Shown piece by piece: positions 1 to 64,000 of a stretch of DNA of 64,000 nucleotides. The stretch is from contig JASEEU010000006.1 in the NCBI GenBank assembly GCA_030019445.1, positions 62,001-126,000 of the forward strand, in the 5' to 3' direction. Under the pieces are notes generated by a model. That model made no database searches. It was not told the origin of the DNA and saw only the letters and a program-made list of their open reading frames with translations. Within the stretch, counting starts at the first letter, position 1. The number at the start of each line of letters is the position of its first letter. The stretch is from Anaerosomatales bacterium. GTDB lineage: Bacteria; Actinomycetota; Coriobacteriia; Anaerosomatales; Anaerosomataceae. The position numbers and the translations under genes were made by a program.

Positions 1-206
1 CCGTGTACCACGCGGGCACCGTGCGCGGGAATGACGGCACGCTGCTCACCTCGGGCGGTCGCGTGCTGAACGTCACGGCGCTCGCTCCCACGATGGCCGA
101 GGCCCGTGACCGGGCATACCGCGCGGTGGACCTCATCCGCTTCGAGGACATGCACTATCGCACCGATATCGGCCTGAAGGCGCTGCGCGCGCTCGGAGAG
201 GCGTAG
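1..206 (+). CDS. purD: Phosphoribosylamine-glycine ligase, C-terminal end (partial)
   Basis: This is the last 68 codons of a gene entering from the left edge. The residues match the C-terminal part of GAR synthetase, the enzyme that joins glycine to phosphoribosylamine in purine synthesis. 'VYHAGT' followed by '[12 protein letters not shown]' and a terminal 'YRTDIG' are the family's conserved tail motifs. The ATP-grasp catalytic core lies outside the window. The stop is two bases before the next start, so the two genes are probably cotranscribed; purE follows about 2 kb downstream. Confidence 0.93.
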
Positions 207-208
207 CG

Positions 209-1531
209 GTGCTCGCCGAACGCCTGCTCTCCACGGCCGTCGCCACAGCGCAGAAGCGGTACTTCACCGACACGCCGCGCGCCGTCCCCTCGTTGCCGGG
301 GCCGCGTGAGGGCATCACGTACCTGCTCTACGCGCACGTGCCGTTCTGCGAGCGGCTCTGCCCGTACTGCAGCTTCAATCGGTTCCCCTTCGCCGAGGAT
401 CCCGCGCGCGCCTACTTCAAGAGCCTGCGCGAGCAGATGCGGATGGTGGCGGCGCTCGGCTACGACTTCCCGGCGCTCTACATCGGCGGCGGGACGCCCA
501 CGATCCTGATCGACGAGCTCTGCGAGACCATCGACCTCGCACGCGAGCTCTTCTCGGTCAAAGAGGTGTCCACCGAGACCAACCCGAACCACCTCATACC
601 GGAGATCCTGGAGCCGCTCAAAGACCGCGTGCAGCGCTTCTCGGTGGGCGTGCAGAGCTTCGACGACGACCTGCTGAAGCAGATGGACCGCTACGACAAG
701 TACGGTTCCGGCGCGGAGATCCTGGAGCGCATCCAGTCGGTCGAAGGCTTCTTCCACTCGCTCAACGTGGATATGATCTTCAACTTCCCGAGCCAGACCG
801 AGGAGGTCTTGCTCGCCGACGTGGCGGCGGTCAAGGCGAGCCGCTGCAACCAGACGACGTTCTACCCGCTCATGGCGTCGCGCTCGGTGGAGCGCAGCCT
901 GAAGACGACCGTCGGCATGGTCGACTACGACCGCGAGGCGCGCTACTACCAGACGCTCTCGCGTTCGCTTTCGGACACGTTCGAGTTCTCGACCGCCTGG
1001 ACGTTCTCCCGCATCGGCGGCGGCATGATCGACGAGTACATCGTCGACTACGAGGAGTACGTGGGCATCGGCAGCGGCGCGTTCAGCTACCTGGACGGGA
1101 ACATCTACGTCACCACGTTCTCCCTGCGCGACTACGGTCGCGAGATCGCCGCCGGCCGGATGCCCGTTTCCATCGGCAATCGCGAGGGCGGTCTCAGGAA
1201 CCGCATGCGCTACCGGTTCCTCATGGAGCTCTTCGGCCTGCGGCTGGACAAGAAGAAGTTCGAGCGCGATTTCGGCGTGAGCGTGGAGCGCGGCCTGCGG
1301 GCCGAGATGCTCTTCTTCCGCACGTTCGGCGGCTTTGCCACCGACGACGAGGAGGAGCTGACGCTGACCGAGAAGGGCCGTTACCTGACCGTCGTCATGC
1401 AGCGACAGATGTTCGCGGACCTCAACAACCTGCGCGACGCCTCGCGCAACGCGCTCGACCCCGACGAGCGCCAGCTGCTCTTCGGGGAGGGCGGCGCCTG
1501 CCCCGCGGGTGGCGAGCCGCCCGCGCTCTAG
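209..1531 (+). CDS. HemN/HemW-like radical SAM protein (coproporphyrinogen III oxidase family)
   Basis: A 440-residue cytoplasmic radical SAM enzyme. The cluster motif CxxxCxYC is seen as 'CERLCPYC' near residue 50, followed by the family segments 'YIGGGTPT' (about 95) and 'FSVGVQSFDDDLLKQMDR' (about 150). The C-terminal half resembles the HemN/HemW winged domain. Family members are oxygen-independent coproporphyrinogen oxidases or heme chaperones; sequence alone does not say which. The GTG start is two bases after the purD stop, with no strong SD, which suggests translational coupling. Its place between purD and purE is unusual, and no other heme gene is visible here. Confidence 0.85.
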   Translation: MLAERLLSTAVATAQKRYFTDTPRAVPSLPGPREGITYLLYAHVPFCERLCPYCSFNRFPFAEDPARAYFKSLREQMRMVAALGYDFPALYIGGGTPTILIDELCETIDLARELFSVKEVSTETNPNHLIPEILEPLKDRVQRFSVGVQSFDDDLLKQMDRYDKYGSGAEILERIQSVEGFFHSLNVDMIFNFPSQTEEVLLADVAAVKASRCNQTTFYPLMASRSVERSLKTTVGMVDYDREARYYQTLSRSLSDTFEFSTAWTFSRIGGGMIDEYIVDYEEYVGIGSGAFSYLDGNIYVTTFSLRDYGREIAAGRMPVSIGNREGGLRNRMRYRFLMELFGLRLDKKKFERDFGVSVERGLRAEMLFFRTFGGFATDDEEELTLTEKGRYLTVVMQRQMFADLNNLRDASRNALDPDERQLLFGEGGACPAGGEPPAL

Positions 1532-1613
1532 CGGCACGGCGGTCGTTGCCCGCACGCTGTCGAACCCGTACACTCCTTCCAACCGTGTCTGGACTTCCAG
1601 GGAGGAGCACCTC

Positions 1614-2207
1614 GTGCCCACGTTCGCCTCGCGCCTCGCGGCGCTCGTACTGATCGCGGCCGTCGCCGTCGTCGCCGGCTGCTCGCCGCAGGGATCGTCC
1701 GACGTCGACGCCGCCAATGCGGCCATCGAGACCGCCAACGCGCAGATCCAGGTGTACAACGACCTCGATATCGAGATCACGCAGCTCATGGACGAGGCGA
1801 TGGGCGCCGAGGCGACCGCTGAGGGCGCCGCCCAGGCGCTGGAGCTGCTCGACCAGGTGGACGCCAAGCTCAACGAGCGCATCGCGGCCGTCAACGCCGC
1901 CAAGGATTCGCTCGCGTCGATCCAGGGCATGGACGTGGCCGAGGAGATGAAGACGTACGCAGCCAAGGAGATCGCCATCATCGACAAGATGGTCGCGGCC
2001 GATGAGGTATTGCTGGAGATGGTGGCCGAGCTGCGGAGCCTGTACGCGATGGACGTCGATGGCGAGTACGATGAGGCGGCAGTGACCGAGGTCAACGAGC
2101 GCCTGCTCGATCTCTCGGACGAGCTCACCGCGCTCGATGAGGAGATCGCGGCGCTGCAGGACGAGGCCGACGCCTACTACGAGTCGTCGGGCATCGCCGG
2201 GGAGTAG
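1614..2207 (+). CDS. Putative coiled-coil lipoprotein
   Basis: A 197-residue predicted lipoprotein. The N-terminus has a short hydrophobic signal ending in the lipobox 'VVAGC', with Cys near residue 23. The rest is acidic, Ala/Glu/Leu-rich and strongly helical with heptad-like spacing, suggesting an extended coiled coil on the outer face of the membrane. The GTG at 1614 is chosen because 'GGAGG' lies about 9 bases upstream and it begins the signal peptide; the longer open frame to 1509 would bury the signal. I recognise no named family. It sits between the radical SAM gene and purE on the same strand. Confidence 0.75.
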   Translation: MPTFASRLAALVLIAAVAVVAGCSPQGSSDVDAANAAIETANAQIQVYNDLDIEITQLMDEAMGAEATAEGAAQALELLDQVDAKLNERIAAVNAAKDSLASIQGMDVAEEMKTYAAKEIAIIDKMVAADEVLLEMVAELRSLYAMDVDGEYDEAAVTEVNERLLDLSDELTALDEEIAALQDEADAYYESSGIAGE

Positions 2208-2240
2208 CCGCCCGGCGCGTTCGGCAGGAAGGAGAGCGCG

Positions 2241-2702
2241 ATGGACGCCACACCGCTTGTCGGGATCGTCATGGGCAGCACGAGCGACATGCCTGTGATG
2301 GAACAGTGCGCGCAGCAGCTCGAGGAGCTCGGCGTGCCCTACGAGATGGTCGTCGCCTCGGCACACCGCCAGCCCGGCCGGGTGCACGAGTGGGCGGCGG
2401 GCGCAGCCGACCGCGGCATCCGCGTCATCGTGGCGGCCGCGGGCAAGGCGGCTCATCTCGGCGGAGTGGTCGCCGCGTACACGCCGCTGCCGGTCGTCAC
2501 CGTGCCCATGAAGACCTCCGACCTCGGCGGGTTGGACTCGCTGCTCTCCATGGTGCAGATGCCCACGGGCGTGCCCGTGGCGTGTGTCGCCATCAACGGC
2601 GCCAAGAACGCCGCCATCCTCGCGACGCAGATCCTCGGCACCGGCATGCCCGAGTATCGCGAGCGCGTCGCGCGCTACAAGGCCGAGATGGCCGAAGGCT
2701 AG
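2241..2702 (+). CDS. purE: N5-carboxyaminoimidazole ribonucleotide mutase, PurE
   Basis: A 153-residue protein of normal length for PurE, which converts N5-CAIR to CAIR in de novo purine synthesis. Family motifs are visible: 'GIVMGSTSDMPVM' at the N-terminus (GSxSD phosphate loop), 'ASAHRQPGR' near residue 44, and 'AGKAAHLGGVVA' near residue 75. The SD 'AAGGAGAG' lies 7 bases before the ATG. The class (I or II) is not certain from motifs alone; length and general pattern favour class I. Nearby purD (left edge) and purB (48873) belong to the same pathway; no purK is visible. Confidence 0.93.
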   Translation: MDATPLVGIVMGSTSDMPVMEQCAQQLEELGVPYEMVVASAHRQPGRVHEWAAGAADRGIRVIVAAAGKAAHLGGVVAAYTPLPVVTVPMKTSDLGGLDSLLSMVQMPTGVPVACVAINGAKNAAILATQILGTGMPEYRERVARYKAEMAEG

Positions 2703-2718
2703 TCCGGAAGGGGTAGGC

Positions 2719-3330
2719 ATGGGCACCGAAGCGAACGGTCCCGGACGCGACGAGGCGCCGGAGGCGGTCGATCGCGCGAACGCGACGCCCGACGACGCCG
2801 CGCGCGAGGGTGCGCCTGCCGAGGACGTCGGACTCCTCGTGTCGCCGGTCGAGAACGAGTTGCGCCGCGATGCCGGCTACCGGCGACATCGCCGAGTGGT
2901 TGTCGGCTTCTTCATCGTCGCGCTCGCGATCGCGGCGTTCGGCTTCCAGCCGCTCGGCGAGTTCCTCGCCGGCGTCGGCGCGGACGTGTGGGCACGGCTC
3001 GTCGGGAGCGGGACGTCTGCGTCGACGGCAGGCTACACCGTGCTGCTGGCCACCGACGCCATCGCTTTCGTCCTCGTGCTGCTCCTGGCGTTCTTCGTCG
3101 GACCCCGCGTGCCCTCAGGGTTCCTGCATGTCTTCCTCGGCATACTTGTCCCGCTGTCGCTCTCGGCCATGCAGCCGCCGTTCTTCGAGGCGACCTACGG
3201 CGCGGGCGGGCTCGCGGACTCGCAGTTCGCGCGGTGGAGCTTCGTCGCGGTGTTCGTCTTCACGATCGTCGGGGTGGAGACCGGCGTGAGCGCCGGTCGG
3301 CGTCTGCTCGAGAAGCGGGCCGGACGGTAG
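2719..3330 (+). CDS. Four-helix membrane protein, unknown
   Basis: A 203-residue protein with about 60 charged, Ala/Asp-rich cytoplasmic residues followed by four predicted membrane helices between roughly residues 62 and 190, ending in a basic tail. The ATG at 2719 follows 'GGAAGGGG' and begins 16 bases after purE, so it is likely in the purE operon. I recognise no family and see no catalytic motif. Confidence 0.7.
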   Translation: MGTEANGPGRDEAPEAVDRANATPDDAAREGAPAEDVGLLVSPVENELRRDAGYRRHRRVVVGFFIVALAIAAFGFQPLGEFLAGVGADVWARLVGSGTSASTAGYTVLLATDAIAFVLVLLLAFFVGPRVPSGFLHVFLGILVPLSLSAMQPPFFEATYGAGGLADSQFARWSFVAVFVFTIVGVETGVSAGRRLLEKRAGR

Positions 3331-3382
3331 CGTCAGCGGGACGCGCGGACGGGCGGGTCGACGTGCGTGCGCGTGCTCTCCG

Positions 3383-4903
3383 CTATCCCTCGGGCGGCGC
3401 GACGGGCGCGAGCGATACGCCTACCGACTCCCGCACCATGCTGCCGAGAACGGCATCGCCCCCCAGCAGGCGCGCCTTCCCGACCTCGGCCGCATTGTCG
3501 ATGAGGATGCGCGCGGCCGACCAGCTCATCTCGTTGGCGGGCGTCAGCAGCAGGAACGTGTTCCCGCGCGCTGCCATCACGCCGCCGGCGAGCGCGTCGG
3601 GGAAGTTGGCGCCGGTGGCGATGGCGATGCGCTCGTGGCCGAGACCTTGCTCCTCAGCCAGCTTGGCAACCTTGAGCGCGGTCGAGTAGCGCTCGCTTCC
3701 GGCGACGCGCACCACGCCCGCCGTCCCGAGCTCGGAGCGCAGCGCCGCCTCGGGCGCGGCGCCGATGACCGCCGTCCCCCCGAGGATCACGGCCTGCGAG
3801 CTCTCGAGCGATCGGAGCTGCGCCTGCGCCCGCGGGTGGAGGCTTCCGGCGTCGGTCAGCAGGATCGGCCACGTCCGCGCGGCCGCGAGCGATGAGGCCG
3901 CGAGCGCGTCGGGGAAGTTGCCGGCGGTCGCGATCAGGACGGTCCCGTCGTAGGTGCCTCCGCCGGCCTCGAGGCGGGCGACCGCCTCGGCGGCGATGAG
4001 CGCGGCCGTGTCGTAGCGGTTGGTTCCGCCGATGCGCTTCACGCCCACCCCCGGGAGAGCGTCGAGCGCGCTTGCAACGGTCCGGGAGACGGCGGCTTCG
4101 CCGCCCACCACGATGACTTCCGACGCGCCGAGGCGCACGATCTCGGCGGCCACGCCCGCCGGAAGCTCGGTGGCTCCCGTGAGCAGGATGGGGCCGCCCG
4201 CTGCACCCGCCAGCGCCGAGGCGCCGAGCGCATCGGGCCAGTTCTCGCCGCTCGCGACGACGACCGTGGCCGCGCTCCCGTCGGCGAAGGCCGAGCGCGA
4301 CGCCGCGATCGCGGTCCCGAAGCGGTTGGAGCCCTGCACCGGCTCGATATACGGCGTGTAGTCGATGTTCTCGGTCACGCCGGGCTGCCGGTACGGCTTG
4401 TACGGCCGCTCGTCCGGCCACGACGAGTACGGGAACGGCGTGATGCGGATGACGGTGCCGTCGCCGGTGGCGCGTGATGCCGAGGAGCTCATCTCGTAGG
4501 CGTAGTAGGTGCGGTGCTCCGCATCGGCCCATCCGCCGAAGACGACCGCGTGGTTGTCGTAGGAGACGAGCAGGTCGCCCGGCTGCAGGGCCGCGTACGT
4601 GATCGGCTGCGCGTAGAGGTGGAGGGTGCGCGTGGACCCGCCAGGGACCGGCACCTTCCACGTCATCGACGCGAAGCCCGAGCAGTCGCGTCGCCAGCCG
4701 AGCAGGGGGGAGTTCACGACCGTCCCGTTCGTGGACGCCCAGCCGGTCTGGCTGTAGGGGATGACGGCGTCCACCCACGTCTGCGCGCGGCTCATGATGG
4801 TGGAGCGGCTGAGGGCGGCGGCGGGCTGGCTGACGCCGAGAAGGGCCGCCGCCAGGAAGGCGGCGAGCATGATGCGGGTCGCCGGGCGCGGGCTGCGAAT
4901 CAT
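3383..4903 (-). CDS. Secreted NlpC/P60-like amidase with three CWB2 repeats
   Basis: A 506-residue exported protein. An N-terminal signal peptide (about residues 1-30, ending 'PAAA') is followed by a papain-like module with 'RRDCSGFASM' (Cys74) and 'DNHAVVFGGW' (His118), the Cys and His expected of an NlpC/P60-type hydrolase. Three CWB2 repeats begin near residues 191, 292 and 401, each starting G[ST]xRx.TA and containing 'PDALAAS'- or 'PDALAGG'-like segments. CWB2 modules are known to hold proteins on wall polymers, so the enzyme probably acts on peptidoglycan at the cell surface. It is transcribed towards the purE group and has no operon partner. Confidence 0.88.
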   Translation of the reverse strand: MIRSPRPATRIMLAAFLAAALLGVSQPAAALSRSTIMSRAQTWVDAVIPYSQTGWASTNGTVVNSPLLGWRRDCSGFASMTWKVPVPGGSTRTLHLYAQPITYAALQPGDLLVSYDNHAVVFGGWADAEHRTYYAYEMSSSASRATGDGTVIRITPFPYSSWPDERPYKPYRQPGVTENIDYTPYIEPVQGSNRFGTAIAASRSAFADGSAATVVVASGENWPDALGASALAGAAGGPILLTGATELPAGVAAEIVRLGASEVIVVGGEAAVSRTVASALDALPGVGVKRIGGTNRYDTAALIAAEAVARLEAGGGTYDGTVLIATAGNFPDALAASSLAAARTWPILLTDAGSLHPRAQAQLRSLESSQAVILGGTAVIGAAPEAALRSELGTAGVVRVAGSERYSTALKVAKLAEEQGLGHERIAIATGANFPDALAGGVMAARGNTFLLLTPANEMSWSAARILIDNAAEVGKARLLGGDAVLGSMVRESVGVSLAPVAPPEG

Positions 4904-4990
4904 GGCGTGTCTCCGTCCGGTCGCGTTCGCCCTAGAGTATCGGACGCTCCCGCGCCGGACACAAGCCGTATGTGACGCCGCGCACGGCCG

Positions 4991-5368
4991 TCACTCGATG
5001 ACGAGCACCGTCCCCGCGGTGGTCTGGACCGGGTACGACTCGGCCACTGGGCCCTCGAACCACACCTCGACGGGCATGCCCTCCTCGAGGTCCTCGAACG
5101 CGAGGGGCTCGGGCGAGGCGTCGGGCACGTCGTGCAGCACCGCGGTATCGTCCGTGATGCTGACCGAGGCCGCGTCGTAGCCGGTGTCGGGCGCGATCGG
5201 CCCTTCGACGAGGATCCGGCCGAGGACGTCGCCGTCGGTGTACCGCTCGAGCGAGGTCACACTGCCTCGGATGTCCGGGTCCCGGTCGGGCAGCGTCGGG
5301 CTGCACGCGGCAAGCGGCAGGATGAGGGCGATGGCGACGCATGCGAGGGCGGTCCTTCTCGGCCGCAT
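4991..5368 (-). CDS. Small lipoprotein (DUF3221-like)
   Basis: A 125-residue predicted lipoprotein. The ATG at 5368 follows an SD 'GAGGTGG' and begins a signal peptide with lipobox 'LAAC'. The mature part is a small acidic beta-rich domain ('IRGSVTSLERY', 'GMPVEVWFEGPVAESYP') that resembles DUF3221/YobA-type extracellular domains. The family match is from memory of pattern, not a search. The open frame extends 54 codons further upstream, but that part has no SD and would bury the signal. It is divergent from the padR operon. Confidence 0.72.
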   Translation of the reverse strand: MRPRRTALACVAIALILPLAACSPTLPDRDPDIRGSVTSLERYTDGDVLGRILVEGPIAPDTGYDAASVSITDDTAVLHDVPDASPEPLAFEDLEEGMPVEVWFEGPVAESYPVQTTAGTVLVIE

Positions 5369-5538
5369 GTCCCACCTCGATTCAGGATGCTTCAGTCCGA
5401 GAGACATGGTACCCCTCGGCGCGTCTTGTCGCACGCGGGGTGGTCGACATCGGGCAGGGGCGGGTCGTCGGGGCGGGCGGGTCGCCGGTCGGTCATCCGC
5501 GCCAGTTCCGCGAGATCTCAAATAGTCCAAGAAATCGC

Positions 5539-5595
5539 TTGACTAGTGTGAACTTAACACTATAGTGGGGTACGACTAGTGTGGACTTCACACTA
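5539..5595 (+). promoter_or_regulatory. padR-operon promoter with two PadR-type operators
   Basis: The promoter reads TTGACT at 5539-5544 and TATAGT at 5561-5566 with 16 bases between. One 19-bp inverted repeat, TAGTGT-N7-ACACTA (5544-5562), fills the spacer. A second, TAGTGTG-N5-CACACTA (5577-5595), covers the start region, with centres 33 bp apart. The adjacent gene is a PadR repressor, a family known to autoregulate, so these are most simply its operators. Binding is inferred. Confidence 0.8.
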
Positions 5596-5632
5596 TAGGC
5601 AAGTCAGGAATTGCGTCGGAGGAGGTGTGACC

Positions 5633-6001
5633 GTGGAGGAGTTCGCCGAGGCGATCGTCCGCAAGTTCCAGAAGGAACTGAACGCAGGCACGGTCTCGCT
5701 CGTCCTGCTGGCCATCCTCGCTCGCGCCGAAGAGCCGCAGTACGGCTACCAGATCGCCAAGCAGCTGGAAGGCGCGTCGGACGAGGGAGTGCCGGTCAAG
5801 CAGGGGACGCTCTACCCCGTGCTCAGGTCGCTGGAGGGTCAGGGACTCTTGTCGAGCAGGGTGGAGCCATCGGTGTCGGGACCGCCGCGCAAGTACTACT
5901 CCATCACCGAGCAAGGTGTGAGCGTGCTGGAGGACTGGAAAGACGTCTGGTCGCGCACGCGCGACTTCGTCGACGGGACCTTGGAGGGAGGTCGTGGCTA
6001 A
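5633..6001 (+). CDS. PadR-family transcriptional regulator
   Basis: A 122-residue winged-helix repressor. After a short N-terminal helix it shows the PadR core: 'VLLAILARAEEPQYGYQIAK', 'GTLYPVLRSLEGQGLL' and 'RKYYSITEQG'. The GTG at 5633 is chosen because 'GGAGGAGG' lies 7 bases upstream; the GTG at 5627 is too close to it. The stop overlaps the start of the next gene by 8 bases. A PadR gene followed by a DUF1700-type membrane protein and a beta-rich lipoprotein is a recurring envelope-response arrangement. It probably represses its own operon through the dyads at 5544-5595. Confidence 0.92.
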   Translation: MEEFAEAIVRKFQKELNAGTVSLVLLAILARAEEPQYGYQIAKQLEGASDEGVPVKQGTLYPVLRSLEGQGLLSSRVEPSVSGPPRKYYSITEQGVSVLEDWKDVWSRTRDFVDGTLEGGRG

Positions 6002-6902
6002 GATGATCGATCAGTATCTCGCGGAGCTGCGAGGCGAGCTTGCCGGGGCCGACCCCGCGCTGGTCCAAGACGCGCTCTACGACGCGGAGGAGTACCTCCG
6101 CACGGAGATGGCCGAGGTACCGGAGACCGAGCGCGAAGCGCGCTGGTCCGAGGTCGTCGAGCGGTACGGCACGCCCGACGAGGTCGCGGCGGCGTATCGG
6201 GAGGCCGAGATCACCGTGGCGATGGGATTGCGCCCGGTGCAGGCTCCTCGCAGCGAGCGCCGCGGGTTCGTGGGCAGCTTTTTCGGCGTGCTCGCCGATC
6301 CGGTCGCCTACGGTGCGCTGTTCTACCTGTTCCTGTCGTTTCTGACCGGCATCGTGTACTTCACCTTCGTGGCGACGATGCTCGGCCTGGGGATCGGGCT
6401 GTTGCCGGTGTTCGTCGGCTCGCTCATCCTCCTGCTGTTCTTCGCGATGGTGCGTGCCATCGCGCTTGCCGAGGGTCGCATGATCGAGGGTCTTCTGGGC
6501 GTGCGCATGCCCCGGCGCCCGCGGTCGATGCTGCGCGAGGGCGACATGGCGGACCGGCTGAAGCACTGGTTCACCGACCGCCGCACGTGGACGTCGGTGC
6601 TCTACCTCGTGCTGCAGCTCCCGCTCGGCGTGACGTACTTCAGCATCATGGTGACCGCGATCGTCACCTCGCTCGCCGCGATCGCCGCGCCCATCGCGCA
6701 GGCGCTCACCGGTGAAGTGATGATCCGCATGGATGGTTACGGCTACCTGCTCGAACCGTGGGCGATCCCGCTCGTCGTGATCGGCGGTGTGCTCGGACTG
6801 GTCGTTACGCTCCATCTGGGTCGCGGCATCGGCAAGCTCCACGGCGCGTATGCCAAGGCCATGCTCGTCGGACGGTATTCGGATATGGCGGACGCCGCGT
6901 AG
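5994..6902 (+). CDS. DUF1700-like membrane protein
   Basis: A 302-residue protein. The first 80 residues are a charged helical domain ('IDQYLAELRGEL', 'VVERYGTPDEVAAAYR') typical of DUF1700/HAAS domains that accompany PadR regulators. The remainder has about four membrane helices in two blocks (roughly 100-165 and 200-285). It overlaps padR by 8 bases and is translated from a GTG behind 'GGAGGGAGG'. Its role is probably sensing or regulating envelope stress with the lipoprotein downstream; this is inferred from context, not shown. Confidence 0.8.
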   Translation: MAKMIDQYLAELRGELAGADPALVQDALYDAEEYLRTEMAEVPETEREARWSEVVERYGTPDEVAAAYREAEITVAMGLRPVQAPRSERRGFVGSFFGVLADPVAYGALFYLFLSFLTGIVYFTFVATMLGLGIGLLPVFVGSLILLLFFAMVRAIALAEGRMIEGLLGVRMPRRPRSMLREGDMADRLKHWFTDRRTWTSVLYLVLQLPLGVTYFSIMVTAIVTSLAAIAAPIAQALTGEVMIRMDGYGYLLEPWAIPLVVIGGVLGLVVTLHLGRGIGKLHGAYAKAMLVGRYSDMADAA

Positions 6903-6933
6903 GCGTCGCGAACGATGAAGGGTTGTGTGGACG

Positions 6934-7665
6934 ATGGAACGGATAGTCAAGATCGGCCTCGTGGCGGCGCTCGCCGGGGCGCTGCTCGTGACGAGCGGCT
7001 GCGTGCGGGTCGAGCTGCCCGACCCCGAGCTCATCGGGGACACGGTGACCGTCGAGCGCGAGGGCGCCGAGCGTGCCGAGGTCTCCCTGGACATGGGTGC
7101 CGGCAAGCTCGAGGTCACGAGCGGTGCGGTCGACCTCATGGAGGCGGACTTCGAGTACACGCGCGACCGTTGGGAGCCTGACGTGTCCTACGACGTCGAC
7201 GGCGACACGGGCACGCTCGAAGTGCGCACCCCTCGGGTCCCGGACTTCAGCTTCGGCTCCAACGACCGGTACGTGTGGCGGCTCGTGCTTGCCGAGGACA
7301 TGCCGCTGGAGCTGGCCGTCAACCTCGGCGCTGGGCAGGCGGACCTGGACCTGGGCGGGCTCATGCTCTCGGAGCTGACCGTCGACATGGGTGCGGGCGA
7401 CACGACGGTGGACCTGAGCGGGGAGCCGACGATGGATCTCGACGCGGAGATCAACGCCGGCGCCGGCAAGCTCACGCTGTACGTGCCCCGTGACGCGGGC
7501 GTGCGCGTGGTCGGCTACAAGGACGGCGTCGGCTCCTACCGTGCCGACGGCTTTGAGATCGACGGCGACGCGCTCGTCAACGACGCGTACGGCGAGGGTG
7601 GCTTCACCTACGACATCGTGCTGCGGCGCGGCGTGGGCGAGGTCGTCATCGAGATGGTGGACTGA
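6934..7665 (+). CDS. Lipoprotein with toast-rack/LiaF-like beta repeats
   Basis: A 243-residue predicted lipoprotein. The signal ends in lipobox 'VTSGC' (Cys near residue 22). The mature protein repeats a short beta motif four times: 'DMGAGKLEV', 'NLGAGQADL', 'DMGAGDTTV' and 'NAGAGKLTL'. This regularity matches the beta-solenoid 'toast rack' and LiaF-type domains of envelope-stress proteins. The ATG at 6934 is preferred over the GTG at 6925 because 'GAAGGG' is correctly spaced only from the ATG. It is the third gene of the PadR operon. Confidence 0.8.
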   Translation: MERIVKIGLVAALAGALLVTSGCVRVELPDPELIGDTVTVEREGAERAEVSLDMGAGKLEVTSGAVDLMEADFEYTRDRWEPDVSYDVDGDTGTLEVRTPRVPDFSFGSNDRYVWRLVLAEDMPLELAVNLGAGQADLDLGGLMLSELTVDMGAGDTTVDLSGEPTMDLDAEINAGAGKLTLYVPRDAGVRVVGYKDGVGSYRADGFEIDGDALVNDAYGEGGFTYDIVLRRGVGEVVIEMVD

Positions 7666-7715
7666 CAGACGGACACGACGGCCCGACGCCGTCGGTAGGG
7701 AAGGAAGTGTCACTG

Positions 7716-8006
7716 ATGGACCTGATCGTAGCGCCGTTCTCGGTGGGCATCTCGGCGCTCGCCAGCGGGATCGGTCTTCTCGGCCTCGCGCTGCCCCTGC
7801 TGTGGCTGTGGATGCTCATCGACGCCGTGCTCCGCGAGGAGTGGGAGTACCCGGCCGCCACGCCTACGAGCAACAACAAGCTGCTCTGGGTGCTGCTCAT
7901 CGTGCTCGTGCAGGTCTCGGCGGCCGTGTACTTCTTCATGGTCTTCACGAAGGTGAAGCGGGGCTCGCTCGCGCGCCCCGAGTGGGCTGCGCCCCGCGCC
8001 GCATAG
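7716..8006 (+). CDS. Small PLDc_N-type membrane protein
   Basis: A 96-residue protein with two predicted membrane helices separated by a short loop with 'EEWEYPAATPTSNNK', then 'LLWVLLIVLVQV' and a basic tail. This two-helix layout with an N-K-L-W-x-L start to helix two is typical of the phospholipase-D-nuclease N-terminal (PLDc_N) membrane domain, found alone in small envelope proteins. No catalytic domain is present. The ATG at 7716 is chosen over the GTG at 7707, which lies too near the SD 'GGGAAGGA'. It is the last gene of the PadR operon. Confidence 0.72.
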   Translation: MDLIVAPFSVGISALASGIGLLGLALPLLWLWMLIDAVLREEWEYPAATPTSNNKLLWVLLIVLVQVSAAVYFFMVFTKVKRGSLARPEWAAPRAA

Positions 8007-8026
8007 CACGGGGTGCGTGGCGCGCG

Positions 8027-8048
8027 GCTTGCTTGGGAACGAGCAAGC
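8027..8048 (+). promoter_or_regulatory. Hairpin in the msrA leader
   Basis: A perfect 7-bp stem, GCTTGCT (8027-8033) with AGCAAGC (8042-8048) and an 8-base loop, lies just upstream of the msrA SD 'GAGAGGAG'. No U-tract follows, so it is not a standard terminator. It may mark the end of the PadR operon or affect msrA translation; the function is unknown. Confidence 0.45.
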
Positions 8049-8064
8049 AGAGAGGAGCGCCGCC

Positions 8065-8751
8065 ATGACCGCGCATCGCACGACAGAACCTCGGCCGGTG
8101 CCGGCGATCGACCTCGCCGCGCCGGCCGAGACGCGTACCGCGACCTTCGCGCTCGGTTGATTCTGGGGGCCTGATGCCCGGTTCGGGCAGATGCCCGGAG
8201 TCATCCGCACGCGCGTCGGCTACGCGGGCGGGACCACGCCCGACCCCACGTACCGCCGCATCGGCGACCACACCGAGACGCTGCAGATCGATTACGACCC
8301 CACGATGCTCCGCTACGAAGACCTGCTCGACGTCTTCTGGTCGAGCCACCGTCCCACGTCGCCGGCGTACTCGCGCCAGTACGCCTCCATCATCTTCCCG
8401 CATGACGAGGAGCAGCGCGCGGCTGCCGAGGCGAGTCGGACGCGCATGGAGTCCGTTCTCGGCAGGGTACACACCAACATCGTGCCGTTCTCGCGATTCT
8501 CTGTGGCCGAGGACTACCACCAGAAGTACCGCCTGCGCGGCGCGCGTTCGCTGATGGCCGAGTTCGCCGAGATGTACCCTGACCCCGCGGACTTCCGCGA
8601 GTCGACCGCCGCGGCCCGCGTGAACGGCTACCTTGACGGGTGGGGCGACGGTGCCGCGCTCGAGGCGGAGATCGACGGGTACGGCCTGAGCGAGGACGCG
8701 AAGGACCGGCTCCGCGACGCGGTGCGTCCGCGGCGCGGGCTGCGAGTCTAG
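8065..8751 (+). CDS. msrA: Selenocysteine-containing peptide-methionine (S)-S-oxide reductase
   Basis: A 228-residue MsrA read through an in-frame UGA at 8158-8160 (Sec32). The usual catalytic 'GCFWG' appears as '[10 protein letters not shown]', followed by the MsrA segments '[13 protein letters not shown]', '[16 protein letters not shown]' and '[10 protein letters not shown]'. The UGA therefore sits exactly at the nucleophile, and homology continues without a break after it. There is no cysteine anywhere in the protein, so no resolving Cys; the selenenic acid would need an external reductant. The ATG at 8065 follows 'GAGAGGAG'; 31 residues precede the Sec. It reduces methionine-S-sulfoxide in the cytoplasm and is followed by msrB 11 bases later. 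A standard annotation would truncate it to 8191-8751. Confidence 0.9.
8175..8189 (+). promoter_or_regulatory. Candidate bacterial SECIS element of msrA
   Basis: A 6-bp stem, TGCCCG (8175-8180) with CGGGCA (8184-8189), closes a GTT loop. It starts 14 bases after the UGA. Bacterial SECIS hairpins are known to lie just downstream of UGA with a small loop beginning with G, and this fits. Confidence 0.7.
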
Positions 8752-8762
8752 GAGGGAGCACC

Positions 8763-9161
8763 ATGACGGACAAGACGGAACGCACCGATCAGGAGTGGCG
8801 GCGCGTGCTGACGCCCGAGCAGTACCACGTGCTGCGCGAGTCGGGCACCGAGCCGCCGTTCACCGGCGTCTACGTGGACACCGAGGACGAGGGCCTCTAC
8901 CGTTGCGCCGCGTGCGGCAATCCGCTCTTCTCGTCGGACACTAAGTACCACTCCGGGAGCGGGTGGCCGAGCTTCTTCGAGCCGGTCGGCCCTGACGCCG
9001 TCGAAGAGCGGGTGGACACGAGCCACGGCATGACGCGCACGGAGATCCGTTGTGCGCGGTGCGGCTCGCACCTCGGCCATGTCTTCCCTGACGGGCCGCA
9101 GCCCACCGGGCAGCGCTACTGCCTGAACTCGCTCGCCCTGGACTTCGAAGCCGAGGAATAG
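8763..9161 (+). CDS. msrB: Peptide-methionine (R)-S-oxide reductase
   Basis: A 132-residue MsrB of normal length, reducing methionine-R-sulfoxide. Zinc is held by two CxxC pairs (Cys48/51 in 'CAACG', Cys97/100 in 'CARCG'). The core '[11 protein letters not shown]' and '[11 protein letters not shown]' are typical, and the catalytic cysteine is Cys120 in 'RYCLNS'. Unlike its partner it uses Cys, encoded as TGC. The SD 'AGGAGGGAG' precedes the ATG. It is cotranscribed with the Sec-type msrA; together they repair both methionine sulfoxide stereoisomers. Confidence 0.95.
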
Positions 9162-9210
9162 GCGCCTGTGCCGGTGGTACGATGTTCGCGTGCCGCCGAC
9201 GGGAGGTCCA

Positions 9211-9720
9211 GTGACAAACGCAGCCTACTACCGCGACCGGGCGCTCGAGCTCGGCGCTACCGATGCGGTCGCGTTCGCGATCGACGACATCGTCTTCGAC
9301 CCCCGGACGATCCTGAAGTGCATGTTCGGCTGCAAGGACTGGGGTCTTGGCCCGACGTGCCCTTCTCGGCCCGGCTCGCTCATGCCGTGGGAATACGAAC
9401 CGGTGCTGCGCCGCTATGAGTGGGGCGTCATCATCCACGCCCACGACAAGCGCGTCGCGCACGACGTCTCGTTCGAGATCGAGCGCGAGGCCTACCTCGA
9501 CGGCCATCACCTCGCCTTCTCGCTCTCTGATTGCGCCGCGTGCGCGGAGTGCGCCGGGCTCGCCGGCTCGGGCTGCGTGAACCCGCGCAAGGCGCGTCCC
9601 GCGTTCCACAGCGTCGGCATCGACGTGTTCAGCACCGTGCATGCGTTCGGCCTCCCCCTCGCGCCGCTTCGGGACGAGGGCGATCAGCAGAACTGGTATT
9701 CGGCGGTCTTCATCAAGTAG
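9211..9720 (+). CDS. DUF2284 metal-binding protein
   Basis: A 169-residue cytoplasmic protein rich in cysteines arranged as in DUF2284: 'CKDWGLGPTCPS' near residue 45 and 'CAACAECAG' followed by 'GCVNPRKARP' near residue 112. The last part, 'GIDVFSTVHAFGLPL', is also typical. The family is predicted to bind a metal or Fe-S cluster; the reaction is unknown. The GTG at 9211 is chosen for 'GGGAGGT' just upstream, though the spacing is short; an in-frame GTG at 9190 has no SD. Confidence 0.8.
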   Translation: MTNAAYYRDRALELGATDAVAFAIDDIVFDPRTILKCMFGCKDWGLGPTCPSRPGSLMPWEYEPVLRRYEWGVIIHAHDKRVAHDVSFEIEREAYLDGHHLAFSLSDCAACAECAGLAGSGCVNPRKARPAFHSVGIDVFSTVHAFGLPLAPLRDEGDQQNWYSAVFIK

Positions 9721-9731
9721 CGGGGGCGACC

Positions 9732-10010
9732 ATGTTCCAGCCGAGCGAGATCGTCGTATTGATCGTCAGCCTGGCGATGTCGCCCATCATCGTCACGAGC
9801 GCGCGTCGTCTTGGCGCGCCGCTCGGACCGCGCATCATGGCGGTCTTCGCGTGCGTATTCGTCGCCTACGTCGCCACGGTTCTTGAGGGCATCCTGCTCT
9901 TCGACCTCTTCAGCTTCCTGGAGCACGCGCTCCTCACGCTCACCGGGGTGCTGCTGATGCTCGGCATCATCGCGGTGGACCGGCAGGTACGGAATCGGCG
10001 AGAGCCATGA
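9732..10010 (+). CDS. Small three-helix membrane protein
   Basis: A 92-residue protein made almost wholly of three predicted membrane helices (about residues 5-22, 32-52 and 60-80) with a basic C-terminus. The ATG at 9732 follows a weak 'GGGGGCGA'. Its stop overlaps the ATG of the sensor kinase by 4 bases, so the two are translationally coupled and probably work together. The kinase starts with a similar membrane region. I recognise no family. Confidence 0.7.
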   Translation: MFQPSEIVVLIVSLAMSPIIVTSARRLGAPLGPRIMAVFACVFVAYVATVLEGILLFDLFSFLEHALLTLTGVLLMLGIIAVDRQVRNRREP

Positions 10011-11509
10011 CCGCCTCGGCAGTAGTGTTCCTCGATATCGTCGGGATGCTCTCCTTCGCGACCGGTCTCGTCGTCGCCGCAAGGATGCCGCTGACACGCC
10101 TCGGTGGCTACGAGCGTCAGGTCCGGATCCTGTTGATGATCACCATGACGGTCTATGCCTTTGTCGGCGTCTCCAACATCTTGGAGCACTCCGGCGTGAC
10201 GGCCGCGCTGGACGCATACGAGGACTACGCCGAGATCCTCTTCATCCCGGCGATGGCATATCTCGTCTACACCGCCGGTCTTGCGCTCCAGGTCCAACAG
10301 CTCACCGATGCCGAGGAGGGCCTGCGAGCCGAGCACGAGCTGCTGACGGGCGTGGTGGAGACGAGCCCGAGCGGCGTGATGCGGATCGACGCCGGCGGCG
10401 CGATCGTGTTCGCTAACGACCGGGCGCGCGCGCTCCTCGGGCTGCAGCGCGATCCCTCGGGAGGGAGCTGGACGCTTCCGGAGGGCATCGTATGCGTTTC
10501 GGCCATACCCGGAGAGCGTCTGCTCGACCTCGTGCGACTCGCCGACGGTGTCGTTCTCGAGGACCGGCTGTGCTACCTGGAGCTCGGTGAGGCGCGGCGC
10601 GCGATCTCGGTGAGCGCGCGACCGTACGGCGGCGGGGAGGCAGGACGCGGCTCGGTCGTCTCCGTCACCGACGTCACGGAGCGCGAGGAAGCGCGACGCA
10701 GGCTCGTCCGAGCTCAGGCCGAGTACCGCCTCGACCTCGAGCGGACCGTCGACGAGCGTACCGCCGACCTGCTCGAGATGAACCGCGAGCTGGAGAGCGC
10801 CAACCGCGTGAAGCGCTCGTTCGTCGCCAACGTCAGCCACGAGCTCCGCACGCCGCTGAACTCGATCATCGGCTTCACCGATCTGCTCATCCAGGAGCTG
10901 CCCGGTCCGGTGAACGCCGAGCAGAGCAAGCAGCTCACGATGGTGCGCGACTCCGCGACCCACCTGCTGATGCTCGTGAACGACCTGCTCGATTTCGAGC
11001 GCATGGAGGCGGGACAGCGGCTGACTGCGGTGGCCGAGACACCTCTCTGTCCGCTGCTCGACCGCCTCGTTCATTCGATAGAGCCCCTTGCCGACGAGGC
11101 CGGGGTCGCGCTCGTGCTCGAGTGCGAGACCGCGGCCGTCCTTCAGACCGACCAGGGGATGCTCGGGCAGATCGTGCGCAACCTCGTCTCCAACGCCATC
11201 AAGTTCACCGATCCCGGCGGCACGGTGACGGTGAGGGCGACGGAGGACGCCGAGGGGGTCGCGATCGCCGTGAGCGACACCGGGATCGGCATCGCCGAGG
11301 AGGACCGCGACCGTGTGTTCAAGCCGTTCGTGCAGCTCGACACCCCCAATCGGATCAAGCCGCCGGGTACCGGCCTCGGCCTCGCGATCTCGCGCGAGCT
11401 CGCCGGGCTTCTCGGCGGAGCCCTCACGCTGGAGAGCACGCCCGGCGAAGGGTCGACTTTCCACCTGCGCCTGCCGTTGGTGATCCCGGCCGAGACGGAG
11501 GACGCGTGA
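10007..11509 (+). CDS. PAS-domain membrane histidine kinase (orphan)
   Basis: A 500-residue sensor kinase. About three to four membrane helices (residues 5-95) are followed by a PAS-like domain (about 115-230), a short coiled coil, then HisKA with the phospho-accepting His in 'NVSHELRTPLN' (about residue 284). The HATPase_c domain shows the N-box 'NLVSNAIKF', G1 'VSDTGIGIA' and G2 'PGTGLGLAI'. No response regulator lies next to it. It overlaps the small membrane protein before it by 4 bases and rpiA after it by 4 bases. The signal is unknown. Confidence 0.9.
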   Translation: MTASAVVFLDIVGMLSFATGLVVAARMPLTRLGGYERQVRILLMITMTVYAFVGVSNILEHSGVTAALDAYEDYAEILFIPAMAYLVYTAGLALQVQQLTDAEEGLRAEHELLTGVVETSPSGVMRIDAGGAIVFANDRARALLGLQRDPSGGSWTLPEGIVCVSAIPGERLLDLVRLADGVVLEDRLCYLELGEARRAISVSARPYGGGEAGRGSVVSVTDVTEREEARRRLVRAQAEYRLDLERTVDERTADLLEMNRELESANRVKRSFVANVSHELRTPLNSIIGFTDLLIQELPGPVNAEQSKQLTMVRDSATHLLMLVNDLLDFERMEAGQRLTAVAETPLCPLLDRLVHSIEPLADEAGVALVLECETAAVLQTDQGMLGQIVRNLVSNAIKFTDPGGTVTVRATEDAEGVAIAVSDTGIGIAEEDRDRVFKPFVQLDTPNRIKPPGTGLGLAISRELAGLLGGALTLESTPGEGSTFHLRLPLVIPAETEDA

Positions 11510-12174
11510 ACGTCGAAGCGATGAAGGACGCCGCAGGCGCACGTGCCGCCGCGCTGGTGACGGCCGACATGGCCCTCGGTGTCGGCACGGGGACCACGAC
11601 AGAGCGCTTCATCAGGGCGCTCGCAGCTTCCGGGATACGCCCGCAGGTGGTCGTGCCGAGTTCCCTGGCGACGGGTCGCGCGCTGGCCGCGGCCGGCTTC
11701 GCCGTCCACGAGCCCGCGGGCGTGCGGCGGCTCGACCTCTACGTTGACGGGGCGGACGAGATCGATCCCGCGCTACAGCTCATCAAGGGCGGGGGCGGGG
11801 CGCTCGTTCGGGAGAAGCTGCTCGCGACCATCGCCGAGCGCTTCGTGTGCATCGCCGACGAGCGCAAGCTCGTTCCCGCGCTCGGCACCTTCCCGCTACC
11901 GGTCGAAGTGGTGCCGGCGGCGGTGGCGGCGGTGGCCGAGCGGCTGCTCGGCCTGGGCGATGCGGTCACGCCCCGCACCGGCTTCGTGAGCGACAACGGG
12001 AACCGCATCCTTGATGTCACCGGGATCGACCTGCGCTTCCCGGGAGAGGTGGAGGCGCTGCTCGACTCCATCCCCGGCGTCGTGGGCAACGGCGTCTTCG
12101 CGCACCGGCGGCCCGATCTCGTGACCGTCGGGCAGGCCGACGGGTCGGTCCGAGAGGTGCACCGCCCGGTCTAG
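11506..12174 (+). CDS. rpiA: Ribose-5-phosphate isomerase A
   Basis: A 222-residue RpiA, interconverting ribose-5-phosphate and ribulose-5-phosphate in the pentose phosphate pathway. Motifs: 'GVGTGTTTERF' near residue 27, 'YVDGADEIDP' near 80 with the catalytic Asp/Glu region, and 'KGGGGALVREK' near 95 with the catalytic Lys. The GTG at 11506 overlaps the stop of the kinase gene. Coupling of a sugar isomerase to a sensor kinase is unusual and may be incidental. It ends tail-to-tail with the LysR gene, sharing 4 bases. Confidence 0.93.
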   Translation: MNVEAMKDAAGARAAALVTADMALGVGTGTTTERFIRALAASGIRPQVVVPSSLATGRALAAAGFAVHEPAGVRRLDLYVDGADEIDPALQLIKGGGGALVREKLLATIAERFVCIADERKLVPALGTFPLPVEVVPAAVAAVAERLLGLGDAVTPRTGFVSDNGNRILDVTGIDLRFPGEVEALLDSIPGVVGNGVFAHRRPDLVTVGQADGSVREVHRPV

Positions 12175-13118
12175 TCGCGCCAGAGTCCGAGCGTGCCGGG
12201 CGCCCGGTGCAGCGACTCGCGCACAAGCATCGCCGTCGTCTTGAGCTCGGCGAGCGCCGCCGAGACAGCGGGCCGTCTGCTCGAGCCGCTACGGATGGCG
12301 GCGACGACGCGTCGATGCACCGTCGTGTCGGTCAGGCGCGTGAACGTGACGCCTTCGTACTCGCCGATGATCATGAGCGGCGTGATGAGCGCGACCCCGA
12401 GACCCGCCGACACCGCCTCGAGGATGACCAGGTAGTCGTTGCTATGGACGCTGATCCGCGGCTGGTAGCCGGCTTCGTTGGCGACGCGTACGACGACATC
12501 GAGGAACGCCGTGTTGTCCCGGCCGACCACCCAGGCGTCGTCGCGAAGGTCGCGCATGGCGACCGGACCCCGCGCTCGCGGGTCGCCGGCGGGCATGGCC
12601 AGGTACATCGGTTCCGTCAGCAACGGCACGCGCTCGATCCCGGGATCCTCGGGCTCGGGAAGGTGGTCGTACTCGTGCGTGACGACGACGTCGAGCTCAC
12701 CGCTCTTGAGCGCGGGAAGGCTCTCATCAGGCTCGAGGTCGACCATGGTGATCTCGAGCGCTCCGTGGCGGGCCGAGAGCTCGGCAAGAGCGGGGACGAG
12801 AAGGCGTCGGGCGGCGCTGGGGAACGCGCACGTGCGGAGCGGACCGGCGAGCCCCCCGGACACGGCGGCGACATCCGCTTCGGCCTCCTCCAACACGGCG
12901 AGCACCCGCTCGGCGTGGCCGACGAGACGGCGTCCTGCGTCGGTGAGGCGCACCCCCCGGCCCTTGCGCTCGAGGACTGGTGCGCCGACCTCACGCTCGA
13001 GCGTGGCCATCTGCTGCGAGATCGCCGAAGGGGTGAGGAAGAGCGCCTCGGCGGCCGCGGCGATGCTGCCGCGCGACGCGATCTCACGGAGCAGATGGAG
13101 ACGGTGAACGCTCAACAT
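12171..13118 (-). CDS. LysR-family transcriptional regulator
   Basis: A 315-residue LysR regulator. The N-terminal helix-turn-helix is clear ('GSIAAAAEALFLTPSAISQQ', residues about 17-36), followed by the typical 'LEREVGAPVLER' linker and a two-lobed substrate-binding domain from about residue 90. No SD is visible upstream of the ATG at 13118, so translation may be leaderless. LysR proteins usually control divergent neighbours; here that would be the 37-residue membrane peptide at 13228. The effector is unknown. Confidence 0.9.
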   Translation of the reverse strand: MLSVHRLHLLREIASRGSIAAAAEALFLTPSAISQQMATLEREVGAPVLERKGRGVRLTDAGRRLVGHAERVLAVLEEAEADVAAVSGGLAGPLRTCAFPSAARRLLVPALAELSARHGALEITMVDLEPDESLPALKSGELDVVVTHEYDHLPEPEDPGIERVPLLTEPMYLAMPAGDPRARGPVAMRDLRDDAWVVGRDNTAFLDVVVRVANEAGYQPRISVHSNDYLVILEAVSAGLGVALITPLMIIGEYEGVTFTRLTDTTVHRRVVAAIRSGSSRRPAVSAALAELKTTAMLVRESLHRAPGTLGLWRD

Positions 13119-13161
13119 AATGTAGTACAGCTTAACTGAAAGGATAGGAAACGAGAATGGT

Positions 13162-13174
13162 GCTAACGCTTAGC
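13162..13174. promoter_or_regulatory. Dyad in the LysR/small-peptide intergenic region
   Basis: A perfect inverted repeat, GCTAA-CGC-TTAGC, lies between the LysR start (13118) and the small peptide (13228). It may be an operator for the divergent region; no protein can be assigned. Confidence 0.4.
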
Positions 13175-13227
13175 TGGACCGATACTAGAAGCAGCTCGGG
13201 AACCGAGCCGACCAAGGAGGGATCGCG

Positions 13228-13341
13228 ATGTCCGCATTCCGCATCGAAGACAGCTTCAGCGAAGGGGTCGTGTACCCCGGGCGCGCGATCGTGCTCGTCG
13301 GTCTGCTGCTCGGCCTCGCGCTCATCCTGTCCTCCATCTAG
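13228..13341 (+). CDS. 37-residue single-helix membrane peptide
   Basis: A short gene with a strong SD: 'AAGGAGG' lies 8 bases before the ATG at 13228. The product starts with an acidic stretch ('FRIEDSFSEG') and ends in one hydrophobic helix, 'AIVLVGLLLGLALILSSI', at the very C-terminus. A clear rho-independent terminator follows at 13412, so it looks like a complete one-gene unit divergent from the LysR gene. The layout resembles small tail-anchored membrane peptides. The function is unknown. Confidence 0.65.
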   Translation: MSAFRIEDSFSEGVVYPGRAIVLVGLLLGLALILSSI

Positions 13342-13411
13342 GCCTCGCGCCTAGCGCACACGGAGACGTCGCGGGCGGCACCGCCTAGCCGCGCCGCGAC
13401 ACCCACATCAC

Positions 13412-13447
13412 GGAAGGTCCGCCACATCGGCGGGCCTTCTCTGTTTG
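13412..13447 (+). terminator. Rho-independent terminator after the small peptide gene
   Basis: An 11-bp stem (13413-13423 with 13429-13439, one G-U pair) with a 5-base loop, followed by a T-rich stretch 'TCTCTGTTTG'. It ends the transcript of the 37-residue peptide. Confidence 0.75.
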
Positions 13448-13474
13448 CCGGGGTCGAAGGGAGTATTAGGCGAG

Positions 13475-13493
13475 ACTAATAAGAACGATTAGT
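13475..13493 (+). promoter_or_regulatory. Operator-like dyad upstream of the LPxTG protein gene
   Basis: A perfect inverted repeat, ACTAAT-N7-ATTAGT, lies about 70 bases before the surface-protein start. A second small dyad, TACGG-N6-CCGTA, is at 13504-13519. Either could be a repressor site or leader structure; no regulator is obvious nearby. Confidence 0.45.
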
Positions 13494-13539
13494 AGAGCCA
13501 AAGTACGGGGATATCCGTAGTAGCAAGTCAACAGATGAT

Positions 13540-13553
13540 CCTCCGAGAGGAGG
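13540..13553 (+). promoter_or_regulatory. Hairpin that pairs the SD of the LPxTG protein gene
   Basis: CCTCC (13540-13544), a GAGA tetraloop of the GNRA type, then GGAGG (13549-13553) make a compact 5-bp hairpin. The 3' arm is the Shine-Dalgarno itself, 9 bases before the ATG at 13563. Translation should be reduced unless the hairpin is opened. Confidence 0.6.
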
Positions 13554-13562
13554 CGAGCAGCG

Positions 13563-14354
13563 ATGACGTACAAGGACAGGACACGGACGCTTCGTGCGAT
13601 GCTCTCGTTCGGACTCGCAGTAGCCGTGCTGCTCGCGTACACCGCCCCCGCGTATGCCGCGGTCTCGGTAGATCTGCACTCGGCGCACGTCGGAGCGAGC
13701 AGCCTCACATTCCAGACTGAAAGCGATGACGGCGGTCTTGGCGACCCCGTCGTTTGGCACTTCGTACTCAACGGGCTCGATCGTGGGACGGAGGCAGGTA
13801 CACTGACCGTCACGTTCTCCTCGGGCCTCACCAAGACGGTCTCCGGCAGGGTGGTCGGTAACGGATCCACGCAGCACTTCTACGTGGGTACGCCCGGGCA
13901 CGACATGCTGGCGAGCGCAGTGGCCGAGGTCGACAGCGAGGAGTACGGGCGGCTGGTCCTGAGCCATGTCGCCCTGAACGACCCGCAGGACCCGGAAGAC
14001 CCTGAGGACCCGGAAGATCCTGAGGATCCCGAGGACCCTGAGGACCCCGAGGACCCGGAAGATCCCGAGGATCCTGAGGACCCCGAGGACCCCGAAGATC
14101 CTGAGGATCCCGAGGACCCCGAAGATCCTGAGGATCCCGAGGACCCCGAGGACCCCGAAGATCCTGAGGATCCCGAGGACCCGTTCCTCCCCTTCACTCC
14201 TGATCCTGAGGATCCGGAGACCCCCGATGCTCCGTTCCTCCCGTACACCGGGGCTGACCCGACCATGCTGCTTGGTCTCGTCAGCGCCGCCGGTGCCGTT
14301 GGAGCGGGACTCAAGCTCTGGGGCCGCCCGGATCGCGGCGGTGAGGACCACTGA
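13563..14354 (+). CDS. LPxTG surface protein with an Asp-Pro-Glu repeat stalk
   Basis: A 263-residue exported protein: signal peptide (about 1-32, ending 'AYA'), a globular beta domain of about 105 residues, then 21 uninterrupted Glu-Asp-Pro triplets, a short Pro-rich linker, and the sortase signal 'LPYTG' followed by a hydrophobic helix and a short charged tail. It is therefore expected to be cleaved by sortase and linked to the wall, with the acidic stalk holding the head domain away from it. No sortase gene is in the window. The SD is inside a hairpin (13540-13553). Confidence 0.85.
   Translation: MTYKDRTRTLRAMLSFGLAVAVLLAYTAPAYAAVSVDLHSAHVGASSLTFQTESDDGGLGDPVVWHFVLNGLDRGTEAGTLTVTFSSGLTKTVSGRVVGNGSTQHFYVGTPGHDMLASAVAEVDSEEYGRLVLSHVALNDPQDPEDPEDPEDPEDPEDPEDPEDPEDPEDPEDPEDPEDPEDPEDPEDPEDPEDPEDPEDPEDPEDPFLPFTPDPEDPETPDAPFLPYTGADPTMLLGLVSAAGAVGAGLKLWGRPDRGGEDH
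13995..14183 (+). repeat. Tandem 9-bp repeat encoding 21 Glu-Asp-Pro units
   Basis: Twenty-one in-frame copies of a 9-base unit of the form GA[AG]-GA[CT]-CC[CTG]. Third positions alternate without a strict higher order. Such arrays change copy number by slippage, always in frame, so stalk length probably varies between strains. Confidence 0.9.
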
Positions 14355-14463
14355 CGGATGCATCGCATGACAGCGCACAGTCTGGGCCGGGACCCGAACA
14401 GGGCCCCGGCCCTCTTCGTGTCGAGTGCTATGCTCGGCACGTATTCGAGCGACAGGGGGATCC

Positions 14464-15516
14464 GTGAGAACGCTCATCTTCGGAAGCGGTGTGCTCGGGT
14501 CGTACTTCGGGGCGCGTCTTGCGGCTGCGGGCCACGATGTCACCATGCTCGCGCGCGGAGCCCGGTTGCGGGAGATCGAGGAGCACGGGGTCACCGTGAT
14601 CGATGAGGGGACCGGAGAGCGTTTGACCGCTCGCATCCCCGTGACCGCCACGCTCGAGCCGGGCGACCGCTACGATGTGATCGCGGTCTTCGTGCGGGCC
14701 GAGCAGGTGAGGGAGGCACTGCCGGCTCTGGCCGCGAACACCGCCACGCCCACGGTCCTCTTCATGAGCAACGCGGTCTCGGGAGTGGACGATCTGGTCG
14801 ACGCGGTCGGGCAGGGGCGCGTCATGCTCGGCTTTCCCGGAGCTGCGGGCGACAAGGTCGGTAACGTGGTGCGCGCGCGGACCGTTCACCCGTGGCTTCA
14901 GCGAACGACGGTGGGAGAGGTCGACGGACGGAGGACGACGCGTGCCGTCAGCATAGCCCAGGCGTTCCGCTCGGCGGGTTTTCCCTCGGCGGTCTCGCGG
15001 GACATGGACGCGTGGCTCAAGACACACGCGGCGCTCGTCTGCCCGATCGCGAACGCGTTCTACATGGCCGGTGGGGACTTGCAGCGCCTCGCCCGGACGC
15101 GCGACGCGCTGGTCCTGGCGTCCCGGGCGGTGCGCGAAGGCTTCCGCATGCTGCGGAGCGCGGGTTGGCAGGTGACGCCGCCGCACCTGGCGCTCGCGCT
15201 CGCCGTTCCGGAGCCGCTACTGGTCTCGCTTCTCGGTCGCGTGGCTCGCACGCCGTACGCCGACTTCATCATCGCCCGACACGCGGCGGTGGCGCGTGAC
15301 GAGATCGCGATGCTGTCGGCTCAGCTCGTGGCGCTCAGCCGTGCGGCCGATGTCCCGATGCCGTCGTTCGAGGTGCTCGCCACGTACGGACGGCAGGGAG
15401 TGCGCCCGGCGCGGCGCGGGAGCGGTGTCCTGCCGATGCGCTGGGGTGGCGTGATCGCCGCGGCAGCTGCCGCGCTGTTCGTGGGAGCGTTACGAGCCCT
15501 GTTCAGAGAGCGGTGA
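14464..15516 (+). CDS. Ketopantoate reductase family protein (ApbA/PanE-like)
   Basis: A 350-residue NAD(P)-binding protein. The N-terminus has the Rossmann motif 'IFGSGVLGSYFGARLAAAG'. The conserved Lys of the family is in 'DAWLKTHAALVCPIANAFY' (about residue 187). A C-terminal hydrophobic segment (about 325-345) and basic tail suggest membrane attachment, which is unusual for classical PanE. PanE reduces ketopantoate in pantothenate synthesis, but many relatives act on other substrates, so no symbol is given. The GTG at 14464 follows 'AGGGGGATCC'. Confidence 0.78.
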   Translation: MRTLIFGSGVLGSYFGARLAAAGHDVTMLARGARLREIEEHGVTVIDEGTGERLTARIPVTATLEPGDRYDVIAVFVRAEQVREALPALAANTATPTVLFMSNAVSGVDDLVDAVGQGRVMLGFPGAAGDKVGNVVRARTVHPWLQRTTVGEVDGRRTTRAVSIAQAFRSAGFPSAVSRDMDAWLKTHAALVCPIANAFYMAGGDLQRLARTRDALVLASRAVREGFRMLRSAGWQVTPPHLALALAVPEPLLVSLLGRVARTPYADFIIARHAAVARDEIAMLSAQLVALSRAADVPMPSFEVLATYGRQGVRPARRGSGVLPMRWGGVIAAAAAALFVGALRALFRER

Positions 15517-15554
15517 CGCGGAGGCGGCGGACGGCCGCCTCCGCGACGCTGTCG

Positions 15555-16382
15555 TCAGGTGCGCTTGAAGACATCGCGTGCGACGAGCGCGCCGACCGCG
15601 AACAACGCGTTGGCGGCGAGCCAGCCGAGGTCCATCGCGGCCGTCAGGCCGGTGCCTGCCCAGTCCGCGTAGGAGTACCACGAGTCGGCGAGGCCGAAGA
15701 CGACGGCCCCGGCAGCCACGAACCACCACGGCCACGCGAACCTGCCCTGGCCCAGTTGCCGGATGACGAGCGCGAGTGTGACCGCGGGCGCGATCATGAA
15801 GATGGCGTCCCCGACGGGGTAGAGCGTGCTCACGAAGACGCCGAGGCCATCGAGTCCGGAGTCGGCGGCCCAGATGTAGGGCCTGAGCAACGCCACGTAT
15901 TGAATGGCGACCGCAACCACGCCCACGACACCGCCGATGACGAGCGGGATGCGCGTCTTCACGAGTCCGCTGTACGCCTTCACCGCGAAGGCGACGGCCG
16001 CGACGAAGAAGACGTATTCGAGCGAGTAGAAGATGTCGGCGATGCTCGGATACGGATCGAGCCCCATGAACAGCTCAAGCACCATCCAGATCACGTCGCC
16101 GATAGCGAACATCGTCACCGCGATCCCGATCAGCATCCACTGTCTGCGCACGGACTCACCCGGTGCGAAGCTGAACGCGACCCAGAGGATGATGCCGGCT
16201 ATGAGCGGCTGCAATGCGATGCCGTACACGTAGACGGCGGTGTACGCCGCATCCGAGAGCGTCTCGGCGTACAGCTGCAGGTCGAGCAGGTAGAACAACG
16301 CCAGGAGCGCCGCGAGCGCGCCCGCTACGGCGAAGGTCGTCCGCGAGATGACGCTGCGCTTGTCGACTGCAGTGTCGCTCAT
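15555..16382 (-). CDS. Polytopic membrane protein, unknown
   Basis: A 275-residue protein with about eight predicted membrane helices spanning nearly its whole length. Aromatic and acidic residues recur near helix ends ('DIFYSLEYVFF', 'DSWYSYADW'). It resembles the membrane-sensor regions found at the N-terminus of some diguanylate cyclases, but has no attached output domain. It overlaps the small gene before it (16379-16609) by 4 bases. Confidence 0.68.
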   Translation of the reverse strand: MSDTAVDKRSVISRTTFAVAGALAALLALFYLLDLQLYAETLSDAAYTAVYVYGIALQPLIAGIILWVAFSFAPGESVRRQWMLIGIAVTMFAIGDVIWMVLELFMGLDPYPSIADIFYSLEYVFFVAAVAFAVKAYSGLVKTRIPLVIGGVVGVVAVAIQYVALLRPYIWAADSGLDGLGVFVSTLYPVGDAIFMIAPAVTLALVIRQLGQGRFAWPWWFVAAGAVVFGLADSWYSYADWAGTGLTAAMDLGWLAANALFAVGALVARDVFKRT

Positions 16383-16609
16383 ACCGCGCCCCCCTCGATG
16401 TCCGCGATCAAGCTGTCGATGGTGCTGGTCGGCGCGATCGGCCCGAGCAGGCGTCTCACGTTCGCCTCGAGCGTCGGCAGGTCCTCAGGCAGGAGATCAT
16501 CGGCCGTCTTGCCGAGCGAGAGCGCTGTGGCGCGCACGCACGTGTCGGCGACCATCTCACCCACGAGAGGGCCCAGGACATGCACCGTCACCGATCGGAG
16601 ATCAGGCAT
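16379..16609 (-). CDS. Small helical protein, unknown
   Basis: A 76-residue soluble protein, mostly helical, ending 'TSTIDSLIADIEGGAV'. The ATG at 16609 is supported by a G-rich SD ('GGAAGGGGGG'); the frame upstream of it is not. The stop overlaps the start of the eight-helix membrane protein (ATGA), so the two are coupled. I recognise no family. Confidence 0.6.
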   Translation of the reverse strand: MPDLRSVTVHVLGPLVGEMVADTCVRATALSLGKTADDLLPEDLPTLEANVRRLLGPIAPTSTIDSLIADIEGGAV

Positions 16610-16770
16610 CCGGTACCCCCCTTCCTGGCGAAGCCCAGAGGGCGCGGCGGCGCCGCGTCCTACTGCTACCATCGGATGTCGTGAACTGCGTCACAAGACC
16701 GCGCGGCCCAACGGCTCCGAAAGGGTGCGCAGGTGGGCGGATTGTCAGAAGTTGCCTGACGGACGGCCGA

Positions 16771-17496
16771 TTACGGTGCCTGAACGGCGCGAGCCGTGCC
16801 GTCCGCGTCCACCACCACATACCGGAACCGGTCCGTCCCCGGCCCGCTCACGTGGGCGCCGGGATCCGTGAGCAGGAAGTCGCGCTCCCGGAGTTGCTCG
16901 ACCGTCTCCGGGTCGAGCGCTTCGGGTGGCGTGTGCCCGGCGATCTGCCTGACTCCGGGCAGCGCGTCGGCCGCCTCGTGCGGTCGGAACCACAGCGGGC
17001 CGACGCCGAGCGTGACGAGGCCGGGCACGCCGTCGCGCTCGACAGGCACACGCCCGGACGCGTACTCGCGCATCTCGAGGAGGAAGCGCACGTTGAGCGC
17101 TGTCGCGAAGCGCTCGAGGTCGCCTCCGGCGTCTTCCCAGAGCGGGAGGAACGCGCGTGAGATGCCCGCATGCGTGACGAGCCAGCCTGAGGCGACGGTG
17201 GCGAGCTGCCACGCGCCGCTCAGGATATGCTCGGCGAACTCAGCCTGGCGCGCGCGCGTCTCGAGGTTCTGCGGGGCGATGCGGATGCCGAGCGCCGCCG
17301 CGACCTCGTGGTTGCCGGCCAGCACCTCGGCGCCGTGCTTCTCGGCCAGCGCTACGACGTCATCGGTGCCGAGGTCGACGAGGTCGCCCGCGATGACGAT
17401 GCGGTCGGCCGGCTGCGGTCGCGCGTGGGCGAGCGCGCGCTCGAGCAGCGGCGCGAAGCCGTGGATGTCCGAGAGGATGATGGTGCGTGCGCTCAC
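16771..17496 (-). CDS. Metallophosphoesterase
   Basis: A 241-residue calcineurin-type phosphoesterase. Its metal-binding blocks appear in order: 'LSDIHG' (residues 8-13), 'IAGDLVDLG' (about 35), 'LAGNHE' (about 60), 'VTHAGIS' (about 110) and 'IAGHTPP' (about 190). It is closest in layout to single-domain Ser/Thr-phosphatase or ApaH-like enzymes. The substrate cannot be told from motifs. It starts with GTG, has no obvious SD, and lies divergent from rsgA. Confidence 0.85.
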   Translation of the reverse strand: MSARTIILSDIHGFAPLLERALAHARPQPADRIVIAGDLVDLGTDDVVALAEKHGAEVLAGNHEVAAALGIRIAPQNLETRARQAEFAEHILSGAWQLATVASGWLVTHAGISRAFLPLWEDAGGDLERFATALNVRFLLEMREYASGRVPVERDGVPGLVTLGVGPLWFRPHEAADALPGVRQIAGHTPPEALDPETVEQLRERDFLLTDPGAHVSGPGTDRFRYVVVDADGTARAVQAP

Positions 17497-17551
17497 GAGG
17501 ACAGTGTAGGCGAAGTGGTAGAATCGCGGCGTCTACGAGCGAGGAAACACC

Positions 17552-18649
17552 ATGCCCCACGAGGACAGCACGTCCGGCCAGCTCGAAGCGCTCGGCTTCA
17601 CCGATCGCTTTCGCGCGCTCTTCGCGCCCTACGCCGACGAGGGGCTCGTGCCGGCGCGTGTGGTGCGTGCCGATAAGGGCTTCCTCGCCATCGCGACGGC
17701 CGAGGAAGTCGCGCACGCCAAGGTCGCGACCAAGCTCATGAAGACCGCCGAGGACGCCGATGCGATGCCCGCGGTAGGCGACTGGGTCGCGGTGCGCGCC
17801 GATGCTGAGCTCGAGGTGCCGCTCGTCGAGGCAGTGCTACCGCGGAGCTCGGCGTTCATGCGCGGCGATCCGGGCCGCGCGTCGGTCGCACAGGTGCTCG
17901 CCGCCAACGTCGACACCGTGCTCATCGTGCACCCGCTCGACCGCGAGCCCAACGTCCGCCGCATCGAGCGCGAGCTCGCACTCGCCTGGGACAGCGGCGC
18001 GACGCCCGCGATCGTGCTGACGAAGGCGGACCTCGCCGAGGACATCGAGGCGGCTCTCGAAGCGGTGGGGCGTGTCGCCCTCGGCGTGGACGTGCACGCC
18101 ACGAGCATCGTCGACGGCCGTGGTATCGAGGCTCTGCACGCCTACGCGCGCGATGGGGCGACCGTGGCGTTCATCGGCCCGTCGGGTGCCGGGAAGTCGA
18201 GCCTCGTGAACGCGCTCGTCGGCGAGGATGTACGCGCCACGCGCGAAGTGCGCGCGACCGACGCCCGGGGCCGCCACACGACCGTCACTCGCGAGCTCGT
18301 GCCGCTGCCGGGCGGCGGCGTGCTGCTCGACACGCCGGGCCTGCGCGCGGTGGCGATGTGGGATGCCGAGGAGGGCCTGTCGCGCGTCTTCGAGGACGTC
18401 GAGGCGTACGCGTCGGAGTGCCGGTTCCGCGACTGCCGGCACGAGCTGGAGCCCGGCTGCGCCGTGCGCGCGGCGGTCGAGGACGGGGAGCTTCCTGCCG
18501 AGCGGCTCGAGAGCTACCTGAAGCTGCGCGCCGAGAGCGAGCGGGCGTCGGCGGCGGCCGACGTACGAGCGAAGCTGGCCGAGAAGCGCGAGCACAAGAC
18601 GCTCGCGAAGACGATCAAGCGCTACTACAAGGACCAGAAGGGCGGGTAG
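17552..18649 (+). CDS. rsgA: Ribosome small-subunit-dependent GTPase A
   Basis: A 365-residue circularly permuted GTPase that helps mature the 30S subunit. Order of motifs: OB-like domain, then G4 'VLTKAD' (about 153), G1 'GPSGAGKSSLVN' (about 210) and G3 'DTPGLR' (about 258), which is the permuted order of RsgA/YjeQ. The C-terminal zinc site is seen as 'CRFRDCRHELEPGC'. The last 40 residues are basic. A strong terminator follows at 18690. Confidence 0.94.
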   Translation: MPHEDSTSGQLEALGFTDRFRALFAPYADEGLVPARVVRADKGFLAIATAEEVAHAKVATKLMKTAEDADAMPAVGDWVAVRADAELEVPLVEAVLPRSSAFMRGDPGRASVAQVLAANVDTVLIVHPLDREPNVRRIERELALAWDSGATPAIVLTKADLAEDIEAALEAVGRVALGVDVHATSIVDGRGIEALHAYARDGATVAFIGPSGAGKSSLVNALVGEDVRATREVRATDARGRHTTVTRELVPLPGGGVLLDTPGLRAVAMWDAEEGLSRVFEDVEAYASECRFRDCRHELEPGCAVRAAVEDGELPAERLESYLKLRAESERASAAADVRAKLAEKREHKTLAKTIKRYYKDQKGG

Positions 18650-18689
18650 CGCGTCCGCGGGCGGCGCGGCATCCTCCCGGGAGCGCGAA

Positions 18690-18713
18690 GACGGGCGCCC
18701 GAAGGCGCCCGTC
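18690..18713. terminator. Bidirectional terminator between rsgA and the rubrerythrin gene
   Basis: A perfect 10-bp G+C-rich stem with a CGAA loop lies between two convergent genes (rsgA ends at 18649, rubrerythrin at 18740). The T-runs are poor, but position and stability suggest a shared terminator. Confidence 0.7.
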
Positions 18714-18739
18714 TGTGAGGGCCGCTGCGCGGTCGGCAG

Positions 18740-19312
18740 CTAGTACGCCTCGACCCACAGCTCGTAGTAGCTCTGCGGGTGCTTGCACGCGGGGCACTCG
18801 GTCGGCGCTTCGGGGCCCTCGTGCACGTAGCCGCAGTTGCGGCACTTCCATCGCACCACGCCGTCCCGCTTGAAGACGGTGCCGTTCTCGACGTTGGCGA
18901 GCAGCTTGCGGTAGCGCGTCTCGTGCTCCTCCTCGACCTCGGCGATCTCACGGAACGAGTACGCGATGTCGGCGAATCCCTCTTCCTCGGCCACCTTCGC
19001 GAACTCCGGATAGAGCTCGCCCCACTCCTCCTTCTCGCCCTCGGCCGCGGCGAGCAGGTTCTCGGCGGTGGTGCCGATCACGCCGGCCGGATAGGTCGCG
19101 GTGATCTCGACGGGACCGCCGTCCAGGTACTTGAAGAAGACCTTCGCGTGCTCCTTCTCGTTCTCCGCCGTCTCCATGAAGATGGCCGAGATCTGCTCGT
19201 AGCCCTCCTTCTTGGCGACGCTCGAGAAGTAGGTGTAGCGGGTGCGTGCCTGGGACTCCCCGGCGAAAGCCTTCAGGAGGTTCTGCTCGGTACGCGTGCC
19301 TTTCACGCTCAT
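18740..19312 (-). CDS. Rubrerythrin
   Basis: A 190-residue di-iron protein that reduces hydrogen peroxide in anaerobes and microaerophiles. The ferritin-like four-helix domain carries the Glu ligands ('FAGESQARTRY', 'ENEKEHAKVFF', 'EVEEEHETRY'). The C-terminal rubredoxin domain has two Cys pairs, 'CRNCGYVHEG' and 'CPACKHP'. Length and domain order are standard. The SD 'AAAGGAG' precedes the ATG. It points to a life with limited oxygen exposure. Confidence 0.95.
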   Translation of the reverse strand: MSVKGTRTEQNLLKAFAGESQARTRYTYFSSVAKKEGYEQISAIFMETAENEKEHAKVFFKYLDGGPVEITATYPAGVIGTTAENLLAAAEGEKEEWGELYPEFAKVAEEEGFADIAYSFREIAEVEEEHETRYRKLLANVENGTVFKRDGVVRWKCRNCGYVHEGPEAPTECPACKHPQSYYELWVEAY

Positions 19313-19428
19313 GCGTGAACTCCTTTCGTGATGGGTCGAACGGGGGTTGTCAGGAGTGTACCCGATCGCTGTGACGTCTAGGCCGCTGCGCTACACTCTC
19401 GGCAATCGCATTCGACGGAAGGATGCTC

Positions 19429-20016
19429 GTGAAGAAACGCCTCGGCCCCACCGATCGCCTCTATCCGATGCCGTGTCCGCTCGTGCTCGGTGGCACGATG
19501 GACGAGCACGACGCCCTCGCCGTCGCGTGGGTCGGGATCGGCGCGGGCACGCCGCCGAGCGTCGCTATGGCACTTCGCCGTTCGCGTCATACCCTCGCCC
19601 TCATCCGCGAGCATGGCGAGTTCACCGTCAACATCCCGTGCGCAGCCGACGCCGCGGTCGTCGACTACTTCGGCATCACGAGCGGTGCGCAGCGCGACAA
19701 GTTCGCCGACACGGGGTGGACCGTGGAGCCTGCCGCGGTGGTGGCCGCGCCCATCATCGCCGAGTGCCCGTACAATCTTGAATGCCGCGTGACGCATGAG
19801 ATCGAGATCGGCGAGTACATCCACGTCATCGGCGAGGTGGTCGAGTCGCACGCCGAGGAGAGCGTGCTCGACGCCGGGGGCGAGAAGGTCGATGTGACCG
19901 CGCTCGACCCGCTCATCTACATCGCCGGGTCGCGTGAATACCGCCGCCTCGGTGGGAAGGTGGCCGAGGCGTACTCCGCCGGTCGCGTGTTCCGCCACGA
20001 GCCGTCGGAGCGCTGA
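19429..20016 (+). CDS. Flavin reductase-like (flavoredoxin) protein
   Basis: A 195-residue FMN-binding split-barrel protein of the flavin reductase family. Typical segments are the N-terminal 'PMPCPLVLGGTMDE', 'GTPPSVAMALRRSRHT' around the flavin phosphate, 'FTVNIP', and the C-terminal 'DPLIYIAGSREYRRLG'. Relatives serve as flavoredoxins or electron carriers in anaerobes. The GTG at 19429 is chosen because 'GGAAGG' touches the ATG at 19423, leaving no spacing. It lies divergent from rubrerythrin, a plausible redox pairing. Confidence 0.82.
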   Translation: MKKRLGPTDRLYPMPCPLVLGGTMDEHDALAVAWVGIGAGTPPSVAMALRRSRHTLALIREHGEFTVNIPCAADAAVVDYFGITSGAQRDKFADTGWTVEPAAVVAAPIIAECPYNLECRVTHEIEIGEYIHVIGEVVESHAEESVLDAGGEKVDVTALDPLIYIAGSREYRRLGGKVAEAYSAGRVFRHEPSER

Positions 20017-20017
20017 C

Positions 20018-20809
20018 GTGGATGCGACGCTCTCGGCGCTCGTCGCCCTCGCGTACGTCGCCCTCGCTGTGGGGGCCTACCTGCACGACCTCAGAGAGGC
20101 ACGCCGCTCGGTGACGGCGGCCGAGGCCGCCGAGGCGCTGGCCGCCGACCGGTGGTGGCGCGCGAGCCCGCTCACGTGGGCGTTCATCCTCGTGACGGTG
20201 CCGGTGATCGGCATCCTGGTCGTCGCGCTCTCGGCCGGGCTGCTGCTCGACGGCACGGGCGCGTACCGCTCGCTCGTGCTCGCGCTCATCCTGACGGCGT
20301 CGGTGGCGTGGCCGCCCTTGGCGGTCCTCGCGACCGCCTGGTACCGGCGCCGCGCGCTCGTGACCGCCGTGACGCTGCTGCGCTACCGCGAACGCGCGGG
20401 GCTCCCGGCGCCCAAGCCGTCATGGTGGCGGCCGGAGTTGCACCAGGGTCCCGTGCCCAAGGCGCTCATGATGTACTCGCGGCCGATGTTCGCCCTCTAC
20501 CTCGTCTTGATGCTCGCGGCGGCCGGCCTTGGCGCGCTCGTCGGCGTCACGGGACTGGGCGATGAACAGAACGCGGTGCTCTCGGGCTTCATCCTCGTGC
20601 TCTCGGCGGGCACGCTCGCGCTCGTCGTCGGCCTCGTTCGCGGCTTCGCGGTCACCGACGAGGCGCGTGCGGCGCGGCTGCTCGATCGTGCGGTCTTCGC
20701 CGAGGAGGACCGCCGCTCGGCGATCATCGACGAGGCGATCGCGCTGCTGCCCGAGGACGCGGAAGCGGCGTTCATCGTGGTTCCGAAGCGCGGGGACGAC
20801 GCCCGCTAG
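20018..20809 (+). CDS. Membrane protein, unknown
   Basis: A 263-residue protein with about five predicted membrane helices: one at the N-terminus, two near residues 48-105, two near 155-210. A charged cytoplasmic tail ends 'FIVVPKRGDDAR'. The GTG start is one base after the flavoprotein stop, so the two genes are coupled. I recognise no family. Confidence 0.68.
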   Translation: MDATLSALVALAYVALAVGAYLHDLREARRSVTAAEAAEALAADRWWRASPLTWAFILVTVPVIGILVVALSAGLLLDGTGAYRSLVLALILTASVAWPPLAVLATAWYRRRALVTAVTLLRYRERAGLPAPKPSWWRPELHQGPVPKALMMYSRPMFALYLVLMLAAAGLGALVGVTGLGDEQNAVLSGFILVLSAGTLALVVGLVRGFAVTDEARAARLLDRAVFAEEDRRSAIIDEAIALLPEDAEAAFIVVPKRGDDAR

Positions 20810-20850
20810 CGTTGCTCGGGGACTCGAAGGTCGCCGTCACGGAGCTGTTT

Positions 20851-20891
20851 CCAACAAATGGGTTGCCACGTCCGACGGTTGTTGGTAGCAT
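20851..20891 (+). promoter_or_regulatory. Promoter with a flanking inverted repeat
   Basis: TTGCCA (20863-20868) and TAGCAT (20886-20891) are 17 bases apart. CCAACAA (20851-20857) and its complement TTGTTGG (20879-20885) flank the -35 and abut the -10, so a repressor bound to both arms would block the promoter. It drives the small genes at 20942 and 21068. Confidence 0.65.
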
Positions 20892-20941
20892 CCGTCGAGT
20901 TGTGTTCTTCTCGGCGCGAACCGGAAAGGAGGGCGATACAG

Positions 20942-21022
20942 ATGAATCCTGCCAAGTGCTGCACGGGGACGTGTGCCACGTCTCACCTGTATGTCCGTAT
21001 TCCGGTGCGCCGCGCCGTCTGA
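20942..21022 (+). CDS. 26-codon Cys-rich leader ORF ending in UGA
   Basis: A short ORF behind a good SD ('AAAGGAGGGCG'). The product begins 'MNPAKCCTGTCATSH' with three cysteines in five residues and ends at a TGA (21020-21022). The frame is open on the other side of the TGA and runs directly into the 72-residue gene at 21068. Two readings are possible: a leader peptide controlling the next gene, or one longer protein with Sec at codon 27. A hairpin begins 13 bases after the TGA. I favour the leader reading. Confidence 0.4.
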   Translation: MNPAKCCTGTCATSHLYVRIPVRRAV

Positions 21023-21035
21023 CCAGATCAGGCTT

Positions 21036-21067
21036 CGCGGGCACCCCGATCGGGGGAGGAACCCGCG
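21036..21067 (+). promoter_or_regulatory. Hairpin covering the SD of the 72-residue gene
   Basis: CGCGGG (21036-21041) pairs with CCCGCG (21062-21067), with an inner CCCC-GATC-GGGG stem (21044-21055). The SD 'GGAGG' at 21055-21059 lies inside. It could control translation at 21068, or be a SECIS-like element for the TGA at 21020. Confidence 0.5.
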
Positions 21068-21286
21068 ATGACCGATCTTCAAAGGGCGCTCGCGCGCCCC
21101 GCCTACCAGACGTTCAACCCGTCGCTCGCCGCCGCGCGCACCCTGGATGCGCTGTCCACGCTGCTGGGCACGGCTGCCGATGCGCTCCGACGGCGTGAGG
21201 CGGTGCAGCGGCCCCGCGGCCGCGTCGGCCCCGCGATCGCGGGGCGCCTGATGGCCGAGACGCCCGACGCCTGGCGCGTGCGATGA
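21068..21286 (+). CDS. Small basic protein, unknown
   Basis: A 72-residue soluble protein, Ala/Arg-rich and helical in the middle ('LAAARTLDALSTLLGTAADA') with a basic tail. The ATG at 21068 follows 'GGGGGAGGAA'. A terminator-like hairpin lies just after the stop (21295), so this looks like a discrete unit with the leader ORF at 20942. I recognise no family. Confidence 0.5.
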   Translation: MTDLQRALARPAYQTFNPSLAAARTLDALSTLLGTAADALRRREAVQRPRGRVGPAIAGRLMAETPDAWRVR

Positions 21287-21294
21287 GCGCTGAC

Positions 21295-21328
21295 GCGACC
21301 CGATCCGCCTGCAAGCGGGTCGGGTCGC
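21295..21328 (+). terminator. Terminator-like hairpin
   Basis: A 14-bp stem with one G-U pair and a 6-base loop starts 8 bases after the stop of the 72-residue gene. No T-run follows, so termination would rest on stem stability. Confidence 0.55.
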
Positions 21329-21390
21329 TGCCGTTCTCGGCAGACACGCGAGCCTGCGCTACCATCGGTCTACCGGCGAGAGGAGGCGCG

Positions 21391-21756
21391 ATGCGCGCGT
21401 ATGCGGCGTGGTTCGCGGTGCTCATGGGCGTGGGGATGATCGGCATGTGGGCGATGTTCTTCGTCGCCGGCGACGTGCCGGAGCTCGAAGCGGAGCCGAT
21501 CCGCCTGGGGTTCCATCTGGTGGCCGAGGGGTTGACGGCGGTCATGCTCCTCATTGCGGGCATCGGGGTCGCGCGTCGCCGTGCGTGGGCGCGGAGCGCG
21601 TACCTGTTCGCGGCGGGCCTGCTCGCCTACACCGTCATCGTGAGTCCGGGCTACTTCGGACAGCAGGGTCAGTGGGGATTCGTCGCGATGTTCGCCGCCT
21701 TCGGGGCGCTCGCTGCCCTGGCCGTCTGGGCGGCGATGCGGGGCACGCAGGTGTAG
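21391..21756 (+). CDS. Four-helix membrane protein, unknown
   Basis: A 121-residue protein almost entirely of four predicted membrane helices with a short acidic loop, 'DVPELEAEPIR', after the first. The ATG at 21391 follows 'GAGAGGAGG'. It resembles DoxX-like or DUF4345-like small membrane proteins in shape only. It precedes the selenothioredoxin gene by 76 bases. Confidence 0.68.
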   Translation: MRAYAAWFAVLMGVGMIGMWAMFFVAGDVPELEAEPIRLGFHLVAEGLTAVMLLIAGIGVARRRAWARSAYLFAAGLLAYTVIVSPGYFGQQGQWGFVAMFAAFGALAALAVWAAMRGTQV

Positions 21757-21832
21757 TGAAGACGGCCCTTGCTGCGTGAGCGGGTATGAATCCTGGCATC
21801 GGGTCATACCCGGCTTGGAAGCGGAGGGCGTC

Positions 21833-22417
21833 ATGAGGATCATCGTGCGGTTGGCCGCGCTCACGCTCGCGGTGCTCATGCTGATGGCGGCTGCCGGATG
21901 TGCGAACGGGCAGCCGGCCGAGCAGGACGGGACGTCCGGCGGCGGGGCGCCATACCCGGAGCCGGGAGCCGGGGGAGGCCCGGCGTACGCGTGGCTCGAC
22001 ATCGAGCTCACCGACGCCGTCACTGGGGAGAAGTACACCGTCGCCGACTTCGCCGGCGATCCGGTGATGCTCCATGCGTTCGCAGTCTGGTGAAGCGTGT
22101 GCAAGGCGCAGCAGGGCATCCTCGATGACCTGCTGGCCGAGGACCGCGGGACGGTCCTGATCGCGATCGACACCGACCAGAACGAGGACGAGGCGTTGAT
22201 CCGCGACGCGTGGCGGGCGCGCGGGCTCACGGAGCGGGTCGCGATCGCTCCGCGTGCGATGACCGAGGCGCTCGTCCAGCAGTTCGGCCCGGACATCGTG
22301 AACCCGCCCTCCGCCCCCATCGTGCTCGTCACGGCGGACCAACGCTCAGCCGAGCTGCTCCCCCGGGGACTGAAGAGCGCAGAAGACCTGTCGCGGTTCA
22401 TCGAGAGCGCGCGGTAG
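21833..22417 (+). CDS. Selenocysteine-containing thioredoxin-like lipoprotein (TlpA-like)
   Basis: A 194-residue lipoprotein read through an in-frame UGA at 22091-22093 (Sec87). The signal peptide ends in lipobox 'MAAAGC'. The thioredoxin fold begins near residue 60; its active site, normally WCxxC, reads 'FAVWUSVCKAQQG', so UGA replaces the first Cys exactly. After the UGA the fold continues with 'TVLIAIDTDQNEDEA' and the cis-Pro region 'NPPSAPIVLV'. The ATG at 21833 has 'GGAGGG' upstream. It is anchored outside the membrane and probably exchanges electrons with the CcdA protein encoded 8 bases downstream. Conventional annotation would split or truncate it. Confidence 0.88.
22111..22133 (+). 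promoter_or_regulatory. Candidate SECIS hairpin of the selenothioredoxin gene
   Basis: A stem of 9 bp interrupted by one G-A mismatch (22111-22120 with 22124-22133) and a CTC loop starts 17 bases after the UGA. It is stable and well placed, but the loop lacks the usual G. An alternative smaller hairpin at 22098-22110 is too close to the UGA. Assignment is tentative. Confidence 0.45.
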
Positions 22418-22424
22418 CGCCGCC

Positions 22425-23093
22425 ATGGGAGTGCTGCGATTCGCGGGCACGTCGTACCTTCTCGGCCTGCTGACGCCGCTCACCGCGCTGTGCGTCCTGC
22501 CGCTGTATCCGGCGTTCCTCGCACGGCTTGCGCGCCAGGCCGGCCGGGACCGGAACGACCGCGGGACGCTCGGATGGCTGGGCCTCGTCGTCACGGCGGG
22601 CGTCATCGCGTTCATGGGACTCATGGGGCTTGTCTTCACGACGCTCCTGCAGGAGTCGCTCAATCGCGTCATCGAGGTGGTCTCTCCGGTCGCTTTCGCG
22701 GTCATGGCGGTCATCGGCGTGGCCCTGATGAGCGGGTTCACCGTGCGCCACAAGGTGCGTATCAAGGAGCCGAGGAACCCGCTCGTGGCCGCCTTCGTCT
22801 ACGGATTCCTGTTCGGCGCCATCGTCATCCCGTGCAATCCGGCGTTCATCGCGGCATTCTTCGCGCGCGTGGCAACCGTCGGCGACGCGCTCGGGAACCT
22901 GGTGAACTTCCTCGCCTTCGGGCTCGGTATAGGCACGCCGTTGCTCGCCCTCTCGCTCGTCACGCGCGCGGCGAGCCGCTGGGTGGTGAACGCCCTGGTG
23001 CGCTACGAGCGGCAGATCGCTTTCGTCGCCGGAGCGGTGATGACCGGCGTCGCGGTCTACTACCTGGTGGCAGTGTTCGAGGTGTTCGGGTGA
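22425..23093 (+). CDS. CcdA-type membrane thiol transporter
   Basis: A 222-residue membrane protein with about six helices, the layout of CcdA, which passes electrons from cytoplasmic thioredoxin to extracytoplasmic thioredoxin-like proteins. Two Cys in helices are visible: 'TALCVLPLYPAFLARL' (about residue 25) and 'IVIPCNPAFIAAFF' (about 135). Both are followed closely by Pro, as in the family. It lies 8 bases after the selenothioredoxin gene, its evident partner. Confidence 0.9.
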   Translation: MGVLRFAGTSYLLGLLTPLTALCVLPLYPAFLARLARQAGRDRNDRGTLGWLGLVVTAGVIAFMGLMGLVFTTLLQESLNRVIEVVSPVAFAVMAVIGVALMSGFTVRHKVRIKEPRNPLVAAFVYGFLFGAIVIPCNPAFIAAFFARVATVGDALGNLVNFLAFGLGIGTPLLALSLVTRAASRWVVNALVRYERQIAFVAGAVMTGVAVYYLVAVFEVFG

Positions 23094-23141
23094 GGCGACC
23101 ACGCTCCGGCTGCGATGCGGTCTTGCGGGTGAACTGAACGG

Positions 23142-23170
23142 TTGACGACAACTAGTTTGTGGCGTAAACT
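23142..23170 (+). promoter_or_regulatory. Promoter of the membrane protein/winged-helix operon
   Basis: TTGACG (23142-23147) and TAAACT (23165-23170) are 17 bases apart. The spacer holds the palindrome AACTAGTT (23150-23157), a possible operator for the winged-helix regulator encoded at the end of this operon. Confidence 0.65.
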
Positions 23171-23203
23171 TCCTTTCGGACAGAGGCGAAGGAGGCACGC
23201 CAC

Positions 23204-23830
23204 ATGAACGAGATCACCAAGACGCAGCGCCGGACACAGGCGTACTGGTTCGTCGACGGGCTTGCCGAGATCATCGGCGGCGTCGTGCTCGCGCTCGTGG
23301 GCGTGCTGCTGTACTTCTCGGTCATCGCGGACGACCAGGGCCTCGCCACGCTGGCGCTCGGCGCGATGATCCTCGGCTTCCCGCTGAGCGCCAAGGCCGT
23401 TCGCTGGGGCAAGGACCGCCTCACGCACCAGCGCACCGGCTACGTGAGCTACCCGCAGCCCTCGGGCAAACGCCGCGCGACGAGCGCGGTCGTTGCCGTC
23501 GTGCTGGGCGCGGCCTTCGCTGGTGGCGCGCTGGCGCTCGGTGAGCCTACGTTCGACGGCACCCTCGGCACGTACATGCTCGTGGCGCTCGGGGTGGGCG
23601 TGGCTGCGGGGCTCGCGATGCGGGCGACGCGGATGGGGATGCCGCGCTTCTACCTCTCGGCGGCGGTCGTCGCTGCCGCAGCGGTGTGGAGCCTGGCCGA
23701 GGGGCTCGACTTCATCGCCGGCATGGGCGCGGTCTGGACGGCGCTCGGCTCCGCGTCGCTCATCACCGGCGCTATCGCGCTCGGCCGCTATCTCCGCGCG
23801 ACGTCGGGCCTGGACGGGGCGCGCCGATGA
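23204..23830 (+). CDS. Six-helix membrane protein, unknown
   Basis: A 208-residue protein with about six predicted membrane helices and a basic loop near residue 70 ('RWGKDRLTHQRTGYVSYP'). The ATG follows 'GAAGGAGG'. The stop overlaps the next start (ATGA), coupling it to the winged-helix regulator. Membrane protein plus small MarR/ArsR-like regulator is a common pairing in Actinomycetota; the function is unknown. Confidence 0.72.
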   Translation: MNEITKTQRRTQAYWFVDGLAEIIGGVVLALVGVLLYFSVIADDQGLATLALGAMILGFPLSAKAVRWGKDRLTHQRTGYVSYPQPSGKRRATSAVVAVVLGAAFAGGALALGEPTFDGTLGTYMLVALGVGVAAGLAMRATRMGMPRFYLSAAVVAAAAVWSLAEGLDFIAGMGAVWTALGSASLITGAIALGRYLRATSGLDGARR

Positions 23831-24132
23831 GCGGCTTCGAGTTCGCGGCCGACCCGGACCGCGTCATCCACGAGCCGGCGCGGTTGAAGATCATGTCGGT
23901 CCTCTCGGTTGCCGAGAGCGCGGACTTCACGTACCTGATGCGCGAGACCGAGCTGACGCGGGGCAACCTCTCGGTGCAGCTCACCCGGCTCGAGGAGGCG
24001 GGCTATATCGCCATCGAGAAGGCGTTCGTGGGCAAGACGCCCCGGACGACCGCGCGCATGACCCCCGGGGGCAAGAAGGCGTTCGCCACCTACCGCTCGT
24101 ATCTCGAGCGGTTGCTCGACGCGACCGGCTGA
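23827..24132 (+). CDS. Winged-helix transcriptional regulator
   Basis: A 101-residue single-domain regulator of the MarR/ArsR-like type without metal-binding cysteines. Motifs: 'IHEPARLKIMSVLSV' (helix 1), 'ELTRGNLSVQLTRLEEAGYI' (recognition helix) and 'RTTARMTPGGKKAF' (wing). It overlaps the membrane gene by 4 bases and probably regulates the promoter at 23142. Confidence 0.87.
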   Translation: MSGFEFAADPDRVIHEPARLKIMSVLSVAESADFTYLMRETELTRGNLSVQLTRLEEAGYIAIEKAFVGKTPRTTARMTPGGKKAFATYRSYLERLLDATG

Positions 24133-24197
24133 CGATGACGCGCACCGCCACGCGGGGGTACGCTGTGTAGCGGTGTCGACGGTCGGGAGGAGGCCGC

Positions 24198-24866
24198 ATG
24201 CGCATCGAGGTCACCGAGAACGGACCGTACCGCGTGACGGGCGGCGTGCCGCTCCTGCGAGTGGAGATCGTCGTGAACGCCGAAGGCGAATCCGTCGGGT
24301 GGCGCGAACTCGAGCGCATCGAGGTGCCCGACGAGTACCTGCTGTGCCGCTGCGGCCGCTCGTCCGCCAAGCCGTTCTGCGACTTCTCGCACCTCACAGA
24401 GTTCGATGGCGAGGAGACTGCCGGCCATAGCTCGTACGCCGAGCAGGCGGTGGTGATCAATGGCTCGGGGCTCGACCTCCACGACGCGCGGAAGCTCTGT
24501 GCCGAGGCCCGCTTCTGCGATCGGGCGGGCGGGCTGTGGAACCTCGTGGGCGAGTGTGAGGACCCGGCCGTGCGCGAGCTCGCCATCGAAGAGGCGACGC
24601 TCTGCCCGTCGGGCCGCTACGTCGCGTGCGATGCCGAGACGGGCAGGCCCATCGAGCCCGACCTCGAGCCCTCCATCGCGATCGTCGAAGACCCGAAGCT
24701 GGGTGTGAGCGGTCCCATCTGGGTGCGCGGCGGGGTGCCGATCGTGGATTCGAAGGGGGAGCTGTACGAAGTGCGGAATCGCGTGACGCTCTGTCGCTGC
24801 GGAGCGAGCGCGAACAAGCCGTTCTGCGACGGCTCGCACATCGCGGTGGGGTTCCGGGACATCTGA
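24198..24866 (+). CDS. Double CDGSH iron-sulfur protein
   Basis: A 222-residue protein with two CDGSH-type cluster sites: 'CRCGRSSAKPFCDFSHL' (about residues 50-66) and 'CRCGASANKPFCDGSHI' (about 198-214). Each supplies the three Cys and one His that hold a 2Fe-2S cluster. The middle region has three further Cys ('LCAEARFCD', 'GECED', 'TLCPSGRYV') as in the divergent mono-cluster domain that often accompanies them. It is cytoplasmic and its partners are unknown. The SD 'GGAGGAGG' precedes the ATG. Confidence 0.9.
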   Translation: MRIEVTENGPYRVTGGVPLLRVEIVVNAEGESVGWRELERIEVPDEYLLCRCGRSSAKPFCDFSHLTEFDGEETAGHSSYAEQAVVINGSGLDLHDARKLCAEARFCDRAGGLWNLVGECEDPAVRELAIEEATLCPSGRYVACDAETGRPIEPDLEPSIAIVEDPKLGVSGPIWVRGGVPIVDSKGELYEVRNRVTLCRCGASANKPFCDGSHIAVGFRDI

Positions 24867-24893
24867 CGACCGCGCACGCGCGGGACGCTAGCG

Positions 24894-25058
24894 TCAACAG
24901 CCCGGTTCGCCGGGGTGTCCGCAGCACGTCGCGGGCCGCGGGAGGATCCGGCGCGACGCGTTGCGCGCGAGCAACCACAGCTTCTTGCCGAGCGGCATCG
25001 GTTGTCGGAGATTTCGCCAGTAGCTGCCCGGTGAAGGCTGCTCGTGACCGTCGCACAT
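24894..25058 (-). CDS. Small Cys-rich protein ending in CCGHPGEPGC
   Basis: A 54-residue protein behind a strong SD ('GAGAGGAG', 8 bases before the ATG at 25058). It starts 'MCDGHEQPSPG', has a basic middle ('LGKKLWLLARNASRR') and ends 'ATCCGHPGEPGC'. The Cys/His pattern (one N-terminal Cys-His pair, three C-terminal Cys and one His) suggests metal binding. I recall similar tails in small actinobacterial proteins but cannot name a family. Confidence 0.62.
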   Translation of the reverse strand: MCDGHEQPSPGSYWRNLRQPMPLGKKLWLLARNASRRILPRPATCCGHPGEPGC

Positions 25059-25256
25059 CGCGCTGCTCCTCTCGGCGGACCTCGTTCGTCTGATACCCGA
25101 GGCGAGCACGACGCACACGGGCGCGTCGTGCGCGAGCGCCTCCGGACCACGCGCACGTCTTGCGCGACACTCCATGAACTCCGGCTGAACTCTGCCGCGT
25201 CGCCGGGATCTGATGCGTACAATGGCCACGGACGACGCCGGAGCGAGAGGGCACGC

Positions 25257-25964
25257 GTGGACGACCGCATCCTCATCGTGGAGGACGAGCAGAAGATCGC
25301 CGACCTGCTGCGCATCGTGCTCGAGCGGGAGGGCTTCTCGGCCATCGCCCATGCCGCGACCGCTGCCGACGCGGTGCGGCTGGCCGAGGCGGAACGTCCG
25401 GCGCTCGTGGTGCTCGACGTCATGCTGCCGGACGGCAACGGCTTCGATGTGGCGGCGCGCCTACGGACGTTCACCGACGCCCCGATCCTGTTCCTGACCG
25501 CGCGCGACAGCGACGCCGACACGCTCTGCGGGTTCGGTGTCGGGGGCGACGACTACGTGACGAAGCCGTTCAACCCCCTTGAGGTGGTCGCGCGCATCAA
25601 GGCGCATCTGCGGCGGGCACGAGGCGTCGCCGCAGAGCGCGGCCGCGTGCACGACCTGGGCAGCGTGCGCATCGAGGAGGAAGCGGCTCGCGTGCTCGTG
25701 GATGGCGCCGAGGTGCCCATGCCGGCACGCGAGTTCCGTCTGCTGTGCTTCCTGGCCGCGCACCCCGGGCGCGTCTTCAGCCCGCGGCAGCTCTACCGGC
25801 AGGTGTGGGAGGAGGAGCCGGTAGGATCCTCGGACGACAACACCGTGAGCGTGCACATCCGGCGCATCCGCGAGCGGATCGAGGCCGATCCCTCGGCGCC
25901 GACGCTCGTGGTGACCGTCCGCGGCCTCGGCTACAAGCTCGTGCCTCCGGGCGGCGGCCGATGA
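25257..25964 (+). CDS. OmpR-family response regulator
   Basis: A 235-residue regulator. The receiver domain has the acidic pair 'VEDEQKIADLL' at the N-terminus, the phospho-Asp in 'VVLDVMLPDGNG' (about 52) and the Lys in 'DDYVTKPFNP' (about 102). The C-terminal winged helix ('GRVFSPRQLYRQVW', 'VTVRGLGYKL') is of the OmpR type. The GTG at 25257 follows 'GAGAGGG'. It overlaps its kinase by 4 bases and probably controls the ABC transporter genes downstream. Confidence 0.94.
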   Translation: MDDRILIVEDEQKIADLLRIVLEREGFSAIAHAATAADAVRLAEAERPALVVLDVMLPDGNGFDVAARLRTFTDAPILFLTARDSDADTLCGFGVGGDDYVTKPFNPLEVVARIKAHLRRARGVAAERGRVHDLGSVRIEEEAARVLVDGAEVPMPAREFRLLCFLAAHPGRVFSPRQLYRQVWEEEPVGSSDDNTVSVHIRRIRERIEADPSAPTLVVTVRGLGYKLVPPGGGR

Positions 25965-27424
25965 GCATCAAAGGCCGGTTCACGGGGCACTTCCTGACCC
26001 GCGCATTCGCCCTGTTCGCCGTGCTCGGCCTGCTCTTCGCCGTGTGGCTGGCCGTGCTGGCGCTCGGCATCGTGGGCGTCGCCGGTCCGGGGACGCCCAC
26101 GGGGGAGTCGCCCGTCCAGATCATGGAGCGGCTCGAGTCCGAGACCACGGTGTCGCCGACTGGTGAGGTTGTCGTCGGCGTGGGTGCCCTCGAGGCTGTG
26201 GATGAGAACCGCGGCTGGCTGCAGGTGCTCGACGCGGAGGGATACGAGATCTTCGGACATCGCGTCCCGGACGAGATTCCCGGGCACTATACGCCGGGCC
26301 AGTTGGTGCACGTGCGCCAGGCGCCAGGGCGTGTCGGACAGGCCGGCATCCACACCTGGTATTCGGCCGAGACGGACCTCACCTGGGTCCTTGGGACCGA
26401 GTCGGGCTGGTCCACGCCCCTGACCGATCGCGTCACGCTCAACCAGGCGATCGGCGTGCTCGGCATCGCGAGCCTTGCCGTCGCGCTGCTTGTGGCGTGG
26501 GCGTCGAGCGGCACCCTGGCCCGGCCGGTCGGGCACATGATGGCATGGCTCGGCAACCTGGCGGGCGGCGAATACGCTGAGCCGCGCGACCGGTACGGTC
26601 GGCCGATGAGCCGGGCCCCCGACAGCAGGCGCAGACGTCCCTACCGCACCTATCGCGAGGTGTTCGATGCGCTCGACAAACTGACGGCCGAGCTTGCGCG
26701 CACCGAGGCCGAACGCGAGCGTCTGGAATCGGCGCGCGAGGAGTGGATCGCCGGGATCTCGCACGACCTGAAGACGCCGCTTTCGTCGGTGCGCGGCTAC
26801 GCGGACCTGCTTGCGTCCGACTACACGTTCGAGGCCGCCGAGGTACGTGAGCACGCGGCGCTCATCGGCGAGCAGGCTGATCACATGGAGGCGCTCATCG
26901 GCGACCTGCTCCTCACGTATCGGCTCCGGGCGGAGGCGCTGCCGCTCCACCTCGAGCGGGTCGATGCCGTCGAGCTCGTGCGCGAGGCAGTCGTGGACCT
27001 CGCCAACGACCCGCGTGCGGCCGATCGGACCGTGCGCTTCGAAGAGCCGCCCGGTTCCGGCCCCGTCACTGTGAGCGTCGATGCGCGATGGTTCCGGCGA
27101 GCGCTGACCAACCTGCTCGTGAACTGCGCGGTGCACAATCCGCCGGGTACGACGGTGCGTGCGACGGTCTTGCGCTCCGTGGACACCGTGGAGATCACGG
27201 TCGGCGACGATGGACGAGGGATGGACGCCGAGACGGTCAGCCGGCTGTTCGACCGGTACTTCCGTGGCACGTCGACCGACGCTGACGCGGTGGGCACGGG
27301 CCTGGGCATGGCCATAGCGCGACAGCTCGTCGAGTCGATGGGCGGCACGCTCACCGTGCGGAGCGCCCCGGGGCAGGGCACCGTCTTCACCATCACGCTC
27401 GGCTCCGCGGCGAGTTCATCCTGA
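25961..27424 (+). CDS. Sensor histidine kinase of the ABC-transporter cluster
   Basis: A 487-residue kinase with two membrane helices (about 10-38 and 160-182) enclosing a 120-residue extracytoplasmic domain. HisKA carries 'AGISHDLKTPLSSVRGYADL' (about residue 270). The HATPase domain has 'NLLVNCAVHNP', 'GDDGRGMD' and 'GTGLGMAIARQL'. The ISHDLKTPL form of the H-box is typical of kinases linked to peptide-antibiotic transporters. It is coupled to the regulator before it; an ABC gene follows. Confidence 0.92.
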   Translation: MSIKGRFTGHFLTRAFALFAVLGLLFAVWLAVLALGIVGVAGPGTPTGESPVQIMERLESETTVSPTGEVVVGVGALEAVDENRGWLQVLDAEGYEIFGHRVPDEIPGHYTPGQLVHVRQAPGRVGQAGIHTWYSAETDLTWVLGTESGWSTPLTDRVTLNQAIGVLGIASLAVALLVAWASSGTLARPVGHMMAWLGNLAGGEYAEPRDRYGRPMSRAPDSRRRRPYRTYREVFDALDKLTAELARTEAERERLESAREEWIAGISHDLKTPLSSVRGYADLLASDYTFEAAEVREHAALIGEQADHMEALIGDLLLTYRLRAEALPLHLERVDAVELVREAVVDLANDPRAADRTVRFEEPPGSGPVTVSVDARWFRRALTNLLVNCAVHNPPGTTVRATVLRSVDTVEITVGDDGRGMDAETVSRLFDRYFRGTSTDADAVGTGLGMAIARQLVESMGGTLTVRSAPGQGTVFTITLGSAASSS

Positions 27425-27488
27425 GTTAAGGCCGCGTTCCTCTCGACTTCAAGCGCATCACCGAGCATCGGCTACGAGGTGATGCGAG

Positions 27489-28406
27489 ATGCGAGAGTAC
27501 ATCGTCGAAACTGAAGCACTGGCGAAGCACTACAAGAGGGCGGCGGCGGTCGACGGCATCGACCTAGCCGTGGGGCGCGGCGAGATCTACGGCTTCCTCG
27601 GCCTGAACGGGGCCGGGAAGACGACGACCATCCGGATGCTCATGGGGCTCGTCCGCCCGACGGCGGGCGAGATTCGGATCTTCGGCGAGCCCATGCCGCG
27701 GCGTCGCATGGCGGTGATGGGTCGCGTCGGCTCGCTCGTGGAGAGCCCGTCGTACTACGCCCACCTCTCCGGCTACGACAACCTGCGGATCGTGTCGACG
27801 CTCCTCGGCGTGGACGAGGCCGAGATCCGCCGGGTGCTCGGCGTGGTCGGGCTCTCGCCGGCCGATGCCGAGCGCAAGGTCGGGCAGTATTCTCTCGGCA
27901 TGAAGCAGCGCCTCGGGATAGCCTCAGCGCTCATCGGCTCGCCCGAGCTGCTGGTGCTCGACGAGCCGACCAACGGACTCGACCCGGCCGGCATCCAGGA
28001 GATCAGGGAGCTCGTCCGGCGGCTCCCACGGGAGTTCGGCATAACGGTGCTCGTCTCCAGCCACCTTCTGGCCGAGGTCGATCAGATCGCGACCTCGGTC
28101 GGCGTCATCCACCGCGGGCGGCTGCTGTTCCAGGGTCCCATCGATGACCTTCGAGCGCACAGCGCGCCCCGCGTGCGTGTGGAGGTCGATCGGCGCGACG
28201 ACGCCATGGCCGCGTTGCGCGCCGCAGGCATCGCGGCGGACACCGACTCGGAAGCCCTGACGCTGAGCTCGGTTCGTCGAGACGACGCCGCTGCCGCCGT
28301 TCGCGTCCTCGTGTCGGAGCGCATCGCCATCTACCGGGTGGCAGAGGAGCGCCGGACGCTGGAGGATATCTTCCTCGAGCTGACTGCCGAGGGGGCGGTG
28401 GCGTGA
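27489..28406 (+). CDS. ABC transporter ATPase (BcrA/LanF-like)
   Basis: A 305-residue ATPase. Walker A 'GLNGAGKTTTIRML' (about 38), signature 'YSLGMKQRLGIA' (about 137) and Walker B 'LLVLDEPTNGLDPAG' (about 157) are intact, followed by 'VSSHLLAEVDQ'. The C-terminal 90 residues are the extension usual in BcrA/LanF-type ATPases for peptide-antibiotic immunity. It powers the two permeases encoded directly downstream. Confidence 0.93.
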   Translation: MREYIVETEALAKHYKRAAAVDGIDLAVGRGEIYGFLGLNGAGKTTTIRMLMGLVRPTAGEIRIFGEPMPRRRMAVMGRVGSLVESPSYYAHLSGYDNLRIVSTLLGVDEAEIRRVLGVVGLSPADAERKVGQYSLGMKQRLGIASALIGSPELLVLDEPTNGLDPAGIQEIRELVRRLPREFGITVLVSSHLLAEVDQIATSVGVIHRGRLLFQGPIDDLRAHSAPRVRVEVDRRDDAMAALRAAGIAADTDSEALTLSSVRRDDAAAAVRVLVSERIAIYRVAEERRTLEDIFLELTAEGAVA

Positions 28407-29134
28407 TGCGCGTCGTCGGTACGGAGTTCGCCAAGATCCGGGGGACGTGGATCTGGCCGCTAGCCCTTCTCGGCCCGGCGGGAGTGATCGCCGCCGGCGT
28501 CTTCGACTTCGCCGTGCGCGGAGATGAGCTCGTCGCGCACGTGGCCGAGGCAGGCGGCTACTTCAACCTCGTAATGGACCAGATCGGGTTGCTCCATGCC
28601 CTGGCGTTCACGATGGGGGCGGCGATCGTGGGATCGATGCTGATCGATCTCGAGAACCGCGCGGATACCTGGAAGCAGCTGTTCGGGCTGCCGATCCCGC
28701 GCCCAGCGCATCTTGCGGCCAAGCTGATCGTGTTCGCCACGGTCTTGCTCGCGGCGAGCGTGCTGTCGGCGACGGGCGTCGCGGGGATCCTGCTTTGGCA
28801 GGGCGCCCCCGCGCTTCCCTGGACGGACCTGGGCAGACTCGTGCTGTGGCCGTGGGCAGCGGGTCTCGGGCTGATGATCGTCCAGCTCCTGCTCTCGTGG
28901 TTGTGGCGAAGCCAGGCGATACCGGTGACCATCGGCATCGCCGCGGCCATCGCCGCGCTCATCGTCACGCAGGGCCCGGCGCGCCTGGTGCCCTGGCGAC
29001 TGCCGTTCCGCGCGCTGGACGGCGTCATGGGTGCGGTGAACGACACCGGTGCGGTGGTGGTGCTCTCGGCCGCATGGCTCGTCGCGCTGGCTGCAGTGGG
29101 CGCGGCCCACGTCGTCCGCCGCGACATCTCGTGA
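28406..29134 (+). CDS. ABC transporter permease (LanE-like)
   Basis: A 242-residue membrane protein with about six helices. It starts with a short cytoplasmic 'GTEFAKIRGTWIW' segment typical of LanE/LanG and ABC-2-like permeases, then pairs of helices. The ATG at 28406 sits in a TGATG overlap with the ATPase stop; the GTG at 28403 is an alternative. With the next gene it probably forms a heterodimeric permease. Confidence 0.82.
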   Translation: MRVVGTEFAKIRGTWIWPLALLGPAGVIAAGVFDFAVRGDELVAHVAEAGGYFNLVMDQIGLLHALAFTMGAAIVGSMLIDLENRADTWKQLFGLPIPRPAHLAAKLIVFATVLLAASVLSATGVAGILLWQGAPALPWTDLGRLVLWPWAAGLGLMIVQLLLSWLWRSQAIPVTIGIAAAIAALIVTQGPARLVPWRLPFRALDGVMGAVNDTGAVVVLSAAWLVALAAVGAAHVVRRDIS

Positions 29135-29148
29135 GAGAGGTGAGAAGG

Positions 29149-29868
29149 ATGCGTGCACTGCTCAAGACCGAGTACCTGAAGCTTCGCAAGGGCCTATCGC
29201 TGGCGATCGTGGGTGCCGCGCCCACGCTTCTGCTGCTCGCCACCGGCGACTACGGCGGCGGCGAGGGGTGGGAAGCGGTGTACTACGACGCCGCGTTCAG
29301 CTACGCGTGGCTGTTTCTGCCGATCCTCTCGGGCGTGTACGCTGCTCTCGTCTGCCGCGCCGAGCACCTCGACGGTGGATGGAAGCACCTGCTCGCACGT
29401 CCCGTGCGCCGCTGGCGGGTCTACGCTGCCAAGTACGTGACGGTCATGAGCCTGGTGACGCTCGGCCACGCGGTGATGTTTGCGACCGCGCTGCTGATCG
29501 GCCTCCGGTCGGGGCTCGGATGGACGAGCTTCCCCTGGGGACTGTTCGTCCGGGGCTACCTCGGATCGCTGATCGCGGTCATGCCGCTCGCGGCGCTCCA
29601 GCTCGCGGTGTCGATGCGGTGGAAGAGCTTCGCCGGCCCGCTCGGTCTCAACGTGACGCTCGCACTGCCATCGCTGCTGGCAGCGCAGTCACCGAAGTAC
29701 GGGCCGTGGTACCCGTGGGCGCAGCCGGTCCTCGCGATGGTTCCCTCGGAGGGCTACCTCGGGCTGAACGTGTCGGTGACGACGCTGGTCGTGATCATCT
29801 GCGGCGGATTCGTGCTCGCGTTCTTCGGGGGCATGATCGCCTTCTCGAGAGGAGATATCCATGCGTGA
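29149..29868 (+). CDS. ABC transporter permease (LanG-like)
   Basis: A 239-residue membrane protein with about six helices, starting 'LLKTEYLKLRKGLSL' in the manner of LanG-type permeases and resembling the previous gene in length and layout. 'HLDGGWKHLLARPVRRW' is the conserved cytoplasmic segment after helix two. The set regulator-kinase-ATPase-two permeases matches lantibiotic-responsive immunity modules, but no lanthipeptide precursor or modifying enzyme is in the window. Confidence 0.82.
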   Translation: MRALLKTEYLKLRKGLSLAIVGAAPTLLLLATGDYGGGEGWEAVYYDAAFSYAWLFLPILSGVYAALVCRAEHLDGGWKHLLARPVRRWRVYAAKYVTVMSLVTLGHAVMFATALLIGLRSGLGWTSFPWGLFVRGYLGSLIAVMPLAALQLAVSMRWKSFAGPLGLNVTLALPSLLAAQSPKYGPWYPWAQPVLAMVPSEGYLGLNVSVTTLVVIICGGFVLAFFGGMIAFSRGDIHA

Positions 29869-29995
29869 GAACCTGGTGCCCCCGCATCTGCCGAGAAGCC
29901 GGGCGTGGAGGCGACGCGTGCGTGACGTCCGAAGTGCGACCCCACCGTGCGCAGGGCGGCAGCCGTGCACGCGTGGCGTCGACGTCGACCGTCGG

Positions 29996-30652
29996 TCAGT
30001 CGCGCGCCTCTCGCTCGAGGAGGCCGCGGGCTAGCGCCGCCAGTCCCCGGTCGAGATCGTCGCGGAAGTCGCGGGGCGCGGCCTCCTCCAGCATGCGCCG
30101 CACGTTGGCGCGCTCCGCCTGCGCGAGCTCGGCCAGACGCTCGGGCGCGATGTCCTCGGCATAGCCCGGCTCGACATGCTGGGCGGCGAAGTTCTGCGCC
30201 GCGCCGAGCACGAACCAGCCGAGGCTTCCCGCCGCCGAGAGGGCGTCAGTGGGCGTCAGCCCGCCCGCATACAGGATGCCGAGAAGCGCGTCGTAGGCCC
30301 TACCGAGCTCAAGGCTCCTGACGGGGCGCGCGGTGAGGAGGGGAAGCGCCCTGGGGTGCGCGGTGAGTGCATCGAAGTAGGCATGCCCGGCGGCGATGAG
30401 CGCATCGCGGGGCGACTCGCCGGGTCGCCAGGGCCGGATGTGGATCGCACTCATGATTCGATCGGCGATGCGGTCGTAGAGCGCGGCCTGGCTGGCGACG
30501 TGGTAGTAGAGCGAGCTGGCGTCGACACCGAGCCGTGCGCCGAGCTTGCGCATCGACAGCGCATCCAGACCGCCCTCGTCGATGATGGCGAGGGCGGCGT
30601 CGATGATCTGCTCGAGTGCGAGCGGCGCGCCGTCGGCTTTGCGCGGCGTCAT
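29996..30652 (-). CDS. TetR-family regulator of the 30649-31050 membrane protein
   Basis: A 218-residue TetR regulator. The N-terminal helix-turn-helix reads 'LSMRKLGARLGVDASSLYYHV' across about residues 32-52. The ligand-binding part resembles the TetR C-terminal domain with 'YFDALTAHPRALPLL'. The ATG at 30652 overlaps the stop of the membrane protein, so this is the second gene of its own operon. It most likely represses the promoter at 31110-31138 through two dyads. Confidence 0.9.
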   Translation of the reverse strand: MTPRKADGAPLALEQIIDAALAIIDEGGLDALSMRKLGARLGVDASSLYYHVASQAALYDRIADRIMSAIHIRPWRPGESPRDALIAAGHAYFDALTAHPRALPLLTARPVRSLELGRAYDALLGILYAGGLTPTDALSAAGSLGWFVLGAAQNFAAQHVEPGYAEDIAPERLAELAQAERANVRRMLEEAAPRDFRDDLDRGLAALARGLLEREARD

Positions 30653-31050
30653 CGCTCGAGCATCCCGAGGACCGTGTCGATCGGGACGGCGATCGCCGCG
30701 GCGACCCCTGCCGCGAACACCGCGCCGAGAAGCGCGCCGGGCGGTACGGTCCGGGCCCACGGCACGATCGCGACGAGTGAGAGCACAGCGCCCCAGAGCG
30801 CGACGGTACGCCACCACTCGGCTCCCGTGAGCAGCCCGTAGCTTGACGCCATGATGAGCGCGCCCGCGGCGAGCCAGATCAGCGCCCATCCCTTGCCGAC
30901 GAGACCGCTCACCAGCACGTCGCCGGGCAGGATCCACGGCCTGGACACCGCGAAGCCGCTCGCCTTCTCCCCGACGAATGCGGCGAGAACACCCGCTACA
31001 TGCCCGAGTCCGTGCATCGTCCATGCGATGAGGAACACCCAACGGATCAT
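30649..31050 (-). CDS. Four-helix membrane protein
   Basis: A 133-residue protein with about four predicted membrane helices. The first contains 'WTMHGLGHVAGVLAAF', with two histidines. The SD 'GGGAGGG' precedes the ATG. It is coupled to a TetR regulator that follows and is controlled by the operator pair upstream. It may export or sense a small compound; the substrate is unknown. Confidence 0.75.
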   Translation of the reverse strand: MIRWVFLIAWTMHGLGHVAGVLAAFVGEKASGFAVSRPWILPGDVLVSGLVGKGWALIWLAAGALIMASSYGLLTGAEWWRTVALWGAVLSLVAIVPWARTVPPGALLGAVFAAGVAAAIAVPIDTVLGMLER

Positions 31051-31090
31051 CGTGAACCCTCCCGAGTGGGCAGGACATGCCTGCCGAATT

Positions 31091-31138
31091 ATCCAACACT
31101 GTTGGATACACTATACCCAACGCTGTTGGGTCACGCAA
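31091..31138 (-). promoter_or_regulatory. TetR-controlled promoter with two operators
   Basis: On the minus strand, TTGCGT (31138-31133) and TATAGT (31115-31110) are 17 bases apart. A 17-bp dyad, ACCCAAC-GCT-GTTGGGT (31115-31131), fills the spacer. A second, ATCCAAC-ACT-GTTGGAT (31091-31107), covers the transcription start; centres are 24 bp apart. The -35 lies inside the last codons of the Fic-like gene. Confidence 0.82.
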
Positions 31139-32459
31139 GCCCGGGCTGGTTCGAGTTCTCGATGCCGAGCCGTGCGGCAAGGTCCGGCACGGGCGTGAAG
31201 ACGAAGGCGCGACCCTGCTGGTGCATCTCCAGAAGCTGCTTGTCCACCAGCTCGAGCAGGTCCGCCCGTGCCGTCGCGTATGCGACACGATGGTTCGTCT
31301 TGTGGTAGGCGATCCTGAACTCGGCGCCGGGATTGCGCAGCGCACGCCCGAGGATGGAGCGCTGCCGGTGGTTGAGCTCGGGATCGAGCTGGAGCAGCTG
31401 GCGCAGCTCCTCATCGCGGCGGTTGATGCGATCGATGAAGCCGAGCGTGTCGTCCAGCGCGGCGAGCGTCATCTGCACCACGAGCGTCGCCCACGGGGTC
31501 AGGTCCCCAGCCGAGTGGCGCCGCGCCTCGGTGTACGCGTGCCGGTCGAGCGAGATGAGCGGGGAGACGTGGCCGTCCTCCCAGCGGAGCTTGACCCGCG
31601 AGAGCGGGAGCACGCCGAGCACCGGGAGGCCCGACTTCATCGCGTAGAGACGGAAGACCAGCCTTCCCACCTGGCTGTTGAGGTCTGGCAAGGGGCGGTA
31701 GAAGCGGAACATGTCGGGGAGCAGCAGGGCTCGGATGACCGGGTGGTCGTGCGGGTCGCCGCTCATGTGATTGGCGTACATCGAGATGTACTCGGCCTGA
31801 CGGGCGGCGGAGTGCGCGACCTCAGCATCGGTGTACTCGGATGTCATCAGTCCCAGGCGGGGCGTCGCGTGGCCGATGTCGGCCATATCGACCCCGTCCA
31901 GCAGGAGCGCGCGCAGGTGCATGAAGAGCTCGAGGGAGAACGGCTCGTTCACGAGGTCGTCGAGATGGTCGAAGGCCGCGAGGGTGTTGACCACGAGCCG
32001 CTCGACGCTGGTGCGCGGCGAACGCTCGAGCTCGAGCAGGACCTGCGCCTCGGCCTCGTCGATCTCCAGGCCGTCGAGCATCGCCGCCGCGAGCGTCTCG
32101 TCGATGCGAGACCTGACGAGCACGCGGCGGTTCTGGGATGTCGTGAGCGTGGCGTACAGGTCCGAGTCGGCGCGGCACAGACACTGGATCCTGCTGACGG
32201 TGTCGGCGATCTCGTGCGTGCGCAGGTACCAGTAGTCGTTGCCGGCAAGGTCGGGGACGGGGAACTCGATGCCCATGCACCGGGTCACGGTGCCGAGGAG
32301 GTTCCACGTCTCCAGCGGGCTCAGCCCCGAGGGGAGGCGCTGCGTCAGGAACTCGTCCCAGGTCAGGTATGTGCGCGTCGCCCGCCGCAGCAGCAGCCTG
32401 AAGCGGTCCTCCGTCTCGATGAGCTGCTTGATCTCAGCGTACGTGGCGGAAGTGTCCAT
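31131..32459 (-). CDS. Degenerate Fic-domain protein with winged-helix tail
   Basis: A 442-residue protein. The central domain follows the Fic fold: an inhibitory-like 'EYISMYANHMSG' region, then 'RPLPDLNSQVGRLVFRLYA' (about residues 235-253), which aligns with the Fic motif HPFxDGNGRxxR. The catalytic His is Arg and two glycines are changed, while Pro, Asp, Asn and the final Gly-Arg remain; 'GVLPLSRVKLRW' follows as expected. AMP-transfer activity is therefore doubtful. The last 60 residues resemble a winged helix ('LELVDKQLLEMHQQG'). Function may be binding rather than catalysis. Confidence 0.7.
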   Translation of the reverse strand: MDTSATYAEIKQLIETEDRFRLLLRRATRTYLTWDEFLTQRLPSGLSPLETWNLLGTVTRCMGIEFPVPDLAGNDYWYLRTHEIADTVSRIQCLCRADSDLYATLTTSQNRRVLVRSRIDETLAAAMLDGLEIDEAEAQVLLELERSPRTSVERLVVNTLAAFDHLDDLVNEPFSLELFMHLRALLLDGVDMADIGHATPRLGLMTSEYTDAEVAHSAARQAEYISMYANHMSGDPHDHPVIRALLLPDMFRFYRPLPDLNSQVGRLVFRLYAMKSGLPVLGVLPLSRVKLRWEDGHVSPLISLDRHAYTEARRHSAGDLTPWATLVVQMTLAALDDTLGFIDRINRRDEELRQLLQLDPELNHRQRSILGRALRNPGAEFRIAYHKTNHRVAYATARADLLELVDKQLLEMHQQGRAFVFTPVPDLAARLGIENSNQPGLA

Positions 32460-32495
32460 GCGCGCGCCTTTCCGGTGGTGAGTTGGCCCTGGCGA

Positions 32496-32510
32496 AAGTC
32501 ACATTCTGTG
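32496..32510. promoter_or_regulatory. Dyad upstream of the Fic-like gene
   Basis: A perfect inverted repeat, GTCACA-TTC-TGTGAC, lies 37 bases before the Fic-like start (32459, minus strand). It is a plausible operator; the binding protein could be the Fic-like protein itself through its winged helix. Confidence 0.5.
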
Positions 32511-32640
32511 ACAACTGTGTATTCCCCATGGCATCTAGGGAGCAAACTAGTATCAACTATTGAGCTATTGACAGTGTATCAGGTGCTGCTATGAATTGAA
32601 GTGTCAGGGCGACAGCCTTGCCATACACCCTTACCGTGGG

Positions 32641-32667
32641 AAAGCCGCTCCCGGGCAGAGCGGCTTT
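32641..32667 (-). terminator. Terminator of the class V aminotransferase gene
   Basis: A perfect 10-bp stem, 32641-32650 with 32658-32667, and a 7-base loop. It begins 7 bases after the stop of the minus-strand gene ending at 32674. T-rich ends are present on both strands. Confidence 0.75.
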
Positions 32668-32673
32668 CTCGCG

Positions 32674-34140
32674 TCACGACCGTCTCAGGGAAGCCGCACC
32701 GATGTCGCGGAACGTCTCGGCGAATCGACGGAACCGCCAGACGTCCTCGAAGTCCGAGGCCAGGCCGAGCGAGACGCGGATGGTGTTGGGGAGCTTGCCC
32801 GTCGTGTCGCGGATGATGTCCTGGCACTCATTGAGCGTCACCGGGCGGTCCGCCTCCTCGAAGCATGAGGCCATCTCCTCCCGGGTGATGGAGTGCGCGA
32901 CCTCTCCGTCGCCGGGGTTGCAGAAGCAGCCGGTCCGTATCGAGATCCGCTCCTCTCCCGCCAGCCGCTCGACGAGGCCGACGTCGAACACGGCGCCGTC
33001 GGGGTCGAGGAGGTAGAAGGCGATCGTCGCGCCGCGCGCGTGCGTCGACGTGGGGCCGAACACGCGGAAGAGCGGCGCGCCGTTGGAGTGGGAGGCCGCG
33101 CTCATCTCGGCAAGCAGCCAGTCAGCCAGCGCCATGACCCGGGCGTGCACCGCGTCGACGCCGACTGCGGCGAGGTGCTCGAGGCCGATCGTCACGGCGG
33201 GAAGCGAGAGGTAGTCCACCGTGCCATCCTCGAATCCCGTGTGACCCGGGGCGAGGTGGTACCAGCCCTCGTTCTGCACCGACGCGAGGGTGATCGTCCC
33301 GCCGGCGAACCAGGGGCGGTGGAGCGTCGCGAGCGCCTCGCGCCGCGCGATGAGCGCCCCGCAGCCGGTCGGGTAGCCGAACATCTTGTAGAACGAGACC
33401 GGGACGAAGTCCGGTCGCACGGCTGACAGGTCCAGCGCGTTCGTCGGGACATACGCCGCCGCGTCCAGCAGCGTCTGCCATCCGCGCTCGCGCGCGTGCG
33501 CGATCCACTCCAGGGGGTGCTGGACGCCCGAGAAATTCGACTGGGCCGGATAGGCGAACAGGCCGCGTGAGCCGGGCGCGAGGTCCTCGTCGAGCGCCCG
33601 CGCGACGAGGTCCGCGTCGAGGCGCAGGTCGGGGAGGCGGACCGGCACGTAGACCACGCGCGCGCCGCTGCGCCGTGCGAAGGCGCGGATGCCGTTGACC
33701 GAGTTGTGGTTGTCGTAGGAGAGCAGGTAGACGTCGCCCTCGGCGAACGGGAACGCCTCGCCTACGAGCTTCAATGCGCCGCTCGCGTTGGCCGTGAACA
33801 CGACGTCGTACTCGGCCGGGTCTGCGTCGAAGAAGGCGAGCACCGACTCCCGCGCCCGCTCCACGAGCGCGGTCGCGGCGAGCGATGTCGGATTGCCAGA
33901 GCGCGGATTGCCGAACACGCCGCCACGGAGCAGCTCGTGGTGGCGCTCGATCTGCGAGGACGCGTACAGGCCCGCCCCGGTGTAGTCGAGGTACACGTGG
34001 CCGTGGGCGCCCAACCGCCCATACTCGCTCTGCCGAAGACGGGCGACGGCGTCGGCGTCATATCCCGGGTGCGCGCCGAGAAAGGCGCGGTGCGCCTCGG
34101 CGAAGGCGGCATCCACGGTCGCGGGCGGTGTGTGCTCCAT
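32674..34140 (-). CDS. Class V aminotransferase (Moco-sulfurase-like)
   Basis: A 488-residue PLP enzyme. The fold-type I core is clear: 'YLDYTGAGLYASSQIERHHELL' begins near residue 48, 'FTANASGALKLVGEAFPF' near 118, and the PLP Lys is in 'VSFYKMFGYPTGCGALI'. 'ISIRTGCFCNPG' is the C-terminal Cys motif seen in molybdenum-cofactor sulfurases. The MOSC domain of full-length MOCOS is absent. It may supply sulfur to a cofactor or act as a cysteine desulfurase-like enzyme. The ATG at 34140 follows 'GGAGGG'. Confidence 0.85.
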   Translation of the reverse strand: MEHTPPATVDAAFAEAHRAFLGAHPGYDADAVARLRQSEYGRLGAHGHVYLDYTGAGLYASSQIERHHELLRGGVFGNPRSGNPTSLAATALVERARESVLAFFDADPAEYDVVFTANASGALKLVGEAFPFAEGDVYLLSYDNHNSVNGIRAFARRSGARVVYVPVRLPDLRLDADLVARALDEDLAPGSRGLFAYPAQSNFSGVQHPLEWIAHARERGWQTLLDAAAYVPTNALDLSAVRPDFVPVSFYKMFGYPTGCGALIARREALATLHRPWFAGGTITLASVQNEGWYHLAPGHTGFEDGTVDYLSLPAVTIGLEHLAAVGVDAVHARVMALADWLLAEMSAASHSNGAPLFRVFGPTSTHARGATIAFYLLDPDGAVFDVGLVERLAGEERISIRTGCFCNPGDGEVAHSITREEMASCFEEADRPVTLNECQDIIRDTTGKLPNTIRVSLGLASDFEDVWRFRRFAETFRDIGAASLRRS

Positions 34141-34207
34141 GCGGCCCTCCACGGTCCGACGGGTCTCTCCGGCATGGTACACTGCCGCGCGTGGTGAGGA
34201 GACACCC

Positions 34208-34990
34208 ATGCTGATCGACACCGGCTTCCGCCCGTCAGTCCACGGGTTCGCGTTCCGCAACGCCTGGCACGACACGCTGCTCGGCGTCTTCGCGTCGCGG
34301 GGCCGCTGCGGCGGCATGGTCTTCCTGGCGCTCGACCGCTTTGCAGCGGGCAGCGATCCGGGGACGCCATCCGCCACCGCAGAGGCGCCGTCCGAGGCGC
34401 ACCGCGGCGTGGAGGAGATGCCGCCCTACGACTCCCCGCTCGCGCGGCTCATCTGGCGCCGCCAGGTCGACAGCGTCGTGGGTGGCCTCGGCGTGAACCT
34501 GTGGCGCTTCGCGCGGCTGACCTACCTGCCCACGCAGGCGGCGTTGGGGGCGGCGCGCACAGCGCGCAGCGAGCTCGACGGCATCCTCCGGAGCCTTGCC
34601 GAGGGGCGGCCCGTGCCGCTCGGCCTCGTGAGCGCTCTCGGCTTCCCGCACCTGGCGCGCAACCACCAGGTGCTGGCGTACGCGGCCGAGACGCGCGACG
34701 ACCGAGTGCTCCTGCGGGTCTACGACCCCAACCATCCGCTGCGCGACGACGTCGCGATCGTGGTGCCGCTCGACGCGCGAGAGCCCATCGTCGAGCGCAT
34801 CGGCGCTCGCGTGATGAAGTGGCGTGGCCTGTTCGCCGAGCGGTACGTGCCCGTGCCCGGGGTGGGGCGCCGTGCCGGGGCGGCCAGCCCGTCAACCGGC
34901 CCCGATGCGCTCCGGCGCGTCTGGGGGATGGCCGCGATCGGCGCGGTCGTCGGACTGCTGCTGGCGGCGATCGTTCGCCGTCGCCGCTAA
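34208..34990 (+). CDS. Putative papain-like cysteine peptidase with C-terminal membrane anchor
   Basis: A 260-residue protein. 'GRCGGMVFLALD' near residue 35, 'HLARNHQVLAYA' near 150 and 'YDPNHP' near 170 are in the order and spacing of the Cys, His and Asp/Asn of papain-like folds (C39-like). The C-terminus has one membrane helix ('GMAAIGAVVGLLLAAIV') and a basic tail, and there is no signal peptide, so the domain is probably cytoplasmic. The family call is by motif only. It lies divergent from the aminotransferase gene. Confidence 0.6.
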   Translation: MLIDTGFRPSVHGFAFRNAWHDTLLGVFASRGRCGGMVFLALDRFAAGSDPGTPSATAEAPSEAHRGVEEMPPYDSPLARLIWRRQVDSVVGGLGVNLWRFARLTYLPTQAALGAARTARSELDGILRSLAEGRPVPLGLVSALGFPHLARNHQVLAYAAETRDDRVLLRVYDPNHPLRDDVAIVVPLDAREPIVERIGARVMKWRGLFAERYVPVPGVGRRAGAASPSTGPDALRRVWGMAAIGAVVGLLLAAIVRRRR

Positions 34991-35463
34991 GCGGCGGGAG
35001 CGACCGGTATCTGGATCTCCGTGAGGTACTCTTCCGGCGGGACCTTGGCGGGGTCGGAGTAGTAGATCTCCATCGGCGGGCCGGCCACGGTGTAGCCGCG
35101 GGCGCCGATCCAGGCCCACACCGACTCGTAGGTGGGCCCCACAGACTCGTAGGGTCCGCGGTGCATGACCGACACGACCGTCATCGGGGTGATCCGCTTC
35201 ACCCCGATCCCCGTCGCGTCCGGTTCAGTCTCCGGAGGGTTGCCCTCCACGGGTGCCCACAACTCCCAGACCGCGGCGTCCTCCGGCGTCTCGGACGGCA
35301 TGGTCAGGTAGACCGCGTGCGGCATGCCGGTCGGCACGAGCCCTTGCTGCGCCACCCAGCCGTACAGCCGCCCATAACCCTCCGGTGTCTGCGCATAGGG
35401 ACCCCGCATCGCGATGAACGCGACGCTCTGCGGATCGGTCTGCTTGATGCTCGGCTCGCTCAT
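34987..35463 (-). CDS. GyrI-like/AraC effector-binding domain protein
   Basis: A 158-residue protein made of the small-molecule-binding domain found alone in GyrI/SbmC proteins and fused in some AraC regulators. Two halves share 'MRGPYAQTPEGYGRLYGWV' and 'MHRGPYESVGPTYESVWAW', reflecting the internal duplication of the fold. 'LWAPV' and 'EIQIPV' are the usual strand ends. No DNA-binding domain is attached. The SD 'GGGAGGTGG' precedes the ATG at 35463. It overlaps the end of the papain-like gene. Confidence 0.85.
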   Translation of the reverse strand: MSEPSIKQTDPQSVAFIAMRGPYAQTPEGYGRLYGWVAQQGLVPTGMPHAVYLTMPSETPEDAAVWELWAPVEGNPPETEPDATGIGVKRITPMTVVSVMHRGPYESVGPTYESVWAWIGARGYTVAGPPMEIYYSDPAKVPPEEYLTEIQIPVAPAA

Positions 35464-35524
35464 CGTCCCCACCTCCCGCAAGTGTATGCCCCGGGACGCG
35501 GGGCTTATCTCCGAGAGCAGGGGC

Positions 35525-35587
35525 AAGTAAGTACTTGCTTGACATACTACACCGCCCGTCGTATGCTATGCGCAAGCAAGCACTTAC
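35525..35587 (+). promoter_or_regulatory. Strong promoter with two TetR-type operators
   Basis: TTGACA (35539-35544) and TATGCT (35562-35567) are 17 bases apart. Two 14-base arms, GTAAGTACTTGCTT (35527-35540) and AAGCAAGCACTTAC (35574-35587), are inverted relative to each other with one mismatch. The first is nearly palindromic in itself. They flank the core promoter and should serve the TetR protein encoded at 35614. Confidence 0.82.
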
Positions 35588-35613
35588 ACTCATCGAGCGA
35601 CCGGAGGCCACCG

Positions 35614-36219
35614 ATGAGCGCGGCGCACGGGACAGAGGAACGCATACTCGACGCGGCAACCGAGCTCTTCTCGGAGCGCGGGTATGCGGCCACCACCACA
35701 CGTGCCATCGCGGATGCCGCCGGCGTGAACGAGGTGACGTTGTTCAGGCGCTTCGAGAGCAAGGCCGGCGTCCTGCGGGCGCTGGGCGCACGGCTCGCGG
35801 AGCGGCAGGCGGGTCGCGCGGCACAGGCGGCGCCCGATTCCGAGAGCGTGCGCGAGACGCTGCTGCGGCTGGCCCGGATGGAGATCGAGGGCGCGATCGA
35901 GGGTGGCGGGTTGGCGATCCGCCTGGCATTCGAGGCGAGATCCGTGCCCGAGGTGGGCGAGCTTCTCGGCGAAGGGATCCCGAGCAACCTCGAGGGGCTC
36001 GCCGAGTACCTCGCCGAGCACCAACGCACGGGCGAGCTTCGCGCGGACGTGGATCCGCGGGTGATGGCCGAGGCGTTCTTCGGCCTCACGTCGAGCTATG
36101 TGATGTATCGCATGGTCATGGGTGCTGCGGACGTGCCCGCAGACATCGACAGCGACGAAGGTATCGAGCAGCTCTTCGACCTGTTCTGGTCGGGAGCGGC
36201 ATCGCGAGAGGAGCGGTGA
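35614..36219 (+). CDS. TetR-family regulator
   Basis: A 201-residue TetR regulator with 'ILDAATELFSERGYAATTT' (about 11-29) and the helix-turn-helix 'IADAAGVNEVTLFRRFESK'. The ATG at 35614 follows 'GGAGG'. It is the first gene of an operon with a flavodoxin and two related membrane proteins, and sits under a promoter carrying paired operators, so autoregulation is likely. The ligand is unknown. Confidence 0.9.
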   Translation: MSAAHGTEERILDAATELFSERGYAATTTRAIADAAGVNEVTLFRRFESKAGVLRALGARLAERQAGRAAQAAPDSESVRETLLRLARMEIEGAIEGGGLAIRLAFEARSVPEVGELLGEGIPSNLEGLAEYLAEHQRTGELRADVDPRVMAEAFFGLTSSYVMYRMVMGAADVPADIDSDEGIEQLFDLFWSGAASREER

Positions 36220-36223
36220 GACG

Positions 36224-36730
36224 ATGGGCAGCGTACTGGTGGTGTACGGGACGAAGACCGGGTGCACGCAGGGTATCGCCGAGCACATCGGGGCGACGAT
36301 GATCGACCTCGGGGCGAAGGTGGATGTCAGGCGCGCGGAAGACAAGCCGGACCCCGCGGGCTACGACGCGGTCGTCGTTGGCAGCGGTGTGCGCGCGGGC
36401 AGCTGGCACGGCCCGGTCAAGGAGTGGGTCTCGGCGCACGCGTGGAAGCTCAAGGAGATGCCCACAGCGTTCTTCACCGCGTGCCTCACGATGGCCGACG
36501 GTGCCGAGAAGGCCGATGAAGTGCGCGCCTACACCGACCCGCTCATCGCCGAGACGGGCGTGGAGCCGGTGGACATCGGGCTGTTCGCCGGCATGAACGA
36601 CCCGAAGCGCTTCTCGCTCCCCGAGCGGCTCATCATGAAGGCGATGAAGGCGCCTCAGGGCGACTTCCGGGACATGGACGCGATCGCCGCATGGGCGCGG
36701 GAGACCGCCCCCAAGCTCGGGATCGGATAG
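36224..36730 (+). CDS. Flavodoxin-domain protein (HemG/Flavodoxin_5-like)
   Basis: A 168-residue flavodoxin. The FMN phosphate loop is 'YGTKTGCTQGIAEHI' (residues about 8-22), then 'YDAVVVGSGVRAGSWHGPVKEWV' and 'TAFFTACLTMADG'. This pattern is closest to the Flavodoxin_5/HemG group. The C-terminal 'FRDMDAIAAWARE' is also typical. It lies 4 bases after the TetR stop. It probably donates electrons to the membrane partners downstream. Confidence 0.85.
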   Translation: MGSVLVVYGTKTGCTQGIAEHIGATMIDLGAKVDVRRAEDKPDPAGYDAVVVGSGVRAGSWHGPVKEWVSAHAWKLKEMPTAFFTACLTMADGAEKADEVRAYTDPLIAETGVEPVDIGLFAGMNDPKRFSLPERLIMKAMKAPQGDFRDMDAIAAWARETAPKLGIG

Positions 36731-36756
36731 ACCGACTCGCAAGGAGGAACGACCCG

Positions 36757-37566
36757 ATGACACCGATCACCCGCACGGCGGCGGCCCTCACCTGGCTGCT
36801 GGCGGCGTTGGCGGCGCTCGCCTCGGCCGCAGGTCTGCTCGTGGAGAGCCTGTACGCGGCCGACACGCTCTGGGCGTCGGCGCAGTGCCGCGGGAACGAC
36901 CTCGTCACGCTGGCCGTGGCCGTCCCGGCGCTCGTCGTCTCCGGCCTCCTGGCACGGCGCGGCTCCACGCGCGGCCGCCTGGTGTGGATGGGCATGCTCG
37001 GCTACCTGTTCTACGGGTACGCGTTCTACCTGTTCGGCATGGCGCTCAACGTGCTCTTCTTCGTGTACGTCGCGATCTTCGCGATATCCGCGTACCTGCT
37101 CGCGGCGGCGCTCGGAGGCACGGACGCCGCGGCGGTGGCCGGGCGCTTCTCGGCCAAGGCGCCGGTTCGCGCAGTCGCCGGCTACCCGTTCTTCGTGGCC
37201 GCGTTCCTGGGGCTGATGTGGTCGGCACGGGTCATCGGGTTCATGGTCACCGGGACGGTTCCCGCGGACATCGTGAGCTCGGGCGCCAAGAGCGCGGTGG
37301 TGTACGCGATGGATCTGGCGGTGCTCGTGCCCGCGTTGGTGATCTCGGCCGTGCAGCTCTGGCGACGGAAGGCGTGGGGATATGTGCTCGGGACGGTCGT
37401 GCTCGTCAAGTGCACGGCGTACCCGCTCGCGCTCCTCGGCATGGGCGCGTTCGCTGCGCAAGCGGGCGTGGAGAGCGATTACTACCTGATGGGATTCTGG
37501 GGGCTGTTCGCCCTGGCGAGCGTCGTGATCATGGCGCGGCTGCTCACGACGATCGAGGAGGACTGA
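36757..37566 (+). CDS. Seven-helix membrane protein, paralogue 1
   Basis: A 269-residue protein with about seven predicted membrane helices. It shares with the next gene a set of landmarks in the same order: 'GYLFYGYAFY', 'WSARVIGFM', 'AMDLAVLVPALVI' and 'GYVLGTVVLVKCTAYPL'. The SD 'AAGGAGG' precedes the ATG. Third gene of the TetR-flavodoxin operon. I recognise no family. Confidence 0.72.
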   Translation: MTPITRTAAALTWLLAALAALASAAGLLVESLYAADTLWASAQCRGNDLVTLAVAVPALVVSGLLARRGSTRGRLVWMGMLGYLFYGYAFYLFGMALNVLFFVYVAIFAISAYLLAAALGGTDAAAVAGRFSAKAPVRAVAGYPFFVAAFLGLMWSARVIGFMVTGTVPADIVSSGAKSAVVYAMDLAVLVPALVISAVQLWRRKAWGYVLGTVVLVKCTAYPLALLGMGAFAAQAGVESDYYLMGFWGLFALASVVIMARLLTTIEED

Positions 37567-37569
37567 AGG

Positions 37570-38451
37570 ATGACACGCACGTATCGGGGCCTGGTGGCCC
37601 TCTGCCTGGCGGTCGCGCTGCTCGCCGGCATCGCGGCGGCGTTCGGGGTGTTCGCCCGGGGCGACGGTACCACCGAGGAGGCCGTCAGCATCCGCGGCGA
37701 GCGGTTCGAGTACGTGACCACCGGCGTGTACCAGTACAACGCCGAACGCGTCGTCGCGGAAGGCGTTGGCTGGGACGCGGTCACGCTGTTCCTGGCGGTC
37801 CCCGCGCTGCTGCTCGCGCTGCCCGGGATCGCGCGCGGATCGCTGCGTGCGCGGCTCGTGGCGCTCGGCTTGCTCGGCTACCTCGTCTACCAGTACCTGA
37901 TGTACTCCGTCTATTGGGCGCTCGGTCCGCTCTTCCCGCTGTTCGTCGCCTTGTACCCCATGGCGGCGGCGGGGATCGTCTGGATCGTGCACACCATCGA
38001 CGTGGGGCGGCTTCCCGAGCGCTTCTCAGAGCGGTTCCCGCGTCGCGGCATGATCGTGTCCAGCGTCGCGGTCGCGCTGCTGCTCATCGGGATGTGGTCG
38101 CAGCGCATCGTCGCCGGGCTCCGTGGAGAGATCGACGGCATCCTGCTGGGAACGCCCACGCTGGCGATACAAGCGCTCGACCTCGGTGTGGTCGTCCCGT
38201 TCGCGTTCCTGACAGCGGGGCTGCTCTACGCCCGCCGCCCCTCGGGGTTCTTGCTCGCCACCGCGCTTGCGGTCAAAGGCGTGACGATGGCGGCGGCCAT
38301 CTGCGCGATGCTCATCGTCGCGGCGCTCGTCGAAGGCGCGCTCGAGATCGCTCCGTTCGCGATCTTCGCGACGGTCACGCTGGCGTTCGGGTGGCTCGCC
38401 TACCGGATGTTCGCCAGCGTCAAGCCGGCCGCGCCGGAAGCGGGGCGGTAG
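37570..38451 (+). CDS. Seven-helix membrane protein, paralogue 2
   Basis: A 293-residue protein with about seven helices, related to its upstream neighbour: 'GYLVYQYLMY', 'WSQRIVAGL', 'ALDLGVVVPFAFLTAGLL' and 'GFLLATALAVKGVTM' match in order. It differs by a 35-residue extracytoplasmic loop after helix one ('EEAVSIRGERFEYV'). It starts 3 bases after the first paralogue. A tandem duplication that may have become a heterodimer. Confidence 0.72.
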   Translation: MTRTYRGLVALCLAVALLAGIAAAFGVFARGDGTTEEAVSIRGERFEYVTTGVYQYNAERVVAEGVGWDAVTLFLAVPALLLALPGIARGSLRARLVALGLLGYLVYQYLMYSVYWALGPLFPLFVALYPMAAAGIVWIVHTIDVGRLPERFSERFPRRGMIVSSVAVALLLIGMWSQRIVAGLRGEIDGILLGTPTLAIQALDLGVVVPFAFLTAGLLYARRPSGFLLATALAVKGVTMAAAICAMLIVAALVEGALEIAPFAIFATVTLAFGWLAYRMFASVKPAAPEAGR

Positions 38452-38478
38452 CGCGCATCTGTCGCACGTCCTGGTCGG

Positions 38479-38874
38479 CTATCCGACATGCTCCCGTCGG
38501 CGGAGTCGGATGGCCGACCAGTCGTCGTCGATGGCGACGTTCGCGACGAACCGCAGGGGAGTGTCGTCGAACAGCGGCCAGGCGGTGTCCCGGTTGATGT
38601 CGGTGGTGTAGCGCTTGGAGCTCTTCTTGGGATAGACGAGCCAGAAGATGCCGTCGCCCTCCACCAGATCGGGAGCGGTCGCCGCGATGCGGCGAGCCGC
38701 ATCGAGATCGCGCGCGAAGGCGATCGCCCAGGCATAGGCGCCGGCGGCCGAGGTGTCCACCCGTGCCCCGCTCGCGGCGACCGCATCGATGAGGGAGCGG
38801 AGCTCGTCGGGGGCGTCGAGCACGAGCGCTGGGTCCTGTCCGGCGTACCTGAGCTTCTTGAGCACTGCTTCCAT
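38479..38874 (-). CDS. Small soluble protein, unknown
   Basis: A 131-residue acidic protein. 'IFWLVYPKKSSKRYTTDINRD' is a striking conserved-looking stretch near residue 75, and the C-terminus ends 'DDWSAIRLRRREHVG'. The layout resembles the DUF3052-type fold seen at 55855 (a 'WVxWPK'-like strand followed by a Trp-Ser segment), but this is only a resemblance. The SD 'GGAGGGG' precedes the ATG. Convergent with the membrane operon. Confidence 0.6.
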   Translation of the reverse strand: MEAVLKKLRYAGQDPALVLDAPDELRSLIDAVAASGARVDTSAAGAYAWAIAFARDLDAARRIAATAPDLVEGDGIFWLVYPKKSSKRYTTDINRDTAWPLFDDTPLRFVANVAIDDDWSAIRLRRREHVG

Positions 38875-38938
38875 GGTCCCCTCCGGTCGATCGAGGCCTA
38901 CGGTGAGTGGATACCCGACCGTCCGGCACCACGTCGGC

Positions 38939-39676
38939 TCACTCGGCGCGGCCGAATCCCACGGAGATGGCGCCCTCGGGGCACGTGTCCACGCACGTCT
39001 CGCACATGAAGCACTCGGTGGTGCGCATCGAGCCGCGCTGCACCATCTCGGTCACCGGGAGCTGCATCGGGCAGGCACGCTCGCACCGGTTACACGCCCG
39101 GCACGCCGATGCGTCCGCTCGCAGCACAAGGCGCGGGATGCGCGCCGCGTGCCCGATCTTCTCGGCCACGATGCCCCACACGCCGAACGGGCAGAGATAG
39201 CGGCAGAAGCCGCGCCTGCCGAGCGCGGCGGGCGCAAGCGTGATCCCCACGAGCATGAAGTAGGTGATGAGGTTGCCGGCCTCGGTGACCGACACGCCGG
39301 ACTCGGTGAGGTACAGCGGGTCGATGCTCGACCAGCCGCCTGCCGAGACGACCGCCGCGCCGACCCCCGCCACCCAGGCCGCCCAGAGGGCGTACTTCAC
39401 GAGCGGCAGGTAGCGGACGCGCTTGAGCGGGCGCGTCCCCACCGACTCCCAGAGCTGCTGGAGCCCGTTGAACGGGCACGCCCAACCGCAGAACGACCTG
39501 CCGAGGAGGAGCGCGGTGACGAAGATGTCGCCCCACACGAGCAGCGACGCGGTCGCGACGCCCTCGGCCGAGCCCGACATCATCAGGTACGGCGAGTAGT
39601 AGTTGAGCGTGATAGGCAGCGCGAGGAAGAAGAGCGCGAGCATAGTGCGTCGAAGGACCTGTCTGCGGGCGTGCAT
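38939..39676 (-). CDS. NapH/CcoG-like membrane ferredoxin
   Basis: A 245-residue membrane protein with four to five helices and two cytoplasmic CP motifs, 'GRSFCGWACPF' and 'RRGFCRYLCPFG', as in NapH and related 4Fe-4S quinol-linked proteins. The C-terminal ferredoxin domain has two 4Fe-4S sites, 'CRACNRCERACP' and 'CFMCETCVDTCPEG'. It probably passes electrons between the membrane quinone pool and a soluble partner. No nap or nos genes are near. The SD 'GGGAGG' precedes the ATG. Confidence 0.88.
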   Translation of the reverse strand: MHARRQVLRRTMLALFFLALPITLNYYSPYLMMSGSAEGVATASLLVWGDIFVTALLLGRSFCGWACPFNGLQQLWESVGTRPLKRVRYLPLVKYALWAAWVAGVGAAVVSAGGWSSIDPLYLTESGVSVTEAGNLITYFMLVGITLAPAALGRRGFCRYLCPFGVWGIVAEKIGHAARIPRLVLRADASACRACNRCERACPMQLPVTEMVQRGSMRTTECFMCETCVDTCPEGAISVGFGRAE

Positions 39677-39728
39677 CGTGAGCCTCCCTGGTCGACGTCG
39701 CCAGGATACCCCTTTGTGCGATCAAAGA

Positions 39729-39756
39729 AAGGGCCCGGGCGCGTGCCCGGGCCCTT
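39729..39756 (-). terminator. Terminator of the SHOCT gene
   Basis: A perfect 12-bp stem with a 4-base loop (39729-39740 with 39745-39756). On the minus strand it is followed by 'TCTTTG', and it lies 46 bases after the SHOCT stop. Confidence 0.85.
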
Positions 39757-39802
39757 CTCGGCAGTGCGGATCCGCCGGAGCGGTGCCGCCTGACCGTACG
39801 CG

Positions 39803-40105
39803 CTAGCCGCGCAACGCGGCGATGATACGCGCGTACTCATCGGCATCGATCTCGCCGCGCGCGAGGCGCGTGCGGGCGATGGACTCGGCGTCCTCGCCGG
39901 TCGGGCGCGGCGCGCCAAAGACCTGCGTGGTGCCGCCGCCCTGCGGCTGCGTGGTGCGCTGCGAAACGACGAGCCACACGATGAGGCCGACGATCAGGAG
40001 CAGTCCGATACCCACGAGAAACCACATCCCTCCGTATCCGAAGACGCCGGCGCCACCCGACGTCGAGCACAGTCCGTCCCAGAGATACCCGTGCATCTCA
40101 TCCAC
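39803..40105 (-). CDS. SHOCT-domain membrane protein
   Basis: A 100-residue protein with one central membrane helix ('MWFLVGIGLLLIVGLIVWLVV') and a C-terminal SHOCT domain ('IARTRLARGEIDADEYARIIAAL'). SHOCT motifs are short oligomerisation segments common at the ends of bacterial membrane proteins. The N-terminus is Gly-rich. The SD 'AAGGAGG' precedes the ATG. The function is unknown. Confidence 0.85.
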   Translation of the reverse strand: MDEMHGYLWDGLCSTSGGAGVFGYGGMWFLVGIGLLLIVGLIVWLVVSQRTTQPQGGGTTQVFGAPRPTGEDAESIARTRLARGEIDADEYARIIAALRG

Positions 40106-40162
40106 CTCCTTGAGTGGGTGTGTTCGTCCGACATGAAGCGAGGCCGGTGCCAGCTTCGGTCA

Positions 40163-40195
40163 CTTCACACGATGTTCACACGGGGTTCACGCCGC
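40163..40195. promoter_or_regulatory. Three 11-bp direct repeats resembling an actinobacterial PHO box
   Basis: CTTCACACGAT, GTTCACACGGG and GTTCACGCCGC follow one another with an exact 11-bp period. In Streptomyces, PhoP binds 11-bp direct repeats built on GTTCAC. The site lies between the divergent SHOCT gene and the TetR/UGA-protein operon. PhoP binding is inferred from pattern only. Confidence 0.45.
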
Positions 40196-40234
40196 CTGCC
40201 GGCCCCCTGGCGCATGGGTGCAAGGCGCGTGGGG

Positions 40235-40263
40235 TTGCGCAGCGTCGCGCGGTGGTGTAGTGT
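40235..40263 (+). promoter_or_regulatory. Promoter of the TetR/UGA-membrane-protein operon
   Basis: TTGCGC (40235-40240) and TAGTGT (40258-40263) are 17 bases apart, about 65 bases before the TetR start. No other good promoter is seen before typA. Confidence 0.5.
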
Positions 40264-40327
40264 AAACGGGAAACGTACCGCGTGTACAACGACGAAGCCG
40301 AACGCGGCGGCCCCGGGAGGAGGCACG

Positions 40328-40897
40328 ATGCCGGCCACCAAAGAGCAGATCGCGGACGCCTTCGAGCGGCACGTGCAGCGCTTCGGCTACGGCAAAGCGA
40401 GCGTCGAGGACGTCGCCGCTGAGCTCGGCATCTCCAAGCGCACCATCTACCAGCACTTCTCGAGCAAGCGCGCGTTGTATGCCTACATCGTCGACCGCGT
40501 GGCCGAGAAGGAACGGGCGCGCCTGGAGGCGCTGATCGCCGATGAGCCCACGTGGCGCGCGAAGACCGAGCGGTTCCTGCGCGAGGTGCTCGGCGGTATG
40601 CGTGTGCACATCCAGGAGACGTCGAAGGCCGACTGGATGGCCGAGTTCGAGCTGGCGCTCGATGCTATGACCGAGGCGTACGGCACGATCGGCACCGAGC
40701 TCGTGCGTCGTGGCCACGCCGCGGGCGAGTTCACGTTCGCCGACGCGCGTCTTGCGAACGCCTTCATCGGCGCCATCGCGACGCGCTACGGCGTGATCGT
40801 ACGGGAGGAGCGCGACTACGACGCCGACGAGGCGGTCGTAGCCGCGATCATGCGGATGCTCGGTCGCCCTGACGCGCCGGGCGAGAAGGAGGAGTGA
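40328..40897 (+). CDS. TetR-family regulator upstream of the UGA membrane proteins
   Basis: A 189-residue TetR regulator. The DNA-binding domain reads 'YGKASVEDVAAELGISKRT' then 'IYQHFSSKRALYAYIVDRV' (about residues 21-58). The ATG at 40328 follows 'GGGAGGAGG'. Its stop is 5 bases before the first UGA-containing membrane gene, whose SD lies in the last TetR codons, so the three genes form one operon. This suggests the small membrane proteins respond to, or handle, the TetR ligand. Confidence 0.9.
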   Translation: MPATKEQIADAFERHVQRFGYGKASVEDVAAELGISKRTIYQHFSSKRALYAYIVDRVAEKERARLEALIADEPTWRAKTERFLREVLGGMRVHIQETSKADWMAEFELALDAMTEAYGTIGTELVRRGHAAGEFTFADARLANAFIGAIATRYGVIVREERDYDADEAVVAAIMRMLGRPDAPGEKEE

Positions 40898-40902
40898 TCT
40901 CA

Positions 40903-41088
40903 GTGTGGTGGTGGATCGGAGCGGTCGCGGCGCTGCTCGTATCGCTGGTTTGAATCGCGTACATCTCGGCGGACGGGGTCCGTCGCAAGGCGTCGTTCAT
41001 CGCGCCGGCGCTGTGGGCAGGGTACGCGTTCCACGCCGCGTTCGGCGTGCTGGGACTGTGGCTGCTGATGCGCGCCGCGAGCGCGTAG
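40903..41088 (+). CDS. Candidate selenoprotein, 61-residue two-helix membrane protein (copy 1)
   Basis: Read from GTG 40903, with 'AAGGAGG' 10 bases upstream, through an in-frame UGA at 40951-40953 (residue 17) to TAG. Helix one contains the UGA: 'WWWIGAVAALLVSLVU' then 'IAYISADG'. A basic loop ('VRRK') leads to helix two, 'GYAFHAAFGVLGLWLLM'. The second copy downstream has the same V-UGA-I-x-Y context and matches helix two at FHA, GL and neighbouring positions, so sequence after the UGA is conserved between copies, which argues for translation. An 8-bp hairpin starts 13 bases after the UGA. The family is unknown to me; Sec is inferred. Confidence 0.68.
40967..40985 (+). promoter_or_regulatory. 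Candidate bacterial SECIS element, copy 1
   Basis: An 8-bp stem (40967-40974 with 40978-40985, one G-U pair) closes a GGG loop. It starts 13 bases after the UGA, the same distance as in copy 2. Confidence 0.62.
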
Positions 41089-41101
41089 GAGGGATAGTGA
41101 G

Positions 41102-41305
41102 ATGCGAGTCTTTCTCAGGGTGCTCGGCGTGACGCTCGTGGCGCTGGGCGCGGTTTGAATCGTGTACGTGACGGTGGCGGTCGCCACCGGAGCCGAGGGC
41201 TTCACGACGATGACGGGACTCATCCCGGCGTTCGTGTTCCACGCGGTCGTCTCGATCGCCGGCTTGCAGGCGTTGAGCGCGGCGCGCCGTCCTGTGGTAT
41301 CCTAG
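41102..41305 (+). CDS. Candidate selenoprotein, 67-residue two-helix membrane protein (copy 2)
   Basis: Read from ATG 41102, with 'TAGGAGG' 9 bases upstream, through an in-frame UGA at 41156-41158 (residue 19) to TAG. Helix one is '[16 protein letters not shown]' then 'IVYVTVAV'; helix two is '[17 protein letters not shown]'. Aligned to copy 1, V-UGA-I-[AV]-Y and FHA-[AV]-[FV]-[GS]-[VI]-x-GL are shared, with 26 or 27 residues between the UGA and the Phe of FHA. A perfect hairpin with GGTC loop starts 13 bases after the UGA. typA begins 30 bases after the stop. Confidence 0.68.
41172..41189 (+). promoter_or_regulatory. Candidate bacterial SECIS element, copy 2
   Basis: CGGTGGCG (41172-41179) and CGCCACCG (41182-41189) are perfect complements. 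With a normal loop this gives a 7-bp stem and a GGTC loop, the same core as the GGUCU loop of the E. coli formate dehydrogenase SECIS. It starts 13 bases after the UGA. Confidence 0.65.
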
Positions 41306-41335
41306 CGCGCCCGTTTCTCCCGGACTTGGAGCACC

Positions 41336-43150
<1,815 letters not shown>

Positions 43151-43192
43151 CGGCACCCGGTGGCGGTTGCCGCCCATCTGAGGGCGACGAGG

Positions 43193-43229
43193 TGCGGAGA
43201 GACCGCGAGGGGGGTCCGGCCTCTCCGCA
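43193..43229. terminator. Possible terminator between typA and the CWB2 pseudogene
   Basis: TGCGGAGAG (43193-43201) pairs perfectly with CTCTCCGCA (43221-43229), enclosing a 19-base region that can form a smaller stem. It sits between two convergent genes. No clear T-run. Confidence 0.5.
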
Positions 43230-43239
43230 GGCTTGAGGG

Positions 43240-44936
43240 TCAGCTTTGCACGTCGAGCTGCCAGAACACCCAGTCGGACACGGCAGCCGAGCCTCCCAGG
43301 ATGTAGCTGCGCTCGATTCTCGGCACTCCGGTGACCGCCCACACCTCCTCCAGGTAGCATCTCGCGCCCGCCGGCAGCTCGTTGTCGACGTCATAGAGCC
43401 ACTTCGACGTCGTGGTCGACGCGGTGAGCAGGATGGGCTTCGGCGCCGCATTCCAGGTCTCCGCACACAGCGGCGCGGCCGAGAGCGCGTCAGGGAAGTC
43501 ATCCCCGCGACAGACAGCGATCCGCTCGCGATCGGAACGACCGAGCGCGTTGGGTCTGCCGGGTGTCCCCACCTGCGCGGTGTTCGCGGGGAGTCCGGCC
43601 GCCCACGTCGCGAAGACTTTGGAGGTATGGTAGCGGTTCGACCCGGCAAGACGGATGACCCGGTTTGCGCCCAGCTCGGCCTTGAGCTGCGATTCCACGG
43701 TGGCCGAGACGACGGATGTCCCTCCGACGATCGCGACGTCGGTGATCGCGAGGTCCCTGATGCACTGCAGCACCCGTGGGTCGAGCGAGGAAGCGCCGGT
43801 CAGCAGGATCGGAGCGAAGCGCGCGGCGGACATGGACGAGGCGGACAGCGAGTCGGGGTAGTTGTACGCGTTGCAGATGAACGCGAAGCCCGGCGGAGAC
43901 TGGCCGGGCCACGGTGGGTCGGGCGTGCTGACGAGGCCGGACATCGTCTTGGCGATCTCCACCGAAGTGGCGACCCGATCGCTTCCCTCCACGCGGACGA
44001 CGGTGACCGGCGCCCAGGAGGGGAAGGCGTCTTCGATCTGCTGCACGACGGCCTCGCTCACCGCAGCCGTACCGCCGAGCACGTAGACGGTGTCGGGATC
44101 GAGTCGCTGCAGTTCCGCCTTCGTGGCCGCCGGGAGCGCGCCCGACTCCGTCAGCAGTATCGGCCCCTGGCAGATCCCCGCGAGCGAGCCGCCTGCCAGC
44201 GCGTCGGGGAAGTTGTAGCCGTTGGCGACGATCGCCGAGCTCAGGTTGAAGTACCCATGGAACCGCGCAGGCTGATGTCGGCGAAGCGCTCGACGCTCGC
44301 CTGCACGGCGGTGGCGATGCGGTTGGAGCCCGCGATGCGCGTGAGCGTCCCCACCTTGATACGGAACGTGTAGCGCCCGGCGTTGTCGAAGTACCCGCTG
44401 CCGCTGTTGTCGCCGTACGGCCGGATGCGGATGAAATAGTCCCCGCCGGCCACGGGTCTGAACGTGACGCTCGCTCCCAGGTGGTCCCACCACGGCCCCC
44501 GGATGTTGGAGGCGATCGCCACGGGATCGGTCGTGTACGGGTTCAGTGAGAGCGGGTCGGTGGGCGTGAACGCGAGCCCGGGACCGTAGATCTCGATCAC
44601 GGGGTTCACGTCGCGGCTGTCGTTGGAGACGGCCTCGATGACGTAGACGATGCCGGCTACGGCGTCATGGCTCGAGACCGTGAAGCGATACCAGTCCTGG
44701 TCGCCGGTCGTGGCATTGGCGATGTCGATCGTGTGCGCCTCGGTGTAGGGGTCGTGCCCCGCGGCGGCGACCTGCGCGGTGATGATGCGGGCGCTCGCCT
44801 TGATGTCGTCCCCGCCGCTCGCCTCGTACGCGTCCACGGCGTAGGTGGGCGGCCATGCGCCGGCCATGCCCGGGGGCACCACCGCCGAGAAGAGCAGCAG
44901 GCTGGCGAGCACGCAGAGCGCCCGGCGCATCGTCAT
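43240..44936 (-). pseudogene. CWB2-repeat surface protein gene split by a frameshift
   Basis: Two overlapping frames encode one protein. The first (start 44936, SD 'GGGGGTGG') has a signal peptide, a beta domain similar to PPC-type domains ('TGDQDWYRFTVSSHD', 'GRYTFRIKVG'), then the start of a CWB2 repeat, 'RIAGSNRIATAVQ', and stops at 44241. The other frame continues that same repeat ('SSAIVANGYNFPDALAGG') and two more ('VEGSDRVATSVEI', 'LAGSNRYHTSKVF') to 43240. A single-base change near 44245-44275 restores the reading. It may be a true pseudogene, a phase-variable gene or a sequencing error. No homopolymer is at the break. Confidence 0.82.
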
Positions 44937-45052
44937 CGGAAACCACCCCCGCACGGTCACGGCAGGGGTGCCCGGCGGCACGCAAGATGCACCGAGGGCG
45001 CCCCTCCCTCGGTACACTAGGTATACCCAGGAATCCCGGGCGACGGCCGTCC

Positions 45053-45736
45053 CTATGCGGGCAGGTCGGCCGCGACCCGGCCGTCGACGATCCGGAGCAC
45101 GTCGTCGGCCGCCTCGGCCATGCGTGCGTCGTGCGTGACCATGATGCACGTCATGTCCCGCCCGTGGATGTGGCTGCGCAGCAGGTCGACGACGTGTTTG
45201 CCGCGCTCCGTGTCGAGATTCGACGTCGGCTCATCCACGAGCATGATCTCGGGGCTGTTCATGAGCGCCCGCGCGATGGCGACGCGCTGGCGTTCGCCAC
45301 CCGACAGCTCGGCTGGCGTGTGGCTCGCCCGCTCGGCAAGCCCGAACTCGGCCAGCAGCGCCAAGGCGCGCTCGCGGTCCTCTCGGGTGATCCTGCCCGA
45401 GAAGTGCGGCACGAGGAGGAGGTTCTCGGCGGCCGAGAGATAGGGCACCAGGTGGTGGTCCTGGAAGACGATCCCGACGTGCTCGCGGCGGAAGGCCGCT
45501 GCCGCCCGGCTGCCGTGCAGGTGCACGGGCTCGTCGTCGATGAGGATCTCCCCGGCGGTAGGGCGCAGCAGACCGGCGACGATCGAGAGCAGCGTCGTCT
45601 TGCCGGACCCCGACGGGCCGAGCACCGCGAGCAGCTTGCCGCGGTCGAGCTCGAACGAGACGTCCTCGAGCGCCGTCACCTGCGTCCGACCGCTCCCGTA
45701 GGTCTTGGTGATGTTCCTGACTGCAAGAAGGCTCAT
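45053..45736 (-). CDS. ABC transporter ATPase (LolD/MacB-like)
   Basis: A 227-residue ATPase. Walker A 'GPSGSGKTTLLSIV' (about 40), Q-loop 'IVFQDHHLVPYL', signature 'LSGGERQRVAIARAL' (about 142) and Walker B 'IMLVDEPTSNLD' are intact. The sequence type is that of LolD/MacB ATPases that power FtsX-fold permeases by mechanotransmission. It follows its permease by 8 bases in the same operon. Confidence 0.93.
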   Translation of the reverse strand: MSLLAVRNITKTYGSGRTQVTALEDVSFELDRGKLLAVLGPSGSGKTTLLSIVAGLLRPTAGEILIDDEPVHLHGSRAAAAFRREHVGIVFQDHHLVPYLSAAENLLLVPHFSGRITREDRERALALLAEFGLAERASHTPAELSGGERQRVAIARALMNSPEIMLVDEPTSNLDTERGKHVVDLLRSHIHGRDMTCIMVTHDARMAEAADDVLRIVDGRVAADLPA

Positions 45737-45744
45737 CGGCGTTC

Positions 45745-46899
45745 CTAGTGGCCCGAATGGTCGAGGGCTGTCGCGGGGTCGATCTTGAGGATGGATCGTA
45801 GCGAGAACAGGCTGCCGAGATACGCCATGGCGTAGACGGCCGCCAGGCTCACCAGCCAGCGGCCGACCTGCGGATCGAACGCCATCGTGGGCGGCATGGA
45901 ACCCCCCGCGCCGAGCGCGAGCGCAACGCCGACCCCGGCCGCGGCCGTCACGAGGATCGTGATCTGCAGCAGCAGCTGGCGGTAGACGTACGCGTTGGAG
46001 GCGCCGAGCGCCTTGATGGCCGCTATCTGTCCCGTCTTGTGCAGCGTCGTGATGTAGAAGAAGACGCCGATCACGAGCGCGCCGATCACGAGCGAGACGA
46101 CCTGGATGCCGTCGACGGCGAGGATCATGACGGGCATGCCGTTGCCGGCGAGCGCGGCCTCCTCGGGCGTCGTCACCTCGAACCCGCCTCCGAGCTCCGC
46201 CTGCAAGCTCTCGACCGTGGTGCCCGGAGCCAGATCGACCGCGACGATGGACGCTCCTCCGGTGATGCGCTCGGCGGCCTCGCCCATGGCGGTTGCCGAG
46301 ACACCCTCGCCCTCGGCCATCGTGCCGAGCGCCGATGCGAGGTAGAGCCGCTCCCAGGTGGCCATGTCGGTGTAGATGGCCGGCGCCATCACGTAGCGGC
46401 GATGCTCGGTGAAGGCGACGACCGTGAGCTCGGCGTCCGCCGGCGTGAGGTGCAGCGTGTCCCCGATCTCGACTCCGTTGGCTTTCGCGGTGATGTCGAT
46501 GATGGCCTCGCCGGGGCCGGGCGCGGCCGTGGTGCCCTCCACGATGGGCAGCTGGTCGAAGCGGTCGCCCAGGCCGAAGACGCGCGCGTCGAACTCCTCG
46601 GCGGACGAGTCCACCGAGACGATCACGTGGCCGACCGCGTAGGACGAGGCGACGCCGGGGGCCGATGCGACCTCCTCGAGCGCCTCGGCGGACAGCACGC
46701 TGCGTTCGAGCGCGAGGTACGTGTCGCCCTGGAAGACGAGCGCGTCGGCGGCGAGCGAGCCCTTCGCGCCGGTCATGCCGGTGATGAGCCCCTCGGACAT
46801 GGCCGACATGAGCATGGTGAGCGCGACGACGAGGCCGATCGCGAGCGCGATCAGCCCGAACTTCAGCTTGCCGCCGAGCAGCTCTTTGATGGCGAGCAC
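45745..46899 (-). CDS. FtsX/MacB-type permease
   Basis: A 384-residue membrane protein: one N-terminal helix (about 15-35), a 230-residue extracytoplasmic domain and three C-terminal helices (about 265-375), the standard MacB/FtsX layout. 'KTGQIAAIKALGASNAYVYR' is the conserved cytoplasmic coupling helix region. The GTG start has 'AAGGAG' 4 bases upstream. Together with the downstream ATPase it forms a type VII-like ABC system, probably for a lipid, peptide or envelope stress. Confidence 0.9.
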   Translation of the reverse strand: MLAIKELLGGKLKFGLIALAIGLVVALTMLMSAMSEGLITGMTGAKGSLAADALVFQGDTYLALERSVLSAEALEEVASAPGVASSYAVGHVIVSVDSSAEEFDARVFGLGDRFDQLPIVEGTTAAPGPGEAIIDITAKANGVEIGDTLHLTPADAELTVVAFTEHRRYVMAPAIYTDMATWERLYLASALGTMAEGEGVSATAMGEAAERITGGASIVAVDLAPGTTVESLQAELGGGFEVTTPEEAALAGNGMPVMILAVDGIQVVSLVIGALVIGVFFYITTLHKTGQIAAIKALGASNAYVYRQLLLQITILVTAAAGVGVALALGAGGSMPPTMAFDPQVGRWLVSLAAVYAMAYLGSLFSLRSILKIDPATALDHSGH

Positions 46900-46987
46900 G
46901 CGGCTCCTTCATCGCGTGGGGGCAGACGACGCGATGATAGCCCATCACGCTCCGCCGTGCCCGCGGCAGCGCTGTGCGCCGCGCCGC

Positions 46988-47293
46988 CTAGAGCTCGTTC
47001 TGCTCGGCCCCGATGTCCTCTAGCTCCACGACCTTGTACACCTTGTCGTGCTCGCGCGCGTGCTCGGCGACGCGTATCCCCACGTCGGCACCGGGCTCGG
47101 CGTGGCGGACGGTCTCGTGCTCGATCTGCATCGACCCGACGTTCTGCTCGAAGTCGGACGTATGGCCGAGGATGTGGATGTGATCTCCCACGTCGAGCGG
47201 CGCGTCCAGGTGCACGCCAGCCACGTGCAGGTCCGTCCAGTAGTGGATGACCTCGCCGACCTCGGTCTCGCGCATCGGTGCGTGTTCCTGCAT
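46988..47293 (-). CDS. EF-Tu domain 2-like protein
   Basis: A 101-residue protein consisting of one small beta barrel like domain 2 of EF-Tu ('GEVIHYWTDLHVAGVHLDAPLDVGD', split for reading: GEVIHYW, VAGVHL, LDVGDHIHILG). The pattern continues with 'SMQIEHETVRHAEPGADVGI'. Such stand-alone 'translation elongation factor-like' proteins are common and of unknown role. The start at 47293 follows 'AGAGGGGG'; the ATG at 47275 is an alternative. Confidence 0.78.
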   Translation of the reverse strand: MQEHAPMRETEVGEVIHYWTDLHVAGVHLDAPLDVGDHIHILGHTSDFEQNVGSMQIEHETVRHAEPGADVGIRVAEHAREHDKVYKVVELEDIGAEQNEL

Positions 47294-47359
47294 GCGTATG
47301 CACCCCCTCTCTCTGTCCATAGAGAGGTGATACCCGCCCTGCCGCTTCTGACGTCGCGC

Positions 47360-47998
47360 CTACGAGCTGATACGGCGTTCCACTTCGGCGACGATGGCGG
47401 CCACAGCGAATTCGACGATCTCGTCCGGCCCGCTCGTCGTCTGACCCGAGTGCAGGAGTTCGTGGATCGCGGGGTACCGCTCTTGGGGCAGCGACAGCAT
47501 GGTCTGCGCATGCTCTTCGGCAGCCCCGGGGGCACGGTTCTGAGCCCCGATCGCCAGTGCGAGCCCGCTCGTGAAGAACCCGACTGCGTTGATGGCCAGC
47601 AGCGCGTGGTGCAGCGACGCACCTGCGGCGGTCATGATCTCCAGGGCGCGCTCCAGCACCATCAGGGCGCCGGGCGTGCGCCACGGACGCTCGGCGATGA
47701 CGGGCAGCGCATTGGGGTGCGCCATGAGCGCGCCCACGTACGCGCGGACGAGCGCTCGAAGCCGGTCCTGCCACGAGAGCGCCGGGTCGTCGGTGAGGTC
47801 GGCCTGCGAGACCACCGCTTCCACGATGCCGTCGAGCAGCTTGTCCTTGCCCGGGATGTGGCGGTATGCCGCCATGGGATCCACGCCGAGCTCGGCGCCG
47901 AGGCGGCGCATGGAGAGCGCCTCGAGTCCGTCGCGATCCACCACATCGAGGGCGGTAGCGATCAGAAGCTCCTTGGTGAGGCCGGCACGTGGGCTCAC
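47360..47998 (-). CDS. TetR-family regulator, divergent from the methyltransferase
   Basis: A 212-residue TetR regulator with 'LSMRRLGAELGVDPMAAYRH' (helix-turn-helix) and a C-terminal domain similar to the TetR regulators at 29996 and 56335. The GTG at 47998 is preferred because 'GAGGAG' is 8 bases upstream; the ATG at 48004 is too near. It faces the promoter at 48031, which carries two matching dyads, so it probably represses the divergent methyltransferase-like gene. Confidence 0.9.
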   Translation of the reverse strand: MSPRAGLTKELLIATALDVVDRDGLEALSMRRLGAELGVDPMAAYRHIPGKDKLLDGIVEAVVSQADLTDDPALSWQDRLRALVRAYVGALMAHPNALPVIAERPWRTPGALMVLERALEIMTAAGASLHHALLAINAVGFFTSGLALAIGAQNRAPGAAEEHAQTMLSLPQERYPAIHELLHSGQTTSGPDEIVEFAVAAIVAEVERRISS

Positions 47999-48030
47999 GG
48001 TCATTCTCCTCGCGAGGCAGCGGGTACCAC

Positions 48031-48075
48031 TTGACAAGTCTACATCGTAGACAGTACTGTGTCTACGCCGTAGAC
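48031..48075 (+). promoter_or_regulatory. Promoter with two GTCTAC-N3-GTAGAC operators
   Basis: TTGACA (48031-48036) and TACTGT (48055-48060) are 18 bases apart. A perfect dyad, GTCTAC-ATC-GTAGAC (48038-48052), is in the spacer and a second, GTCTAC-GCC-GTAGAC (48061-48075), directly follows the -10. The centres are 23 bp apart. The divergent TetR gene begins 33 bases away. Confidence 0.85.
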
Positions 48076-48117
48076 ATCAACCCCCCGCATCCGCCGGTGG
48101 CGACAGGAGGAGAAGAC

Positions 48118-48783
48118 ATGATCGACCCCGTTCGCGATCACTTCGGGCAGTGGTGGGCAGTCGCTGCCTGGATCGTTCTCTTTGGACTGTTCCTGCTCTT
48201 CACGCCGTTCTACAAGAAGAGCGGCATCAAACCCAAAGGCGCATTCCTGGCATTCGTGGTGGCGCTCGCGCTCGAGATGTTCGGAGTGCCGCTCTCCATG
48301 TACGCGCTCTCGGCCGTGCTCGGCAGGTACCTGCCCGATGGTGTCCTGTGGGGTCATACGCTCAACGCCCATATCGGTCTCGCCGGGACCAACATCGCGC
48401 TCGTCTGCTATCTGGTGGGCGCCGCACTGATCATCGCCGGTTGGCGACGCATCTATCGCGACTACTGGAGCAAGGAACGTGGCGAGGGCACGCTCGTGAC
48501 CGGCGGCATCTACCGTTTCATCCGGCATCCCCAGTACACGGGTTTCGCGCTCATCACTACCGGGATGTTGGCCGAGTGGGCCACGCTCCCGACGCTGATC
48601 ATGTGGCCGATCCTCGGCGTCATCTACTACCGGCTCGCCCGGCGCGAAGAGGCAGACATGCGTGAGGAGTTCGGGTCGGCCTACGACGCGTACGCCGCCA
48701 CGACCGGGATGTTCCTGCCCACCAAGGTCTTCTCGCAGCGCGCCCGCCGAGATCGCCGCGATGCCGCTCGGGTCGTTGCGTGA
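48118..48783 (+). CDS. Isoprenylcysteine methyltransferase-family membrane protein
   Basis: A 221-residue membrane protein with about five helices. 'LVTGGIYRFIRHPQYTGF' (about residues 125-142) followed by 'REEADMREEFGSAYDAYA' is the conserved signature of the ICMT/PEMT family, which binds SAM at the membrane face. In bacteria these proteins methylate varied substrates; the one here is unknown. The SD 'AGGAGGAG' precedes the ATG. It is under TetR control. Confidence 0.88.
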   Translation: MIDPVRDHFGQWWAVAAWIVLFGLFLLFTPFYKKSGIKPKGAFLAFVVALALEMFGVPLSMYALSAVLGRYLPDGVLWGHTLNAHIGLAGTNIALVCYLVGAALIIAGWRRIYRDYWSKERGEGTLVTGGIYRFIRHPQYTGFALITTGMLAEWATLPTLIMWPILGVIYYRLARREEADMREEFGSAYDAYAATTGMFLPTKVFSQRARRDRRDAARVVA

Positions 48784-48872
48784 CCCTCGCGCCGCCCTCG
48801 GCGATAATGTGAGGGCGCGGCGCTCACACGGCGCCGTGCCCTCACGGCCGAGATCAGGGGGGGCATCCACGC

Positions 48873-50216
48873 ATGATCGAGCGCTACACCCGGCCCGAGA
48901 TGGGTCGCATCTGGGAACTCGAGAACAAGTTCGCCATCTGGCAGGAGATCGAGGTCCTCGCCTGTGAGGCGCAGGCCGAGCTCGGCCAGATCGGCATCAC
49001 CGCCGAGGAGGCCGCGCACATCCGCGAGCACGCCGCGTTCGAGGTGGCCCGGATCGACGAGCTCGAGGTCACGCTCAACCATGACGTGATCGCGTTCCTC
49101 ACGAACATGGCCGAGCACATCGACGCGGGCATCGCCGAGGGCGCGCCCAAGCCGAGCCGCTGGGTGCATTACGGCATGACCTCCTCGGACCTCGGCGACA
49201 CGGCGCTCTGCTACCAGATGGTGCAGGCCACCGATATCCTCATCGCCGACGTGCGGCGTATCGGTAGTATCTGCACACGCCGGGCGCTGGAGACGCGCGA
49301 GATGCTCTGCGTGGGCCGGACGCACGGCATCCACGCCGAGCCCATGACGATGGGCATGAAGTTCGGTCGCTGGGCATGGGCGATGAAGCGCGCCGAGCAG
49401 CGGCTGCTGCGCACGCGCGAGATGGTCGCCACCGGTGCCATCAGCGGCGCTGTGGGCAGCTACTCCAACATCGACCCGTTCGTGGAGAGCTACGTCTGCG
49501 AGCGGCTCGGCCTCACACCTGAGCCGCTCTCCACGCAGGTGCTGCCGCGCGATCGGCACGCGCAGTTCCTTGCGGTGCTGGCGACCGTCGCCGCTTCGGC
49601 CGAGGAGATCGCCACCGAGGTGCGCGCGCTGCAGAAGTCGGACACGCTCGAGGCGGAGGAGCCCTTCGCCGCGGGCCAGAAGGGTTCGAGCGCGATGCCG
49701 CACAAGCGTAACCCCATCACCGCCGAGAGGATCTGCGGGCTTGCCCGGGTCGTGAAGGCCAACGCGCAGGTCGGCTTCGACAACGTGGCGCTCTGGCACG
49801 AGCGTGACATCTCGCACTCATCGGCCGAGCGCGTGGTGCTCGCGGACTCGACGATCGCGCTCGACTACCTTCTCGGCAAGCTCGAGTGGGTCCTGGACGG
49901 GCTCGTGCTCTATCCGGAGCGCATGCGCGCCAACCTCGAGGCGACGCGCGGGCTCATCTACTCGAGCCGCGTGCTGCTCGCGCTCGTGGACACCGGCATC
50001 ACGCGCGAGGAGGCGTACGCGATCGTGCAGCGCAACGCCATGCGCGTGTGGGACGACATCCAGCAGGCGCGCAGCGGCCCGACGTATCGCGAAGCGCTGG
50101 AGGCGGATCCCGCGTGCTCGCTCTCGGCAGCACAGCTCGACGCCATCTTCGACCCGTGGGCGTTCCTCGAGCGGATCGACGTGCTCTTCGAGCGGCTGGA
50201 GGAGTGCGGGTTCTGA
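48873..50216 (+). CDS. purB: Adenylosuccinate lyase
   Basis: A 447-residue enzyme of the fumarase/aspartase fold that acts twice in purine synthesis. The signature loop is 'GSSAMPHKRNPITAER' (about residue 270); 'YGMTSSDLGDTA' and 'GRTHGIHAEPMT' supply other active-site residues. Length is standard for the shorter bacterial type. A G-rich SD lies upstream. It is not in one operon with purE. Confidence 0.95.
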   Translation: MIERYTRPEMGRIWELENKFAIWQEIEVLACEAQAELGQIGITAEEAAHIREHAAFEVARIDELEVTLNHDVIAFLTNMAEHIDAGIAEGAPKPSRWVHYGMTSSDLGDTALCYQMVQATDILIADVRRIGSICTRRALETREMLCVGRTHGIHAEPMTMGMKFGRWAWAMKRAEQRLLRTREMVATGAISGAVGSYSNIDPFVESYVCERLGLTPEPLSTQVLPRDRHAQFLAVLATVAASAEEIATEVRALQKSDTLEAEEPFAAGQKGSSAMPHKRNPITAERICGLARVVKANAQVGFDNVALWHERDISHSSAERVVLADSTIALDYLLGKLEWVLDGLVLYPERMRANLEATRGLIYSSRVLLALVDTGITREEAYAIVQRNAMRVWDDIQQARSGPTYREALEADPACSLSAAQLDAIFDPWAFLERIDVLFERLEECGF

Positions 50217-50259
50217 GGCGCTGCCCGGGTGCCCGCTCTCGCCGAGCGCGCGGCGACGG

Positions 50260-51072
50260 CTACTCCCCGAGCGCGATCAGCTCCGAGACCGTCACGAAGC
50301 GGTAGCCGTCGGCTTGCAGCTCGCCGATGATGCGCCCGAGCGCCTCGCGCGACGCCGCGCGGGCGTCGTACATGACGTGCATCAGGATGATGGACCCCGG
50401 CCGCACGTTGGTCACGACGTGCTCGACGAGCGCGTCGGAATCATCGGCGATCTCGCCGATAGAGTCCGGCTCCAGGTCCCAGGTCACCGTCGTGCGGTCG
50501 GTGCGCGCAAGGTAGAGCGGGACCGACAGGAATCGCTTGCACCCCGGCGGTCGGAACGTGATCGGTCCCGCATACCCCGCATCCCGGATGAGGACATCGG
50601 TCCGCTCGATCTCGGCAGATGCGGCATCGGTCGAGAGGAAGTACATCCGACGGTGCGTGTACGTGTGGTTGCCCAGCTCGTGTCCGGCCCCCGCGATCGC
50701 GCGGGCAGCGGCGGGGTTCTCGGCCATCTCGGCGCCGGTGAGGTAGAACGTCGCGGTGATGTCGGCGTCATCGAGCACGCGAAGCACTTCGTCGGTGTGC
50801 GCGGGATTCGGGCCGTCGTCGAAGGTGAGCGCGACGACGCGCTCTGCGGTGTCGACACGCGGCACGAGCGTGCCCGCGAGCTGGAAGGTGCGCGACTTCG
50901 TGAGCTGGTAGACGCCGATGCCGACACCCGCCGTCGCGATGATGAGCGCAAGAGCGACGCGGCCCGCCATGCGCAGCCGCGTGCGTGACGGCCCGAACAA
51001 CGCCCGCGCGCCTGCGAGCAGCACGGCGGCGAGCACGGCGAGCAGCGATGTCCCGAGCACGACGTCAGCCAT
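50260..51072 (-). CDS. Membrane-anchored polysaccharide deacetylase
   Basis: A 270-residue NodB-fold deacetylase. Two hydrophobic segments at the N-terminus (about 5-25 and 35-57) anchor it. The catalytic motifs are 'LTFDDGPNPAHTDEVL' (motif 1 with the Asp pair, about 88), 'GNHTYTHRRM' (His metal ligands, about 134), 'FRPPGCKR' (motif 3) and 'ILMH' near the C-terminus. It probably modifies peptidoglycan or another wall polymer. Convergent with purB; no SD is visible. Confidence 0.9.
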   Translation of the reverse strand: MADVVLGTSLLAVLAAVLLAGARALFGPSRTRLRMAGRVALALIIATAGVGIGVYQLTKSRTFQLAGTLVPRVDTAERVVALTFDDGPNPAHTDEVLRVLDDADITATFYLTGAEMAENPAAARAIAGAGHELGNHTYTHRRMYFLSTDAASAEIERTDVLIRDAGYAGPITFRPPGCKRFLSVPLYLARTDRTTVTWDLEPDSIGEIADDSDALVEHVVTNVRPGSIILMHVMYDARAASREALGRIIGELQADGYRFVTVSELIALGE

Positions 51073-51153
51073 GCGGCGATTCTACACGAGCGCGCCGGGC
51101 GCGGTATCCCGAAGGCGTGCGGAGGCGCATACTACCCGTGGAGGGAGGCCGAG

Positions 51154-52233
51154 ATGGACACGGGTGCAGCAGGCGCGGACGGTCCGGTCGTCGCGGCGCT
51201 GCCGCGGGAGACCGTCGAGTGGCTCACGGCCGATGACAACCCCGCGGCCGCGGTCCTCGCGCGGCGGGAGCTTCTCGGCGAGGCGGACTCGCCGGAGCTT
51301 CAGGCGCTGTGGGCGCGTCGCAACGAGTACCCTCCGGTGGCCGCCATCCTCGGCGCGATGTCCGGGGACGGCTCCTGGACGACGCCGGGGCAAGACTACA
51401 AGAAGTACCAGGGCTCGCTGTGGCAGGTGCACTTCCTCGGCGAACTGTACGCCGACGGCGAGGACGAGCGCGCGCGGCGCGCGGCCGACTACGCCTTCTC
51501 CCGCCAACTCCCGGACGGGTCGTGGAGCGCGACCAACGCCAAGCCGGGCGGCTCCATCGCGTGTCTGACCGCCAACGTTGGGCGCGCGCTCGCCCGTCTC
51601 GGCCATGCGCGTGATGAGCGCGTGCTCGCGGCGCTGCGCTACCTGGTCGATCTGTACGGGGAGCTCGGGACCGTCGACTGCCGCGCGGGGCGCGTCTACA
51701 CGCTCAACGGCTACTGCCACATGCTGACGCCCAAGGAGCTGCTCTTCCTGGCCGAGATACCCGCCGGGCTGTGGCCGGAGGGCGCCGGGGAGCTTCGCGA
51801 CGCCTGCGTGGCGGCCCTGCGCGACAAGCAGGTCCTGCGCTGTATGCCGGCCGAGTCGCGGGAGTTCAACGACATCCTGTGGTCGTTGCCGTCCGGGCAG
51901 CGGGACGGCGTGCGCGAGCGCTTCCTGGCCGAACACCCGGAACTGCACTACAAAGAGAAGGCGGGGTGGAAGCGGTTCGGCTATCCGCTCTCGTACAACT
52001 CCGACGCGCTCGAAGCGCTCTGGGCGCTGGCGGCGGTCGGGGAGGAACGGCGGCCCGAGTACGAGACGGCGCTTGCGCTCGTGCGCGAGAGCGCGGACGA
52101 GCAGGGTCGCTGGGCGTTGCGCAACACGTTCAACGGGAAGATGCTCGCCGACGTCGAGGTGAAGGGCGAGCCGAGCAAGTGGGTCACGCTCCGAGCGCTT
52201 CGGACGCTCAAGGCGTTCGGCGTCACGGCGTAG
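51154..52233 (+). CDS. Prenyltransferase/squalene-cyclase-like toroid protein
   Basis: A 359-residue soluble protein with QW-like repeats typical of alpha-alpha toroids: 'LPDGSWSATNAKPGGSIACL' (about 115), a Trp/Gln pattern at 'LYGELGTVDCRAGRVYTLNGYCH' (shortened: GTVDCRAG), and 'DEQGRWALRNTFNGKM' near the C-terminus. No DDxD or DxDD cyclase motif is seen, so it is not a clear terpene enzyme. Cys and His in 'NGYCHMLTPKE' could bind zinc as in prenyltransferase beta subunits. The role is unknown. Confidence 0.6.
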   Translation: MDTGAAGADGPVVAALPRETVEWLTADDNPAAAVLARRELLGEADSPELQALWARRNEYPPVAAILGAMSGDGSWTTPGQDYKKYQGSLWQVHFLGELYADGEDERARRAADYAFSRQLPDGSWSATNAKPGGSIACLTANVGRALARLGHARDERVLAALRYLVDLYGELGTVDCRAGRVYTLNGYCHMLTPKELLFLAEIPAGLWPEGAGELRDACVAALRDKQVLRCMPAESREFNDILWSLPSGQRDGVRERFLAEHPELHYKEKAGWKRFGYPLSYNSDALEALWALAAVGEERRPEYETALALVRESADEQGRWALRNTFNGKMLADVEVKGEPSKWVTLRALRTLKAFGVTA

Positions 52234-52260
52234 TCGGCTGCGAATGAGGAGGCACGCGAG

Positions 52261-52773
52261 ATGAACGCGATCGTGGTCTACGAGTCCGTCTGGGGCAACA
52301 CCGCTGCCGTGGCGCGAGCGATCGCCGAGGGCATGGGCCCCGATGCGCGGGCCATGAGCACCGCCGAGGCGACGCCGGATGTGGTGGCCGAGGCGACGAT
52401 GATCGTGGCCGGCGCCCCGATCTTCGGCTTCCAGCTGCCCACCGAAGGGTCGCGCAAGCAGATCGGCGCGGACCCCAAGCACACGGGCCACCCGCCGGAC
52501 CTATCCCACCCTTCGATGCGCTCGTGGCTGGAGCGCCTGCCGGCCGGACACGGTCTCGGTGCGGGGTTCGAGACGCGGATCTGGTGGTCACCGGGCAGCT
52601 CTGCGAAGAAGATCGCCAAGCTGCTCGGCGAAGCGGGCTACCAGAGGGTGGCGGAACCAGAACGCTTCATCGTCGAGGGCACCTACGGTCCGCTCAAGGA
52701 GGGCGAGCTCGAGCGTGCCCGCACATGGGGCCAGACGCTCGTCCGGAAGGCTTCGGGCGCTCCGCTCGGGTAG
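52261..52773 (+). CDS. Flavodoxin-like protein
   Basis: A 170-residue flavodoxin-domain protein. The phosphate loop is 'YESVWGNTAAVARAIAEG' (residues 7-24), with 'IVAGAPIFGFQLPTEGSRK' as the second FMN loop. The middle differs from classical flavodoxins by a Pro/His-rich insertion. The C-terminal 'GPLKEGELERARTWG' is typical of stand-alone flavodoxins in Actinomycetota. It follows the toroid gene by 27 bases with 'GAGGAGG' as SD. Confidence 0.82.
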   Translation: MNAIVVYESVWGNTAAVARAIAEGMGPDARAMSTAEATPDVVAEATMIVAGAPIFGFQLPTEGSRKQIGADPKHTGHPPDLSHPSMRSWLERLPAGHGLGAGFETRIWWSPGSSAKKIAKLLGEAGYQRVAEPERFIVEGTYGPLKEGELERARTWGQTLVRKASGAPLG

Positions 52774-52774
52774 A

Positions 52775-52847
52775 CTGTAAGAGGAACGCACCCTGCCGCG
52801 GGGAAGAACGCGGGGAGAACCCGGCGCGGCACTCACTCGTCTTACAG
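52775..52847 (+). ncRNA. Structured leader upstream of the citrate synthase gene
   Basis: CTGTAAGA (52775-52782) pairs with TCTTACAG (52840-52847), enclosing a second stem, TGCCGCG (52794-52800) with CGCGGCA (52825-52831), with a purine-rich apex that repeats GCGGGGA. A further hairpin (AGGCGGCC with GGCTGCCT) follows at about 52849-52869, before the SD. This looks like a folded leader of about 130 nt. I cannot match it to a known riboswitch class; regulation of citrate synthase is inferred from position. Confidence 0.5.
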
Positions 52848-52902
52848 CAGGCGGCCCTTCTCGGCTGCCTTGTACCTGAACCCGGGCGAAAGGACGGCCG
52901 AC

Positions 52903-54258
52903 GTGAAGCAGAACGCACCCGAGGTGCCCCTCGATCGCTGGAGCCGGATGGCCGAGGCGAGCAGCCAGGTCGATCCCGAGCTCTACGTCAGGCACGACGT
53001 GAAGCGCGGTCTGCGAGACGTCACGGGCAAGGGCGTCGTGGCGGGGTTGACGAGGATCGGCGATGTCGTCGGCTACCGGCAGGAAGGCGAGACGTCGGTC
53101 CCGGCGCCGGGGCAGCTCTACTACCGCGGCATCGAGATCGCGGACCTGGTGCGGGGCTTCTCGGCGGAAGGACGCCACGGCTTCGAGGAGACGTGCTACC
53201 TGCTGCTCTTCGGCGAGCTGCCGGGCGGGGACGAGCTCGGCATCTTCGAGCAAACGCTCGCCTCGTACCGCAAGCTGCCGCGCGGGTTCGTGCACGACGT
53301 GATCCTCCGCATGCCGAGCCGCGACATCATGAACGCCATGGCGCGCGGGGTGCTCGGCATGTACGTGCTCGACAAGCGGGCCGAAGACACCTCTATCGAG
53401 AACGTGCTGCGGCAGAGCCTGCATCTGATATCGAAGTTCCCCATGCTGTCCGTCTACGCCTATCAGGCGTACCTCGAGGAGTTCAGGAACAAGTCGCTCG
53501 TCATCCATCGGCCGATGGCCGAGCTCTCCACTGCCGAGAACTTCCTGCACATGCTGCGGCCGAACAGCCGCTACACGCCGCTCGAGGCGACGCTGCTCGA
53601 CCTCACGCTCGTGCTGCAGGCCGAGCACGGCGGCGGCAACAACTCGTCGTTCACCGCGCACGTCGTCTCATCCAGCGGGACCGACACCTACTCGGCGGTC
53701 GCCGCTTCGCTCGGCTCGCTCAAGGGACCCAAGCATGGCGGCGCCAACATCAAGGTCGTCGGGATGTTCGAGGACCTCAAGGCGAACGTACGCGACTGGG
53801 AGGACGACGAGGAGATCGAGTCCTACCTGCTGCGCGTCTTGAACAAGGAGTCGTTCGACAAGACCGGTCTCATCTACGGCATGGGACATCCTGTGTACTC
53901 GGTCTCCGACCCGCGGACCATCATCCTGCGCGACTATGCGGCGCAGCTCGCCGACGAGAAGGGCCTGGCCGAGGAGTACCGCCTGCACGAGCGGGTGGAG
54001 CGGCTCGCGCCGCAGGCCATCGCCAAGAAGCGCACGGTCTACAAGGGCGTGAGCGCGAACGTCGACTTCTACTCCGGCTTCGTCTACACCATGCTCGGCA
54101 TCCCGGCCGAGCTGTACACGCCGCTCTTCGCCGTGGCGCGTGTGGTGGGCTGGTGCGCCCACCGTATGGAGGAGCTCGCGAGCGGAGGCAAGATCATCCG
54201 GCCGGCGTACAAGGGTGTCAACTCGAGGCGCGAGTACGTGCCGCTCGCCGAACGCTAG
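52903..54258 (+). CDS. Citrate synthase
   Basis: A 451-residue citrate synthase of the type I/II fold, condensing oxaloacetate and acetyl-CoA. Active-site residues are in 'AEHGGGNNSSFTAHV' (about 245), 'GPKHGGANIKV' (about 282) and 'GMGHPVYSVSDPR' (about 332), with the catalytic Asp in 'ANVDFYSGFVY'. The N-terminal 70 residues are longer than in E. coli GltA, as in many Gram-positive relatives. The GTG at 52903 is chosen for 'AAAGGA' 10 bases upstream; TTG at 52870 is possible. It converges with the PEP carboxylase gene 9 bases away. Confidence 0.92.
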   Translation: MKQNAPEVPLDRWSRMAEASSQVDPELYVRHDVKRGLRDVTGKGVVAGLTRIGDVVGYRQEGETSVPAPGQLYYRGIEIADLVRGFSAEGRHGFEETCYLLLFGELPGGDELGIFEQTLASYRKLPRGFVHDVILRMPSRDIMNAMARGVLGMYVLDKRAEDTSIENVLRQSLHLISKFPMLSVYAYQAYLEEFRNKSLVIHRPMAELSTAENFLHMLRPNSRYTPLEATLLDLTLVLQAEHGGGNNSSFTAHVVSSSGTDTYSAVAASLGSLKGPKHGGANIKVVGMFEDLKANVRDWEDDEEIESYLLRVLNKESFDKTGLIYGMGHPVYSVSDPRTIILRDYAAQLADEKGLAEEYRLHERVERLAPQAIAKKRTVYKGVSANVDFYSGFVYTMLGIPAELYTPLFAVARVVGWCAHRMEELASGGKIIRPAYKGVNSRREYVPLAER

Positions 54259-54267
54259 GGACCACGC

Positions 54268-55728
54268 TCAGCCGAGGAAGCGGCGCAGCAGCGCCGCGCG
54301 CAGCACGAGGTCGGGCAGCAGCGCGCTCTCGCTGCGCTCCAGCGCTTCGCGGATGCGCCGCACCGTCGCGAGGTGCTCGGCATCGGGCCGCCAGTCGTAT
54401 CCTGCCGCGAGCAGCGCGCTCCGCAGCTCGGGTGTCACATTCGGCCCGTCCACGTCGCAGCGCGAGAGCGCCTCGCTGACCTTGGTGTCGAACGCCGGGT
54501 AGACCTCGCGGACGAATGCGAGATCCGCGTTGGAGAGCGCCTCGAATCCGATGAGCTCGGGCGGCATGCCCGCTGAGTAGAGGGCGCAGGTGAACGAGAT
54601 CGCCCGGGGCAGCGTGATGCCCTCCATCTGCCGCGCGTAGCCGAACAGCCCGATGTGCAGCTTGCGCGCGCGACGCGACGGGACCGCCTTGGCGAGTCGG
54701 TTGATGAGGTCGGCGAGCGCCGTCACACGCTCCCGGTAGATCGCGCTGTAGCGCTCCATGATCGGCGTCGCGCGCTCGGCGTCCACCGGCATCGCGCGGC
54801 CGATGGTGCGCGCTTCGAGCGACCGGATGGCTTTGCGGACCTCCTCCGGCGGGTGGTCGTACTTGAAGGCCGACTGGATCGTGAACGTCACCACGCTCGG
54901 GTACTCGCGTCCCACACGGTCGGCGGTGTCGGGCGCCAGGCCGCCGCGGAACGGCGCGGAACCCATCCCGAGTATCGGGTGAAGGGCGACGCCGAGCCTC
55001 CCGGAGAGCTCGTCGAGCCGGTGCAGCGCGATCTTGTTGGCGAGCGCGGCCGAGACGAGCCCGTAGTTCATCGCCGTGTCCGAGCGGGCGAGGAAGACAC
55101 GCTGGTCCGAGACGTCCTTATCGGCCAGGTACTCCTCGACGATCGCGTCGGCGACCAGCATGCTCGGCAGGTCCTCGATGAGCGGGATGACGTCGATGCG
55201 CTCGGGACCGAACGAGCCGATCCACTCGGCGATGGTGATGTCGTCGGAGCCGAATCGCTGCGACTGGCGACCCACGATGAAGTCGCGGTAGTAGCGGTAG
55301 ACGCGGTCGATGCACCGCGACGAGGTCGTCATCGGCAGTATGACCTCGAAGATGGGCGAGACGTCGCGGCCATAGAACAACCGGGCCGCATCGTAGGAGC
55401 GCGGGATCGACTCGAGGGTCTCGAGCAGGACCTTCGCCTCGGTGGTCTCCACCGTCGGGTTGGGCACGCGCAGCGTCAGGCGGAGGTCTTCGCCGAGCAC
55501 GTTGTCGCGGAAGTACTGCTCGAAGAACGAGAGCAGCTTCTTGACGACGTAGGTGTCGATCTCCTTGCCCTCGACGTCCCACATCTGCTCATCGCAGCCA
55601 AGGTGGGAGTACGCGTAGTACGCCTCGCGGATCTCATCTTCACCGGCGAGCACCGGCGCAGTCGCGAAGAAGGGCACCGACGCGTTGTCGGGATGCTGGG
55701 TGCTCATGCATCGGGGGATGCGGGGCAT
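54268..55728 (-). CDS. ppcA: Phosphoenolpyruvate carboxylase, archaeal type
   Basis: A 486-residue PEP carboxylase of the short archaeal type rather than the 900-residue bacterial form. The start 'MPRIPRCMSTQHPDNASVPF' and 'DEQMWDVEGKEIDTYVVKK' are hallmarks; 'GMGSAPFRGGLAPD' and 'IGLFGYARQMEG' occur later. It makes oxaloacetate from PEP and bicarbonate. The ATG at 55728 follows 'GAGGAGGAG'. Convergent with citrate synthase, which uses its product; a carbonic anhydrase gene lies 2.6 kb away. Confidence 0.94.
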   Translation of the reverse strand: MPRIPRCMSTQHPDNASVPFFATAPVLAGEDEIREAYYAYSHLGCDEQMWDVEGKEIDTYVVKKLLSFFEQYFRDNVLGEDLRLTLRVPNPTVETTEAKVLLETLESIPRSYDAARLFYGRDVSPIFEVILPMTTSSRCIDRVYRYYRDFIVGRQSQRFGSDDITIAEWIGSFGPERIDVIPLIEDLPSMLVADAIVEEYLADKDVSDQRVFLARSDTAMNYGLVSAALANKIALHRLDELSGRLGVALHPILGMGSAPFRGGLAPDTADRVGREYPSVVTFTIQSAFKYDHPPEEVRKAIRSLEARTIGRAMPVDAERATPIMERYSAIYRERVTALADLINRLAKAVPSRRARKLHIGLFGYARQMEGITLPRAISFTCALYSAGMPPELIGFEALSNADLAFVREVYPAFDTKVSEALSRCDVDGPNVTPELRSALLAAGYDWRPDAEHLATVRRIREALERSESALLPDLVLRAALLRRFLG

Positions 55729-55854
55729 GGCTCCTCCTCGGTCCTTCGCTCTCCCCACGCTAGCCGAGGTATACCCGTCGGGCAACAGGGCGCGCACGCG
55801 CGGCACGTGTCCGCTACCATCAAGAGCGAGGGAATCCGCTCCACCGGGAGGGTC

Positions 55855-56319
55855 ATGGTCGCCAACCCCAACGAACGCGAAGTCGCACGCACGCTCGGAT
55901 TCGGACGGCCGCGCACGCGGCTGCCGATGGAGGCCGAGAACGGCGATCGCCCGGTGGTCGACAAGCTCGGGATCAGGTCAGGCATGCGCGTGGCGTTCAT
56001 CGGTGTCGCCGATGAGGACCTCGCCGCACTCGTCGCCGCGCGCACGCCCCTCGTGAGCACGTTGCTGCCACGGACGCCGGTGGAGATGGTCCTGTTCGGT
56101 GCGGAGAGCGAGTTCGCGCTCAAGCGACTGCGTGACATCGCGCCGCTCGTCGCAACCGAGGGCTCGCTCTGGGTGCTGTGGCCGCGCGGCGCGGAACATC
56201 TCGGCCACACGCACGTGCGGCAGGCGGGTCTGGCCGCCGGCCTCGTGGACGTGAAGGCCGCACGCGTGACCGAGCGGCTCTCAGGGCTGAAGTTCGCCCG
56301 CTCCTTGCGCGAGCGCTGA
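55855..56319 (+). CDS. DUF3052 family protein
   Basis: A 154-residue soluble protein typical of DUF3052 in Actinomycetota: 'VVDKLGIRSGMRVAFIGV' (about 33), 'GSLWVLWPRGAEHLG' (about 105) and the C-terminal 'AGLVDVKAARVTERLSGLKF'. The last Trp-x-Gly-Leu-Lys-Phe of the family is here Leu-Ser-Gly-Leu-Lys-Phe. The function of the family is not known. The SD 'GGGAGGG' is close to the ATG. Divergent from the PEP carboxylase gene. Confidence 0.85.
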   Translation: MVANPNEREVARTLGFGRPRTRLPMEAENGDRPVVDKLGIRSGMRVAFIGVADEDLAALVAARTPLVSTLLPRTPVEMVLFGAESEFALKRLRDIAPLVATEGSLWVLWPRGAEHLGHTHVRQAGLAAGLVDVKAARVTERLSGLKFARSLRER

Positions 56320-56334
56320 GGCAGACGTGCGCGT

Positions 56335-56946
56335 CTAGGCGGGGTTCGCGAACCCACGCACGATCGCGGTGAGCCGTTCTCGGAAGGTAGCCTCGTCGGT
56401 CGCGCGCACGGCGGGACCGGCGGTCGTGGTGGCCGGATAGGACTTGGCTCGGTCGCGCATCGGAGCATCCGGGGCGATCCGGGGTGCCCGGGCGCTCAGG
56501 AGGGCGTGACCCACCGTGTACGCGACGAGGGTCTGGTACAGGGCGCCCGCATCAGAGGCCGTAAGGCCCGCCGAGCGCAGCGCCGCGAGCGGCGCCTCCA
56601 CCACGTCCGCCCCACCGGCGGAGTTGAGCGGACGGGTGACGAGCGCGGGCAGCACGTTGGGGTGGCGGGCCAGAGCGGCCCGGAACGCGACGAACATCTC
56701 GGTCACCAGCTCGAGGGGGTCGGTCGGCAGCACGGCGGGCAGCGTCATCTCGCGCAGCACGCGCTCGACCACCGCGTCGAGCAAAGCGTCCTTGTTCCTG
56801 ACGTAGTGATAGAGGGACATCGCCTTGGCGTCGAGAGCACCCGCAAGCGTGCGCATCGACAGCGCGTCGAGCCCCGACTCGTCGATGATCGCCAGCGCGG
56901 TCGCGACGATGAGGTCGCGCGACAGCGGCTCGCTGCGCGTGGTCAC
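56335..56946 (-). CDS. TetR-family regulator of the 56943-57677 membrane protein
   Basis: A 203-residue TetR regulator. 'LSMRTLAGALDAKAMSLYHYV' is the helix-turn-helix (about 28-48), and the C-terminal domain resembles those of the TetR genes at 29996 and 47360. The GTG start overlaps the stop of the membrane protein upstream by 4 bases. It most likely represses the promoter at 57741-57770. Confidence 0.9.
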   Translation of the reverse strand: MTTRSEPLSRDLIVATALAIIDESGLDALSMRTLAGALDAKAMSLYHYVRNKDALLDAVVERVLREMTLPAVLPTDPLELVTEMFVAFRAALARHPNVLPALVTRPLNSAGGADVVEAPLAALRSAGLTASDAGALYQTLVAYTVGHALLSARAPRIAPDAPMRDRAKSYPATTTAGPAVRATDEATFRERLTAIVRGFANPA

Positions 56947-57677
56947 TCGGCGGGCACCCCCTCGAGCAGCGAGATCAGCGCCTCGGCATCTGCGACCGAG
57001 TACATCTGCAGCGCGTAGCGCACGTGGTGGCCGAAGCCGTCCGGTGCCGAGAAGGTCACGGTGCGGTCGGCCGCGATCTGGTCGATGCCCGCCTTATAGG
57101 GGAAGAGCACCACCGGCATGCCGTCGGTCGCCCATTCGCCCACAGATACGTCGGTGACGGATGCGAGGTCGAACTCGGTCGCTTCGAAGTGACCCTCGGC
57201 CACGAGCGGCAGCTCGCCCATGCCCGGCCAGACGCCGGCGCCGATGGCCATGACCGCCGTGCTCACGAGCACGAGGCCGACGGCGACCAGCAGCATCCGC
57301 CAGTCGAGCTTCACCGCGGCCCACGCGAGGGCGGGCGCGACGAGTGCGAGCGTGATCGCCTGCAGCCAGATCCAGATCCGGTAGAGACCGAAGGGGGCGC
57401 GAGGTCCCGCGACGCTTATCGTCGAGTCGTCGACCACGACGCGGACGCGACCCGCGTACCGGGCCTGCACGCGGTAGGACCAGGCGTCGAACACGTGCTG
57501 GCCCGCGGTCGGCGTCGCACCCACGAACCCGGCCTCAAGGTCGGTCGAAGGGCGTACCTGTCCCGCCGCGGGCTCACCCTGCGGGAACATCTTCAGAACC
57601 GCGGCCGTCATGGTGCCGACCGCGGCGAGCGCCACGACCAGCACGACGATCGACTGCCACAGGGCGAGCTTCAGCAT
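56943..57677 (-). CDS. Three-helix membrane protein under TetR control
   Basis: A 244-residue protein with one N-terminal helix (about 5-27), an extracytoplasmic loop of about 70 residues, two adjacent helices (about 100-145), and a soluble C-terminal domain of about 90 residues ('VRYALQMYSVADAEALISLL'). The ATG at 57677 follows 'GAGGAGGACTGAGGAAT'. It is the first gene of a two-gene operon with TetR. I recognise no family. Confidence 0.72.
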   Translation of the reverse strand: MLKLALWQSIVVLVVALAAVGTMTAAVLKMFPQGEPAAGQVRPSTDLEAGFVGATPTAGQHVFDAWSYRVQARYAGRVRVVVDDSTISVAGPRAPFGLYRIWIWLQAITLALVAPALAWAAVKLDWRMLLVAVGLVLVSTAVMAIGAGVWPGMGELPLVAEGHFEATEFDLASVTDVSVGEWATDGMPVVLFPYKAGIDQIAADRTVTFSAPDGFGHHVRYALQMYSVADAEALISLLEGVPAE

Positions 57678-57719
57678 ATTCCTCAGTCCTCCTCGGGAAC
57701 CCGGTTCTGATTCCGGGTC

Positions 57720-57770
57720 GTACACTGTAAGGCATATCGTTGTATACAGCCTTACAGTGTACGAGTCAAT
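57720..57770 (-). promoter_or_regulatory. TetR-controlled promoter with perfect 14-bp arms
   Basis: On the minus strand, TTGACT (57769-57764) and TATACA (57746-57741) are 17 bases apart. GTACACTGTAAGGC (57720-57733) and GCCTTACAGTGTAC (57749-57762) are exact complements, one arm filling the spacer and one lying just downstream of the start. Each arm contains the smaller palindrome TACACTGTA or its complement. Confidence 0.85.
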
Positions 57771-57880
57771 GGCTATCTTCTCCGGCGTGACCGGACCGTC
57801 TCGGCCACGGTCGCGCGCACGCCCGATCCGCATGGGGGTATCATCACGTTCGTGACACGAGGACGAGGGAGGGACGCCAG

Positions 57881-58357
57881 ATGACCGATGACACGAACAC
57901 CACGCGAACCGGTGCCGGGGAGCCCGCCGAGCAAGCGGCGCCCGAGGCCGCCTCGGCATGGCGCGATGTGGTGAGCGAGCTCGACGCGCTCGGCGACGCC
58001 ATCGGGCGGTGGCTGCATGCCGCGGTCAACGATCCCGACAACCGGCGGCGCGCCGAGGAGCTCAAGGAGCGGATGGGCGGCATCGCGGACACGGTCGCGA
58101 GCGCGGTGGACTCGGCGAGCGAGTCGGACGTGGGGGCGTCGTTCAAAGAGGCCGCCGACAAGACCGGCGAGGCCTTCAAGCAGGCGGGCGAGCGCTTCAG
58201 CGTGGAAGTCGCGCCGCGTATGGCGAGCGCGTTCAAGGGAGCCGCCAGCAAGCTTCGCGAGGCCGCCGAGCGCATGGAGCGCAAGGAGACGCCCGCCGCC
58301 GATGAGAGCGCCGCCGCAGGAGCCGACGAGTCTGCCCCGGACGCCCCGGGATCCTGA
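57881..58357 (+). CDS. Helical acidic protein, unknown
   Basis: A 158-residue soluble protein, rich in Ala, Glu, Asp and Lys. The centre (about 25-130) is a series of amphipathic helices ('VVSELDALGDAIGRWLHAAV', 'FKEAADKTGEAFKQAGERF') with a disordered Ala/Asp/Glu-rich tail. The layout resembles small YtxH- or apolipoprotein-like stress proteins, without a clear family. It converges with the carbonic anhydrase gene, 7 bases apart. Confidence 0.62.
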   Translation: MTDDTNTTRTGAGEPAEQAAPEAASAWRDVVSELDALGDAIGRWLHAAVNDPDNRRRAEELKERMGGIADTVASAVDSASESDVGASFKEAADKTGEAFKQAGERFSVEVAPRMASAFKGAASKLREAAERMERKETPAADESAAAGADESAPDAPGS

Positions 58358-58364
58358 CGCCGCG

Positions 58365-58946
58365 TCAGTCGAGCCAGTGCACCTCGCCGCTTGCGAGCTT
58401 GTATGCGGCGCCGGTGACGAGCGGGCCGCCGGCCGCGAGGTCGATGTCCTCGAGCCACGCGCGCAGCGCGCGCGCGGTGTCGCGGACGTGCGCGTCCACG
58501 GCGGCCGCCAGCAGCGGATCGTCCGCGTCGGGCGGTGCCGCTGACGGAGTGACGCCCGTGACGTCAATCGCCCCGGTGATGGGCTCAAGCCACGCGGGCG
58601 CGTTCCCGGCGAGCGCCGCGCTCACGGCGCCGCAGTCCTCGTGGCCGAGCACGACGATGAGCCGTGTGCCGAGCTTCTCCACCGCGAAGCGGACCGAGGC
58701 GTAGCTGGCCTCGGTCAGCACGTGCCCGGCGGTGCGCACGACGAAGAGTTCGCCGACGCCCGCGTCGAAGATCGCTTCGACCGGGACGCGGGAGTCCGAG
58801 CAGCCGACGACGACCGCCCACGGACGCTGACCCGCGACCGATGCCGCGCGCTCGGCCGCGGTGTACCGGTCGCGAGGCTCGCCCGCGGCGAACCGGGCAT
58901 TGCCGTCGCGCAGCCATCGGAGCGCTTCTCGAGCCGAGTATCCCAA
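58365..58946 (-). CDS. Beta-class carbonic anhydrase
   Basis: A 193-residue zinc enzyme converting CO2 and bicarbonate. The zinc ligands and the Asp-Arg dyad are in 'VVGCSDSRVP' (about 45) and 'VLGHEDCGAV' (about 100). The TTG at 58946 is taken as start because 'GAGAGG' lies 7 bases upstream and no ATG or GTG is available in a sensible place; the exact start is uncertain. It may supply bicarbonate to the PEP carboxylase encoded at 54268. Confidence 0.9.
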   Translation of the reverse strand: MGYSAREALRWLRDGNARFAAGEPRDRYTAAERAASVAGQRPWAVVVGCSDSRVPVEAIFDAGVGELFVVRTAGHVLTEASYASVRFAVEKLGTRLIVVLGHEDCGAVSAALAGNAPAWLEPITGAIDVTGVTPSAAPPDADDPLLAAAVDAHVRDTARALRAWLEDIDLAAGGPLVTGAAYKLASGEVHWLD

Positions 58947-59023
58947 GAGGATGCCTCTCGTTTCGACGCTGGTGGCGATGAGTGTACACGAGCGCCGCAA
59001 CGGTGTGCGCCGTCGCGCGGTCG

Positions 59024-59662
59024 TCAGTTCGGGAGCCGCAGATACCGCTCGAACCACAATCCAGCCTGCTCGGCCACCTCGTCGAGCGCTCCCGGCTCTT
59101 CGAACAGGTGGGTCGCGCCCTCGACGACATGGAGCTCCTTGGGGCCGGCGAGCTGGTGGAGCGCGGCCTCGTTGAGATCGAGGACGCTCGGGTCGGCGCC
59201 GCCGACGATGAGCAGCGTCGGCGCGGTCACCCGCGTGAGCGCCTGGCCCGCGAGGTCGGGCCGACCGCCGCGGCTCACGATCGCGCCGATGTCGTCCCGA
59301 CGCGCCGCGGCGATGAGCGCCGCCGCCGCTCCCGTGCTCGCGCCGAAGTAGCCGAGCCTCAGCCCGCCGATCTCGGTCTGCGCGCGCAGCCAGTCGGTGG
59401 CGGCGGTGAGCCGCTCGGCCAGCAGCGGGATGTCGAAGCGCAGCGAGCGGTCCGTGTCCTCCGCCGGTGTGAGCAGGTCGAACAGCAGCGTGCCGAAGTG
59501 CCCCGATGCGCGCAGGCGCCGCGCCACGGCGTTGTTGCGGGGGCTCAGGCGGCTCGATCCGCTGCCGTGCGCGAAGAGCACCACGCCGCTCGCGGTCTCG
59601 GGGACCGAGAGCGCGCCCTCGAGCATCACGCCCCCGGCGGGGATAGTGGCCAACCAGTCCAT
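59024..59662 (-). CDS. Alpha/beta hydrolase (dienelactone-hydrolase-like)
   Basis: A 212-residue alpha/beta hydrolase. 'LFAHGSGSSRLSPRNN' forms the oxyanion region (about 30), the nucleophile is the Ser of 'YFGASTGAAAAL' (about 107), and the His is in 'GATHLFEEPG' near the C-terminus. Small hydrolases of this type are often encoded beside phosphoribosyltransferases. Substrate unknown. The ATG at 59662 is preferred over the GTG at 59668 on SD spacing. Confidence 0.87.
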   Translation of the reverse strand: MDWLATIPAGGVMLEGALSVPETASGVVLFAHGSGSSRLSPRNNAVARRLRASGHFGTLLFDLLTPAEDTDRSLRFDIPLLAERLTAATDWLRAQTEIGGLRLGYFGASTGAAAALIAAARRDDIGAIVSRGGRPDLAGQALTRVTAPTLLIVGGADPSVLDLNEAALHQLAGPKELHVVEGATHLFEEPGALDEVAEQAGLWFERYLRLPN

Positions 59663-59675
59663 CGTCACGACCTCC

Positions 59676-62078
59676 TCAGGAGGGCACGGCGATCTCGCGT
59701 GTCTCGCCCGGCTGTATCTCGTACCGCGTCGCGTTGACGCCGACGTGGCACGCGCCCGTGTCCTCCGGATCGCTGCAGATCGTCACCTTGTCGTGTTCGA
59801 AGGTGACATGCATCCACATACCCCGGTAGCGCAGGTTCATCTCCACGCACCCCAGCTCGGCGGGGAGCGCAGGGTTCAGCCACAGCGTGTCCTCCCGTGC
59901 TTCAAGCCCGGTGTAGCAGCGCTGGACGAGGTCCACCGTCCCCGCCATGGCGCCGAGGTGGATGCCTTCCGAGGTGGTGCCTCCCTGGATGTCCGCGATG
60001 TCGCTCTCAAGCGCCTCCGCGAAGAACTGCCACGACCGTTCGCGATCGTGCCGGACGAGGACCCACGAGTGCACCACCCGCGAGAGCGTCGAGCCGTGCG
60101 ACGTGCGCTGCAGGTAGTAGAAGATCGTGTTGGTGACGAGCTCGTCGGTGAGCTCATAGCCGAGACGATCGAAGATCTCGCGCAGCTCGTCGGTCGACAG
60201 CAGGTAGAACAGCATGAGGACGTCGGCCTGTTTGGACACCTTGTAGCGATTGGGGGTGTCGCCCTCGGCACCGAGGATGCGGTCGAGGCGCTGGATGTCG
60301 TCGTACCGTGCCCGGTAGCCGTCCCAGTCGAACTCCTCGAGGTCCTCGTAGCCCTGGAACTGCGAGATGACGCCGTCGTGAAGCGGCACCTTCATCTTTC
60401 GCGTGATGTCCTCCCAGAGCTCGAGCTCCTCTCGCTCGAGGGAGAGCAGGTCCCAGATCTCCCGGCGGCGATGCGGCGGAAGGATGTCGAGCACGTCGAG
60501 GGCGCGCAGCAGGCACCATACGGCCATGACGTTGGTGTACGCGTTGTTGTCCAGTCCGGGCTCATCGGCGTCCGGATAGCCGTCGTGGTACTCGTCCGGG
60601 CCCATGACGCCGAGGATCTCGTAGCGGTCCTCGGCACGGTTGTACGTCGCCAACGAGGCCCAGAAGCGCGCGATCTCCAGCAGCATCTCGGCACCCTGGA
60701 ACGCCATGAACTCGGTGTCGCCCGTCACCTCGTAGTACGACCAGATGTTGAACGCGATGGCGATGTCGATATGCCGCTGCAGGTGCGAGTTGTCCTCGAC
60801 CCACTCGCCCGAGCGCGGGTTGAGGTGCCAGGTCTGGCTCTCTTCTCGGCCATTGCTGCCGCTCTGCCACGGGTAGAGCGCGCCCCTGAGTCCCTCGCGG
60901 TAAGCTCGCCACCGCGCCTCGGGAAGGCGCCGGAAGCGGTACTGGAGGAGCGCGCGCGTGAGCTCGGGCAGACGGTAGTTGATGAAGGGGAAGATGAAGA
61001 TCTCGTCCCAGAAGATGTGCCCGCGGTAGGCCTCGCCGTGGAGCCCGCGCGCGGGCACGCCCGCGTCGAGGTCGATGGAGTTGGGAGAGACCGTCTGCAG
61101 CAGGTGGAAGATGTGGGCGTTCAGGATGCGGCCGACCTCGTCCTGCTCGTCGCAGAGCCCGATGCCGAAGCGCTCCCACAGGTGGTCCCAGGTGAGGCGG
61201 TGGAACGTGAGCAGGTCGTCGAAGTCGCGGCAGCGGCGCGCGTGCTTGCGGGCTTCCTCGCACGGCTCGGTGATCGCGCGATCGCGCGACGCGAAGAGCG
61301 CGACGACCTTCTCGGCGGTGACGCTCTCGCCCTCCTCCACCTGGACCGAGAACTCGTGCGCGACGTACTCGTCCTCGGCGATGGTCTCGCGGGCGACGTC
61401 GAGCTCCTTCTCGCCCATGTAGACGCGAGTGCGCGCCGCCTCGGCCACACGTACGTGGGACTGGTTCGTCTCCATCTGCAGGAAGACGACCTGCTCGTCC
61501 TCGGGGTCCGCTCCGCAGCCGACGGGCTCGAGGTGGTCGCCCGCGAGGTCGTTGTAGCGCTCGACGCCGCGGTTGGCGACGCGACCGTCGATGGCCGAGC
61601 GGAACGTGACGGTCCCCGACCAGTCCTCGGCTACCAGGGTGGTCTCGAGCGCGCCCAGATGGCGGTGCGCCATATGCACGAAGCGGCGCTGGGTGAGCGA
61701 CGTCGTGCGTCCTGCTGCATCCGTGAAGCGGACGTGTCGCTTCAAGACGCCCGCGCGCAGGTCGAGCTCCTGCAGGTAGTCCAGGACGGTCACGCGGTCG
61801 ATATGGAACCACTCGCCGTCGCCGATGCGGAACGTGAGCGGCAGCCAGTTCGGCATGTTCACGAGCGACTCGTTCTCGATCGTCTTGCCGTCGATCTCGT
61901 CGGTGAGCCGGTTGAAGTAGCCCGCGACATACGTGCCGGGGTAGTGCGTGCCGTCGGCGTCGGTCTCGGGCGCGGCGCCGCGCGTGGCGAAGAAGCCGTT
62001 GCCGACGGTGCAGAGCGCCTCGCGCAACGCCTCCTCGGCCGGATCGTAGCGGTCGTACGCGAGCGTCCACGCGCTCAT
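59676..62078 (-). CDS. Glycoside hydrolase family 65 disaccharide phosphorylase
   Basis: An 800-residue GH65 enzyme. The catalytic acid Glu is in 'GVMGPDEYHDGYP' (about residue 495), followed by 'LDNNAYTNVMAVW'. The phosphate-binding segment is 'TTSEGIHLGAMAGTVDL' (about 715), and 'HIFWDEIFIFPF' lines the (alpha/alpha)6 barrel. Family members phosphorolyse trehalose, maltose or kojibiose to beta-glucose-1-phosphate; the substrate cannot be read here. The start overlaps the stop of the phosphoglucomutase/phosphatase fusion by 4 bases, which suggests trehalose or a related disaccharide. Confidence 0.92.
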   Translation of the reverse strand: MSAWTLAYDRYDPAEEALREALCTVGNGFFATRGAAPETDADGTHYPGTYVAGYFNRLTDEIDGKTIENESLVNMPNWLPLTFRIGDGEWFHIDRVTVLDYLQELDLRAGVLKRHVRFTDAAGRTTSLTQRRFVHMAHRHLGALETTLVAEDWSGTVTFRSAIDGRVANRGVERYNDLAGDHLEPVGCGADPEDEQVVFLQMETNQSHVRVAEAARTRVYMGEKELDVARETIAEDEYVAHEFSVQVEEGESVTAEKVVALFASRDRAITEPCEEARKHARRCRDFDDLLTFHRLTWDHLWERFGIGLCDEQDEVGRILNAHIFHLLQTVSPNSIDLDAGVPARGLHGEAYRGHIFWDEIFIFPFINYRLPELTRALLQYRFRRLPEARWRAYREGLRGALYPWQSGSNGREESQTWHLNPRSGEWVEDNSHLQRHIDIAIAFNIWSYYEVTGDTEFMAFQGAEMLLEIARFWASLATYNRAEDRYEILGVMGPDEYHDGYPDADEPGLDNNAYTNVMAVWCLLRALDVLDILPPHRRREIWDLLSLEREELELWEDITRKMKVPLHDGVISQFQGYEDLEEFDWDGYRARYDDIQRLDRILGAEGDTPNRYKVSKQADVLMLFYLLSTDELREIFDRLGYELTDELVTNTIFYYLQRTSHGSTLSRVVHSWVLVRHDRERSWQFFAEALESDIADIQGGTTSEGIHLGAMAGTVDLVQRCYTGLEAREDTLWLNPALPAELGCVEMNLRYRGMWMHVTFEHDKVTICSDPEDTGACHVGVNATRYEIQPGETREIAVPS

Positions 62079-63640
62079 CCGAGACTCCTCTCGATCGCTT
62101 CGGCGAGGCGGTCGAGCACCGCGCCGACGTCGTCGGTGGTCGAAACGCTGTAGGCGGCGTGAGACGTGCGCTCCCCGTCGCCGACGACGATGCCGATACC
62201 GTCGCCGGAGATCTCGGCGAACGCGTCCTCATCGGTCAGGTCATCGCCGAGATAGACGGGCAGCACGTCATCGGCGGCGAGCCCGAGGGCGTCGAGCGCC
62301 CAGCGCACGGCCCGCCCCTTGTCCCAGTCGATGTCGGGTCGCAGCTCGAAGACCTTCTTGCCGCCGGACTTGCGCAACAGCGGGCGGCGGTCGAGCTCGG
62401 TGTCCACGACGCGCTCGACGGCAGGGACGTCGTTCTCGGCGACCTGCCGGTAGTGGACGGCGATCGCGTACTTCTTACGCTCCACGCGCGCACCCGGGAT
62501 GTCGGCGACCGTCTCGGAAAGGCTCTTCTCGGCCTCATCGAGCGTCGGCAGGAAGCGGCGGAACTCGTCCTCGCGTCCGGTCGAAAGGCTCGCGCCCTGA
62601 GGCGCGACCACGTCGAAGCCGTGGCTGCCGAGGTAGTAGACGTCGGGGAGGTCGACCTCATCGATGACGAAGCCGACGTCGCGCCCGCTGACGATCGCGA
62701 CCGGCGCGACGGCCGAGAGGCGGCGGAGCGCCGCCCGCATCTCGGGAGCGAGGTGCGCGTCCTCCGGCCGTTCCACGATAGGGGTGAGCGTGCCGTCGTA
62801 GTCGAGGAAGATCGCGGGCCGCGCTTCGCGCAGCCGCTCGGCCACGTGCGGCCACGCGTCGAGCGCGTCGGGCAGCGAGTCGATCGGCCGGGGCGGCCCG
62901 ACGATCCGGAGGGCTCCCAGGTCGTCGGTGACCGTGTCCGCACCGTGCTCGCGGAGCAGACGTGCCTGTCCGGTGCGGTCGACGCCGACCACGAGCCCGA
63001 AGCCGCCGGTGCGTCCGGCCTCGACACCCGCGAGCGCGTCCTCGACGACCACCGTACGCCCGGGCGTCGTGTCGAGCCGACGCGCGGCCTCGATGAAGAC
63101 GTCGGGCGCGGGCTTGCCGGCCAGGCCGAGCTCGGCGGCGACGACGCCGTCGACACGTACGGCGAACAGGTCGGCGAGCCCTGCCGCCTGGAGCACCGCG
63201 GCGGCGTTGCGTGACGCCGAGATGATCGCGGTCCCGAACCCCGCGTCCTGGAGCCGGTGCACGAACGCGACACCGTGCGGGTAGGGGCGGACCCCCTCGG
63301 CCAGTGACGCGAGGAAGTACTCGTTCTTCCGGTTGCCGAGCCCCTGGATGGTCGGCGTACCCGGCGCGTCGTCGGCAGTGCCTTCCGGCAGCGTGATGCC
63401 ACGGCTCGCGAGGAAGTCGCGCACGCCGTCGTAGCGCGGCTTGCCGTCCACGTGGCTGCGATAGTCTTCTGCCGAGAACGGCACGAACCCCTCGCCGTCG
63501 CGCTCGCGCAGGAAGTTGTCGAACAGGCGCTTCCACGCCGCTTCGTGCACGCGCGCCGTGTCGGTGATGACGCCGTCCATGTCGAAGACGACGGCGTCGA
63601 AGCGTTCGCGGTCGATGACGGCGGCCGGTTCTCGGCTCAC
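62075..63640 (-). CDS. Fusion of beta-phosphoglucomutase-like HAD and trehalose-6-phosphate phosphatase
   Basis: A 521-residue two-domain HAD protein. Domain 1 (about 10-245) is beta-phosphoglucomutase-like: 'VVFDMDGVITDTARVHEAAW', 'ISASRNAAAVL', 'GKPAPDVFIEAARRL' and 'VVEDALAGVEAG'. Domain 2 (about 270-515) is trehalose-6-phosphate phosphatase: 'IFLDYDGTLTPIVERPEDAH', 'IVSGRDVGFV', 'DKGRAVRWAL' and 'YLGDDLTDEDAF'. The first would convert beta-glucose-1-phosphate from the GH65 enzyme to glucose-6-phosphate; the second would make trehalose. Mycobacterial OtsB1 is known to carry these domains plus GH65 in one chain. The GTG at 63640 follows 'GAGAGG'. Confidence 0.9.
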   Translation of the reverse strand: MSREPAAVIDRERFDAVVFDMDGVITDTARVHEAAWKRLFDNFLRERDGEGFVPFSAEDYRSHVDGKPRYDGVRDFLASRGITLPEGTADDAPGTPTIQGLGNRKNEYFLASLAEGVRPYPHGVAFVHRLQDAGFGTAIISASRNAAAVLQAAGLADLFAVRVDGVVAAELGLAGKPAPDVFIEAARRLDTTPGRTVVVEDALAGVEAGRTGGFGLVVGVDRTGQARLLREHGADTVTDDLGALRIVGPPRPIDSLPDALDAWPHVAERLREARPAIFLDYDGTLTPIVERPEDAHLAPEMRAALRRLSAVAPVAIVSGRDVGFVIDEVDLPDVYYLGSHGFDVVAPQGASLSTGREDEFRRFLPTLDEAEKSLSETVADIPGARVERKKYAIAVHYRQVAENDVPAVERVVDTELDRRPLLRKSGGKKVFELRPDIDWDKGRAVRWALDALGLAADDVLPVYLGDDLTDEDAFAEISGDGIGIVVGDGERTSHAAYSVSTTDDVGAVLDRLAEAIERSLG

Positions 63641-63716
63641 GGGCACCACCTCTCGTCTGGCGTCCTCGGGTCTACTACAACATACCCGAGGCTCCCGGGA
63701 GGTGATGCCGCAGCCG

Positions 63717-64000
63717 CTACCGGGACGCGGCGGCAGCCCGGAACGGGGTCTCGGCGCGGGTTTCGACCGCGCGGTTCCTGCCGTCCACGAACACGACCCT
63801 GGGCTCCCACGATCGCGCCTCGGCGTCTTCGAGTCGCACGAAGCTGGCGATGATGACGAGGTCGCCCACGTCCACGAGATGCGCGGCGGCCCCGTTCACG
63901 CAGACGTCGCCGCCGCCTCGCGGACCGGCGATCGCGTACGTCTCGAAGCGCGCGCCATTAGTGACGTCCCAGACCGAGACGGCCTCGTTGGGGAGGATGC
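63717..64000 (-). CDS. panD: Aspartate 1-decarboxylase, C-terminal part (partial)
   Basis: The frame is open to the right edge and encodes 94 residues. '[19 protein letters not shown]' leads into '[20 protein letters not shown]' and '[12 protein letters not shown]', the conserved part of PanD after its self-cleavage site. The Gly-Ser cleavage site itself lies outside the window. PanD makes beta-alanine for pantothenate, which could pair with the ketopantoate-reductase-like gene at 14464. A stretch of about 75 bases without features separates it from the next gene. Confidence 0.9.

Follow-up and report, generated by a model that had tools for sequence, protein, structure and literature searches.

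An adjacent pair of small membrane proteins with in-frame UGA codons, a very probable selenoprotein operon of Actinomycetota and Chloroflexota

The gene pair and its closest described relatives

Bacterial selenoprotein genes possess an in-frame UGA and a hairpin downstream of it, the bSECIS, which has been modeled with a loop of 3–9 nt, a stem of 4–16 bp and a spacing of 16–37 nt from the UGA (PMC13188914), together with a G within the first two positions of the loop, usually as G[G/U], and an MFE ≤ −7.5 kcal/mol (PMC13188914 Fig. 2). Numerous prokaryotic selenoproteins in the published list are related to thiol oxidoreductases or have redox motifs such as UxxC and CxxU (PMC13188914). The same compilation includes a putative mercuric transport selenoprotein, a MerT-like protein with a C/SxxU motif and a Pfam family of its own (PF02411; PMC13188914 Table 1), and lists the recently named TsoA, TsoB, TsoC, TsoX and TsoY (Haft and Tolstoy 2025), which are encoded by neighboring selenoprotein genes. 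Among the paired SMR proteins, obligate antiparallel heterodimers are recognized by adjacent paralogs with opposite Arg/Lys bias (PMC9574504).

The stretch of DNA analyzed here (the window) comprises 64,000 nucleotides of an Anaerosomatales genome and contains two short frames on the + strand directly after a TetR gene, each with a single in-frame TGA, after which it is open to a TAG codon (Table 1). Direct reading confirmed the original prediction that both ORFs have a strong Shine-Dalgarno sequence and an in-frame UGA, at codons 17 and 19, within a shared context (gtTTGAatcG in ORF A and ORF B alike). The hairpin that had been placed 13 nt past the UGA does start at +14 in both genes. The start codon of ORF A is GTG in this genome and ATG in the other 14 genomes that have the pair. 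The two ORFs were proposed to be paralogous, and hhalign aligned them with a probability of 96.6 and an E value of 5.6e-10 with the UGA and His columns in register. Both are absent from the mechanical ORF listing of the window, and they are invisible to standard annotation because they resemble ORFs of 16 and 18 codons. On the overall reading of the data, A and B very probably constitute a two-gene selenoprotein operon whose products would form an antiparallel membrane pair based on Sec and His.

Table 1. Positions of the features of the A/B locus and of related genes (window coordinates unless a contig record is given).
Feature	Position	Strand	Remarks
TetR-family regulator gene	40328..40897	+	Pfam TetR_N, 46 bits; accessory to the pair
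Shine-Dalgarno of ORF A	40886..40892	+	AAGGAGG; direct reading; similar in homologs
ORF A	40903..41088	+	Predicted two-helix membrane selenoprotein, 61 residues; Sec17 and His44
ORF A start and stop	GTG 40903; TAG 41086-41088	+	
Candidate Sec codon UGA of ORF A	40951..40953	+	Codon 17; TGA in 14/14 Sec-type homologs, TGC in G081
Putative SECIS hairpin of ORF A	40967..40985	+	Stem +14..+20 with +26..+32; apical loop +21..+25, CGGGG
Shine-Dalgarno of ORF B	41087..41093	+	AGGAGGG; direct reading
ORF B	41102..41305	+	Predicted two-helix membrane selenoprotein, 67 residues; Sec19 and His47; probable topology opposite to A
ORF B start and stop	ATG 41102; TAG 41303-41305	+	
Candidate Sec codon UGA of ORF B	41156..41158	+	Codon 19; TGA in 14/14 Sec-type homologs, TGC in G081
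Putative SECIS hairpin of ORF B	41172..41189	+	Stem +14..+20 with +25..+31; apical loop +21..+24, GGUC
Cys-form pair of G081	L037:1306-1719		
Host selD	L078:7715-8755 (G000:C16)		Outside the window; TGA at L078:7769

The locus shares with the bSECIS selenoprotein genes the in-frame UGA, the hairpin with a G[G/U] loop at 16–37 nt, a Cys homolog and the presence of Sec machinery. However, the predicted products differ from the listed selenoproteins: they are tiny two-helix membrane proteins with the Sec positioned in the membrane, they have neither a thioredoxin fold nor a CxxU or UxxC motif, and they are adjacent paralogs that would both contain Sec. The adjacency of paralogous genes and the opposite positive-charge bias are features held in common with the paired SMR proteins. 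SMR subunits are ~100 residues in length with four helices and carry a characteristic glutamate, whereas proteins of the A/B family consist of 60–84 residues with two helices and have Sec and His in place of the glutamate; the best match to an SMR model attained 17 bits against a cut-off of 200 and is non-significant. The MerT-like protein also is a small membrane selenoprotein, but A and B have no PF02411 match and contain only one Sec, without a Cys partner at a distance of two or three residues. The Tso families resemble A and B in that they were found as neighboring selenoprotein genes, to the extent that the compilation describes them; compared through their NCBIfam models only, NF045695, NF045694, NF045708, NF045809 and NF047643, there was no match with A or B.

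No Pfam model and no model in the whole of NCBIfam (June 2026 release) scored above its cut-off for either protein. The weak matches to SMR, succinate dehydrogenase cytochrome b and TMEM61 fell below the cut-offs, are typical of membrane-helix composition and were dismissed. Foldseek comparison of the model of A with the PDB and profile searches of PDB sequences produced nothing convincing, none of the 119 families and subfamilies in PMC13188914 Table 1 is such a protein, and a literature search located no description of such a pair. The expectation that no described family has this layout was borne out by these searches, and as judged from sequence A and B belong to no known selenoprotein family.

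Conservation beyond the UGA codons and distribution

A search with ORF A of 298 genomes of the class detected four clear relatives with one internal TGA in each, and ORF B, also with a TGA, is located directly behind A in all four. Scanning of GTDB genomes with the A and B alignment provided one more record, L031 from Chloroflexota, with a TGA in both genes, and profile searches of the order, of one Chloroflexota class and of the whole Chloroflexota phylum revealed more pairs. Adjacent TGA/TGA pairs are present in 14 genomes from two phyla, Actinomycetota and Chloroflexota (the host G000 and G031, G133, G067, G149, G298, G337, G463, G849, G765, G924, G912, G773 and G787), a count that leaves out the remaining weak matches of the order, Chloroflexota class and phylum searches. 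Candidates L023, L024, L025, L026, L038, L046, L092 and L095 were rejected after reading as chance matches or antisense frames. A tblastn search of plasmids with A gave no match, and the viral_contigs scan contained no relative of the pair. The source genomes probably are mostly metagenome assemblies, with five of the records being MAGs; G912 (2.07 Mb) and G924 (2.09 Mb) are single contigs.

The TGA is situated at the identical column in all 28 Sec-type ORFs of the 14 genomes. In a fifteenth genome, G081, which is the only Cys genome found, the Cys codon TGC is located exactly at this column in both genes (codon 17 in A and codon 19 in B). There is no TAA, TAG or non-Cys sense codon at the UGA column among the 30 homologous ORFs, and A adjoins B in 15/15 genomes. 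Homologs that align past the UGA, with either TGA (28 ORFs) or TGC (two ORFs) at the column, had been sought as support for Sec and thus do exist. When the 30 proteins are aligned jointly, Sec/Cys and His each occupy their column in 30/30. In G031 and G133, the two closest genomes, the region past the UGA had a dN/dS of 0.19 in A and 0.17 in B; more distant pairs are nearer saturation and the ratios are less clear. On these substitution patterns protein-level selection is considered to continue beyond the UGA. Purifying selection, the invariant His and homologs in two phyla uphold the earlier view that the frame after the UGA is conserved as protein, and purifying selection also speaks against pseudogenes. 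Certain of the ORFs, including both in G298, terminate in TGA, and therefore UGA is not reassigned throughout, which speaks against a global change of code.

The split between A and B precedes the divergence of the genomes, with a support of 0.999 for the A clade, and the two phyla are separated in the tree of the pair with a support of 0.91. As read from these phylogenies, A and B are ancient paralogs from a single duplication, and both appear to have retained Sec in parallel since before the spread into two phyla. The pair is sporadic, being present in 6/69 genomes of the order compared with selA in 54/69, a pattern of frequent loss or transfer. Two of the pairs display irregularities. Gene A of G463 includes, besides the Sec TGA, a TAG at codon 4 (L045:1510-1512) where relatives have TGG (Trp); the sequence fits a sequencing error, decay or readthrough alike. 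In G765, gene B is conserved apart from its expected start (L087 reverse complement, about 1495-1510), where ATG, GTG and TTG are all lacking, through either a mistaken base or the use of a rare start codon.

Hairpins, Sec machinery and decoding of the UGA codons

A hairpin follows every UGA (28/28) with the 5′ arm ending at +20 and the loop commencing at +21. Every one of them has G at base 22; base 23 is G in three A genes and U in all others. The geometry conforms to the bSECIS model in 28/28 genes with a constant spacing of 20 nt, and the energies of all B and most A hairpins lie within the limit of the model; a few A hairpins do not reach −7.5 kcal/mol in the short fold that was used. Short A stems of 4–5 contiguous bp are present in G298, G463, G337, G849, G765, G773 and G787. 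The hairpins were more stable than those of synonymous-codon shuffles (Stouffer z = −8.2, n = 16 genes), a value that overstates the independent evidence because the genes are related. When the exact geometry was defined as ≥5 bp closing at +20 with G at +22 and G or U at +23, it was detected after 0.9% of the window's TGA triplets compared with 12/14 A genes and 14/14 B genes.

The stem of the B hairpin was examined further in nine ungapped sequences, in which 98.4% of cells are paired and 12 cells are changed on both sides. This level of pairing was reached by 0/500 shuffles, and slid versions were far lower. With the loop length left free for each sequence, 96/98 cells pair across the 14 genomes, and changed pair types occur at all seven positions. 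The sequence comparisons indicate that the B stem evolves by compensatory swaps. The stem of A is shorter in the Chloroflexota genes, the four inner pairs of the A stem are nearly invariant, and therefore the case for A is one of geometry more than of covariation. The Cys-form gene B of G081 retains a hairpin with GU at the corresponding position, perhaps as a remnant from a Sec ancestor. An Rfam cmscan of the locus returned chance matches only, and RF00031 (SECIS_1) is uninformative because it matched neither the genome nor any of the control genomes.

The genes selA, selB, selC and selD had been proposed as a check, and all four are present in the host genome: selD, selA, selB and tRNA-Sec lie in one cluster with scores of 608 bits for selA, 388 bits for selB and 73.9 bits for tRNA-Sec. 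The host selD, which was the positive-control UGA gene, itself carries an in-frame TGA (SGUAAK), and the hairpin after it has the loop CGGGU, like the loop of ORF A; its first residues are lost if a conventional start is used. TIGR01591 was discarded as a positive control as the single relative that the genome encodes is a molybdopterin enzyme lacking an in-frame UGA. The machinery check covered the host, G031, G067, G081, G133, G149, G298, G337, G463 and G787, and selA and/or selB were found in seven other TGA-pair genomes (G031, G067, G149, G298, G337, G463 and G787). Specifically, selB is above the cut-off in G149, G031, G298, G337 and G463, as well as in the Cys genome G081, and G067 has only a C-terminal piece near a contig end; selA was found in G067, G031, G149, G298 and also G081. 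In G787, a single contig of 1.77 Mb, selC-selD-selA-selB are arranged in a row. Neither selA nor a full selB was detected in G133, the assembly of which is 85% complete in 220 contigs. Because selA is widespread in the order, finding it is a requirement without discriminating power. The selCDAB genes occur in all analyzed Dehalogenimonas genomes (PMC13390414).

The hairpin and machinery data together with the sequence conservation bear on three ways in which the UGA codons could be decoded. If they were real stops, as the standard code would dictate in both frames, the products would be single-helix peptides of 16 and 18 residues, and short hydrophobic peptides are plausible products; conservation downstream then would derive from RNA structure, an overlapping gene or re-initiation. 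This explanation is extremely improbable in light of the frame past the UGA which is kept in 28 ORFs of two phyla with an invariant His and purifying selection, of G081 in which both genes are open via a Cys codon, and of the lack of a conserved start codon after the UGA. Leaky readthrough of UGA does occur in bacteria and is a precedent for insertion of another amino acid, by near-cognate Trp or Cys readthrough, without Sec machinery. However, the conserved SECIS-type hairpin with a GU loop and fixed spacing, the Sec machinery in all tested TGA-pair genomes but one, the replacement of UGA by Cys and never by Trp, and the use of TGA as a terminator in the same ORFs render this possibility very unlikely. 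It is almost certain, as judged from these sequence features, that the UGA codons are read as Sec via SelB and the hairpin to generate full-length proteins of 61 and 67 residues. In the mechanism of Sec insertion that is proposed, SelB held by the downstream bacterial SECIS would bring Sec-tRNA-Sec to the UGA of each gene, and translation would pass the UGA and reach the real stop so that two full-length proteins would be produced. Each product would consist of two membrane helices folded as a hairpin, the first bearing the Sec and the second the His.

Topology, gene neighborhood and possible functions

AlphaFold2 modeled both proteins as helical hairpins, with helices at residues 2–28 and 35–60 in A (pLDDT 93) and at residues 2–29 and 37–62 in B (pLDDT 81). 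These models and the invariance in 30/30 proteins agree with the placement of Sec in the first helix and of a conserved His in the second that was suggested originally. From the helix limits, Sec17 of A would lie opposite approximately residue 46, close to His44, and Sec19 of B would lie opposite residue 47, which is His47. Thus, in the models, Sec and His are predicted to be at equal depth in each protein. The Sec-type A proteins contain no second Cys. In G081, each Cys form has an extra Cys four or five residues from the Cys that replaces Sec (C13 beside C17 in A and C24 beside C19 in B).

Lys and Arg residues in the N-terminal end, loop and C-terminal end, summed over the 15 genomes, number 0/52/8 in A and 22/4/46 in B, and the positive-charge bias of A is opposite to that of B in every genome. 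On the basis of this bias, A has with high probability an N-out/C-out and B an N-in/C-in topology. As the predicted topologies are opposite, an antiparallel heterodimer is the most likely assembly, and A and B would probably form an obligate antiparallel heterodimer akin to the paired SMR proteins with two buried Sec-His dyads, that of A nearer to the cytoplasmic face and that of B nearer to the outer face. Separate homo-oligomers with unrelated roles that are merely cotranscribed are improbable: A and B adjoin in all 15 genomes, switched jointly to Cys in G081, arose from an ancient single duplication and differ in charge bias in every genome.

The original prediction placed the pair in one operon with the TetR gene. 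A TetR gene indeed is directly upstream here, as it is in 5/6 Actinomycetota loci (G000, G031, G133, G067 and G081), but it falls outside the conserved unit. It is missing in G149 and in every Chloroflexota locus read and so does not define the system; the conserved unit is the pair and not the TetR gene. Flanking genes are not conserved in Chloroflexota and offer no conserved neighbor as a guide to function, and metal-resistance genes were absent near the pair in the loci read. A gene for a NapH-like membrane 4Fe-4S protein is found near the pair on the opposite strand in the host (window 38939-39676, −) and in G149 (L084:12198-12935), through either chance or a functional link. In G337 only, a run of redox genes lies downstream on the same strand (L080:3993-8749), comprising two flavodoxin-like genes, an FMN reductase gene and an F420H2-dependent quinone-reductase type gene.

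The chemistry performed by the pair is the most tentative element of the interpretation. A redox role is preferred because Sec is used mostly for redox chemistry: conceivably the proteins conduct selenol redox reactions within the membranes of anaerobes. The dyads, once oxidized by a small oxidant or electrophile or through formation of a diselenide with one another, would pass reducing equivalents from one face to the other or to a partner in the membrane. The main rival for function, nearly as likely as redox, is handling of soft metals or metalloids, in which the pair would be a transporter or sensor-effector for ions of the Hg, Cu, As or Se type bound by Sec and His, and the adjoining TetR protein in Actinomycetota would sense the load. 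Sec and His are a soft-metal ligand set, pairs with opposite topologies are typical of SMR transporters (PMC9574504), TetR genes precede most of the Actinomycetota pairs, and the listed selenoproteins include a mercuric transport protein of the Sec type (PMC13188914). Nevertheless, the Sec forms have no metal motif of the CxxC, CC or GMxCxxC type, metal-resistance neighbors are missing and Chloroflexota loci have no TetR gene, and on balance metal handling is rather unlikely. Whichever of redox and metal chemistry applies, there is a somewhat less than even chance that A and B represent a minimal selenium-based membrane machine in which duplicated Sec hairpins fixed in opposite orientations, with one dyad per face, move electrons or soft ions through or inside the membrane of anaerobes of the two phyla.

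The Sec-containing A and B proteins would add two selenoprotein families. The predicted location of Sec within a membrane helix of proteins of 61 and 67 residues contrasts with the many selenoproteins of the thiol-oxidoreductase type and suggests membrane selenium chemistry of an unknown kind. The pair also hints at an undercount of tiny selenoproteins. Should the single-contig genomes from Chloroflexota derive from isolates, the pair would be open to test in culture. The minimal Sec-hairpin machine, if it proves true, would go beyond one more selenoprotein family and represent a new class of selenoenzyme or transporter embedded in the membrane.
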